Virus record (IMG/VR): IMGVR_UViG_3300027793_000194 | Coordinates: 1-33,633 of that record | Source: a virus | DNA: 33,633 nt | Direction: 5' to 3' (one strand) | Part shown: positions 1 through 33,633 of the stretch, piece after piece | Numbering within the stretch: the stretch's first letter is position 1 | Layout: each line of letters opens with the position of its first letter | Program-made: the position numbers and the translations under genes | The notes under the pieces: generated by a model | Seen by the model: only the letters and a program-made list of their open reading frames with translations | Told to the model about the DNA's origin: nothing | The model's database searches: none

Positions 1-127
1 CATCTTGTGTCTTCTGCTCTTGCTCAATGCGCTTATCAAGATTTTCTTCTTCAGTTTGTTGAATTTCTATTTCATTCTTTATTGTTTCTGTTTTGATTTC
101 TTTTGATTTGCTCAATCTCTCTTCCTC
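1..127. repeat. Terminal direct repeat, left copy (closure overlap)
   Basis: These 127 bases are identical to bases 33507-33633. The tape measure reading frame continues through the joint without interruption, so the repeat marks the closing overlap of a circular assembly and not a gene border. The length equals a k-mer size widely used by de Bruijn assemblers, which supports an assembly overlap over a biological terminal repeat. The unique genome is then 33,506 bases. Confidence 0.9.
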
Positions 128-1054
128 AATTCTCTTTTGATCATCGGCTCTTTTTTGACGAGCAGCAGCTACACGCTCCAATTCTCTTACTTCTAATTCT
201 CCAAGTTCAGAAGTTAATTGACGATATTTTTCTTGCGCTTCATTCAACTCCTCTTGAGTTGCATATATTAAACTGGCTGAACCGCGAAAGCCAGCATCAA
301 TCAAACCTTGTGATTTTTCAACTTGCTTTTGCAATTCAGTTACTACCGCTAATTGCGCTTTCGTTGCTGCTCTTGCAGCTTCCAATCTTGATTTATTAGC
401 CGCATTTCTTTTTTCAGCAATCTCATCTTCTGCTACACCTAATGCTCGCAACTTTCTTTCTTCTAAATCAAACGATTTAGCCGCCTCCTTACTTGCGTCA
501 TTAGCTGCAAGAGTTGCATTTGCCATCGCGAATGTGGCTTCTTTCGCGTCATCTAATGCGTCTTTCAATGCCACGCCAATCGCGATGATTGTTGCTGCAA
601 TAAGGAAGATAGGATTTGTCAATAACGCCTTACCAACTGATGCGAGCGCAGCACCCATCGATTGAACACCTTTGACAAAATCACCAAATTTGATATTGCT
701 GATATTACCACCGATGGCTTTGATGCTCTCTCCTGCGCCCTCAAAGTCAAGGTTAGCGAGTTTGCCTGTGAGAAGTGAGAAGTTATTACCAAGCGATTCA
801 ACGGCAGGACCAGCATTCGCATTGATGCTCTCCGCGACATCCTTCATCTGGTCTTTTAACTTACCAGCCTGCTGCGTTAGTTGAACGAATTTCTCCGAAC
901 CCGGTTCAGTCGCGAGGAGTTCATTGGTCACATTACGCAACTCCTGCTTCATCTGCTTGAGTGAAGTGTTTGCGCTGCTAACCTTCTCTGCAACCTTGTC
1001 TATGTTATCAATACCGCCTGCGGTGATATTGAGTTCAACACCTAATTTGCTCAT
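1..1054 (-). CDS. Tape measure protein, N-terminal part (continues across the circular joint)
   Basis: This is the first part of the tail tape measure protein, which sets tail length and lines the tail lumen. The ATG at 1054 overlaps the stop of the upstream 69-residue gene (ATGA). The frame is open to base 1 and continues in phase at 33506, giving a protein of about 594 residues. The part here holds an N-terminal helical region, a hydrophobic stretch near residues 135-160 with small and aliphatic residues (typical of tape measure proteins), and a long Lys/Glu/Ala-rich coiled coil. Its position directly after the two large tail-tip proteins is unusual, because the tape measure gene usually precedes them. 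The name rests on composition and context. By the usual rule of about 1.5 angstrom per residue, the tail would be about 90 nm. Confidence 0.8.
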   Translation of the reverse strand, partial: MSKLGVELNITAGGIDNIDKVAEKVSSANTSLKQMKQELRNVTNELLATEPGSEKFVQLTQQAGKLKDQMKDVAESINANAGPAVESLGNNFSLLTGKLANLDFEGAGESIKAIGGNISNIKFGDFVKGVQSMGAALASVGKALLTNPIFLIAATIIAIGVALKDALDDAKEATFAMANATLAANDASKEAAKSFDLEERKLRALGVAEDEIAEKRNAANKSRLEAARAATKAQLAVVTELQKQVEKSQGLIDAGFRGSASLIYATQEELNEAQEKYRQLTSELGELEVRELERVAAARQKRADDQKRIEEERLSKSKEIKTETIKNEIEIQQTEEENLDKRIEQEQKTQD

Positions 1055-1260
1055 TGTAGTGCTTTGAAAAAGATGAATATTAAACCACCATAGAATGCCG
1101 CGCGTAATGTCCATAAGATGGCTTTGAACATTCGCTCCTTACCTTCACTGATGCGATATGAACGCGCATAGTGGTAGTACTTCCCGTGCTTGGGTGCAAA
1201 GCCATTCTCCTGCGCCTGCTTCAACATCTTGAGTGTTGCGTTTACAATAGTCGTGTCCAT
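1051..1260 (-). CDS. Small protein with one C-terminal membrane segment
   Basis: This 69-residue protein is not recognised. Its ATG overlaps the stop of the 985-residue tail protein (TAATG), and its stop overlaps the tape measure ATG (ATGA), so it is almost certainly translated with both. The first 45 residues are basic and soluble (HGKYYHYARSY). The last 20 form a hydrophobic helix (LRAAFYGGLIFIFFKAL) that would anchor it in the inner membrane. A membrane peptide between tail genes could assist tail assembly or DNA entry, but nothing in the sequence shows this. Confidence 0.75.
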   Translation of the reverse strand: MDTTIVNATLKMLKQAQENGFAPKHGKYYHYARSYRISEGKERMFKAILWTLRAAFYGGLIFIFFKALQ

Positions 1261-4217
1261 TAGCTTATTACATCTTCGCTACGCACCTGCACATAATCCA
1301 ATCGTGCGGTGATATAGCAGTTATTATGCGGATGCCCTGCGCCTGTCAGCGTCAACTTAAATCGATGCTCTGCGGTGTTTGTCAAGTCAACATCTAAAGC
1401 AAGATTGCCTGATGAACCATCAACACTCACCACCTCTACATTCGTTGCCTTGCTGATCGCGCCATCCTTGTAAATGCCCACCATAAATATTGCGTTGTGA
1501 ACATTAGTAACCGCACCTGCATCTATCTCGTGCTGGATAACATTCAACACCGCATTCCAAGTTGTGCCATCAATAAGATTGATACGGTTATCCGTGATGC
1601 CTTCCACGAATAATTCAATCTCAGTTGCGTTGTTGGTGAAGTCACCGCTACCAGCGAGGATGATAGTGCCTGCCTGTGCGCGACCTTGAATGTTCATCTC
1701 CTCCCATCCACCACCAAGATGCCATCCGGGATTATTTGCAATCACATTCTTCCCGAACATCTGCGCACCGCCATTCTCACCCATCAAACGCAAGGTGTCA
1801 CCTACTGCAATCACATTCTGATTACCACCCTCCACGCGGATGTTCTGACCTAATGCCATACTGAACACACTATCCTGCGAGATGTCGCTGCCTGATGTCA
1901 TACTGATGAAGGCATCAGGCATCTGCGTTGATTGACCAGCATATCCAAATCCTTGCGCACCCATCGACATACGTTGTGGATTACTTCCCGCACCGGGTCG
2001 AGTTACTGACCAACAACGATCATCGATCCATTGATAACCATAACGCACGCAGCATTCCTCTGAATTACCCGGATTGCCTTCCTCATCTTCAAAGTTAACA
2101 AGACCACCAAGAGTGATGCTGACTGGTGTGTAGGCGCAATCGAGTTCGGGCGTGACTATCTTCATCAGCTTCACCTGCGTCACATCGCGCTCACCCACAT
2201 TGTAACCGCTGATTTCGATGATGCGCCAATACGCATCCTTGATGAATATCTGATCAGCAAATGAGAATGAGAGGATGTCTGATAGTTGCAGATAAAAATA
2301 CGCAGTCATTATACGCGCATCACGCGCATACAATTCATTGAATGTGCTGCGGTAATAGTTGTTGAATAAGTTGTTATATGGCTGCTGATTGATCGGATAG
2401 ATAGTGTCCTCCGGCGCGAAGTTCAAATCCTCATCATCCAAATCAGGATAGATCACGCTGAAGTGATTCAGCACGGGAATCGATGTGGGAATTGCTGCTT
2501 CAGTTACATCATCATACAACTGAACACTTGTTGCACCACCAGCATTGAATAGCAGACGCGGACCGGGATTGACAAAGTCACCGCTATCGCTGATGAACTT
2601 GGGAATAATGATGGCAGTACCTGCAATCTCATAGCAAGGTGTTGATGATAAAGTGAGTTCTACCTTCATCTCACCGAGCGCAAAGTCATTCTGCACATCG
2701 GTAGGATTCACTACATAACCTTCCACCTTGTAATCACCATAGATGCGCCCCAATTTCACATATTGCTGCGAGGCATATTCAGCACCTGCCTTGTAGGTTA
2801 GATGATTGACACGCGCGAGCAGTTCATTGGTAGGCGCAATTTCGATGTCCTTGCTTACATCGAGTTTATTGGTCCAATCGATGATTTGCCCCGTGCCGAC
2901 AAAGGTATTCATCGGCTCGATGTAGAGTTTGTTCGGAATGTTGCGATCAGGCACTATCACCGCATTGTGCATCTTGAGGATGTCGCGCACGAAATCAATT
3001 TGCTTGTAATCGGGTGCGTTCTGATAGGTGAGGATGTTAGCGTTTGAAAGTGGACCGCTTGTTACTGCCAATCGCCATCCTGTGCCTGTCTGCGGAGCAT
3101 AAGTCGCATCGCCATGAATAGTGAAATCCAATCCTGTGACACCAGCTATTCGATAAGCCACCTCATCACCTGCATTCAGAAAGATATCAGATGTAGTTCT
3201 GAACATTGCGATCTGCTCACCAACGGTAAATGTTGTTGAATCACTTGACCAATAACTCACATCCGTATTTGGATCATATAATTGGATGAACAAAATCTCT
3301 TGATCGAGGAATGAATCAGTTACTTCACAATTCAACCATAATTGAAATCGGTAGAATCCGGTGAATGGTGCGGTGAATACTGATGATGCTACATTGCCAT
3401 CATTGTCATAAACCTCCGTGAATGTAGGTGCATAAAAGTTACTGCCACCCGATGGTATGGACTCACTGTCATCTGCCGCAAGGCTCAACTGAAATAGCGC
3501 GTCATCCGCAGCAATATCAAACACCGTATATCGCTGATTGAGGAAGGGCATCCAATAAGTATTCAGCGCGTCATCCAACACCGTGCTGCCATCCCATCCT
3601 GACCAACTGAATCCTGCCTCCGTCATTATGTTATCGAAGAGGTATTTCGCTTTGACCGCTGGTGTAAGTTCACCCGGATAAATCGGTCTATCTGCATTAT
3701 ACACAGGGCGCGTACCTGTCGCACCTTCCTCGCTCCACTTCTGCCCACGATCCAGCAGAGTGAAGTACATATCAGGACCAGTTTCAGTCACATTCGCATA
3801 ATTCACCTCGACATCCAAATCATCAAGAGCCAAGATGTCGCTCAACTTCTTATCACCTAACGCAGTCGCGAGGTCAGGTGTTTCAGCGTAGAATGTCAAC
3901 TCAATTTCGTGAATCTCTCCTGCACGAGTGTAAACCTTATTTATCTGAATGTGACCAACGCTGACAGGGATAGTGTCAACGGATAACACCGCATCAAGTT
4001 TGCGTCTGAAATCCACGCTATCGGTGTTCACATTCCACAATGCACCGAATGCCTCAATGTTGCGCGGTGAGGTAGGTATGCGGAAGGAGCGCGTGAAGCT
4101 GCCCTGCGTTTCAAGTTTACCTGCGTCTTGAAAGCGGAAGGTGAGCGAGATGCTCTCATTCTCGAACAAGTCAAGCAGGTAGCCTGTGCCATCCACATAT
4201 ACGGTTAGATGCGTCAT
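1260..4217 (-). CDS. Large tail-tip / baseplate-type protein
   Basis: This 985-residue virion protein is of a type found in Bacteroidota siphophages between the tail completion and tape measure genes. The first roughly 120 residues (SISLTFRFQDAGKLETQGSF, then a SFRIPTSPRN stretch) look like a beta-rich tail-hub domain. A jelly-roll-like part near residues 255-330 and a further hub-like region follow. From about residue 720, after a cysteine-rich turn (ECCVRYGYQWIDDRC), the protein becomes Gly/Asn-rich beta structure typical of fibre or receptor-binding tips. The chosen start is the ATG at 4217, which overlaps the upstream stop as ATGA; a TTG two codons earlier is possible. A role in host contact is inferred from size, position and composition. 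Confidence 0.75.
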   Translation of the reverse strand: MTHLTVYVDGTGYLLDLFENESISLTFRFQDAGKLETQGSFTRSFRIPTSPRNIEAFGALWNVNTDSVDFRRKLDAVLSVDTIPVSVGHIQINKVYTRAGEIHEIELTFYAETPDLATALGDKKLSDILALDDLDVEVNYANVTETGPDMYFTLLDRGQKWSEEGATGTRPVYNADRPIYPGELTPAVKAKYLFDNIMTEAGFSWSGWDGSTVLDDALNTYWMPFLNQRYTVFDIAADDALFQLSLAADDSESIPSGGSNFYAPTFTEVYDNDGNVASSVFTAPFTGFYRFQLWLNCEVTDSFLDQEILFIQLYDPNTDVSYWSSDSTTFTVGEQIAMFRTTSDIFLNAGDEVAYRIAGVTGLDFTIHGDATYAPQTGTGWRLAVTSGPLSNANILTYQNAPDYKQIDFVRDILKMHNAVIVPDRNIPNKLYIEPMNTFVGTGQIIDWTNKLDVSKDIEIAPTNELLARVNHLTYKAGAEYASQQYVKLGRIYGDYKVEGYVVNPTDVQNDFALGEMKVELTLSSTPCYEIAGTAIIIPKFISDSGDFVNPGPRLLFNAGGATSVQLYDDVTEAAIPTSIPVLNHFSVIYPDLDDEDLNFAPEDTIYPINQQPYNNLFNNYYRSTFNELYARDARIMTAYFYLQLSDILSFSFADQIFIKDAYWRIIEISGYNVGERDVTQVKLMKIVTPELDCAYTPVSITLGGLVNFEDEEGNPGNSEECCVRYGYQWIDDRCWSVTRPGAGSNPQRMSMGAQGFGYAGQSTQMPDAFISMTSGSDISQDSVFSMALGQNIRVEGGNQNVIAVGDTLRLMGENGGAQMFGKNVIANNPGWHLGGGWEEMNIQGRAQAGTIILAGSGDFTNNATEIELFVEGITDNRINLIDGTTWNAVLNVIQHEIDAGAVTNVHNAIFMVGIYKDGAISKATNVEVVSVDGSSGNLALDVDLTNTAEHRFKLTLTGAGHPHNNCYITARLDYVQVRSEDVIS

Positions 4218-5608
4218 ACCCAATAGTCTTGCGCGTAACGCAGTCGCAGCGTTACATTGTATTTCTTCCCGTTGCGCTCTTTCTTTTCGGTGTAGTCGTT
4301 GCGATCAATCACCACCGCAGTCGCATTACCAAGTGTGTCGATGATATAAACATCAGGCGAGGTGATGAGCGATGTCATCAGCACAAATTCACCCTCCGTC
4401 AACCAATCACTTGTGATCTCGATATATCGCTGCGTCACACCTTGCGTCTGCGTCACTCCGCGCTCATAGTTGTATATATTGAATGCAGTTGAATCACCAT
4501 TGGCGAGTGCGTAATTACCCGGAATGGATTTGAATTGTTTACGCTCTATCTGATAGTTATTCTCATTCCTCTTGGTGAAGTTGAAGTAATCCCATCCGCC
4601 TTGCGTATTCAGCCATCCCAGTCGCACATTGTCGTATCTGCAATCTGTGCCGCCATACAATGCAGCGTTATACATTATGTGAATCATTGACACGGTAGCG
4701 TCACTTGCGTTCAGCATCGTTACCCACATCGCCTTCCAAGTGTCCGCATTCAAATGTCCTTGAATTGTTGATAAACCACCGATGGTTGATGCGCGTATAT
4801 TACCCGGATAAACACCGAAGTGTAACACTCCATCGTCAGGATCGAGCGATGCTAAGTCCTCGGTGTAAGTGATAGTGCTGCCTGTAAGTGGTAACAATGT
4901 AACGCGCATCTTGGTAGCAGCGTAATTCGATAAGCCATTAGCGGATTTATCAGCTTGTGATGTGTAAGGTATTGACCACACACCCCAATCGTTCTTTGTC
5001 GTTCTCACATACATCCGCGTATTTGATGGCGCACCGAGTGCTATACTTTCTGACAAATCCCATTTGAGAGTTTCCCAAGTGCGATCCGTCATCATCCTGA
5101 GCGTAGGTCCGGATGTCGTGTCGTACTTGAAAAAGGAGGTATTCGGATTGGGATTGAATCCATCACTCCATTGCGGAGAGCGATTGATGAATATCTGACT
5201 GAAGCTATCCGCTGCGTGAATGTCTGGGTTATCAGTAAGGATGCCATTCACTATCCACGCCTCGTCAACCGTCACCGTCACCGGCTCATCCTCGTAGGTG
5301 AATGAAGTTCCGGGATATACCTCGCTAATTAACGTGCGCGTCGATGACGAGAATTTATGGACGGTGTTACCCGATCCAATCGAAACCATACTACCTATCT
5401 GCGAGAGGATAGGATACAGGTCGAAGATCAGCGCATCTGCTGGATTCGGAGATACATACCCTTGATACCATTGTTTGCCGCCAGCCTCAATGGTCACCTT
5501 GTATTTGAATCCATCCTGTGCGGTATTGGTGGATGATGCAACTACGATGTTATTGCGCTGCCTGAATCCGCTGAATGGATTGGGTTTTTGTTCAATCGTT
5601 ACTGCCAT
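4214..5608 (-). CDS. Tail structural protein, distal-tail type
   Basis: This 464-residue protein is beta-rich and lacks enzyme motifs. The N-terminus (KPNPFSGFRQRNN, then GFKYKVTIEAGG) and the central motif RLGWLNTQGGWDYFNFTKRN are features I associate with Bacteroidota phage tail proteins next to the tail-tip gene. It probably forms part of the tail tip or baseplate together with the 985-residue protein, whose ATG overlaps its stop. Its own ATG lies on the stop of the upstream gp10-like gene. The exact position in the virion cannot be read from sequence. Confidence 0.7.
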   Translation of the reverse strand: MAVTIEQKPNPFSGFRQRNNIVVASSTNTAQDGFKYKVTIEAGGKQWYQGYVSPNPADALIFDLYPILSQIGSMVSIGSGNTVHKFSSSTRTLISEVYPGTSFTYEDEPVTVTVDEAWIVNGILTDNPDIHAADSFSQIFINRSPQWSDGFNPNPNTSFFKYDTTSGPTLRMMTDRTWETLKWDLSESIALGAPSNTRMYVRTTKNDWGVWSIPYTSQADKSANGLSNYAATKMRVTLLPLTGSTITYTEDLASLDPDDGVLHFGVYPGNIRASTIGGLSTIQGHLNADTWKAMWVTMLNASDATVSMIHIMYNAALYGGTDCRYDNVRLGWLNTQGGWDYFNFTKRNENNYQIERKQFKSIPGNYALANGDSTAFNIYNYERGVTQTQGVTQRYIEITSDWLTEGEFVLMTSLITSPDVYIIDTLGNATAVVIDRNDYTEKKERNGKKYNVTLRLRYAQDYWV

Positions 5609-6117
5609 TATTCTATCTCGTTAAGTCGTTGTTCAATATCTTTTTTCATCGCCTCCTCCAGTCGCACTCCCCAATCTTCAATGGCTGCGTTAATTGCCTC
5701 CTCGTAGAATTTGATGCCTTCAATACCGCGCTTGCCGATGGCGCGAGCGATAAGATATGCAGCTGCTCGTTGCGCTTGCGGTGTTGATTTGATGAATCCT
5801 CCACCTTTGGCTTGCAGCTTTACTGGCTTCTTCTTCATCCATTCCACAATGGCATCGATGGGCGGTGGCTTGCGATTTGGTCTGCGACCTCTTTCAATCA
5901 CATCCCAATAGTTACTCGCTGAACCTTTCGCATCGAACTTCACATTTGCGCCATCAGTTTTCCTTTTCACCGTGTAACGCAGCGAGTTCTTCAAGTTGCC
6001 CGTTGACACACGCCTCCTGCGCTTACCGCGAATAGTGCGCGTTGCGCCAATGTTGCGCTGCGCACGCTCGATGATGTCATCGCACATATCGCGTATGGCT
6101 TGCTCGTAGAAGGTCAT
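5608..6117 (-). CDS. HK97 gp10-like tail completion protein
   Basis: This 169-residue basic protein resembles the HK97 gp10-like family, which acts at the head-tail junction. Recognisable parts are an Arg/Lys-rich N-terminal region with TGNLKNSLRY, the motif YWDVIERGRRPNRKPPPIDA followed by IVEWM, and a C-terminal amphipathic helix (EEAINAAIEDWGVRLEEAM). The start overlaps the stop of the upstream 87-residue gene by 4 bases. It is placed between tail terminator-like and tail structural genes, as expected for this family. Confidence 0.8.
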   Translation of the reverse strand: MTFYEQAIRDMCDDIIERAQRNIGATRTIRGKRRRRVSTGNLKNSLRYTVKRKTDGANVKFDAKGSASNYWDVIERGRRPNRKPPPIDAIVEWMKKKPVKLQAKGGGFIKSTPQAQRAAAYLIARAIGKRGIEGIKFYEEAINAAIEDWGVRLEEAMKKDIEQRLNEIE

Positions 6118-6377
6118 ATCTCGGAGAGGAATATGGTGTATGCGGTGTTCGCGTCTGCCTCCAACAATTCAGCGAATCGTTGCTGATTAAGCGGATTGAT
6201 GAGTGCAGCAGATATGCGATTGCGATCGGCTTGCAATGAGATGGCAGTTGACCAATTCAATGAGCCATCCTCATTCTCCGTTGGCTCGGAAGTATCAGGA
6301 CCAAGTTTGAAAATGATAGTGCCTTTGACATCGCTATGAACGATGAAGTCAATCTTATTACTGAAGTCGAATGTCAT
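6114..6377 (-). CDS. Small hypothetical phage protein in the tail operon
   Basis: This 87-residue protein is not recognised. It is acidic and probably beta-rich, with no membrane segment or catalytic motif. It starts 3 bases after the stop of the fibre fusion gene and its stop overlaps the gp10-like start, so it belongs to the same translational chain. The spacing suggests a small virion or assembly component at the neck, but this is context only. Confidence 0.65.
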   Translation of the reverse strand: MTFDFSNKIDFIVHSDVKGTIIFKLGPDTSEPTENEDGSLNWSTAISLQADRNRISAALINPLNQQRFAELLEADANTAYTIFLSEI

Positions 6378-6380
6378 AGT

Positions 6381-8336
6381 TTATCTTGTTAGTATTGATG
6401 CCCAACTTCTCAAAGTTATTGAAGCAGCTGATGCATTGTTGACGAACTTCACATCACAACTATCACCCGCGCTTATTGCGAGAGTATTAGTCGTGTCGCT
6501 ATAATTTCCAGCTGATGAACCAGCAGCAATCGTAATCGTTATCGCACTATCCACACCATTGCTCCTGACGGTTACGACTAACGATCCGGTTGCTGATTGC
6601 GAACCAGTCGTGTAGAGGTAATATCTGCTCAATGTTCCAGCAACTGGAATGAGAGATTGAACGTTATTCGCATTGGTGGTGATAGCTGCTGCATTACCAT
6701 TCAGATAACCGTAAGCAGTTGCGCCAGATGCTACCGTCTGCGTTGTAATCGTTCCTGCGCCCAAGATTAACGAATCCTGTTGAGGCATCGTTTGAATCTT
6801 ATCGTACACCGCATTCTTCGTAGGCACTTCAAGTGAACCATTCCATCCGCTTGCGTAGGCATCATCATCCACGGCTACTTTATCAACCGTCAGAGTGTTT
6901 GTTGATTTATTGTAAGTGAAGTCTGCCTCCGCGCCAAACGCCCCACCGTCATTGAACTGAACTTGTGTGTCTGAACCTCCGGGAGATGTTGAACCTCCAG
7001 CACCAACTTGTGTCCATACTGCTGCGCCTACACTTGCATCCTCGCAGACATAAAGTTCGGGCGGTGATACTGAATAATCAATCCACAATGTGCCAACTTC
7101 AAACTCATCGCTTGAATCGTCATTAACGGTAGGCGCTGCGTTTGCGTGATAGATAAATCCTTTTACAAATCCAGCATCAACGAGTGAGCGCAGCGTGAAG
7201 TTCGCAGAGTTGTCCGCATCGTACACCGCGCCCATAAAATTCGCGCCACTACCTAACTCAACATATTGTCCATAAACTTGGATATACGCTGCGCCAGTCA
7301 CATCCGAATAATTCAGATTAGCATTCGTTGAATGAGCGTTGACATTCGATGTGATAGTACCATCGGTATATTGAAGATTCGCAAATGAATTGTTCAGCAA
7401 TACACGCGATGTAATGCCAACACCACCATTGCGAATCAGCTTGACATCATTATCAAATTCAATATCACCAGTTACTGGATAGCCATTATCAGTACCTGCG
7501 AGAGGCACATACACATTGGTCGGGTCAGGTGGTATTGTCGGGAATGTCTGAAGGTTGCCCTCACCATCGATGTAGTCAGTTGACGCACCATTGAACTCAA
7601 TGTTGATAGTGCCACTTGTAGTGATTGGACCACCATCCGTAGTTATCGCATCACCATCAGCAGTAACATCAACGCTCGTCACCGTGCCACTACCACCAGC
7701 AGCGACAAGCGGATCACCGGGAGTGCCATCGCCCGTTATCGTCACGCCATCAACTGCGATGCGCACTATGGGATTTTGAGGATCGGTGTTGTCAGTATCT
7801 AATCCAGTCACGCTAATCACATAAACCACAGGCACACCCGGTGTGTCACCACCACTCTGCCCGATGGTCCAATCCGCAGGGATGTCACACGCGCTCCAAT
7901 CGTTAGGTAGTTGGAGAGTGAACGACAAGCTAACAACGACAAGATTATTTTTCGTTTCTTGAGCGAATGCCTCCATCCGCGGAGTGCCGATGATTTCCGC
8001 ATCTTCACCGAACAACATCACATCATTCTCATTCGTGATGGTGTTCAGCAGGTCCTGACCAAGACGGAACAAATCGCTGATCTGCTCCATCTGATAGGTT
8101 GTCTTGGTTTCAATATCACGCGGCAAGTCCGCGAATTGAATAACGAGGTCATAATTGATAGCACCTTTCTCAACGCTCACCGTTGGATGCAGAACGTGCA
8201 TCGCTGGGTACTGACCTTCCTTCTCTAAATCATAATCCGTCTCTTCACCGAATGTGAATTTGCGAATGATGAAGTGTCCGTCAGCGAAGGCGGTCAGCTG
8301 ATCGATTAAGCTTTTGTATGATGGTGCGCTGCTCAA
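6381..8336 (-). CDS. Tail terminator-like domain fused to a tail-fibre module
   Basis: This 651-residue protein has two unlike parts. Residues 1 to about 155 (SYKSLIDQLTAFADGHF, then QYPAMHVLHP) resemble a small head-tail joining or tail terminator protein of Bacteroidota phages. From about 165 the sequence is fibre-like: SGTVTSVDVTADGDAITTDG repeats, a VGTLWIDYSVSPPELYVCED segment, then GGSDTQVQFNDGGAFG, a common trimeric-fibre motif. The last 120 residues (AGTLSRYYLYTTGSQSATGS and following) resemble a jelly-roll fibre head. The only plausible start is TTG at 8336, because an in-frame stop lies at 8349-8351. The start lies inside the minus-one extension of the upstream gene, so translation may be coupled. 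The product may be a neck-attached fibre. Confidence 0.7.
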   Translation of the reverse strand: MSSAPSYKSLIDQLTAFADGHFIIRKFTFGEETDYDLEKEGQYPAMHVLHPTVSVEKGAINYDLVIQFADLPRDIETKTTYQMEQISDLFRLGQDLLNTITNENDVMLFGEDAEIIGTPRMEAFAQETKNNLVVVSLSFTLQLPNDWSACDIPADWTIGQSGGDTPGVPVVYVISVTGLDTDNTDPQNPIVRIAVDGVTITGDGTPGDPLVAAGGSGTVTSVDVTADGDAITTDGGPITTSGTINIEFNGASTDYIDGEGNLQTFPTIPPDPTNVYVPLAGTDNGYPVTGDIEFDNDVKLIRNGGVGITSRVLLNNSFANLQYTDGTITSNVNAHSTNANLNYSDVTGAAYIQVYGQYVELGSGANFMGAVYDADNSANFTLRSLVDAGFVKGFIYHANAAPTVNDDSSDEFEVGTLWIDYSVSPPELYVCEDASVGAAVWTQVGAGGSTSPGGSDTQVQFNDGGAFGAEADFTYNKSTNTLTVDKVAVDDDAYASGWNGSLEVPTKNAVYDKIQTMPQQDSLILGAGTITTQTVASGATAYGYLNGNAAAITTNANNVQSLIPVAGTLSRYYLYTTGSQSATGSLVVTVRSNGVDSAITITIAAGSSAGNYSDTTNTLAISAGDSCDVKFVNNASAASITLRSWASILTR

Positions 8337-9083
8337 GGTGATAGTGTTTTAAGTATGCAAGGTGAGTGAAGATTTCAAACGCCTTCTTCTGAAGAATCGC
8401 ATCAAACTTCGTGAAGTCGCGCTCCGCGATTGTTTCCAAAATATGAAACCATCCGTAGCTTCCTGCGAGTGATGTGTCGGGTCGCTTGGTGTCGTCACCT
8501 CCCTGATCGTTGTCATCATCATCTCCTCCAAATACTGCTGGGAAGCGGTCACGAGTTCGTTGCAGATAGTTGAAAAAAAAAGCATCGTACCTGCCACGAC
8601 ATCCATCGGAAGGTCCTCAATGTCCTTGCGGTAATCAGCAATCTTATCACTGCTATATTTCGCGATGGAGTAATGCCTACCGATGCGATTCGTCACCGGG
8701 CGGTAAAGCACGCAGAACAAATCAACAAGATGCGAGAGGTCCGGTGATTCAGGATTGTAAGCCGCGCTCGATAATGCGCTCGCATCGATGAACTCATCGA
8801 ACTGCATCGCCTCCAAATCGGGTATCAATCCATACCAAGTGCCGTTTATTTTGACGGTTCGCCCACCTTCAAGGATGCGCGATGCCACTTCAACTGATAA
8901 CACCTCATCCATCTGCTTCACGATGAATTGAATGGATTGCAACTTGAGTGAACGCACTTGTTTATGCGTTAACTGTGTCACCGCCATCACGCGATCGATG
9001 TCATCCTTCGCGCATTTGTAGTCGATGTATTCGCGCAAGGTGACTTGCGAGAACGATGTTGGTATTCTGACTTTCAGTTCCAT
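8281..9083 (-). CDS. Tail assembly chaperone-like protein; coding continues in the -1 frame after a T9 tract
   Basis: The zero frame runs from ATG 9083 to a stop at 8349 (244 residues). Its last roughly 65 residues are low-quality (Met, Thr and Arg runs). From the tract of nine T (coding strand) at 8573-8581, the -1 frame reads a better sequence: FFFNYLQRTRDRFPAVFGG, an Asp-rich linker, then GWFHILETIAERDFTKFDAI, ending at TGA 8281-8283, about 267 residues in total. The tract offers a perfect T_TTT_TTT slippery heptamer in the correct phase. The N-terminal part (VTLREYIDYK; LVDLFCVLYRP) is a family I know from Bacteroidota phages near tail genes. The chaperone role is inferred from the frameshift and position. 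A 1-base error in the tract would give the same picture. Confidence 0.65.
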
Positions 9084-9088
9084 CCAGT

Positions 9089-9099
9089 CTATTATAGAA
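9089..9099 (-). promoter_or_regulatory. TTCTATAATAG element, candidate late promoter box
   Basis: The minus strand reads TTCTATAATAG, ending five bases before the ATG at 9083. The same 11 bases occur at 29984-29994, upstream of the first head gene. TATAAT resembles a classical -10 box and differs from the TAnnTTTG box of host-type promoters here, so it could be read by the phage sigma-like factor. Only two copies support this. Confidence 0.3.
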
Positions 9100-9120
9100 G
9101 AATGTGTGCGTTTATTGGTG

Positions 9121-9399
9121 TTAGATAGTGGGGGGGATGATAATATTTATCGGAGCTTCAGCATCGCCAGCGTGAGTTACACGAGCTTGTTTAGGCTTGA
9201 AGTATTCAAGCATCTTCATATACTGCTCAAGGAATTGCTCATCATCCAATGTGGCAAGCACCTCCATTGCGCGTTCTGCGCCTTGATTAACAACATATTG
9301 ACCAAGTGCCTCCCACAATAATGTCTTTTGGCTGACCGCGCCTTTCGGCTTCAGCCCTCCGTGACCTTTAGCCAATCGTCCTCGTTCATCTCTTGCCAT
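9121..9399 (-). CDS. Candidate small terminase subunit
   Basis: This 92-residue protein begins with a glycine and basic-rich arm (GRLAKGHGGLKPKGAVSQKT), followed by helices ending in MLEYFKPKQARV. A basic, Gly/Lys-Pro-rich arm followed by an alpha-helical domain is seen in DUF5681-like proteins and small terminase subunits of phages, which bind the packaging site. The chosen start is the ATG at 9399; a TTG three codons earlier is open. It is far from the large subunit gene (20111) and on the opposite strand, which is unusual, so the call is tentative. Confidence 0.45.
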   Translation of the reverse strand: MARDERGRLAKGHGGLKPKGAVSQKTLLWEALGQYVVNQGAERAMEVLATLDDEQFLEQYMKMLEYFKPKQARVTHAGDAEAPINIIIPPTI

Positions 9400-9418
9400 T
9401 ATTGTCAATAACTTATTG

Positions 9419-9598
9419 TTATATAGTCAGGTCCTTGATATTCACCCATTCAATATCACCCATCATTGCGCGGATATTTTTGAATGCGTTTTTCTTTGAC
9501 TTCAAACATTCGCTATGAGCGAGCGTCTTTCCGTTTGGAGATACATAGCTGACGAAAAAATCGCCATCTTCGGTTTGTTGAATCTTTGCAGTTACCAT
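9419..9598 (-). CDS. DUF1508-like small protein
   Basis: A 59-residue reading frame fills the gap between the Cys-rich gene and the small-terminase candidate. It reads GDFFVSYVSPNGKTLAHSE followed by CLKSKKNAFKNI. The pattern aromatic strand, NGK, (A/T)xSE, SKxxAxxxI matches the DUF1508 (UPF0339, YegP-like) fold, whose biochemical role is not settled. It starts with ATG, 9 bases after the upstream stop, and ends with TAA 20 bases before the next ATG. Confidence 0.65.
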   Translation of the reverse strand: MVTAKIQQTEDGDFFVSYVSPNGKTLAHSECLKSKKNAFKNIRAMMGDIEWVNIKDLTI

Positions 9599-9606
9599 AT
9601 TATTGA

Positions 9607-10071
9607 TTATTTGGTTTCTTCTTTGAGAGTGCGATAAATCTTATCGATCATATCACGCACGCAGCTTGGACACATCTTCACTTCGTGCTTCTGCCCGCTG
9701 ACTTGCTCACCATAGCCATATAGCTTCTCCACATCAGCGCGATTGAGGTAGCCACGCTCACGCACTTCGGTGACGAATGACATAATCTCTGCTTTCTGCT
9801 TGTTGGTAAGGTTGATGAATTTACCCCATCGATTCACCGGACATTCCGCGAATGTCAATCGCGTCTTGAGTTTCATTATGCATCCACACAAACGAATCTT
9901 ACTGCGATTTTTGGTGATGGTGTTGGCTTTTTCGATTTCGACAATCTCCTCTTTTGTGAGTGCGCGACCTACGAGCGGAGTGCCGCACGTTCCGAATTCC
10001 ACATTGTAGAATTCACACTTTCGGCAAGTAGATAACCTCTTGCTCTGAACTTCCGGTGGCACAGTAAACAT
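9607..10071 (-). CDS. Cysteine-rich, probably zinc-binding phage protein
   Basis: With the ATG at 10071 the protein has 154 residues. Cysteines occur as CRKC (16-19), C29, CGC (62-64), C77 and CPSC (134-137), enough for two zinc sites. The pattern (LSTCRKCEFY, then CGCIMKLK, then CPVNRW) is one I know from Bacteroidota phages, with no established function. The frame is open up to 10200, but the long form would overlap the sigma-like gene by 188 bases; the chosen start leaves 59 bases of overlap. DNA or RNA binding is plausible but unproven. Confidence 0.7.
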   Translation of the reverse strand: MFTVPPEVQSKRLSTCRKCEFYNVEFGTCGTPLVGRALTKEEIVEIEKANTITKNRSKIRLCGCIMKLKTRLTFAECPVNRWGKFINLTNKQKAEIMSFVTEVRERGYLNRADVEKLYGYGEQVSGQKHEVKMCPSCVRDMIDKIYRTLKEETK

Positions 10072-10558
10072 AGGTGCGGATGTAATTAGTTGTGTGGTAG
10101 ATTCTTTCGCGAAGGTAAGCAATCGGAATCCCGGTTGCGTTGTGAACATCTTGGTAGGAGAAGTCAACATCCTTATATAGAAGGATGAGCAATCGGTCAA
10201 TCTCGCTCAATCGCTGAATTGCTGCGTTGATGTTTTCGCTATTGATGAGCGCACCCAAGTCAGGTTGGCTGCTCTCCTCCGGTGTTGATTGGTCCGTTGC
10301 GCGGTCGGGAGTGCGGTATTGAGAAGCGAAGTCGCTGGTGTTGGAGTGATATGATATGTATAGTGCGCGATGGATGTATTGATTCAAGTTGCCCTGCTCC
10401 AATACGGATTTGGTGGCAGGTGATTCGATGATTCGGACCAATACGGTGTGTAATAAGTCATCCGCATCCGTCTCATTTCGGGCGATTTTTCGGGATAACT
10501 CCTTGTAAAATTGGTAGTTATCCTCAATGTGCTTATTTAGAAGGCTTCTAAATTTCAA
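10013..10558 (-). CDS. RNA polymerase sigma factor-like protein
   Basis: This 181-residue protein has a sigma-70-like layout. An N-terminal region-2-like part (FYKELSRKIARNETDADDLL, then HTVLVRIIES) recalls the core-binding helices of ECF-type factors. An Asp/Ser/Pro-rich linker follows, then a region-4-like HTH (LSEIDRLLILLYKDVDFSYQ, then DVHNATGIPIAYLRERIYHT). The product would redirect host RNA polymerase, most simply to late genes. The start is TTG at 10558; no ATG is available upstream. It is the first gene of the leftward block and is divergent from the early promoter at 10576-10605. Confidence 0.7.
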   Translation of the reverse strand: MKFRSLLNKHIEDNYQFYKELSRKIARNETDADDLLHTVLVRIIESPATKSVLEQGNLNQYIHRALYISYHSNTSDFASQYRTPDRATDQSTPEESSQPDLGALINSENINAAIQRLSEIDRLLILLYKDVDFSYQDVHNATGIPIAYLRERIYHTTNYIRTYVYCATGSSEQEVIYLPKV

Positions 10559-10575
10559 AAAACTATAAATTTTTC

Positions 10576-10605
10576 TTGCGTATAAGAAAACTTGCTATAT
10601 CTTTG
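10576..10605 (+). promoter_or_regulatory. Bacteroidota-type promoter of the early operon
   Basis: TTG at 10576-10578 and TATCTTTG at 10598-10605 are separated by 19 bases, a full match to the -33/-7 promoter (TTG, 19-20 bases, TAnnTTTG) of the Bacteroidota primary sigma factor. A purine-poor, CA-rich leader of about 25 bases precedes the ATG at 10636. This is the only good promoter at the head of the 10.8-kb plus-strand array. Confidence 0.85.
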
Positions 10606-10635
10606 CTCCATCAAACAACACAAAACTACAACACA

Positions 10636-10884
10636 ATGACAAACGTATTCCAAATCATCGATGAAATCTCCGAACAAGAGCGGATGCACGAGCGATCGCT
10701 TGAAATCCTCTACCGCTTGAAAAAGCGCGTGTGGAAGAAAGATGAACTGACTGATGAGGCGCAATCACCGAAGGGTGCAATGCACCGTGAACTGACGCTG
10801 CGCCGCCTGTCGCTCAATAACGCATTAGCGGAAATGCTGCGGCAGGCATACTCGGATTCACTCACCAAAATCATTACACAATGA
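10636..10884 (+). CDS. First early-operon protein, hypothetical
   Basis: This 82-residue, highly charged alpha-helical protein (EISEQERMHERSLEILYRLK, then LRRLSLNNALAEML) is not recognised. The frame extends upstream to 10576, but that start lies in the promoter; ATG 10636 follows the expected transcript start by about 25 bases. Being first in the early operon it is expressed immediately on infection, the usual place for host-takeover proteins. Its stop overlaps the next ATG. Confidence 0.7.
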   Translation: MTNVFQIIDEISEQERMHERSLEILYRLKKRVWKKDELTDEAQSPKGAMHRELTLRRLSLNNALAEMLRQAYSDSLTKIITQ

Positions 10885-11039
10885 AGCGTAAATTCATCTG
10901 CGTGCAGAGCAGCTATACACCTGATGGCTGGAAGTCATCCACCTTCAACGACCTTGCCACGCGGCACGCTGGTAGGTCAGCGGAATCATTCTTCTCACGA
11001 ATGGTGTCTGCGGTGAACGAATTGAAACGTAATCTCTAA
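10881..11039 (+). CDS. Small hypothetical early protein (52 residues)
   Basis: ATG 10881 overlaps the previous stop (ATGA) and the frame ends with TAA at 11037-11039. The product is basic (MKRKFICVQSSYTPDGWKSS, then ESFFSRMVSAVNELKRNL) with no recognisable domain. Coupling to its neighbour and coding-like composition support a real gene. Confidence 0.6.
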   Translation: MKRKFICVQSSYTPDGWKSSTFNDLATRHAGRSAESFFSRMVSAVNELKRNL

Positions 11040-11052
11040 TCAACACAATACA

Positions 11053-11679
11053 ATGAAAATCATTGCATCAAACACGGGTGGTACTACCTACGAACCAGTA
11101 CCTGCCGCAACTTACATCGCACGCTGCTTCTCGATGGTACACATCGGGACGGTGATGGAAACATTTCAAGGCGAATCGAAACTTCAGAACAAGGTGCGCC
11201 TAACTTGGGAGTTGCCTCTTGAATTGAAGGTGTTCAACGAGGAGCGCGGTGAGCAGCCTTACACGCTCGGTAAGGAGTTCACATTGTCGCTCAATGAGAA
11301 AGCTACGCTGCGGAAATTCCTTGAAAGCTGGAGAGGCAAAGCATTCACCGAAGATGAGGCGAAATCATTCGACATATCGGTGCTGCTCGGCAAGCCTTGT
11401 ATGCTGAATGTGATTCACAAGGTCAGTCAGAAGAACGGCAAGACCTACGCGGAGATCGCATCAGTAAGTCCGATGATGAAGGGAATGAATTGCCCTGACC
11501 AAATCAGCGACACATTCATCTTCGGCTACGATCCGTACGAGCAATGGCGATTCGATTCATTGCCTGACTATTTGAAGGATAAGGTGCGCGGATCAATCGA
11601 ATATCAGGCAGCTATGTCACCGCAACACACGCAGGCATTGCCAGCGGTTGAGGAAGCGGCAGAGGACCTTCCATTCTAA
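11053..11679 (+). CDS. SSB-like single-stranded DNA-binding phage protein
   Basis: This 208-residue protein has a beta-rich core (VRLTWELPLELKVF; FTLSLNEKATLRKFLESWRG; LLGKPCMLNVIHKV) found in phage replication operons. It ends in an acidic tip, EEAAEDLPF, like the C-terminal tip by which bacterial SSB recruits repair and replication proteins. I therefore read it as the phage single-stranded DNA-binding protein. The core does not show a textbook SSB sequence, so the call rests on the acidic tip and the position at the head of the replication genes. Confidence 0.6.
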   Translation: MKIIASNTGGTTYEPVPAATYIARCFSMVHIGTVMETFQGESKLQNKVRLTWELPLELKVFNEERGEQPYTLGKEFTLSLNEKATLRKFLESWRGKAFTEDEAKSFDISVLLGKPCMLNVIHKVSQKNGKTYAEIASVSPMMKGMNCPDQISDTFIFGYDPYEQWRFDSLPDYLKDKVRGSIEYQAAMSPQHTQALPAVEEAAEDLPF

Positions 11680-11687
11680 AATAAAAC

Positions 11688-11747
11688 AGGAGAGGCAACC
11701 GGTGAGATATGTGGACAATCAGACCTCTTGCCAGTTGCCCTCCTTTT
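11688..11747 (+). terminator. Structured intergenic hairpin, possible attenuator
   Basis: AGGAGAGGCAAC (11688-11699) pairs with GTTGCCCTCCT (11734-11744), giving 11 base pairs with one bulged A, and is followed by TTT. Inside the 34-base loop, GGTGAGAT and ATCAGACC could pair around tandem G-A mismatches. It lies between the SSB-like gene and the next ORF and could tune downstream expression by partial termination. Confidence 0.5.
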
Positions 11748-11764
11748 CCAAACACAAATCTACA

Positions 11765-12136
11765 ATGAGAAAGCATATTTCAAAATCAAACACAGAAGTG
11801 TATCTGCAAGAGAATGCAATCATCTTCAATGAAGCGTTGAACTCAATGAATGATTCATACTTCACCAGCAACGAGTTCGGAAAGAAGCTGCATACAATGG
11901 GAATTTCCAAGAAAATGACCAGTCATAATGGTATAGTTGGTGCATTCCTTACCAACAATGCGATTAAGTTATCTCCTCGATGCTGGAAGAAAAGAAATGC
12001 AAACAATCAGCTTGAGCTGATTGAATTACAATCTGAATGTGTGCCAAGCAATGATGCAGATAAACTTATATCTGCTCTTAAGGCATTGGGTGGTTATCGC
12101 ATTCTGCGCGAAAAAAAACAATGGGATGAAATCTAA
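11765..12136 (+). CDS. Hypothetical phage protein, probably winged-helix-like
   Basis: This 123-residue protein starts at ATG 11765, after the hairpin; the longer open frame upstream overlaps the SSB-like gene and is unlikely. The middle part (YFTSNEFGKKLHTMGISKKM, then GAFLTNNAIKLSPRCWKK) has the helical pattern of small phage HTH-like proteins, with a nearly complete series of strand and wing residues after it. No function can be named. It is richer in A and T than its neighbours, including an A8 run near its end. Confidence 0.6.
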   Translation: MRKHISKSNTEVYLQENAIIFNEALNSMNDSYFTSNEFGKKLHTMGISKKMTSHNGIVGAFLTNNAIKLSPRCWKKRNANNQLELIELQSECVPSNDADKLISALKALGGYRILREKKQWDEI

Positions 12137-12145
12137 TCTACGAAA

Positions 12146-12610
12146 ATGAAAGCAATAGAAGCATTCCGTGACCTGCCTACCACGAAGGAGCAGGTCACAT
12201 CCTTCAGCGAGTTAATCATCCGTCAGTTGAATGATGGCGAGATTGAACCGCTCAAATTCAAAATCTTTATCAAATGTCTTGAGCAGGTTATTGACAACAT
12301 CAAACCTGTGCTTGATGAGATGGCAAGAGATGAGGCAGAGCATTATGGCGAGAAAGAGTTTAATCTGATGGGCGCGAAGGTTAGGTTAAGTGAAGTCGGC
12401 ACTCGCTACGATTATAGCAAGTGCGGATACTCGAAACTTCAGCACGTCACCACCGAAATGAAAACTTGGGAGGAGCAGAAGAAGCAATGTGAATTGTTTC
12501 TGCGAATGCTGCCAAATCCAGCAACGGTGGTGAATGAATTGACCGGGGAGATTGAAACCATCCAACCACCAGTTAAGATTAGCAAATCATCAATCACTAT
12601 CACGCTATGA
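12146..12610 (+). CDS. Conserved phage replication-region protein, unknown function
   Basis: This 154-residue protein has an N-terminal helical part (FSELIIRQLNDGEIEPLKFK), a central motif VRLSEVGTRYDYSKCGY, a second helical part (EEQKKQCELFLRMLP), and a C-terminal TGEIETIQPPVKISKSS. I recognise this arrangement from replication and recombination regions of Bacteroidota phages but know no function. The next gene's ATG overlaps its stop. Confidence 0.65.
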   Translation: MKAIEAFRDLPTTKEQVTSFSELIIRQLNDGEIEPLKFKIFIKCLEQVIDNIKPVLDEMARDEAEHYGEKEFNLMGAKVRLSEVGTRYDYSKCGYSKLQHVTTEMKTWEEQKKQCELFLRMLPNPATVVNELTGEIETIQPPVKISKSSITITL

Positions 12611-12813
12611 ACCTTGAACAATTAATCCTCAAGCATTACGGCACGAAGGCACAATTCTCACGCGAGATGGGAGTGAGTTATCCCACTGCGGTGAAATGGC
12701 TGAAGAATCCGGGTATGCTGAAGATGTCAACAATCGAGAAAATCGCGATGCGGACACGCGAAGATGTCTGCGCACTAATCAACAACAATAACAATGGACT
12801 ACACATTAGCTGA
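12607..12813 (+). CDS. Small helix-turn-helix regulator
   Basis: This 68-residue protein has the fold signature of a Cro/CI-type HTH: FSREMGVSYPTAVKWLKNPG followed by STIEKIAMRT. It likely binds DNA as a dimer and may regulate early transcription, though no operator was identified. It starts with ATGA overlap and its 3' end overlaps the DnaA-like gene by 20 bases. There is no integrase nearby, so it need not be a lysogeny repressor. Confidence 0.7.
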   Translation: MNLEQLILKHYGTKAQFSREMGVSYPTAVKWLKNPGMLKMSTIEKIAMRTREDVCALINNNNNGLHIS

Positions 12814-13237
12814 TCACCACGCCACGATGAATCAAATGACGGAAGACCGTTACCTTGAATCGTTGCACTACACACACGATTATGTGACGCGAAAGATCGC
12901 GGAGCATTTCAATCTTGATGTGGCTGACCTGAAGAAAAAGACGCGCAAGCGACCAATCCCGGAATGCAATTTTCTCATCTATTTCTGCTGCGCGATACCA
13001 TCGAAGGTGCGTGCAGAGCGCAGAGAATTTCATTGGACATTGCTCACGATGGCAGCGCACTTTGAAAAGAATCACGCCACGATTCTTCACGGAATGAAAG
13101 CTATTCAAAACTGGATGCAAGTTGATCACGCGAGGCGCGCCAAATACCAAACGCTATTTGCGGAGATGTATGCCGATGGGTACCGTTATCCGCTTACGCG
13201 ATTCAATGAAATTTGTGAGGTATATAAACTTTATTGA
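12794..13237 (+). CDS. Stand-alone DnaA domain IV-like DNA-binding protein
   Basis: This 147-residue protein resembles the C-terminal DNA-binding domain of the initiator DnaA without the AAA+ ATPase part. The matching parts are YVTRKIAEHFNLDVADLKKK (helix pair and basic residues), then a helix in the place of the R-x-x-x-Y-L segment, then LTMAAHFEKNHATILHGMKA, corresponding to the DnaA signature that contacts the DnaA box (DHTTVLHA in host DnaA). It may recognise the phage origin or compete with host DnaA. A later ATG (codon 12) is an alternative start. Confidence 0.7.
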   Translation: MDYTLADHHATMNQMTEDRYLESLHYTHDYVTRKIAEHFNLDVADLKKKTRKRPIPECNFLIYFCCAIPSKVRAERREFHWTLLTMAAHFEKNHATILHGMKAIQNWMQVDHARRAKYQTLFAEMYADGYRYPLTRFNEICEVYKLY

Positions 13238-13238
13238 T

Positions 13239-13538
13239 ATGGACCAGCTGAAACTATTTGAAGGTATTGAGGATTCTAAATTTCCTCAATACCACGCGGA
13301 GAATCCGCACATTTATGAGGCATTCAAACGCTATGCCTTTGAGTTGTTGAATAATGGCAGGAAGCGAGGCAGTAGTGAAGCCATCATCAATCGTATGCGG
13401 TGGGATAGCTATATACGAGGCAATGATCAATGGAAGATTAACAACAACTACAAGGCATTCTACTCACGGTTGTTCAGTAATGAATTTCCGCAGCACTCTG
13501 AATTTTTCCACAAGAGGAAGAGCAAGTTTGATTCGTAG
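13239..13538 (+). CDS. Conserved phage protein, unknown function
   Basis: This 99-residue protein starts at ATG 13239, one base after the preceding TGA; the frame is open further upstream, but only inside the DnaA-like gene. The pattern FPQYHAENPHIYEAFKRYAF, then NRMRWD, then KINNNYKAFYSRLF, then FFHKRKSKF is one I know from replication and recombination regions of many unrelated phages, without a proven role. The -7-like box TATGTTTG begins directly after its stop codon. Confidence 0.7.
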   Translation: MDQLKLFEGIEDSKFPQYHAENPHIYEAFKRYAFELLNNGRKRGSSEAIINRMRWDSYIRGNDQWKINNNYKAFYSRLFSNEFPQHSEFFHKRKSKFDS

Positions 13539-13546
13539 TATGTTTG
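13539..13546 (+). promoter_or_regulatory. -7-like box TATGTTTG ahead of the pseudoknot RNA
   Basis: TATGTTTG matches TAnnTTTG. The expected transcription start, about 5-7 bases downstream, coincides with the first base of the first helix at 13551. No TTG is found at the expected upstream distance, so this is a partial promoter. Confidence 0.45.
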
Positions 13547-13550
13547 CATC

Positions 13551-13651
13551 GACTACCCGTATGAAAAGAAATAATCACGCCTCCAGTCGCATTGCCGTAT
13601 ATCCCTATCGGGAGCGGGTAGTCCTTTGCGTACTGGAGGCTTCAATTTTTT
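13551..13651 (+). ncRNA. Candidate pseudoknotted small RNA or leader element
   Basis: Two long perfect complementarities interleave. GACTACCCG (13551-13559) pairs with CGGGTAGTC (13615-13623). GCCTCCAGTCGC (13579-13590) pairs with GCG-T-ACTGGAGGC (13628-13640), 12 pairs around one bulged T. Since the order is 1a-2a-1b-2b, both helices can form only as an H-type pseudoknot, with loops of 19, 24 and 4 bases. Helix 2 is followed by TTCAATTTTTT, as in an intrinsic terminator. The ATG of the next gene lies 6 bases beyond the T-run, so it may instead be a cis-acting leader. I cannot match it to a known RNA class. Confidence 0.6.
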
Positions 13652-13656
13652 AAGCC

Positions 13657-13863
13657 ATGACAATTACATTGACTTTTGAGCCACGGCTTCACGACAACTT
13701 GAAGTTTGAAGTTAATCCTGAAAACTCTCGCGTGTGGATTACTCAAGAAAACGAGGATTTGAACGATCCTTATTACGCTGAATGCACGATTGAGGATTTG
13801 GAAAAACTTTGCAATGACCTGAATCGCATGATTGAAGTTTCAAAATCTTTGCAAAATGGCTAA
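13657..13863 (+). CDS. Small acidic hypothetical protein
   Basis: This 68-residue acidic protein (NPENSRVWITQENEDLNDPY, then IEDLEKLCNDLNRMIEV) is not recognised. It appears to be beta-alpha, with a C-terminal amphipathic helix. Its ATG is 6 bases after the T-run of the candidate RNA, which makes it the gene most likely controlled by that element. It overlaps the next gene by 8 bases. Confidence 0.6.
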   Translation: MTITLTFEPRLHDNLKFEVNPENSRVWITQENEDLNDPYYAECTIEDLEKLCNDLNRMIEVSKSLQNG

Positions 13864-14572
13864 AGACCCCGCGTTCCTTTTTTATCCGGGCGATTACCTG
13901 CGGGACACTCAATGCCTGTCACCCGCCGCTCAGGTTGCTTACGACCGTATCATGTGTGAACATATGAGAAACATATGTATTTCACACGCGCAACTCAAAT
14001 TCTTCACGAAACGGCTGACGGATGACGAGCGCGAGGAAGTAATGGCAGTTTTGAAAGAGGTTGACGGCTGTTTTCAAATTGAATGGGTGGCCGAAAGTAT
14101 CTGTAAAAGAAAGGATTACAGCGAATCAAGACGCAAAAATCGTAGTGCTAAATCGAAATTACATATGTCACACATATCATCTACATATGTTGAACATATG
14201 GAAAATGAAAATGAAAATGAAAATGAAAATAAAGATGTAAGTGAAAAAGGAATTGCGTTGATTGAAAAAAAAGAAACTGCCATCGCTCCGCGAAATGTGC
14301 CGCACGATGAATTTGACGCATACTTCACCGAATTGGGTTATCCACAAGAGGCAGACAAGTTCATCGACTACTACTCATCCAATGGCTGGAAGGTGGGGCG
14401 CAATGCAATGAAGGATTGGAAAGCAACTGCGCGCAGATGGGTGCGGAGGAATCACGATGTGCAAGCTGACAAACGCCTTGTCCGCGACACGAAGATGAGT
14501 GACGCGCAGCGCAACATTGATAACTTTGTTGAACTAATGAATCAAACCAAAACGAATGACACACACGATTGA
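13856..14572 (+). CDS. Replication protein, DUF1376-like N-terminus with helicase-loader-like C-terminus
   Basis: This 238-residue protein starts at ATG 13856. The N-terminal part (DPAFLFYPGDYLRDTQCLSP followed by AAQVAYDRIM) matches the DUF1376/YdaU type of phage replication proteins. A middle low-complexity linker (residues about 95-140, with an Asn-Glu repeat) leads to a C-terminal part (ADKFIDYYSSNGWKVGRNAM followed by KDWKATARRWVRRN) of the kind seen at the ends of phage initiators and helicase loaders. As in lambda O, the linker-coding DNA carries repeats (ACATATG) that might be the origin. A consensus DnaA box lies at 14338-14346. Confidence 0.75.
   Translation: MAKDPAFLFYPGDYLRDTQCLSPAAQVAYDRIMCEHMRNICISHAQLKFFTKRLTDDEREEVMAVLKEVDGCFQIEWVAESICKRKDYSESRRKNRSAKSKLHMSHISSTYVEHMENENENENENKDVSEKGIALIEKKETAIAPRNVPHDEFDAYFTELGYPQEADKFIDYYSSNGWKVGRNAMKDWKATARRWVRRNHDVQADKRLVRDTKMSDAQRNIDNFVELMNQTKTNDTHD
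13954..14100 (+). repeat. ACATATG repeats, first group (with 14161-14200), possible origin
   Basis: Inside the replication gene, CATATG at 13961 and ACATATGT at 13971 are enclosed by inverted GTGTGAA (13954-13960) and TTCACAC (13981-13987). Further copies are ACATATGT at 14161-14168 and 14083 bases apart from no other cluster in the window: 14183-14190 and ACATATG at 14194-14200. Such spaced palindromes within an initiator gene are typical of phage origins. The listed interval covers the first group only; the region 13988-14100 has no copies. Confidence 0.4.
14161..14200 (+). repeat. ACATATG repeats, second group, possible origin iterons
   Basis: ACATATGT at 14161-14168 and 14183-14190, ACATATC at 14172-14178 and ACATATG at 14194-14200 give four near-copies in 40 bases, spaced 11 bases apart (starts 14161, 14172, 14183, 14194). 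The regular 11-base period places all copies on one helix face, as expected for iterons bound by an initiator. Confidence 0.55.
14201..14230 (+). repeat. Five tandem GAAAAT hexamers
   Basis: GAAAAT occurs five times in a row and encodes alternating Glu and Asn in the linker of the replication protein. The AT-rich stretch directly follows the ACATATG iterons, so it may also serve as a DNA-unwinding region. Confidence 0.85.
14338..14346 (+). promoter_or_regulatory. Consensus DnaA box TTATCCACA
   Basis: This is a perfect nine-base match to the DnaA box, in the replication gene about 140 bases after the iteron cluster. Other perfect copies are at 20263-20271 (in terL) and, inverted, 30717-30725. 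A single copy here is suggestive only. Confidence 0.4.
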
Positions 14573-15269
14573 CCAAAGAATGTATGCTGCCTCGCAAGGC
14601 AGTTTAATATCACTCTGCAATCCGCTCGATTTCGCGCAGATGATAACACGCTGCGCGGTGATGGTGGGGCAGAACCCTCCCACATCGGAAGCACTCGTGC
14701 TGATGATAGGCACGCTATCAGATCAGTATATATGGGCAACGATTGAGGATGTTGAACTTGCGATGAAGATGAACATCGCCAACCAGCTTTCGGTAAACGT
14801 GAAGCCATACGGTGAATTTAGCACCGCGTATGTCGCAGACATCCTGAATGCTTATCAACCACTACGCGGCAAGGCAATCGCCAAATACCGCGAGATTAAC
14901 GAGCGCATCGATACCTCACGCCAACTTGCCCCGCCCGTGGTGACCGATGACCAATGGCGAGAGATGATGGTGGAAGATGTGAAGCGCAAACGCGCAGGTA
15001 CTTCGATGTGGAGATATTGCGCATCGCGGATGGTCAAGTGGCTGGAGGAAACCGGGCAGCTTACAGATGCGACATTCAGCAATGATGAGTGGCGCACGTT
15101 CAATGCTAATGCGCGGGCTGTTGTGATGCAGCGAAGGAAGATTGGCCCTAATGCCGTTGATCGGATGAGTGGCACTGAGCGGGCGAGATTCGATCAGGAA
15201 TGCCTCGACGAGAAGAAGGCATTGGTGTATGGCGTGATGCTCGACCGGATGAAGGAGGCGGTGGTATGA
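14556..15269 (+). CDS. Replication-associated phage protein, unknown function
   Basis: This 237-residue protein directly follows the replication gene, overlapping it by 17 bases. The N-terminal half (DQYIWATIEDVELAMKMNIA, then VKPYGEFSTAYVADILNAYQ) has a motif I associate with helicase-loader-type proteins of Bacteroidota phages and elements. The C-terminal half is helical and basic (DDQWREMMVEDVKRKRAG). I cannot name a function; helicase loading is a guess from position and pattern. Confidence 0.65.
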   Translation: MTHTIDQRMYAASQGSLISLCNPLDFAQMITRCAVMVGQNPPTSEALVLMIGTLSDQYIWATIEDVELAMKMNIANQLSVNVKPYGEFSTAYVADILNAYQPLRGKAIAKYREINERIDTSRQLAPPVVTDDQWREMMVEDVKRKRAGTSMWRYCASRMVKWLEETGQLTDATFSNDEWRTFNANARAVVMQRRKIGPNAVDRMSGTERARFDQECLDEKKALVYGVMLDRMKEAVV

Positions 15270-15628
15270 TTACTAATCAGCAATACTGCGCCATCATCAA
15301 AAGACCTCGCAAGGCATCCAGCAAGTTCCGCGACCGGCAACTGACTTCGCTCATTGACTACCTTACCGGGTTAGGTTATGATGTCAAGACTGAACATAAA
15401 TTCCACCCAACGCGCAGATGGAGATTCGACATCGCGATACCATCGCTGAAGTTGGCGATTGAGTATGAAGGCGTGTATGGTGGTGGCAAGTCGCGCCACA
15501 CATCGACAACTGGCTACACCGGCGATTGCGATAAGTACAACGAGGCGCAGATACTTGGGTGGAAAGTAATCCGGTTTACGGCAAAGAATGTCAAAGAATG
15601 GAAACAAACAATGAATAAACTACTATGA
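15266..15628 (+). CDS. PD-(D/E)XK endonuclease, VSR/resolvase-like
   Basis: This 120-residue protein starts with ATGA overlap at 15266. The core RWRFDIAIPSLKLAIEYEGV has the Asp and Glu-x-Glu arrangement of the PD-(D/E)XK nuclease fold. The following KSRHTSTTGYTGDCDKYNEA and GWKVIRFTA complete a VSR-like pattern common in phage nucleases, including RusA/VRR-type Holliday junction enzymes. It probably processes replication or packaging intermediates. The exact substrate cannot be read from sequence. Confidence 0.75.
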   Translation: MITNQQYCAIIKRPRKASSKFRDRQLTSLIDYLTGLGYDVKTEHKFHPTRRWRFDIAIPSLKLAIEYEGVYGGGKSRHTSTTGYTGDCDKYNEAQILGWKVIRFTAKNVKEWKQTMNKLL

Positions 15629-15849
15629 AAAAAACTAAACAACACGAACTCGATGCCGCTGATTTGCTTGAGCGCATCAACCGAATCCACGATGCACAAC
15701 AGGAAGATATGTTGTGGTTTCGCGATAAACTCGACAAGCAAGCGCGGTGGAATCTGCTCATCACTATGTTTATCACCACCATTACTCTCATTACCTTTGG
15801 AGCAGCGGTCGTATTGATCGCCACACTTTGGGGTTTAATCTCATTCTAA
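15625..15849 (+). CDS. Small membrane protein, helical stalk plus hydrophobic C-terminus
   Basis: In this 74-residue protein residues 1-40 are charged and helical (ADLLERINRIHDAQQEDMLW), and residues 42-73 are hydrophobic (NLLITMFITTITLITFGAAV followed by VLIATLWGLI), long enough for one long or two tight membrane spans. It starts with ATGA overlap after the nuclease. Early membrane proteins of this size often interfere with superinfection, but here this is only a possibility. Confidence 0.65.
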   Translation: MKKTKQHELDAADLLERINRIHDAQQEDMLWFRDKLDKQARWNLLITMFITTITLITFGAAVVLIATLWGLISF

Positions 15850-15920
15850 TGAATAAAATATCATTCAGCCAAGCCGCAGAATTGCATACCATAAGTGAGG
15901 ATTTGCCGAATGAGATATGA
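15849..15920 (+). CDS. 23-residue micro-ORF resembling the N-terminus of the downstream glycosyltransferase
   Basis: The ORF starts inside the previous stop (TAATG) and stops in the next start (ATGA). The peptide MNKISFSQAAELHTISEDL can be aligned without gaps to the first 19 residues of the glycosyltransferase at 16859 (MDKLSIKEAADLHTLVEEL), with 10 identities and mostly conservative changes. It may be a remnant of a duplication or a short functional peptide. Confidence 0.5.
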   Translation: MNKISFSQAAELHTISEDLPNEI

Positions 15921-16105
15921 AACGGCATAAATGGGATAAGACAATTTACCGGGGAAAGTTTTCATCATTTGAAATGGAAGCCACCTGTGTTAACTGCGGA
16001 TGTCGAAGAGAAAAGCTGTTCATGGGATATAAATACACGCTGAACGGACAATTATTTGAAACAGCACCACCTTGCGATTCATCATTAAAACCGACTGAGA
16101 TATGA
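15917..16105 (+). CDS. Small Cys-rich protein, possible zinc ribbon
   Basis: This 62-residue basic protein has ATCVNCGCRREKLFMGYKY with a CxxCxC cluster and a further Cys near the C-terminus (PPCDSS). Half a zinc site is clear and a full ribbon is uncertain. ATGA overlaps on both sides show it is part of the coupled chain. Confidence 0.6.
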   Translation: MKRHKWDKTIYRGKFSSFEMEATCVNCGCRREKLFMGYKYTLNGQLFETAPPCDSSLKPTEI

Positions 16106-16497
16106 CCGACCTGCAAAAAGAATTTGAAGCAAGTGGATACACTAGTTGGATTAACTCCGACCTCTATCCTGATGGCAAAATTTACACCCAAGAGTACACG
16201 CAATGGCTGGAAAAAAGGGTTGAATCAATGCTCACCCTCATCCGCGAGATGGTCGAACTGAAAGACCTGAGTGATAAAATAAAAAAAGCTGTAAAAATCG
16301 CTGAGGATTACAAGAGACAAGGCTATGGAATGCAGTTGGCAGACGAGGTTCATGCTGAGGCAATAGCCGACTACACCAAGCGCAAGGAAATCGCGCAAGA
16401 GGAGATGGTGAAGTCGATGCAGATTGCGGAAATCACGCGAGAGATTCGCGCAATACTTAAACAACTCAACCAAGATGAAGGCATCGCTGGAATTTAA
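16102..16497 (+). CDS. Hypothetical coiled-coil early protein
   Basis: This 131-residue protein has an N-terminal part with aromatic residues (FEASGYTSWINSDLYPDG, then YTQWLEKRVE), followed by a long charged helix rich in Lys, Glu, Ala and Ile (residues 45-125) that probably forms a coiled coil. It is not recognised. The start overlaps the previous stop by 4 bases. Confidence 0.65.
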   Translation: MTDLQKEFEASGYTSWINSDLYPDGKIYTQEYTQWLEKRVESMLTLIREMVELKDLSDKIKKAVKIAEDYKRQGYGMQLADEVHAEAIADYTKRKEIAQEEMVKSMQIAEITREIRAILKQLNQDEGIAGI

Positions 16498-16699
16498 TCT
16501 TCCCGATGAGGAGGAGTTATTCACAATGGCAACGAACGGTCATCGTGCGCACTTTGTCTTGATTGACCTTGACCAATACCTCCGCTCGCGCATCAAGTAT
16601 GCACCCGATGATGAACTCGATGCGGTGATTGAAGCATTCCAGCACATACGCACCAAGCTGAATGATTTGTGCTTCACTAATCAAATAAACATTCAATGA
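16475..16699 (+). CDS. Small conserved phage protein
   Basis: This 74-residue protein starts at ATG 16475, overlapping the previous gene by 23 bases. It contains LEFNLPDEEELFTMATNGHR and LIDLDQYLRSRIKYAPDDEL, a pattern (FNLPEE, then a helix ending in YLRxxxKY) that I know from small proteins of many phages and prophages; the function is unknown. The longer open frame upstream is a shadow of the preceding gene. Confidence 0.65.
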   Translation: MKASLEFNLPDEEELFTMATNGHRAHFVLIDLDQYLRSRIKYAPDDELDAVIEAFQHIRTKLNDLCFTNQINIQ

Positions 16700-16839
16700 T
16701 GAATGAGATGTCAGTCGAGGAAGCATACCTCATTCGCAAACGATTGTATTTTGATTTGGGCATTTACCGGATGTACGCACGGAATAGGCGCGTGTGGCAT
16801 TGGTGTATGAAGGTTATCAGCGCAGGATGGACTTCGTAA
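16696..16839 (+). CDS. Small basic hypothetical protein (47 residues)
   Basis: ATG at 16696 overlaps the preceding stop (ATGA), and TAA is at 16837-16839. The product is basic and aromatic (YLIRKRLYFDLGIYRMYARN, then WHWCMK). No domain is recognised. Coupling supports expression. It is the last small ORF before the glycan cassette. Confidence 0.55.
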   Translation: MMNEMSVEEAYLIRKRLYFDLGIYRMYARNRRVWHWCMKVISAGWTS

Positions 16840-16858
16840 ATTTGTAACACAATAACCA

Positions 16859-17665
16859 ATGGATAAACTCAGCATCAAAGAGGCCGCCGACCTCCACACA
16901 TTGGTTGAAGAACTGGATATAAAAATTGCCATCATCACGGCGATGTGGAAACGTCCTGAGGTATTCCGTCTGTTTGCTATGCAGGTTCAATATCTGCAAT
17001 TCATCTATGGCGCGAACCGCATCCAGTGTTTTGTTGCCGGATCGGAAGGTAAGGCCAGCGAGACGGCGGCAATAGATTACGGATTTACCTACATCGAACA
17101 CGAAAATAAACCTATCAGTAAGAAACTTGACGCGGCTTGTCAACTGGCGCGCGAGTGGAATCCTGATTATTGCCTGATGCTTGGATCGGATGATCTCGTG
17201 GGAGTCACGATGATGGAAATGTATCTGAGGGAGGCGCGGGAGAATAAGACCGACTACCTGTACACATTGGATTGCTATTTTTATGACATTGTGAGCAAGA
17301 AGTCGCTTTATTGGGGCGGGTATCGCGCCAGCAATAATCGCGGCCATGCCTGTGGTGCGGGTCGAATGCTGTCGAATAAGTTGATGGAGGCAATGGATTG
17401 GACACCGTGGAAGCCCGCGTACACCAACGCCCGCCTTGATGGATTACTTGATACGGCGATGGATTATCAGATGGCCGGAGTGGAGCACACTAAAAAAGCC
17501 TTTAACTTGCGCGACGAAAACGCATACATGGTTGACATTAAGAGCAGTACAAACATGACACCGTTCCGCAAGTGGGATAATACTGATTTTATTGATTCCG
17601 CGCCGATGCTTGCATCTGCCTTCCCTCAGCATATTTCACATGAAATACTAACCTGCACAGAATGA
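16859..17665 (+). CDS. Glycosyltransferase, GT-A type
   Basis: In this 268-residue protein a short N-terminal helix (residues 1-20, similar to the micro-ORF at 15849) precedes a GT-A fold. The parts are the first strand KIAIITAMWKRPEVF (22-36), CLMLGSDDLVG with the metal-binding DxD-like Asp pair (109-112), and an acceptor-side motif HACGAGRMLSNKL (163-175). The same GAGRMLS motif is in the second phage glycosyltransferase at 30313. It probably transfers a sugar from a nucleotide donor in the cytoplasm; the acceptor is unknown. It starts the cassette of glycan-type genes, with ATGA coupling to the methyltransferase. Confidence 0.75.
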   Translation: MDKLSIKEAADLHTLVEELDIKIAIITAMWKRPEVFRLFAMQVQYLQFIYGANRIQCFVAGSEGKASETAAIDYGFTYIEHENKPISKKLDAACQLAREWNPDYCLMLGSDDLVGVTMMEMYLREARENKTDYLYTLDCYFYDIVSKKSLYWGGYRASNNRGHACGAGRMLSNKLMEAMDWTPWKPAYTNARLDGLLDTAMDYQMAGVEHTKKAFNLRDENAYMVDIKSSTNMTPFRKWDNTDFIDSAPMLASAFPQHISHEILTCTE

Positions 17666-18195
17666 ACCTGACACACCCGAAAGAATTTTACAAAAATTAC
17701 GTTGCCGACAATCACATCGACGACATTGATCGCGTGTTAATTTCTGAGATCATCAAATTTGAACCAGCGTCCGTCTTTGAGTTTGGCTGCGGATCGGGGA
17801 AGAATTTGAAGATGATAGAGGCCGTAATGCAGAAAAGGATCGAAACCTGCGGGCAGGATATTTCAATACTAAACTGCATTCAATCGCACTTGGCTGGAGT
17901 GGATAGCGTGATATGTGGGGATGAACGGCATCTTCCAATCAGGCCGTTTGATGTGGTGTTTACTTGCTCTGTATTGGATCACATCCCACACGAAAACATT
18001 GATGCGCTGGTTGACGGTCTGAAGACTATGGCGCGTAAAGCCGTGATCGTCTGTGAAACCAATAGCTTTAATGAGAACTTTTATTATCGGCATGACTACC
18101 AATCAATGGGGTTTGCGCAGGTTGGGGCGGATATGGTAAGCAATGGTGACGGGGGCATTTACCAAATCTTTGTTTTCCAATGTGCGGAATTATAG
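17662..18195 (+). CDS. SAM-dependent methyltransferase, class I
   Basis: This 177-residue protein shows SAM-binding motif I VFEFGCGSGKN (38-48), an acidic residue after strand 2 (CGQDIS, Asp66), a GDERHLPIRPFDVVF segment like motifs II-III, and VLDHIP in the place of motif IV. There is no DNA methyltransferase signature such as DPPY. With its neighbours it most likely methylates a sugar or other small acceptor in glycan assembly. It overlaps the next gene by 16 bases. Confidence 0.8.
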   Translation: MNLTHPKEFYKNYVADNHIDDIDRVLISEIIKFEPASVFEFGCGSGKNLKMIEAVMQKRIETCGQDISILNCIQSHLAGVDSVICGDERHLPIRPFDVVFTCSVLDHIPHENIDALVDGLKTMARKAVIVCETNSFNENFYYRHDYQSMGFAQVGADMVSNGDGGIYQIFVFQCAEL

Positions 18196-19604
18196 CATTC
18201 ATCCCACGAGACACTACGGCACGTTACGATATGGATCGTGGCTTAGATGCTATGGCGCACAGGGGATCAGATGAGAGGATCATCAAATTCTACGATCATT
18301 GCGTGATTGGTTACCTGAGAATGTCCGTCACCGATCAGGCCGCGCCAGCAGTCGGCAAGGCCAATGGACTTGATGTGTACCTGAATGGCGAGATTTACAA
18401 TTACAAGGAACTTGGCTACACAGGCAGCGAGACGGAAGTACTGGCAAAAGGATTCTTTGCCGAAGGCGACGCATTCGCTGAACGGCTTAACGGAATGTTT
18501 TCGATAATCGTGGTCAGCGATACAGAGGTTAAAACGTATTCAGATCGCTATGGTATTAAGCCTTTATACTTTGCCGACTTAGGTAATGGCGTGATCTGTT
18601 CATCTGAGATCAAGCCGATACTGAACTATGAAGGATTTGAAAGGCGCATTGATTTCAACCGCGTCAAGGAATGGATGACCGTTCAACACCCGCTTAGTCA
18701 GTCAATGATGCTTCACGGGATTTATGACTTGGCAAGAATAAACCGTAGCAGGGCTAAATGGCAATGGAAGTTTGAGCCGGATTATTCGATAACTTACGAA
18801 TTTGCCGTATCTGAGGTGCGTAGACTTCTGCTTCAGGCAATCAACAGGATGCGCGTCGATGAACCTTCTGGCGTGTGTTTATCGGGCGGCATTGATAGCG
18901 GGATACTTGCCGCGCATACAGGATCGGCGCATAGCTTTACGGTTGGATATGAGGGCACGGAGGACGAGCGACCAATGGCGCGTCTGATGGCGCGGGATCA
19001 TCATCACGAAATTGTGTACAATCGCGTTGAGCATTTGCCGGAGACGATCTTTTACCTTGAAGACCTTCGTGCGGGTGCATCGTGGCCAAATTACGGAATG
19101 TATCAGGAGGCAAAGAATTATGTTCGCATCTTGTTTGATGGAGCGGGCGCGGATGAATTATTTGCGGGTTATGAGTGGCGTTATCACAACACTGACTATT
19201 GGCAGGTAGTGAACAGGACGCGCGAGAACATTCCATCGGTGCAGCGTTATTATGAAGGTGGGAACTGGAACTTTGCGGATCGGTTTACATACGATGCTCA
19301 AAACTTTTTGCCGTCTGTTTTAATGGTCGGTGATAAGCTGAGTATGGCGCACACATTAGAGGTTCGCTATCCGTTCCTTGACAATGATCTTGTAGACTTC
19401 TGCTTAACGATTCCCTATGAGTTCAAAAAAAATAAACAGGTGCTAAAGGATGCATTTGCCTGTGATCTTCCATCCGAGATATTAAACGGTCCAAAGCGTG
19501 GATTTACCTCACCGGATTGGATTGCCGGAGAGGGTAATCAGGCACGCAAGTGGAGCGTTGAAGCATTCAAGACGTGGCGTAAAATCTTCACAAATGAGCA
19601 ATAG
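18180..19604 (+). CDS. AsnB-type glutamine-dependent amidotransferase
   Basis: This 474-residue protein has a glutaminase class II domain with the catalytic Cys2 directly after Met (MCGIIAF), which fixes the start, followed by HRGSDE (27-32), NGEIYNY (69-75) and GSETEV (82-87). The synthetase domain has the ATP pyrophosphatase loop SGGIDS (235-240) and FDGAGADELFAGYEWR. SMAHTLEVRYPFLD completes the family pattern. It is shorter than cellular AsnB (about 550 residues). Such proteins make asparagine, but those beside glycosyltransferases and acyltransferases often amidate uronic acids in surface polysaccharides, which I consider more likely here. Confidence 0.85.
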   Translation: MCGIIAFIPRDTTARYDMDRGLDAMAHRGSDERIIKFYDHCVIGYLRMSVTDQAAPAVGKANGLDVYLNGEIYNYKELGYTGSETEVLAKGFFAEGDAFAERLNGMFSIIVVSDTEVKTYSDRYGIKPLYFADLGNGVICSSEIKPILNYEGFERRIDFNRVKEWMTVQHPLSQSMMLHGIYDLARINRSRAKWQWKFEPDYSITYEFAVSEVRRLLLQAINRMRVDEPSGVCLSGGIDSGILAAHTGSAHSFTVGYEGTEDERPMARLMARDHHHEIVYNRVEHLPETIFYLEDLRAGASWPNYGMYQEAKNYVRILFDGAGADELFAGYEWRYHNTDYWQVVNRTRENIPSVQRYYEGGNWNFADRFTYDAQNFLPSVLMVGDKLSMAHTLEVRYPFLDNDLVDFCLTIPYEFKKNKQVLKDAFACDLPSEILNGPKRGFTSPDWIAGEGNQARKWSVEAFKTWRKIFTNEQ

Positions 19605-20106
19605 CATTTATGATCTTCACGGGTGGTTGCAAATCAATGGCAATCACATTCACGAGACAGCCATTATCTATCCCAATGTGACGATGGGAAAGGGGAACTA
19701 CATTGGGCCTTACACGGTCATTGGCGGCAATGGTGAGATCAGGGGAGTGGATCAGACGGAGTTTAAGGGAAAGGTATTCATTGGTGATAATAATGTTATC
19801 AGCGAACTGGTGACAATTCAAGCACCTTATGAATCTACGATGACGATCGTTGGATCAAACAATATCATTATGGCGCACGTTCACATTGGGCATGATGCGC
19901 ATATCGGTGACGATTGCGAGATATGCACTACAAGCGTGATCGGTGGTTATGCTCAGGTTATGACGGGTGCGAAGATCAAATTGCATTGTGTGATCCGCAA
20001 TCGCGTGACGGTTGGTGCGCGATCAATAGTCGGGATGGGAAGTGTTGTGACCAAAGATGTGCCTGCCGGATTAACTGTGTACGGTAATCCGGCATGTATT
20101 CACTAA
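19594..20106 (+). CDS. Left-handed beta-helix acyltransferase, LpxA-like
   Basis: This 170-residue protein starts at ATG 19594, overlapping the amidotransferase by 11 bases. Hexapeptide repeats run through the whole chain: ETAIIYPNVTMGKGNYIGPY, TIVGSNNIIMAHVHIGHDAH with the catalytic-type His pair, and VTVGARSIVGMGSVVTKDVP followed by AGLTVYGNPA. The ending is typical of acetyltransferases and LpxA-like acyltransferases. It probably acylates an amino sugar made or transferred by the cassette. Confidence 0.8.
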   Translation: MSNSIYDLHGWLQINGNHIHETAIIYPNVTMGKGNYIGPYTVIGGNGEIRGVDQTEFKGKVFIGDNNVISELVTIQAPYESTMTIVGSNNIIMAHVHIGHDAHIGDDCEICTTSVIGGYAQVMTGAKIKLHCVIRNRVTVGARSIVGMGSVVTKDVPAGLTVYGNPACIH

Positions 20107-20110
20107 CATC

Positions 20111-21424
20111 ATGAGCTGGCAAGATGACTACCTACCCAAGCAGATAGAGGCATTACTTCACTTATCCTCCGTAAGTCCTTGTGAATTAGTGCTTTACGGT
20201 GGCAGTGCTGGATCGGGAAAGTCGTGGCTCGGATGCCGATGGCAAATAATGCGCAGACTGCGTTATCCACAAACGCGAGGATTGATTGGAAGATCAAAAC
20301 TCGACACGCTAAAAAAGACAACGCTACGCACATTCTTTGAAGTGTGCGGTCAGCTGAATATGGTGAGTGGCAAGCATTACACATTCAACGGACAATCCAA
20401 CATCATATCATTCTATAATGGTTCAGAGATTATTCTGAAAGACCTATTCGCCTATCCATCAGATCCGAATTACGATTCACTTGGATCACTTGAGATCACC
20501 GATTTCTTCATTGATGAAGTCGCACAAGTGACGAAGAAGGCAGTTGACATCGTTACCTCGCGCGTGCGTTACAAGTTGAATGAATATGAATTGCGTCCGA
20601 AAGGATTGATGAGTTGTAACCCATCACGCGGATGGTTATACAATGAATTTTATCAGCCGTATAAGGATGGCACATTACCGCATTACCGCGTGTTCGTGCC
20701 TGCGCTTCCGGGCGATAACACACACCTACCTGACACATATCTTGACACGCTCGCTCGTCTGCCCGAACAAGACCGCAAACGCTTGCGCGATGGCGATTGG
20801 GATTATGACGAGAGCATTGATCGTATTTACAATGTGGATGACTTGTTGCGATGCTTCAGAAATGAGATGATGCCCGGAGAAAAATATATCACCGCAGATA
20901 TTGCGCGTCTTGGAAAGGACCGCACGGTCATTGCGTATTGGGAAGGGATGACGCTGGTATCACTCACCATTCTTCGCAGAGCGCGAACTGATGAGGTTGT
21001 CAACAAAGTGCGCGAGGTGATGGCGCAGAAGCAAGTACCATTGAAGAATGTTATCGCGGATGAAGATGGTGTTGGAGGTGGTGTGGTGGATGCGCTGAAG
21101 TGTCGCGGATTCATCAATGGCTCGCGTGCAGTTCACCCGGATAGATACACGAATCTCAAATCGGAATGTTATTACCGATTGGGTGAGGTAGTGGAGCAGA
21201 ACAAAATCACATTCATCTGCGGTTATCGCGATGAGATAGTGAAGGAGTTGGACCTGATCCGCAGACGCAATCCTGATGGTGATGGTAAGCTATCGGTGAC
21301 TGGTAAGGAGGAGATAGCGCGTCTGCACGGATTCTCGCCTGACCTTGCGGATGCCATTATGATGCGGATGTACTTTGAACTTCGCCCGAATTATGGCACT
21401 TATTCGGTGGGTAGTGGGAGATAA
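20111..21424 (+). CDS. terL: Terminase large subunit
   Basis: This 437-residue protein is the packaging motor ATPase and nuclease. Walker A is GGSAGSGKS (30-38), Walker B with catalytic Glu is DFFIDE (131-136), and the coupling motif is SCNPS (168-172). The RNase H-like nuclease domain has Asp263 (TADIARLGKDRT), Asp319 region (IADEDGVGGG) and the C-terminal Asp pair in SPDLADAIMMRMYF. All key residues are present. It is the last gene of the early plus-strand array, unusually far from portal and capsid genes and opposite in strand. Confidence 0.95.
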   Translation: MSWQDDYLPKQIEALLHLSSVSPCELVLYGGSAGSGKSWLGCRWQIMRRLRYPQTRGLIGRSKLDTLKKTTLRTFFEVCGQLNMVSGKHYTFNGQSNIISFYNGSEIILKDLFAYPSDPNYDSLGSLEITDFFIDEVAQVTKKAVDIVTSRVRYKLNEYELRPKGLMSCNPSRGWLYNEFYQPYKDGTLPHYRVFVPALPGDNTHLPDTYLDTLARLPEQDRKRLRDGDWDYDESIDRIYNVDDLLRCFRNEMMPGEKYITADIARLGKDRTVIAYWEGMTLVSLTILRRARTDEVVNKVREVMAQKQVPLKNVIADEDGVGGGVVDALKCRGFINGSRAVHPDRYTNLKSECYYRLGEVVEQNKITFICGYRDEIVKELDLIRRRNPDGDGKLSVTGKEEIARLHGFSPDLADAIMMRMYFELRPNYGTYSVGSGR

Positions 21425-21436
21425 CAAAATTGAAAA

Positions 21437-21502
21437 TATTATACCCGAATAGGTATAAATATCATTCATTGAGTAGTATTATACCCGATGAGGTGTGATA
21501 AT
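21437..21502. repeat. Two palindromic repeats between convergent genes
   Basis: TATTATACCCGA occurs at 21437-21448 and exactly 40 bases later at 21477-21488. Each is followed by an inverted half: TTATACC-CGAATA-GGTATAA is perfect at 21439-21458, and the second, TTATACC-CGATGA-GGTGTGATAA, is interrupted by GTG. They lie between terL (plus) and the metallophosphoesterase (minus). Neither is followed by a T-run, so a protein-binding site or a weak two-way terminator are both possible. Confidence 0.55.
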
Positions 21503-22485
21503 CACATCACCTTGCCTTTGTAGATACGCATATTCTGCACGGTGAACTCATTGCCATTGGAGGTGATGAATGCGAAGCCGTGATTCCACTTATTGTATGG
21601 CGAATAGTCAGGTGATAACTCTGATAAACATCCCACGCTCCAAGTCGTGACCATCTTGTTATTCACATCGCGCTCGGTGTGTTCAGAGGTCTGATGCGAA
21701 TGACCGCAGATAGCATTCGCTTTAGCACGCATATAAAGACCTCGCGCAACATTGACGGGACTGAATGTTGACTTGCCAAATTCGTGTCCGTGAAAGACAG
21801 ACAATGCGCCTATATTCGATTTCGTGCGACCGGGGATATACTGAATATTGAACTCATCCAGCTTCAATAACGACGATAAACTGAATGCCTCAATGTCGAG
21901 CAACTCCGGTGCTTTGATTCGCATAAAACGCCAATATCTTTCTTCGTGGTTGCCTTCCTTAAAATAGATATGCGCCTTCGGAAATTCTCTGCGTAATATC
22001 TCAAAGAACTTCTGCACCTGCTTCAACTCATAACTGAATTGCCTCTTGCGCGGATCGCGCTCAAATGATGATAATTGGTAGCAATCAATGACATCACCGT
22101 TGAGATAGACGCAATCCACATCATTGGCCTTGCCATAGTTAAGCGCAATGTTCAATGCCTTCTCATTGTGGTAGGGGAAGTGAATGTCAGATAAAAACAA
22201 AATGCGCGAACCCTCTATGTTGATTCGCGCACGCTCTTGTGATGATGATTTCGGAATATCGGCAAATGGATTCAGCGGTTTATGTGGCGTGTAAAGAGAT
22301 TTGTCGCGTCTTTGCTCACGCTCTTTAGCACCTCTCTTTCCTTGTAATCGTTGCAAGCAACTACGGCAAGAGTTAATATCTGAATATAATGCAGGATGCT
22401 CCTTCATTATTTTCTTCGCGAGCGTGAGAGTTGGCGTATTCGGAAATCTCTTCAAATACTCACGGCAAATGTCTGCTGCTATCAT
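21502..22485 (-). CDS. Calcineurin-like metallophosphoesterase
   Basis: This 327-residue protein has all metal-site motifs: DIH (100-102), GD (130-131), GNHE (178-181), HGHE (232-235) and GHSH (261-264). It hydrolyses a phosphoester, possibly DNA ends or a nucleotide. The first roughly 90 residues form an extra helical part (LTLAKKIMKEHPALYSDINS, then CRSCLQRLQGKRG) seen in Bacteroidota phage homologues and probably DNA-binding. The chosen start is ATG 22485, overlapping the previous stop as ATGA; an upstream frame open to 22533 is less likely. It is the last gene of the right-hand late block. Confidence 0.85.
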   Translation of the reverse strand: MIAADICREYLKRFPNTPTLTLAKKIMKEHPALYSDINSCRSCLQRLQGKRGAKEREQRRDKSLYTPHKPLNPFADIPKSSSQERARINIEGSRILFLSDIHFPYHNEKALNIALNYGKANDVDCVYLNGDVIDCYQLSSFERDPRKRQFSYELKQVQKFFEILRREFPKAHIYFKEGNHEERYWRFMRIKAPELLDIEAFSLSSLLKLDEFNIQYIPGRTKSNIGALSVFHGHEFGKSTFSPVNVARGLYMRAKANAICGHSHQTSEHTERDVNNKMVTTWSVGCLSELSPDYSPYNKWNHGFAFITSNGNEFTVQNMRIYKGKVM

Positions 22486-22754
22486 TGTGTTAGTCGTTGG
22501 TTGGCGTATGTATTTTTTCGTGCAGCTACCCACGCATTGTAGAACTCACCAATCTCGCAATCCACCGTCATCGGATCATCTTCCTCCACCATCCACACCA
22601 CCGTTGCCTTTGAATATTCAATGGATTCAGCGATTCGCCTGATATACATAGCTGGAATAACTTGAGCAATGAGAATCACGCGATCTGAATCGCGCTCCTT
22701 AATCATCCGCTGCACGGTTATATCCTCACTCAACATAGCTGGTCTGCGCGGCAT
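22482..22754 (-). CDS. Small hypothetical protein
   Basis: This 90-residue protein is not recognised. It has a central strand-helix part (DRVILIAQVIPAMYIRRIAE, then ATVVWMVEEDDP) and no signal or membrane segment. The stop overlaps the phosphoesterase start, which makes it part of the operon. It starts 11 bases after the endolysin stop. Confidence 0.6.
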   Translation of the reverse strand: MPRRPAMLSEDITVQRMIKERDSDRVILIAQVIPAMYIRRIAESIEYSKATVVWMVEEDDPMTVDCEIGEFYNAWVAARKNTYANQRLTQ

Positions 22755-22765
22755 ATCTCTTTGGT

Positions 22766-23206
22766 TTAAGGTCTAACTATCACTAACTCATTTGCGCCCG
22801 TGTATCGGCAATCTATGTGTGTCCACGATGGTGTATCACGATGATCTTCGATGGTTGTTATCCATTGCCTTTCAATAAATGTCTGCGCGTGCTGATGAAT
22901 AACATTGTGAACCTCACGCGGTGTCATTCCACTCACGCGGAAGTCCAATGCCCTGCCATATTTATGCTGCGACCATCGCGCACCCGTGCGTGTGTCTGCA
23001 CGCCTTAACCCGGATTCGCGGAACTGACCACGCGATGCCCAGTTGTTGATCGTGATTGGCTTGTTGATTACCTCGCGCAAGTGCTGAATGGCGAGGATGA
23101 TGCGCATATCCATCAGCTGGATGGATTTTTCCTTGCGCTCTGAATAGGTTATTGGATCGATGAACTCATCGAGATAGAAATTGTCGGTGACGGGGATGCG
23201 CTTCAT
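22766..23206 (-). CDS. Endolysin, peptidase M15 type
   Basis: This 146-residue protein carries the zinc motif SQHKYGRALD (His81, Asp88) and the third ligand in SWTHID (His130), with Glu120 in a suitable place for catalysis. This is the M15 (D-Ala-D-Ala carboxypeptidase or L-Ala-D-Glu endopeptidase-like) fold that cleaves peptidoglycan stem peptides. There is no signal peptide, so release through a holin is expected, and two membrane proteins of holin type are encoded just upstream. The ATG is preceded by TAATTTTGAAACG, nearly identical to the sequence before the gene at 27752. Confidence 0.85.
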   Translation of the reverse strand: MKRIPVTDNFYLDEFIDPITYSERKEKSIQLMDMRIILAIQHLREVINKPITINNWASRGQFRESGLRRADTRTGARWSQHKYGRALDFRVSGMTPREVHNVIHQHAQTFIERQWITTIEDHRDTPSWTHIDCRYTGANELVIVRP

Positions 23207-23211
23207 CGTTT

Positions 23212-23219
23212 CAAAATTA
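23212..23219 (-). promoter_or_regulatory. -7-like box TAATTTTG close to the endolysin start
   Basis: The minus strand reads TAATTTTGAAACGATGA across the endolysin start. The box matches TAnnTTTG and would start transcription at or next to the ATG, giving a leaderless message. The same arrangement is found at 27758-27765. No -33 TTG is seen. Confidence 0.35.
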
Positions 23220-23220
23220 C

Positions 23221-23228
23221 TATTTTTG
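23221..23228 (+). promoter_or_regulatory. -7-like box TATTTTTG of the small plus-strand unit
   Basis: TATTTTTG matches TAnnTTTG and lies 17 bases before the ATG at 23246. No TTG stands at the expected upstream distance (CTTC is nearest). It abuts the opposite-strand box at 23212-23219, giving a compact divergent arrangement. Confidence 0.45.
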
Positions 23229-23245
23229 AATCAAATACATACATC

Positions 23246-23473
23246 ATGTTTCACCTTGTAAATATGCCGGAAACCCGAATCCGGAAAACGGACAAAGGAT
23301 ATGTTGTTGAGCGGAAAGTGAAAGGCTTTTTTTCGTCGCGATGGGTGCATATTATTTCAATGGGCGGGATGCCTGACGTTCCGGCGTACTTCAGCACATA
23401 CGATATGGCACTTGAACGTGCGAACAAATACTTTGAATGGGATTTGATTATTCAATCCCGTGGTCTTGTATAG
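23246..23473 (+). CDS. Small phage protein in an independent plus-strand unit
   Basis: This 75-residue protein lies on the plus strand within leftward lysis genes, between a -7-like box and an intrinsic terminator. It contains MPETRIRKTDKGYVVERKVK and WVHIISMGGMPDVPAYFSTY, a compact beta-alpha pattern I know from small Bacteroidota phage proteins of unknown function. ATG 23264 (Met7, MPETRIRK) is an equally good start. The self-contained unit suggests expression independent of the late operon. Confidence 0.65.
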   Translation: MFHLVNMPETRIRKTDKGYVVERKVKGFFSSRWVHIISMGGMPDVPAYFSTYDMALERANKYFEWDLIIQSRGLV

Positions 23474-23518
23474 AGGTTGTGGCCCACACTCAGAAGCCTC
23501 ATCGCAAAATTCAGGGGT

Positions 23519-23542
23519 AGCCGTCCGTGTGGCGGCTTTTTC
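23519..23542 (+). terminator. Intrinsic terminator of the small plus-strand unit
   Basis: AGCCGTC (23519-23525) pairs with GGCGGCT (23531-23537), 7 pairs including one G-T and a 5-base loop, followed by TTTTTC. It ends 3 bases before the stop codon of the convergent minus-strand membrane gene. Confidence 0.85.
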
Positions 23543-23544
23543 TT

Positions 23545-24108
23545 TTACCGCATCTTCCGGATGGTTTCATCCTTCATCTTCGACCCGCGCGAGCTGCCAA
23601 CGTAGTACGCGAATATCTGTGTTCCGATGGTCATAACCGCGCCGAATGCCATGTAAGCGAGTTCCTTATTGGCATCCGGAATGTGGACGAATATCAGGGC
23701 TGCCACGACGAATATCATCATCACAAGTCCGATGATAACGACCGCACCCATCAACCAATCACGCTTGCCACCTGATGAACGCATAAATTCCACCTCACGA
23801 TTTCGTGCAGATTCGCGGTCCTGCACCTCCAATCGCAATGCCTCCATCTCTGATTGAAGTTCTAATTTCTCCATCTCCATCTGCCACTCCAATCTCTTCA
23901 TCTCAAATTCAGAAGCGAGCGCGGCAATGGCTGCATCTTCATCGCGCTTCGCATTGAGCAAATCACCCACGCGCTCCAATGCCTCGATGCCTGTGACATC
24001 ACCAGCAATGGACACTACATCACCCAACACCGGCTTCACTTTCTCTTTCAGAAATCTACCAAGACCAGTTTCATTGAATGGCTTGCGTGGTTTTTTTTCT
24101 TCGCTCAT
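23545..24108 (-). CDS. Holin-like membrane protein with coiled-coil domain
   Basis: This 187-residue protein has a basic N-terminus (EEKKPRKPFNETGLGRFLKE), a predicted coiled coil (65-105, EFEMKRLEWQMEMEKLELQS), then two membrane helices (about 117-140 and 149-168) and a short tail, YYVGSSRGSKMKDE. The tail pattern FGSS-GS-K resembles the three-segment holins of gene transfer agents (GTA_holin_3TM). It may be a holin or an accessory lysis protein acting with the smaller holin, whose stop overlaps its ATG. Confidence 0.7.
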   Translation of the reverse strand: MSEEKKPRKPFNETGLGRFLKEKVKPVLGDVVSIAGDVTGIEALERVGDLLNAKRDEDAAIAALASEFEMKRLEWQMEMEKLELQSEMEALRLEVQDRESARNREVEFMRSSGGKRDWLMGAVVIIGLVMMIFVVAALIFVHIPDANKELAYMAFGAVMTIGTQIFAYYVGSSRGSKMKDETIRKMR

Positions 24109-24428
24109 CTTTTGAAGATTGAAAGTAATGTATCAATGATTCGCTTGTAGTTGGTGCTGATATAAATCATCCCTTTCTCTCCCATCAGCGTGCAAAGTGG
24201 AACGAGATACTTTGCCTCTTGTTCATATCCTTTCACATCACAATATACCGCGCAGAAGTAACCGCAGAAGATTGACACACCTACGATGCCAATCCATTGC
24301 AGCAATGACAGCTTCCTATTCATCAGTAGTTCGGTGCTGATTTTTGCGACTACGCCAGCGACAACCCCACCGATATACACCCATCCCTTCGTCAGGAATG
24401 TCAATATCTCATTGATTGGTCCTTCCAT
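24105..24428 (-). CDS. Holin
   Basis: This protein has 107 residues from ATG 24428. Hydrophobic segments around residues 15-33 (WVYIGGVVAGVVAKISTELL) and 42-65 (LQWIGIVGVSIFCGYFCAVY) are followed by an amphipathic C-terminal part, as in phage holins of Bacteroidota. It would make inner-membrane lesions that let out the M15 endolysin. The start at 24455 is also open, but the shorter form overlaps the upstream 34-residue ORF less. Confidence 0.7.
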   Translation of the reverse strand: MEGPINEILTFLTKGWVYIGGVVAGVVAKISTELLMNRKLSLLQWIGIVGVSIFCGYFCAVYCDVKGYEQEAKYLVPLCTLMGEKGMIYISTNYKRIIDTLLSIFKR

Positions 24429-24513
24429 TCTTCTTTGCTTGTTGGAATTTTGCATAGTATTCGCGGAGTTTCTTCAGATACTCCTCGCGCTTTTTCTTCT
24501 GTTCTTGTGTCAC
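24409..24513 (-). CDS. 34-residue charged peptide, GTG start coupled to the connector stop
   Basis: GTG at 24513 overlaps the connector stop as GTGA, and the frame runs to TGA at 24409-24411, overlapping the holin by 20 bases. The peptide (TQEQKKKREEYLKKLREYYA, then KFQQAKKNGRTNQ) is a highly charged helix. It fills a gap otherwise without coding. Its composition fits a small regulatory or virion peptide; I cannot tell more. Confidence 0.5.
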   Translation of the reverse strand: MTQEQKKKREEYLKKLREYYAKFQQAKKNGRTNQ

Positions 24514-25079
24514 GATCTTGGTTTGTAAAGTTTATCGTATTGCTCGTATGATGTGCGACTCATCTGCGTGTTGCCGTGCGAGAATCCATAACTCAACATA
24601 TCCAACTTGCCGATAGGCGCACGCTCCGGTGATGTGTTGCTGCTATATTCCGGGTATAGTGATGAGTTGTGGCACAAGTAATCGCGTAATCTGCCTGTGT
24701 AATACTCGGCATTGCTCTGATTTTTCTTACGCATCTGCTCGATGGTGGTGCTATCCACAGGCGTAGTGTCCTCGCTGACGCGCTGCACGATGCTGCCATT
24801 GTCGATCTTGTATGCAAGATCACCAATCATCTCATACATTGTCCACCACACCACGCACGGCTGCACATAATCATCCATCAATGTCTGATAAATACCAGCC
24901 AATGTGTTATTCTCCACATCATCCTTCAGACGATTCATCAGGTCATCGCCCAAATAAGGCGCAACATATTTATCCTGCGCCAATCGGATGGATGGGAGAA
25001 TGAGGTTATCATCAACCGAACCATTGAGTGCGGTATTTTTCTTTAGGTATGTGGGAGTGATAAAAAGTACTTGTGCCAT
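24510..25079 (-). CDS. Head-tail connector protein (DUF6712-like)
   Basis: This 189-residue, mostly helical protein contains TYLKKNTALNGSVDDNLILP followed by SIRLAQDKYVAPYLGDDLM, and further down YEMIGDLAYKIDNGSIVQRV. I recognise this as the adaptor-type protein that follows the portal gene in Bacteroidota phages (DUF6712-like). It would bind below the portal ring and connect head to tail. Its start is 2 bases after the portal stop. Confidence 0.75.
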   Translation of the reverse strand: MAQVLFITPTYLKKNTALNGSVDDNLILPSIRLAQDKYVAPYLGDDLMNRLKDDVENNTLAGIYQTLMDDYVQPCVVWWTMYEMIGDLAYKIDNGSIVQRVSEDTTPVDSTTIEQMRKKNQSNAEYYTGRLRDYLCHNSSLYPEYSSNTSPERAPIGKLDMLSYGFSHGNTQMSRTSYEQYDKLYKPRS

Positions 25080-25081
25080 TG

Positions 25082-27367
25082 TTAGATATTTTTAAGTGAG
25101 CCGCGTGTTGGTGTGTCGATGGGCGCGATGCCTTCCTCACCTTTCGGTGGGAGGAATGGAACATTGCCCACTCGCTTGTCATTTTCCAATCCTTTATTGG
25201 GCAGGAATCGCCCATTCTCGTTGCGCTTGCGGAAGTAGATTTGTCGCTTCCAAAAATGGTGGCAATACACACCACCTTTCCAAGTGAAGATGTCGTAAGT
25301 CGATGAACCTGCTGGAGCGAATGAACCATTCACACCACTATCACTCATATTCGCGATGTCCTCATATCTGAACACTTTACCGCGTTTGCTCAAGCCAACC
25401 ATCTCGCGGCAGAAGTCGCGTGAGTCTTCAGATAAATTTTGCGAGTAGGCATAGCGCAATTTATACAAACCACTATCTCCCCACTTACTCTTCTCATCGC
25501 CATTGGCGTAGTCATTGAGCGACAAATCCGCACGCTGGAGCGCATTGTATTTTTCATTCAGATCAGATTCAAATTCGTGACCTTCAGCAACATCCTCACG
25601 AATCAATTCCCACTCATCTAAATCTATCACCTCACCTTTATCTGCGAGATAACCTATCCACGATTGCTCATCCTCCTCACTAAATTTAGGGATAGCACTC
25701 AACTCCTCATCGCGGTAACGCTCGACTATTCGTGCTGACCAATCACGACCGGGATCACCTCCCCACAACTGCCACGCGATGCGACCAGCAGTTGGAAATC
25801 CTTCCTCTCCATCATTCCATCCTGTGGCTTCCTTGTCCACTTCGTGTCGCGAGAAGTAACTATTCATCCGCTTGACGGTGTCGTATGAGAGATTGCGCAA
25901 GTTGCTGATGTCACGCGCACGCGCAACACCTACCTCTGTGCCACCACGCCCATACTCTTCGCGCCATTTCAAACCAAGTTCAGCTTCTGCTGCCATTTCA
26001 TTGGTCGGCTCAAATGAATCAGGAATTACAAGAGCAGTTTTTTTTTTTTGAACTGCGCTCAACACAATCGAGCGCAACACTTCAGTTGATTGAACGCTGC
26101 CCGGAATGATTGCATCAAAGATTTGATTGATGGTAACAATCGACAATGTCGGGAATGCAGCTTGAACAATGCTCTTCGCGCTATCCTTTGGCAACAATCC
26201 AGTTGATACTTGAGCAACTATGTCAACAAGACTTGTTATCTGCGCACCATTCAATGCGGTGTCACTCACATTCGCTGCATCTTCATCTTCGCTAATCGTA
26301 ATGCCTTGTAATGAATATGGCTTAATGGCAACCACCTTGCCTGTGATAACCTCCAATGCCTCCACTATATCTTGCTGCGCTGGCTTCACCACATACGCAT
26401 TGAAGATAGCGAGTGATTGACGCAATTCATCAGCGTTACTTCCAAGACCTGTGCTATCACGAATACCAAATAAAAGAGGAGAGGTGACGCGGTGACCAAT
26501 CATAATCTGTCGTGTCTGCGATTCCTCCAAATATTGATACTGCTTATCCGCATCACTCAACGGGAATGTGGTGATGTTAGGTGGTGTCACTCCAGCTTCG
26601 TGGAATGTGAAGAATGCCTTACCAGCATTACGCGCACCCGATGCGTGACGATTCCATTCCGCGATGATCTCGCGCTTGGTTTCGGGATCAGGCACGCCAT
26701 TGAATTGCGATATAATGAATGACGGGAAGAAGCCATTCATAATGTTATTGACGTGATAGATACCTATCTGCCGCGCCAATTCGATATAATTAACAACGCT
26801 GAAGTAGTCTGGCTTTCCGTAGTATTGACTTCCTGCGCGATTCGCGAAATGGAAGTACACCTGTCGCGGTTCATCACCAGCAGTTGCTTGATTGAAGCGA
26901 GGAATGAACATAGGTTCACATCCCTTCTTCCTATAGTTCGCCCAATCCTTTGAATACCAAATGCCCGTCACCTCATCCGTTTCATCAACAATCGACAATC
27001 GGCAATTCTCAAAGGGCAGATGGTTGATCTGCGCTACCGTTGTGCGATCATTGCTCCATATCACCTCCAAATAAAAGCCACCTTGCACCTTCAAATCAAA
27101 GGCGGTGCGATCAAGTTTCTTATCACCAAACATCGCGACCACCGATTCATCACCAGTCAATCCATCACCTGCTATCATCTTGCTGATTGATGTGCAGAGA
27201 GGTCCGTGAATTGGCGCGGTTTCATACAAATCAATGATGTATTTCGGGAAGAGGTTATCATCACCATACTTCACCCATCCACCGCGATCCTCTTTCTCGC
27301 TCGCACTTACAGGTGTGTAGTCAGCAAGCTGAACGCGATGAACCTTGTTGATTTCGTTGTTATCCAT
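25082..27367 (-). CDS. Portal protein with C-terminal extension, joined through an A12 tract
   Basis: This protein has 761 residues from ATG 27367 (a TTG three codons earlier is possible). Residues 1 to about 435 are portal-like: RGGWVKYGDDNLFPKYIIDL, then the clip and stem region, then IGHRVTSPLLFGIRDSTGLG followed by SNADEL. The coding tract A12 (26038-26049) encodes Lys-Lys-Lys at about residue 440. Beyond it are a domain with YGRGGTEVGVARARDISNLR and AWQLWGGDPGRDWSARI, and a C-terminal part FAPAGSSTYDIFTWKGGVYC followed by HHFWKR, both seen in phage head proteins. A slip of one base either way in A12 hits a stop within ten codons and gives a roughly 450-residue portal, the usual length. 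Confidence 0.85.
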   Translation of the reverse strand: MDNNEINKVHRVQLADYTPVSASEKEDRGGWVKYGDDNLFPKYIIDLYETAPIHGPLCTSISKMIAGDGLTGDESVVAMFGDKKLDRTAFDLKVQGGFYLEVIWSNDRTTVAQINHLPFENCRLSIVDETDEVTGIWYSKDWANYRKKGCEPMFIPRFNQATAGDEPRQVYFHFANRAGSQYYGKPDYFSVVNYIELARQIGIYHVNNIMNGFFPSFIISQFNGVPDPETKREIIAEWNRHASGARNAGKAFFTFHEAGVTPPNITTFPLSDADKQYQYLEESQTRQIMIGHRVTSPLLFGIRDSTGLGSNADELRQSLAIFNAYVVKPAQQDIVEALEVITGKVVAIKPYSLQGITISEDEDAANVSDTALNGAQITSLVDIVAQVSTGLLPKDSAKSIVQAAFPTLSIVTINQIFDAIIPGSVQSTEVLRSIVLSAVQKKKTALVIPDSFEPTNEMAAEAELGLKWREEYGRGGTEVGVARARDISNLRNLSYDTVKRMNSYFSRHEVDKEATGWNDGEEGFPTAGRIAWQLWGGDPGRDWSARIVERYRDEELSAIPKFSEEDEQSWIGYLADKGEVIDLDEWELIREDVAEGHEFESDLNEKYNALQRADLSLNDYANGDEKSKWGDSGLYKLRYAYSQNLSEDSRDFCREMVGLSKRGKVFRYEDIANMSDSGVNGSFAPAGSSTYDIFTWKGGVYCHHFWKRQIYFRKRNENGRFLPNKGLENDKRVGNVPFLPPKGEEGIAPIDTPTRGSLKNI

Positions 27368-27752
27368 TGTAAACAATAGTTGTGTCAGCAGTCATATCCG
27401 GCTGCGTGAAATATGATGTGTTGTCGCTTATCACTCCCCATCCCTTCTCCACCAATCCCACCACCGCGACATTTTCGGGATCAGTATTATTCGCGCTATT
27501 CTGACCATACACCTCGTAACGATAACGCCCCGGCACGGTAATGCCAACCGTTGTCACTTCTAATTTTGTGATGCGGTCATTCTCATAATCAATCACCGCC
27601 ACCTGCGCGAGAGTTTCAGGCACATCATTCAAATGCGCCTCGCGCGTCAACACAAGCAGATAGTGAGTGAATGCACCGGGCAATCCTGCGCGTGCCTCTT
27701 TCAGTGTCAGATATAAATCTTGACTTGCGGTGTTGGTGACGAGATATATCAT
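27360..27752 (-). CDS. Hypothetical structural protein
   Basis: This 130-residue protein is beta-rich (QDLYLTLKEARAGLPGAFTH, then YLLVLTREAH, then VPGRYRYEVYGQNSANNTDP). I know similar small proteins from Bacteroidota phages near the tail tube or portal gene and assume a virion role, but cannot prove one. Its ATG lies 5 bases after a TAATTTTG box and after a strong terminator, so it may start a separate transcript with the portal. It overlaps the portal start by 8 bases. Confidence 0.65.
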   Translation of the reverse strand: MIYLVTNTASQDLYLTLKEARAGLPGAFTHYLLVLTREAHLNDVPETLAQVAVIDYENDRITKLEVTTVGITVPGRYRYEVYGQNSANNTDPENVAVVGLVEKGWGVISDNTSYFTQPDMTADTTIVYNG

Positions 27753-27757
27753 CGATT

Positions 27758-27765
27758 CAAAATTA
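27758..27765 (-). promoter_or_regulatory. -7-like box TAATTTTG directly before a start codon
   Basis: The minus strand reads TAATTTTGAATCGATGA into the gene at 27752, identical in 16 of 17 bases to the sequence at the endolysin start. It lies just downstream of the terminator at 27771-27797, a sensible place for a new promoter. Confidence 0.4.
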
Positions 27766-27770
27766 AACCA

Positions 27771-27797
27771 AAAGAGCGGGCAAATGCCCGCCCCTTT
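27771..27797 (-). terminator. Intrinsic terminator after the tail tube gene
   Basis: On the minus strand GCGGGC-ATTT-GCCCGC forms a 6-pair core that can extend through AAAGGG/TCTTTT using G-T pairs, followed by TTTT. It ends transcription of the scaffold-capsid-tube group or dampens the portal gene downstream. Confidence 0.75.
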
Positions 27798-27820
27798 GAT
27801 GAATATATTGATCAGGCAGA

Positions 27821-28372
27821 TTAGCTATTGCTGCCGTATGCGGGAGATACGGTGATGCCTGCAAAGTTATCAAATGGCTCGGTGGTAAATGCCTCAAGGT
27901 GTTCAGCTGGCTCACGCTCTTCTGCAGTTGCTACAAGAGAGTAACCATTCTGATCTCCTTTCGCCTGACCAGTCTGCGCGGTTACGGCAATGGTGCATCC
28001 CTCTTGCCTTCCCATACACAAGATGTTATCATTGCTATCGCGCACGAAGATGATAGGTGTTGAACGCGCAACATTGTCGAGGTTCTTGCGCGTCACAGGA
28101 TCGAGTGTGCGGATGATAGCATTGAGCGTCTGAAGATAGAAGAGAGTACCTGTGGTTTCATCCGGTGTGCCTACATCGGTGAACGATGATGATCCGCGAC
28201 CTACTTCAAATCGGTAAAGTGTGGCAGTAGGCAGACCATCAATCTCTTCAGTAGATGGATCTATTGTTATGCCTGTCTGAAAGTCCCCACGATTACCAAT
28301 GAGAAATTCCTTGATGCCTCCGAGTGCCTCCTTGCATCCGAGCGTCTTACCTGCGGTGATTAAACAACTCAT
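27821..28372 (-). CDS. Major tail tube protein
   Basis: This 183-residue protein starts with SCLITAGKTLGCKEALGGIK, the N-terminus typical of a tail tube protein family of Bacteroidota phages. It continues with FYLQTLNAIIRTLDPVTRKN, IIFVRDSNDNILCMGRQEG and GYSLVATAEEREPAEHL, matching the tube core. It would form the stacked rings of the tail. It follows the capsid gene closely, separated by a strong hairpin, which fits two highly expressed structural genes. Confidence 0.75.
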   Translation of the reverse strand: MSCLITAGKTLGCKEALGGIKEFLIGNRGDFQTGITIDPSTEEIDGLPTATLYRFEVGRGSSSFTDVGTPDETTGTLFYLQTLNAIIRTLDPVTRKNLDNVARSTPIIFVRDSNDNILCMGRQEGCTIAVTAQTGQAKGDQNGYSLVATAEEREPAEHLEAFTTEPFDNFAGITVSPAYGSNS

Positions 28373-28394
28373 TGTGATTTGTAATTAAAAGTTA

Positions 28395-28422
28395 AGGTGA
28401 GGAGGTGTTACCCTCCTCACCT
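28395..28422 (-). terminator. Strong hairpin between capsid and tail tube genes
   Basis: AGGTGAGGAGG and CCTCCTCACCT pair perfectly over 11 bases with a 6-base loop. On the minus strand it is followed by TAACTTTTAATT, a poor T-run, so it may partly terminate or protect the capsid message end. Confidence 0.7.
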
Positions 28423-28435
28423 ATTGATTCATTGA

Positions 28436-29338
28436 TTAAGACAGACCAGGACCGTAAGCAGCGATCTCGTTACCGAAACCATACTGCACACCAGCGAGGA
28501 ACTTCGCGCTGAAGCGAACATTCTCCTCTGCCCATTGCTCCATATCCACTACCTGAATTGAGTTCCAATCAGACAGGAGGTTAGTACCGAACCACAGATT
28601 GCTTTTCTGCGAAACAATCATTGTGTTGTCAGGCATACCGGGGCAGATCGCGATGTCGTAGATGCCCATAAAGGTCGGCTCAACTGCTGGACCTGCATAA
28701 GTATACCATCCATTACCAGCGGCAGCATTCGCCTGACGATAGAGGTGGAAGGTTTTCTTATTCATATAGAGCAGCGGCTTCTCTGTTGAGTTCTCAACCG
28801 CAGTTGGAACTTCAGCGAGGAGCAACTCAATCTTCGCGATGATGTTATTGGCAGTAAGAGCAACAGGAGATGATACGAAGTTCACGGTGTTATCAGCATC
28901 AATCTGCGTGATAAGACCATCGTATTCACCAGTATTGCCATTAACACCTGACCAAATCAGGGTTTCATTTTTCGCTGCGATACCTGCGAGCATATTAGCT
29001 ACGAGAGTATCTACGAGCGCACCTTCCAAACGACCATTCTGCGCATCGTTAGCTGCCCAGTCGGTGAGGAAGTCTTTCTTACAAAGTTCGCGCTGAACTT
29101 GGAACTTCTCAAGCGTCAACACGCGCTCGGTGATGGTCACCGTGCCTGTTGGTGTGAAGTCGCAAGTTGGTGCTGCGAAGGTTACCGTATCAACGAGCTT
29201 CTTAACTACTGCTTTGTAGTCGATATTCTCCTTGACGGTTACATACTGAAGTGATTCATTCGCAAGGAATGCTTGACGAATATACTCACCTGCATATTTA
29301 CCAGCGTAGGTAGTGGTGAGTGAAGTGACTGTTGCCAT
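28436..29338 (-). CDS. Major capsid protein, HK97 fold
   Basis: This 300-residue protein has features of the Bacteroidota phage capsid family: YAGEYIRQAFLANESLQYVT, CDFTPTGTVTITERVLTLEK, QVQRELCKKDFLTDW, and a C-terminal part with MPDNTMIVSQKSNLWFGTNL and AGVQYGFGNEIAAYGP. It forms the head shell. The preceding gene is a scaffold; a prohead protease is encoded elsewhere in the genome. The ATG is 26 bases after the scaffold stop. Confidence 0.9.
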   Translation of the reverse strand: MATVTSLTTTYAGKYAGEYIRQAFLANESLQYVTVKENIDYKAVVKKLVDTVTFAAPTCDFTPTGTVTITERVLTLEKFQVQRELCKKDFLTDWAANDAQNGRLEGALVDTLVANMLAGIAAKNETLIWSGVNGNTGEYDGLITQIDADNTVNFVSSPVALTANNIIAKIELLLAEVPTAVENSTEKPLLYMNKKTFHLYRQANAAAGNGWYTYAGPAVEPTFMGIYDIAICPGMPDNTMIVSQKSNLWFGTNLLSDWNSIQVVDMEQWAEENVRFSAKFLAGVQYGFGNEIAAYGPGLS

Positions 29339-29364
29339 TTCTATTTATTTATTTAGGTGAGTTA

Positions 29365-29964
29365 CTAATTTGCCTTGCGAAGTCCTGCGAAGATTTTCCG
29401 CGCGATAGGATTCTCAAGAGTTTTTGGAAGATCGATAACATCATTCTGCGATGCAGCAGCGAGAGCAGCTTTCTTCACCGATGGTGCAGCAGGTTGCTTG
29501 CTCAATTCAGCCACCTTCGCCTTCTGCTCGGTCAGCAGTTTATTAACTGCAGCGAGTTCGGTGTCTTTGGTGTTGATCTTTGATTCAAGTTCAGAGATGC
29601 GCTGCGCGAGTTGTTCGATGATGGATGACATCTCTTCTTCTGCCATCTTCTTTTCTTCTTCATCTTTCTTCGCTTCAACTTCAACCTCTTCCATTTCGGT
29701 GATCTTGCCACCGCTGACGGAGATTGTCATTGTGCCATCTGCAATTACATATTCACCATCAGGCATTGCAACTGGATTTCCTTCGGCATCGTTGTAGAAT
29801 ACCTCTGAACCAATGGCTAATTCTGCATCCGGTGACATAATCTCCACTCCATCGCTGGTAGTGGCTTTGGCGATGAACTCTACCTGTGCGGCAGCAGCTT
29901 CATCAACCGATAGCTTCACGCCATATTTGACGAGGATGCTATTGATCTGCTCCTTAATGTTCAT
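29365..29964 (-). CDS. Scaffolding protein
   Basis: This 199-residue protein has a beta-rich N-terminal domain (residues 35-90, DGVEIMSPDAELAIGSEVFY, then MPDGEYVIADGTMTISVSGG) and an acidic coiled coil (95-155, KKDEEEKKMAEEEMSSIIEQ), typical of Bacteroidota phage scaffolds located upstream of the capsid gene. The C-terminal part is rich in Ala, Pro and Lys and ends in a helix that could bind capsid subunits. It is the first gene of the right-hand late block. Confidence 0.75.
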   Translation of the reverse strand: MNIKEQINSILVKYGVKLSVDEAAAAQVEFIAKATTSDGVEIMSPDAELAIGSEVFYNDAEGNPVAMPDGEYVIADGTMTISVSGGKITEMEEVEVEAKKDEEEKKMAEEEMSSIIEQLAQRISELESKINTKDTELAAVNKLLTEQKAKVAELSKQPAAPSVKKAALAAASQNDVIDLPKTLENPIARKIFAGLRKAN

Positions 29965-29983
29965 TATTGTGAGTGTTTATGTA

Positions 29984-29994
29984 CTATTATAGAA
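29984..29994 (-). promoter_or_regulatory. TTCTATAATAG element ahead of the head genes
   Basis: The minus strand reads TTCTATAATAG, 19 bases before the scaffold ATG and identical to the element at 9089-9099. It might be the -10 part of a late promoter read by the phage sigma-like factor. GGTTGA stands upstream, but no clear -35 is shared by the two sites. Confidence 0.35.
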
Positions 29995-30009
29995 AAATCA
30001 ACCCCTGAT

Positions 30010-30040
30010 TTGGTGGTATATAATTTTCTTTATACTTTTG
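30010..30040 (+). promoter_or_regulatory. Bacteroidota-type promoter of the glycosyltransferase moron
   Basis: TTG at 30010-30012 and TACTTTTG at 30033-30040 are separated by 20 bases, close to the canonical -33/-7 arrangement. The A-rich leader to ATG 30066 (CTATAAACCAACAAACACAA) resembles that of the early operon. Confidence 0.8.
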
Positions 30041-30065
30041 CTATAAACCAACAAACACAAACACA

Positions 30066-30350
30066 ATGGAAAAACGACACATCAAGCAGTTCGATCAGAT
30101 GATTTATGATGCAGCGTGCTGCGCTATCACCGATGGCAAGCATCACGCTACTGAAATCATTGGTGATGATGACTATGAAGTGGAACTTATCATCAATGGG
30201 TATGATGTTAAAATCATACAAGCGGATGTCTATAATTGGGCAACTGAACAAGTGGAGGAATTGCCGTATAATTACATAAAAGATTGGGAAAGCGAAATAA
30301 GTCAGATGGTATATGAGCGCAAGAATCACGATAGTTTCGGCTATGAATAA
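30066..30350 (+). CDS. Small acidic hypothetical protein of the moron
   Basis: This 94-residue acidic protein (FDQMIYDAACCAITDGKHHA, then DYEVELIINGYDVKIIQADV) is not recognised. It is the first gene of a two-gene plus-strand unit with its own promoter and terminator inside leftward late genes. It overlaps the glycosyltransferase by 38 bases. Confidence 0.65.
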   Translation: MEKRHIKQFDQMIYDAACCAITDGKHHATEIIGDDDYEVELIINGYDVKIIQADVYNWATEQVEELPYNYIKDWESEISQMVYERKNHDSFGYE

Positions 30351-31152
30351 CCGACCAAACATTAGTCGGATACTTATCAATACGCACAAGAGATTACAAG
30401 CCGATGTCAATGATGACATCGGTTTTTTTGTGGGCGTTACTGAACAATGCGACATCGACCTGTGCGAGCAGCACGGAGTGAGTTATGTTATCCAACCGAA
30501 TGATCCGCGTCAGAAATTCAATGCCGCCCTCGCGATGGCATACGACAAAGGATATGACGCATTCCTCATTATGGGCGATGATGATTCCATCAGCACCGAT
30601 GGATTCATCTTTGCGCGTGATGCCATTGAATCAGGAGCGCAGTATGTAGGCTTCAAAAAAAACTACTTCTGCGATTTGCTGCGCCACAAATCGATGATGC
30701 ACACGCAGCCTTATGTTGTGGATAAGCTAATTGGAGCAGGAAGAATGCTCTCACGATTTGCAGTTGAATCTATCCTATTGCGAGCAGTTATCAGTTGGCG
30801 CAAAGTGCATCTTCATTACCAGCTTGGCGATGAGATAGAGGTGAGTGAGCGCACCGCTGAATACTTACAAGGATATGGATATGCGAAAATAAAAGAGCGC
30901 AAGCAAGGCGCATTGTGGCAACCCGGAAGAGCGAGAGGATTGGATCACGATAGTGAACTGCATCTTGTGATGAATGGATTCACGCCCATTGCCGTTGATG
31001 ATAAGCGAATACACATCACCGATTTCAAGAGCAATCCACAAGCTAACATTTGGTCCTACTCAATATTAGAGGAGAAATGCCGAGTTGTTAAATACGAAGA
31101 TGCGATGTGGTTCTTGAGTGAAGAAGAATTGAGTTACATTCGCACCGTTTAG
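30313..31152 (+). CDS. Second glycosyltransferase, GT-A type
   Basis: This 279-residue protein has a first strand ARITIVSAMNNRPN (3-16), which supports the start at 30313 despite the overlap, LIMGDDDSIS with the DxD-type metal site (86-95), and GAGRMLSRF (141-149), the motif shared with the glycosyltransferase at 16859. The C-terminus has HITDFKSNPQANIWSY, comparable to the DIKSSTNMTPF part of the other protein. The two enzymes are probably distant paralogues. The acceptor is unknown: host surface glycan, virion protein or DNA are possible. Confidence 0.75.
   Translation: MSARITIVSAMNNRPNISRILINTHKRLQADVNDDIGFFVGVTEQCDIDLCEQHGVSYVIQPNDPRQKFNAALAMAYDKGYDAFLIMGDDDSISTDGFIFARDAIESGAQYVGFKKNYFCDLLRHKSMMHTQPYVVDKLIGAGRMLSRFAVESILLRAVISWRKVHLHYQLGDEIEVSERTAEYLQGYGYAKIKERKQGALWQPGRARGLDHDSELHLVMNGFTPIAVDDKRIHITDFKSNPQANIWSYSILEEKCRVVKYEDAMWFLSEEELSYIRTV
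30717..30725 (-). promoter_or_regulatory. Consensus DnaA box within the glycosyltransferase gene
   Basis: TGTGGATAA is the reverse complement of TTATCCACA. It is an isolated copy inside coding sequence, so its meaning is doubtful. Confidence 0.25.
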
Positions 31153-31187
31153 TCATTGTTTTGTTTTAGTTTGGTTAATTAAGGAAG

Positions 31188-31213
31188 ATGCCCACTAACG
31201 AGTGGGCATTTTC
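31188..31213 (+). terminator. Intrinsic terminator between convergent genes
   Basis: ATGCCCACT (31188-31196) pairs with AGTGGGCAT (31201-31209), 9 perfect pairs around AACG, followed by TTTC. It ends the glycosyltransferase unit and stands 2 bases before the stop of the convergent secreted-protein gene; it could also act leftwards, though the T-run there is weaker. Confidence 0.9.
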
Positions 31214-31214
31214 A

Positions 31215-32174
31215 TTATTGAACTGGTTTACGCGGTAATCGCCACGCTCTGCCGCACGGATCATCCGCATCGCACCCCTGCACTACCCAATATCCTGATG
31301 TAGTAAAGTTCTTACCCTGCGCTGGAGTTTCCTCGATCTGACATTCAATCGTCACATATTCACGCGATGAATCCCAACTGAATGTCTGTGCATTCACCTC
31401 TGAATAGGCAGCACCTTGCCGCAATTCGCAAAGTCCAAAGTTACCTGCTTCATAACCACCACTCGTTGCATTGGTCGCGGTGCAGTCGTTGTATAATTTC
31501 CAACGCACCACATACGACACACCAGTCTTATTGTAACTCGTCACAAGATTACCATACCCACTCGTCATCGGTAACATATTCACATAAGTCTGCGCGGTGA
31601 ATGTGTTGGGTGCGGTGCGATTGACCAACACAAATACGCTTGTGATATGCGTCTGCGGATTGCGTGCAGAGCCATAGTAATAATCTATATCACGATTCCA
31701 CAACTGATCAACGGTGATGCCTCCAATCGCGGCAAGCTGCGCTGCGGTGTAGGTTACCCATTTGCGATTCACCAGCAATTTATACGATGAAGTTTCAGCA
31801 CGAATGGCAATGGTCCACAACCCTTGCGCATCGCGTGTCATTCGCATCGTTGATGGATCGATGTGATATGCCACTCCATTGTAAGTAAAGTCAATCGCTG
31901 CCTTTGTGAATAACAATGTACCATCCGATTGCTCGCCTTGAAAGACATATCCATTCTCGTGTATTTGTCCGTGCAGATAGTTGAGTGCGTATGCGCTGAA
32001 TCCGGGTGTGGTGGCTGATGTTATCAACTTACCCGAACTGATGCGCATTGTGTTCACTCGCTGACTTGTCAACACAATATGCTTGACCTCATCGAGTGCG
32101 AGAGGAAGTCCGAAGTCGGTTACCGATTGCGCCCACATCGTAATGGGCATCAGAAGAAGAATGATGGTTCTCAT
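31215..32174 (-). CDS. Exported protein of unknown function
   Basis: This 319-residue protein has a clear signal peptide: MRT, a hydrophobic core IILLLMPITMW, and a likely cleavage after Ala-Gln near residue 16. The mature part is beta-rich, with repeated aromatic strands (YALNYLHGQIHENGYVFQGE; SYKLLVNRKWVTYTAAQLAA) and cysteines near the C-terminus (QGCDADDPCGRAW) that may form disulphides. There is no lipobox. It is coupled to the protease (ATGA). It may act in the periplasm or at the outer surface, for example in exclusion or lysis; alternatively it is a virion protein whose leader is removed. I do not recognise a family. Confidence 0.7.
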   Translation of the reverse strand: MRTIILLLMPITMWAQSVTDFGLPLALDEVKHIVLTSQRVNTMRISSGKLITSATTPGFSAYALNYLHGQIHENGYVFQGEQSDGTLLFTKAAIDFTYNGVAYHIDPSTMRMTRDAQGLWTIAIRAETSSYKLLVNRKWVTYTAAQLAAIGGITVDQLWNRDIDYYYGSARNPQTHITSVFVLVNRTAPNTFTAQTYVNMLPMTSGYGNLVTSYNKTGVSYVVRWKLYNDCTATNATSGGYEAGNFGLCELRQGAAYSEVNAQTFSWDSSREYVTIECQIEETPAQGKNFTTSGYWVVQGCDADDPCGRAWRLPRKPVQ

Positions 32175-32764
32175 TTGTTTGTATGTTGTTTTAATATTGC
32201 TTCAATCTCTGCGAGCAATGCGTTGTGCATTGATAACTGCTCGCTCATATCGCGGAAGAATCCTTCGATGCTGAATCCACGCAGGTTGCCTTCCTTCACC
32301 TCTGCCCACATCTCATCGTTATCTATCTTCATTCCACCATACCAAGTACCATCAGGTTGCTCGGTAAGACCAAGCGCGATGCTCTTGTCTTGGCTGCCCT
32401 CCTTGATCCACGATTCAACCAGCACGCATCCGGTGACTGCCGCTTCGTGCATCACCGTTGCGGAGTGATGTGAATTAGTGCGCATAAACTTGTGCGCGAC
32501 CGCCTCTATCACATCACGCGGAAACATCACATAGTATTCCTCTTGCGTTTCTGCATCTATGCGCAGTATCTCTTTATCCGGGATGAGGAGTGCGCCATAG
32601 ACGATGCGCCTCTCATCATTCACCGCAGCGAGTTTCACCTCCTCCGCTTTGAGCGCGATGAAGTCATCCTCGATAGCTGGATAGTCAACAAGACTGATGG
32701 CATTCACACCAAGTGTTCCGAACTCGTCAATGCCATATTTGATTACTTTCTTTTTCTTTTCCAT
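32171..32764 (-). CDS. Prohead protease, XkdF type (peptidase S78_2)
   Basis: This 197-residue protein matches the XkdF family: NAISLVDYPAIEDDFIALK, RIVYGALLIPDKEILRID, EYYVMFPRDVIEAVAHKFM, HHSATVMHEAAV, CVLVESWI, then GTWYGGMKIDNDEMWAEVKE and GNLRGFSIEGFF. His99/100 and Ser165 are the likely catalytic pair. It would cleave scaffold and capsid during head maturation. Its place after the tape measure gene, and not between portal and scaffold, is unusual. The start is 11 bases after the tape measure stop. Confidence 0.85.
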   Translation of the reverse strand: MEKKKKVIKYGIDEFGTLGVNAISLVDYPAIEDDFIALKAEEVKLAAVNDERRIVYGALLIPDKEILRIDAETQEEYYVMFPRDVIEAVAHKFMRTNSHHSATVMHEAAVTGCVLVESWIKEGSQDKSIALGLTEQPDGTWYGGMKIDNDEMWAEVKEGNLRGFSIEGFFRDMSEQLSMHNALLAEIEAILKQHTNK

Positions 32765-32775
32765 TGTATATTTTT

Positions 32776-33633
32776 TTATAGTCGTGCGCGATCTTCTACC
32801 TTCTGCCGTGCCTCGCCTTGCGATTTCACATCACCAGCGAGTACATACGCAGGTGTCATCTGCGGTGGTCGGTTGTTAATTAGTGATGCGTTGAATGCAC
32901 CGAATCCTGATGATGGTGTGCTACCTCCACCTGATGCGCCTGCTGCGCTTAATGATCCACCACCACCGCCACTTGATCCACCGCCTTCAAATTTAGTGCG
33001 TGCGATTTTTGCTACATTGGCAATACCAGTTGCAAGCACAATACCTGCCTTGACAAAGTTAGCACCAGTCAACTGATCCTTCGGCACGGCAAGCTGCTGG
33101 TTCACACCTTGAAAAGTACTGATTAGTGCTTGCGCAATACTGAATGCTTTATTGGCTTGGAATTGCTTTTTCGCATCCTTGCCAAATGCCTCCGATAGTG
33201 ATGATGCCACGCCAAGTAACTGCTGCGCGGTGTCGGCTGCATTTGCTAATTTCTGCGCGTTGGTTAACTTGACAACTTCAACTTCTTCCTCGGCATATTT
33301 CTTCGCAATCTCAACCTCTCTCTTCGCTTGCTCCTCGCGCAATGCAGTTGCATCCAATCCAAATTGTTCAGCGAGTGCTATCTTCTCAAAGAATGTATCG
33401 CGCACCGCCTGTAACTCGCGCTCTTGCTCGGACAATCCAAGTTGGAATATCTCTTCCGCAAGTGCCTCCTCATCATTCAATCGTTGCTCACGCGCTTCAC
33501 GGATTGCATCTTGTGTCTTCTGCTCTTGCTCAATGCGCTTATCAAGATTTTCTTCTTCAGTTTGTTGAATTTCTATTTCATTCTTTATTGTTTCTGTTTT
33601 GATTTCTTTTGATTTGCTCAATCTCTCTTCCTC
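32776..33633 (-). CDS. Tape measure protein, C-terminal part (with 1..1054)
   Basis: This continues the frame that starts at 1054; codons are in phase across the circular joint (base 33507 equals base 1). The part has a long charged coiled coil (EIQQTEEENLDKRIEQEQKT and following, LREEQAKREVEIAKKYAEEE), then a hydrophobic segment (ANFVKAGIVLATGIANVAKI), a Gly/Ser-rich linker, and a C-terminal motif TPAYVLAGDVKSQGEARQ typical of tape measure proteins of Bacteroidota phages. The last 127 bases are the duplicated closure overlap. Confidence 0.8.
   Translation of the reverse strand, partial: EEERLSKSKEIKTETIKNEIEIQQTEEENLDKRIEQEQKTQDAIREAREQRLNDEEALAEEIFQLGLSEQERELQAVRDTFFEKIALAEQFGLDATALREEQAKREVEIAKKYAEEEVEVVKLTNAQKLANAADTAQQLLGVASSLSEAFGKDAKKQFQANKAFSIAQALISTFQGVNQQLAVPKDQLTGANFVKAGIVLATGIANVAKIARTKFEGGGSSGGGGGSLSAAGASGGGSTPSSGFGAFNASLINNRPPQMTPAYVLAGDVKSQGEARQKVEDRARL
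33507..33633. repeat. Terminal direct repeat, right copy
   Basis: Identical to bases 1-127; see the left copy. Counting only one copy gives a circular map of 33,506 bases. Confidence 0.9.

Follow-up and report, generated by a model that had tools for sequence, protein, structure and literature searches.

The segment preceding the replication-initiator-like gene of the DNA stretch analysed here (the window; a virus record of 33,633 bases) encodes a pseudoknotted RNA, which is probably a not yet catalogued regulatory element of phages that infect Bacteroidota-type hosts. From the sequences compared, we interpret it with moderate confidence as a cis-acting 5′ leader that would set the translation, and perhaps the stability, of the phage replication operon. 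The letters of the element vary from phage to phage while its fold is kept, and this comparison makes the RNA class well supported. The positions of the predicted features are summarized in Table 1.

Table 1. Predicted features of the leader element and of the adjoining genes in the window
Feature	Position	Strand	Remarks
Predicted −7 promoter box TATGTTTG (Bacteroidota TAnnTTTG)	13539-13546	+	four bases before P1
P1 5′ strand (a), beginning at the predicted transcription start (+1, 13551)	13551-13559	+	
J1 joining loop, with conserved ATGAAAA motif at its start	13561-13578	+	alignment A3, CM alignment
P2 5′ strand (b), 9 + 4 pairs	13579-13591	+	
J2/3 joining loop, starting with conserved TTGCC	13592-13601	+	nearly invariant alignment columns
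P3 hairpin TCCC-TATC-GGGA, 4 bp, between b and a′	13602-13613	+	
P1 3′ strand (a′)	13615-13623	+	
Conserved P1-P2 linker, CTT in the family; TTT/CTT register 13623-13626	13624-13626	+	alignment
P2 3′ strand (b′), bulged T13631	13627-13640	+	
T-rich linker up to the start codon, T6 at 13646-13651	13641-13656	+	
Possible 30-codon upstream ORF	13561-13653	+	frame varies among relatives
First downstream gene, 68 aa, ATG at 13657	13657-13863	+	function unassigned
Replication-initiator-like gene, C-terminal domain phrog_15768/28809	13859-14572	+	constant partner of the RNA

Inspection of the window confirmed the central observation of an earlier note on this DNA, i.e. that two pairs of complementary segments follow each other in the order a-b-a′-b′, by which helices P1 and P2 interleave as a pseudoknot. 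P1 (GACTACCCG/CGGGTAGTC) comprises 9 pairs. P2 (GCCTCCAGT plus CGCA, opposite TGCG-(T13631)-ACTGGAGGC) contains the single bulge that had been described, but it comprises 13 pairs rather than 12, and the two-helix description, otherwise accurate, had overlooked the P3 hairpin. The box upstream of the first helix and the T6 run after the last one were found exactly where they had been placed. Calculated energies of the two hairpins, each taken alone, are −13.1 and −22.1 kcal/mol. In a descriptor scan of both strands of the window, the P1/P2 pseudoknot was the only match scoring at least 40, and in 667 kb of phage loci 17 matches scored at least 48, whereas two dinucleotide shuffles gave 1 and 0. 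The view that nothing coding explains the structure also stands: the 30-codon ORF is present, but the conserved CGCATTGCC block lies in another frame in relatives. The 68-aa product of the first downstream gene matched no family.

Relatives of the element were gathered by (i) reading the upstream regions of 80 loci obtained with the replication gene at 13859 as the query, (ii) a scan with a pseudoknot descriptor and (iii) two pattern scans of IMG/VR. Approximately 100 distinct members were identified in IMG/VR phage contigs (about 84 type-A members; 102 element-plus-flank combinations), and the phage origin proposed for the window was supported. From the 5′ end, the common layout consists of P1 (9-11 bp), a loop reading TATGAAAA...AAAT, P2a (about 11 bp), P2b (CGCA/TGCG) and TTGCC, followed by the P3 hairpin, P1′, CTT, P2b′, a bulged U, P2a′, a T-rich linker and the ATG.

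An alignment of 25 diverse members revealed compensatory changes in both helices, in agreement with the H-type-like pseudoknot suggested earlier. In this set 96.0% of the cells pair, both partners have changed in 22 of the 28 pairs, and the covariation score is 0.615, compared with 0.228 after shuffling and at most 0.14 when the partners are slid by 1-3 columns. P1 is paired in 100% of the cells, with double substitutions in 6 of 8 pairs and up to four pair types per position, while in P2 96% of the cells pair and 11 of 15 pairs have double substitutions. Pairing of P3 across the family reaches 89%, and each of its four pairs is doubly substituted. The type-A alignment contains 61 G-U cells versus 2 A-C cells, an asymmetry which indicates that the sense-strand RNA folds and is the selected strand. 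This asymmetry, together with the two copies seen in some phages, argues against a DNA-level element or origin, which was rejected. A covariance model (R1) built from P2 and P3 only gave the window 90 bits with the filters off (E 1.7e-16, the E-values of this model being rough).

The neighbouring 68-aa protein has 99%-identical counterparts in two contigs. Locus L003 was found by inspection to differ in the letters of its stems and to keep both helices intact (GCCACCAAG/CTTGGTGGC and ACCCCTACC-CGTTCCGC/GCGGAGCG-T-GGTGGGGGT), with the bulged T positioned as in the window. The upstream gene of L003 also differs; conservation of a neighbour therefore does not account for the RNA. Most of the 16 records searched over their whole length carry one copy. 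In some phages with two copies, one precedes a helicase gene and the other an initiator gene. Four loci (L344, L345, L362 and L371) contain two type-A copies approximately 2.4 kb apart per contig; on the contig shared by L345 and L094, one copy lies before an ORF of at least 500 aa resembling the helicase-methylase of L141 and the other before a DUF6291 initiator.

A search of Rfam (release 15, 4227 covariance models) gave no relevant match to the window at the gathering score, consistent with the earlier statement that the RNA belongs to no known class; at E-values up to 10 the element produced one meaningless match, on the other strand. Twenty loci with divergent forms yielded only a tRNA at the gathering score. 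A direct DNA search did not find type-A DNA in the INPHARED phages, and a pattern-based scan covering 84,980 genomes of bacteria and archaea recovered 22 stretches, none of which folds in this way, so no type-A prophage copies were found with that pattern. Loci L004 and L006 were rejected as chance pattern matches. Searches of open-licence papers found no description of the element, which constitutes weak evidence of novelty.

The upstream regions of 95 loci share the logo TTTG-N19-TAtnTTTG, with the box spanning −12 to −5 relative to the base at which P1 begins. The sigma-A TAnnTTTG box of F. psychrophilum occupies the same position relative to the start site (PMC9723704), which places the predicted +1 at the first base of P1; the proposal that transcription begins at the structure is therefore upheld, with 13551 as its first base. 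A −33 TTTG could not be recognised for the window's own promoter, either in the sequence or by a promoter-pattern scan of the window, and the strength of this copy's promoter is therefore uncertain. From the promoter type and one isolate, we infer that the hosts are of the Bacteroidota type.

Between the end of P2′ and the ATG that follows lie 9-13 nt in at least 88 of the 95 loci, 17-21 nt in the rest and 16 nt in the window. The genes located behind the leader encode (i) three alternative types of initiator, (ii) a 71-aa protein, (iii) a DUF4326 protein, (iv) GIY-YIG and HNH/AP2 endonucleases and (v) a 751-aa helicase-methylase. Such a fixed start-codon spacing before many unrelated genes points to an mRNA leader, not a free RNA, and the free-standing small RNA of the earlier note is not sustained. 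Among the options offered there, a leader provides the best fit, tied to the replication operon and not to the gene at 13657, while a decoy provides the poorest; nothing clearly indicates a metabolite riboswitch. As regards riboswitch features, the loops are conserved in type A and not in the divergent forms, and the targets are replication genes. In loci L106 (1570-1857), L167, L123 and L153, homing-endonuclease-type genes (GIY-YIG, HNH, AP2) are placed directly behind the leader RNA.

The initiators of the MKDPAFLF.. (window), MRESTVFY.. (DUF6291) and MKNNGYD.. types have different N-termini and a common C-terminal domain (phrog_15768/28809). When the MKNNGYD protein was used as the sole bait (many of the bait loci considered here overlap pattern-found contigs and some are near-duplicates, so that the counts do not represent independent events), the RNA was present upstream, on the same strand, in 72 of 79 loci; of the remainder, two cut through the RNA and five are contigs starting too near the gene. 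With the DUF6291 protein as bait, the covariance model identified the RNA in 43 of 80 loci, four of which contain it twice, and in most of the other, divergent loci a different pseudoknot lies roughly 95-140 nt upstream of the gene. The DUF6291 gene of L208 is followed by DnaB, and the helix-turn-helix initiator of L097 by a DnaB-like helicase; in Vibrio phages, related DUF4373 genes directly precede DnaB-like helicase genes. Comparison of L098, L111, L118 and the window (13859-14572) revealed N-terminal modules swapped behind the same leader RNA, i.e. a modular exchange point.

Pseudoknots of unrelated sequence were identified at the same place in divergent phages (e.g. L380, L385, L386, L396, L400, L403 and L406), with TAnnTTTG upstream and an ATG 5-23 nt past P2′. 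In 2.64 Mb, a descriptor combining promoter, pseudoknot and ATG gave 103 distinct matches scoring at least 40 (about one sixth of them of non-A sequence), versus 0.7 per shuffled set; some of the general-scan matches scoring below 40 are at chance level. Of 21 forms compared, 12 (3.3 expected) can form at least 4 bp between the last bases of the loop that precedes a′ and the first bases of the loop that follows it, which creates a long hairpin whose apical loop is paired with the 5′ end. Loci L042 and L044 have the same layout with promoters that appear sigma-70-like on inspection. A candidate in the isolate Polaribacter phage Danklef_1 (PMC8776804) has a promoter box, a T-run and a following ATG, with a score of 34.5 which alone is not above chance. 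No convincing pseudoknot was found in the 2 kb before the gene in Riemerella, Porphyromonas, Vibrio and other isolate relatives. No loop sequence is conserved among the non-homologous forms, so a single specific protein acting on all of them seems less likely. We tentatively suggest, at somewhat less than even probability, that all these leaders represent an RNA class defined by fold and not by sequence, which opens the replication operons of Bacteroidota-type phages (and perhaps of sigma-70 ones, as in L042 and L044). The 5′ end of the transcript would pair with the apical part of a hairpin beside the start codon, and a device metering the initiator would be kept despite fast sequence turnover, as a phage counterpart of plasmid copy-number leaders.

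In the mechanism that we propose, transcription would start on the first base of P1, which would close once a′ is made, and P2 would then close around the P3 hairpin. This would place a compact pseudoknot at the very 5′ terminus of the mRNA, and its folded body would end 16 nt (window) or 9-13 nt (most relatives) before the first AUG of the operon, at the edge of the ribosome landing site. The folded versus the unfolded or bound state would set the ease of 30S initiation and hence the amount of replication initiator. Control of translation initiation is favoured by the fixed AUG spacing before unrelated genes and by the product of the operon. The burial of the 5′ end in type A should slow decay, and the location of the predicted transcript start inside P1 makes such protection likely for this type. 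Any partner acting in trans could be a phage replication or ssDNA-binding protein, as for T4 gene 32, or a nascent leader peptide. The upstream ORF in J1, which is weakly constrained, may constitute an extra layer of control. In the non-homologous forms, P2 and the T-run resemble an intrinsic terminator, leaving room for an effect on transcription.

Two alternatives, both of which we consider unlikely, retain the leader and assign it another function. The pseudoknot might serve mainly to bury the first nucleotide, shielding a long replication mRNA from 5′-end-dependent decay without any regulation. This would agree with the position of the box, which makes +1 part of a base pair in almost all 95 type-A loci, with the freedom of the P1 sequence to vary while pairing holds, and with the single copy per genome in most records. 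However, a simple 5′ hairpin would suffice for this purpose, leaving the interleaved helices, the bulged U and the ATGAAAA, TTGCC and CTT loops as surplus and the fixed AUG spacing unneeded; moreover, 5-11 or more unpaired bases precede P1 in the non-homologous forms, whose ends would not be buried. The element might instead, with no better prospects, be an attenuator, in which P2 and the T-run terminate transcription within the leader, a:a′ pairing modulates this, and read-through leads into the replication operon. A T-run does follow P2′ in the window, 5 nt off the stem, runs of 5-7 T occur in many divergent relatives (L406, L410, L414), and C predominates in the 5′ strand of P2 (64 C versus 31 G in 21 forms), giving a G-rich 3′ strand. 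But the T tract, strong in many divergent forms, is weak in the large type-A group (TATTTAGTTTATG and similar), a long loop separates b from b′, and a:a′ and b:b′ are disjoint, both conserved and not mutually exclusive. The tight 9-13 nt to the AUG would also be left unexplained.

Two further readings appear very improbable. A free small RNA (antisense, immunity or decoy) ended at the T-run would account for the element having its own promoter, a compact fold and a T-run, but not for the constant distance to the start codon of many different genes; the element also lies on the same strand as, and upstream of, the replication operon, and its T-tract is weak in type A. Attenuation by a ribosome translating a leader peptide (MKNIxNPxxTALP) draws on the 18-nt distance from ATG to CCCA in 99 of 102 type-A members and on the stop codon before a′ in 87 of 102, although the ATG count is biased by a search pattern that demanded ATGAAAA. 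The window, L055, L206 and L207 have the conserved block in a different frame, and J1 lacks an ATG in several divergent forms; such a peptide could be an added layer and not the basis of the system, and it was rejected as the main feature because its frame is not conserved.

Among known systems, the gene 32 operator of phages T4 and RB69 is similar in being a pseudoknot in the 5′ leader of a phage replication gene, with an A/U-rich, unstructured segment between it and the start codon, and in retaining its structure while the sequence diverges between phages (PMC535899, PMC3014915). In T4, a GIY-YIG endonuclease gene (segG) lies beside the gene 32 pseudoknot (PMC535899, PMC3014915), as a GIY-YIG gene does behind the leader in L106. 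The T4 pseudoknot is about 28 nt long, located 67 nt upstream of the AUG and controlled by gp32, whereas the element described here is about 90 nt long, ends 9-16 nt from the AUG and starts at the predicted +1; the genes downstream of it encode replication initiators or other proteins and are not gene 32 homologs. No sequence relation, and no Rfam or covariance-model match, to the T4-type gene 32 operator was found. By analogy, this operator may be considered the nearest working analogue, followed by the plasmid repZ leaders. The repZ and repA leaders occur in enterobacterial plasmids, are under antisense-RNA control and use long-range loop-to-leader pairing, the pseudoknot being required for translation of the initiator. 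According to work cited in PMC10724649, IncI-alpha (ColIb-P9) repZ and IncL/M repA share with our element a pseudoknot beside the start of a replication-initiator gene and a possible leader ORF. Neither an antisense promoter (promoter-pattern scan of the window) nor a loop motif of the repZ/repA kind was identified. The STAXI motif of Rfam is also a pseudoknot and occurs close to genes whose products bind DNA, SSB among them (PMC2864571). It is tandem-repeated, whereas the element is single, placed at the transcript start and without an Rfam match at E-values up to 10. HDV-like ribozymes have the same strand order (P1-P2-P3-P1′-P2′) and form a nested double pseudoknot with a P1 of about 7 bp, P1.1 and a catalytic C in J4/2. 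This assignment was rejected, since on inspection of alignment A3 the element has a P1 of 9-11 bp, a CTT linker, no P4, no conserved C-A-A/catalytic C before P2′ and no Rfam match.

If our interpretation is correct, it would reveal a far more widespread leader pseudoknot of phages, tied to replication initiation. Phage gene control in Bacteroidota-type hosts is little known, and the host ribosomes of this group ignore Shine-Dalgarno sequences (PMC9976891). The isolated phage-host pair of Polaribacter phage Danklef_1, with its candidate divergent form, and the tractable relative Flavobacterium johnsoniae make the proposal testable.

Several other genes of these phages deserve mention. The gene at 11053-11679 of the window belongs to the NGO0469 phage replication-initiation family (NCBIfam NF046043, 212 bits), and its product has an SSB-like acidic C-terminus (EDLPF). 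A 77-aa protein with an SSB-like tail (GDLPF) is encoded in L130 (5485-5715) and its relatives, in the same operon in many type-A phages; it is a candidate RNA-binding partner. Between the replication module and the terminase gene (20111), the window contains a glutamine-hydrolysing asparagine-synthase-like gene (18180-19604; TIGR01536, below its cut-off), which adjoins glycosyltransferase- and acetyltransferase-like ORFs. It is possible that these genes constitute a surface- or sugar-modifying cassette.

Follow-up and report, generated by a model that had tools for sequence, protein, structure and literature searches.

A conserved A run inside a viral portal gene as a candidate slip site for short and long portal proteins

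The portal gene of an uncultured virus carries a run of twelve A's at the point where its portal body passes into a C-terminal extension. This run is probably a programmed slip site at which RNA-polymerase slippage would let a single gene yield two portals, one short and one long, both available for the portal ring; we give this reading a probability of roughly three in four. On comparison of related loci, the run is conserved, slips at the run meet early stop codons, and in one lineage the sequence just after it shows constraint in the -1 frame. We infer that both proteins are made, that RNA polymerase is the slipping agent and that both forms enter one ring. The initial annotation had already proposed a short and a long portal made from one gene by polymerase slippage: the slip site is now strongly supported by comparison, whereas polymerase as the agent is favoured but not proven.

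The virus and its two-part portal gene

The window, i.e., the whole stretch of viral DNA analysed (33,633 bases), has its last 100 bases repeated at bases 28-127, and the record therefore terminates in a direct repeat of about 127 bases. A Bacteroidota host is likely, as the terminase has its nearest matches in Flavobacterium phage 11b (48%) and Cellulophaga phage phi10:1 (46%); two scans of genome contigs from bacteria and archaea found no relative. The terminase (20111-21424, plus strand) and the portal (within 25082-29338, minus strand) lie on opposite strands, and a candidate major head gene (28436-29338, minus strand) stands upstream of the portal gene, which differs from the typical phage gene order of terminase, portal and capsid. 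On the plus strand, 16859-20106 holds genes that we take to resemble a glycosyltransferase, a methyltransferase, a class II glutamine amidotransferase/asparagine synthetase (with an MCGIIAFI start) and a hexapeptide acyltransferase; this gene run possibly serves surface or nucleotide modification.

The portal ORF starts with ATG and stays open for 761 codons. The run is the longest homopolymer of the window (the second longest has 9 bases), and it is in frame and encodes Lys-Lys-Lys at the junction of portal and extension, as first described. The features discussed below are the following.

25082..27367, minus strand: portal gene with C-terminal extension, 761 codons, the unslipped product (ORF list, translation, PF04860 and PHROG matches)
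26050..27367, minus strand: portal body, about residues 1-440 (Pfam/PHROG, alignment, portal-only relatives of 407-423 aa)
26038..26049, minus strand: putative A12 slip tract (T12 on the plus strand), codons CAA AAA AAA AAA ACT, read Q-K-K-K-T
26026..26028, minus strand: TAA stop reached after loss of one A, predicted 446 aa product (in silico)
26019..26021, minus strand: TGA stop reached after gain of one A, predicted 449 aa product (in silico)
25658..25984, minus strand: optional middle domain, phrog_2859-like, residues 462-570 (PHROG match; phrog_2859 is a function-unassigned family)
25085..25681, minus strand: constant C-terminal domain, R-x-Y-x-Y ... R-x-F-C ... ED ... GG ... C-x-H (alignment)

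The portal assignment comes from PHROG portal families, matched over residues 12-342 (E 8e-63), and from PF04860 (Phage_portal), matched over residues 89-337 with an E-value of 9.6e-9 and 35.3 bits, under the curated cut-off of 39.1. Since the portal matches end at residue 342 and the phrog_2859 match occupies residues 462-570, these matches place the A12 tract between the portal body and the C-terminal extension. A slipped product would consist of the portal body, K-K-K and a few residues, both slip stops falling within about 10 codons as the initial annotation had said. It would probably be a complete portal, because relatives of 407-423 residues exist without any extension.

The last domain of the extension is conserved in an alignment of the window with 35 relatives, and the only match common to all aligned constant C-terminal domains is phrog_33693 (portal). 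Pfam gave no convincing family for this last domain, a profile search of solved structures with the extension gave no match, and two models of the extension had no significant counterpart in fold searches of the PDB (Foldseek, VIA-align; model pLDDT 73). Domains like phrog_2859 also turn up in head genes that are unrelated to the portal: at the N-terminus of an annotated major capsid protein gene in Roseobacter phages, in the capsid genes of Synechococcus S-CBS1/S-CBS3, and in proteins of Vibrio, Limnohabitans and PaBG phages. The middle domain thus looks mobile and head-associated.

The place of the extension is taken by a separate MuF gene in the two phages with the nearest terminases, 11b and phi10:1. 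Homology of the extension to MuF was considered and not found: Pfam MuF (PF04233) had no match in the extensions of 37 members, and the hhalign comparison with 7 MuF sequences (phage Mu gpF and relatives) gave a probability of 0.4%. No PF04233 gene was found in the window genome. In Porphyromonas phage phage014a, an annotated portal of 853 aa (L322:836-3397) has a C-terminal part that matches phage Mu gpF; on this match, portal and MuF are constitutively fused in this Bacteroidota phage.

Conservation of the run among relatives

A whole-protein search of viral contigs, of which the best 80 of 149 relatives were kept, returned 78 loci that reach the junction (L025 and L055 end before it and were excluded), and all 78 have an in-frame A10-A12, so that the long tract is indeed kept by relatives, a point raised at the outset. 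An alignment search with the portal part only is blind to the extension and to the frame. Among its best 80 of 596 matches were 77 viral loci, some on contigs common to both sets; 76 reach the junction and 73 of these have A9 or more, the three loci without the run being L086, L087 and L092. Further searches started from L206, L223 and L190 found the run in 41 of the 52 junction-reaching loci with a recognisable extension and its absence in 11, leaving out three loci cut before the junction and one (L375) without a recognisable extension. The locus set is a sample, as the extension search (best 80 of 545) and the L209-portal search (best 80 of 82) also were, and some contigs stand under two locus ids (e.g., L027/L084, L209/L239, L218/L247).

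Complete portal parts were grouped at 90% identity into 85 clusters, leaving out incomplete portal parts and run-less loci cut before the junction. At least 9 A's are present in 44 clusters, 34 are fused without the run and 7 are portal-only; the fused ORF organisation around the run is common to 42 representatives. The run reaches at least 10 A's in 42 of the 44 tract-bearing representatives, and the same loci hold only two other A/T runs of at least 10 in 382 kb. Run length is close to all-or-none: of 239 distinct 3' sequences, 174 carry 9-12 A's, and the other 65 lack any run of 8 or more. A coding-sequence run of at least nine A's or T's, a mark of programmed transcriptional slippage sites, is found in the window (A12) and in the 44 representatives (A9-A12). 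On these comparisons we reject the view of the A12 as a chance homopolymer.

Downstream of the run there are two continuations: the middle domain in 18 of the 44 tract-bearing clusters, and the last domain directly in the other 26. The middle domain is present in 1 of the 34 tract-less fused clusters.

The same fusion without a homopolymer, which the initial annotation regarded as counting against slippage, does exist, in 34 of the 85 clusters, three of them inside the window's 41-cluster clade. These 34 clusters indicate that the fusion works without the tract, which is not needed for it. In a quick tree, the run is present in 38 of the 41 rows of the window's clade (absent in L087, L092 and L168), in 5 of 8 rows of a second group and in 0 of 34 rows of a third, and the presence or absence of the run changes six times. 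The three exceptions in the window's clade appear, from their placement, to have lost the run secondarily. The third group includes an isolate, Nonlabens phage P12024S, in which portal and extension are fused and no A run exceeds 6. At the junctions of L086 and L087, an Ala/Pro-rich linker stands in place of the run and the fusion is kept; at that of L092, the fusion is kept without the run and even without K-K-K.

Slip outcomes, a reversed lineage and competing readings

Slips in either direction would end translation early in most relatives. Loss of one A brings a stop within 15 codons in 34 of the 42 fused representatives, and gain of one A does so in 40 of 42; the mean stop distance is below that of 200 of 200 synonymous shuffles after a loss and of 186 of 200 after a gain (14 of 200 are as low, which is weak alone), shuffle counts that overstate independence because the representatives are related by descent. 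The exceptions are L206 and L207, whose slip stops come only after 18 and 40-45 codons. From this pattern, slips both ways seem to have been selected for immediate termination.

The strongest evidence that the slip site is used comes, in our reading of the comparisons, from one lineage in which portal and extension are two separate genes, as the initial annotation had suggested might occur in relatives. In this split lineage (14 contigs: L239-L247, L249-L252 and L317; GC 51-55%), a portal ORF of about 388 codons and an extension ORF overlap in the -1 register and would be joined across the tract, an arrangement found in 14 of the 14 junction-reaching contigs of the L209 lineage (best 80 of 82). 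The overlap carries A9, or a compensated A10 in L250. This organisation is present in at least two non-identical homologues, as required in PMC1088944, namely the L209 type and L250, which are 83% identical. The first start codon available to the extension ORF is a GTG that lies 55 bases after the start of the tract and overlaps the portal stop. From the tract to this GTG, 9 of 16 residues read in the -1 frame are identical in L209 and L250, 7 of them encoded by synonymous codons; frames 0 and +1 each give 1 of 15. Closely similar contigs (L209/L240, L246/L251, L246/L252) likewise differ by single bases that are synonymous in the -1 frame and not in frame 0. The stretch after the tract is, by these substitutions, constrained in the -1 frame and not in frame 0. 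Ribosomes that arrive through the portal would thus read it in -1, and such conservation before the only possible start would call for slippage on or close to the run. Here too, production of both forms is probable, with the default frame reversed.

Several readings without slippage were weighed against this evidence. Internal initiation, with the extension made also, or only, from a start near the tract, is improbable. An in-frame ATG lies within 10 codons upstream in 9 of the 44 representatives, which is not above the 10.3 expected, and the GTG of the split lineage, overlapping the portal stop as it does, is preceded by 16 codons conserved in -1 with no earlier start codon; we rejected an internal start for most loci on these two grounds. 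A little less probable again is a lysine-rich linker kept for protein reasons, its A-rich codons owed to bias, without any recoding. This reading would account for the K-K-K that all 42 fused representatives have, and it agrees with the rather high A+T content of the genomes, but the first two Lys codons are AAA and never AAG in 44 of 44 representatives, when AAA makes up 56% of Lys codons elsewhere in these ORFs and K-K-K elsewhere in the loci is all-AAA in only 4 of 48 cases. The lead base stays A except in phase-0 cases, and the tract-less fused relatives, more A+T-rich (mean GC 38% vs 41% in tract loci), have no such run. The A9/A10 at the ORF overlap of the split lineage is kept in contigs of 51-55% GC, and the -1-frame constraint there counts against a linker as well. 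Codon bias and composition were therefore rejected as the cause of the run, and the codon usage points to selection on the nucleotide run itself, beyond the lysines, although common descent makes these codon counts, too, less independent than they look. Least probable of all is phase variation, in which changes of tract length in the DNA would switch the extension on or off between genomes. The A run of L155 (3344-3353) is one base shorter than in close relatives, so that portal and extension read split, and in L368 (junction near portal codon 431) a run one A short likewise gives split ORFs; these splits may reflect a natural switch of default or an error of assembly. Outside the L209 lineage, in which the split is fixed, they are the only 2 cases among about 200 run-bearing loci, when a phase-variable tract would be expected often out of frame, and DNA phase variation was rejected for most loci.

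The alternative that weighs most, unlikely as we find it, is programmed -1 ribosomal frameshifting, of which E. coli dnaX is an example. Acting on A_AAA_AAA/G it would give the same two products: all 44 representatives have this heptamer, of the form X_XXY_YYZ, in frame, and a -1 shift is exactly what the split lineage needs. Such shifts are also frequent in phage tail and head genes (PMC5009743, in part). Seven A's would suffice for it, yet 42 of the 44 representatives keep at least 10, and AAG is tolerated as the third Lys codon only where ten A's remain: it is found in 7 of 26 representatives whose preceding codon ends in AA (the run still reaching 10) and in none of the 16 in which it would leave fewer than ten A's (Fisher p 0.03, uncorrected for kinship). 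Nor is there a constant downstream structure or Shine-Dalgarno-like element, the downstream fold z averaging -0.55 (below -2 in 2 of 44) and an SD-like motif occurring in 12 of 44. A missing stimulator is not decisive, because some phage -1 frameshift sites have none. The signal of early stops is no weaker in the frame out of reach of -1 shifting, so that a polymerase adding and dropping bases would fit better than a ribosome moving only by -1. The run is moreover found in all three codon registers. RNA-polymerase slippage is favoured over ribosomal slippage on this register-independence, the run length and the lack of constant stimulators.

With polymerase slippage as the preferred reading, RNA polymerase would add or drop A's over the run of 9-12 A's in part of the transcripts. 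The long portal-extension fusion would come from the unslipped message in the window and in most relatives, where a slipped message would reach a stop within about 10 codons and yield a portal of about 446-449 residues; the split lineage would make the short portal from the unslipped message and the fusion from the slipped one. Both products would be available to the portal ring, where few to many subunits may carry the extension into the head. The initial annotation spoke of a few extended subunits, which need not hold in the window: the long form could make up half or more, because there the unslipped reading is the long form.

Meaning and comparison with known systems

The portal ring is the passage for viral DNA into and out of the head, and portal rings are usually taken to consist of a single type of subunit. 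If both forms enter the ring, a slip site whose run length is preserved over a diverse phage family would be a simple genetic route to mixing two kinds of subunit in each ring, and would load a set dose of an internal domain. We infer a need for two portal forms; a low or set dose of the extension domain in the ring would be a reasonable purpose. The fullest version of this picture we hold tentatively, at slightly less than an even chance: that widespread uncultured aquatic phages, probably of Bacteroidota, build their portal ring by design from two kinds of subunit, through A-run slippage, the slip rate setting the number of subunits with an internal head domain at the place that a separate MuF protein has in other phages. 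The relatives offer a natural comparison between a run that is present, a run that is lost and a default frame that is reversed.

Our search of the open-access literature turned up no slip or frameshift site in a portal gene. The word "portal" is absent from the first 300,000 characters of a review of recoding (PMC5009743), and a word search did not find it in the main texts of PMC3711429 and PMC10885494. Programmed slippage to two lengths, capsid and tail proteins extended by frameshifting and constitutive portal-MuF fusions (PMC7302621, in part) are already known. What looks new, from the comparison of loci, is a conserved slip site inside a portal gene, kept in many related uncultured phages.

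As to architecture, the closest parallels are the portal-MuF fusions of Microbacterium phage clusters EA3/EA5/EA8/EB (PMC7302621, in part) and of the Porphyromonas phage, in which a portal body and an extra head domain also share one gene. Unlike the Microbacterium fusions, the extension described here has no MuF match, and the parts of PMC7302621 consulted mention no slip site. One gene giving two C-terminal lengths is known from the major capsid proteins of phages T3, A2 and Listeria phages and from gp17.1/17.1* of SPP1, with a set ratio of lengths in the virion (PMC5009743, PMC6316719, both in part). These are ribosomal shifts in capsid or tail tube genes, and the portions consulted mention no portal ring and no run of A10-A12.

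As to mechanism, insertions in A/T runs increase exponentially with run length in Escherichia coli and Buchnera (PMC5574713, in part). In dnaX of Thermus thermophilus, transcriptional slippage on A9 makes 50% short product (PMC1088944, in part). There, as predicted here, the unslipped message gives the long protein and the slipped one a short protein ending near the run, which is A9 there and A12 here; dnaX is a cellular gene for a polymerase clamp-loader, whereas the present candidate site lies in a virion portal gene and is conserved over a large viral family. The tssM1 gene of Citrobacter slips on A11 to a longer form at 20-25%, and tssM3 of Yersinia has the mirrored default (PMC4256274, in part). 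TssM is a membrane protein of type VI secretion, and its ratio was measured. In both systems a poly-A run goes with two product lengths, predicted ones for the portal, and with mirrored defaults in relatives; tssM also lacks stimulators, and no constant one was found at the portal site.
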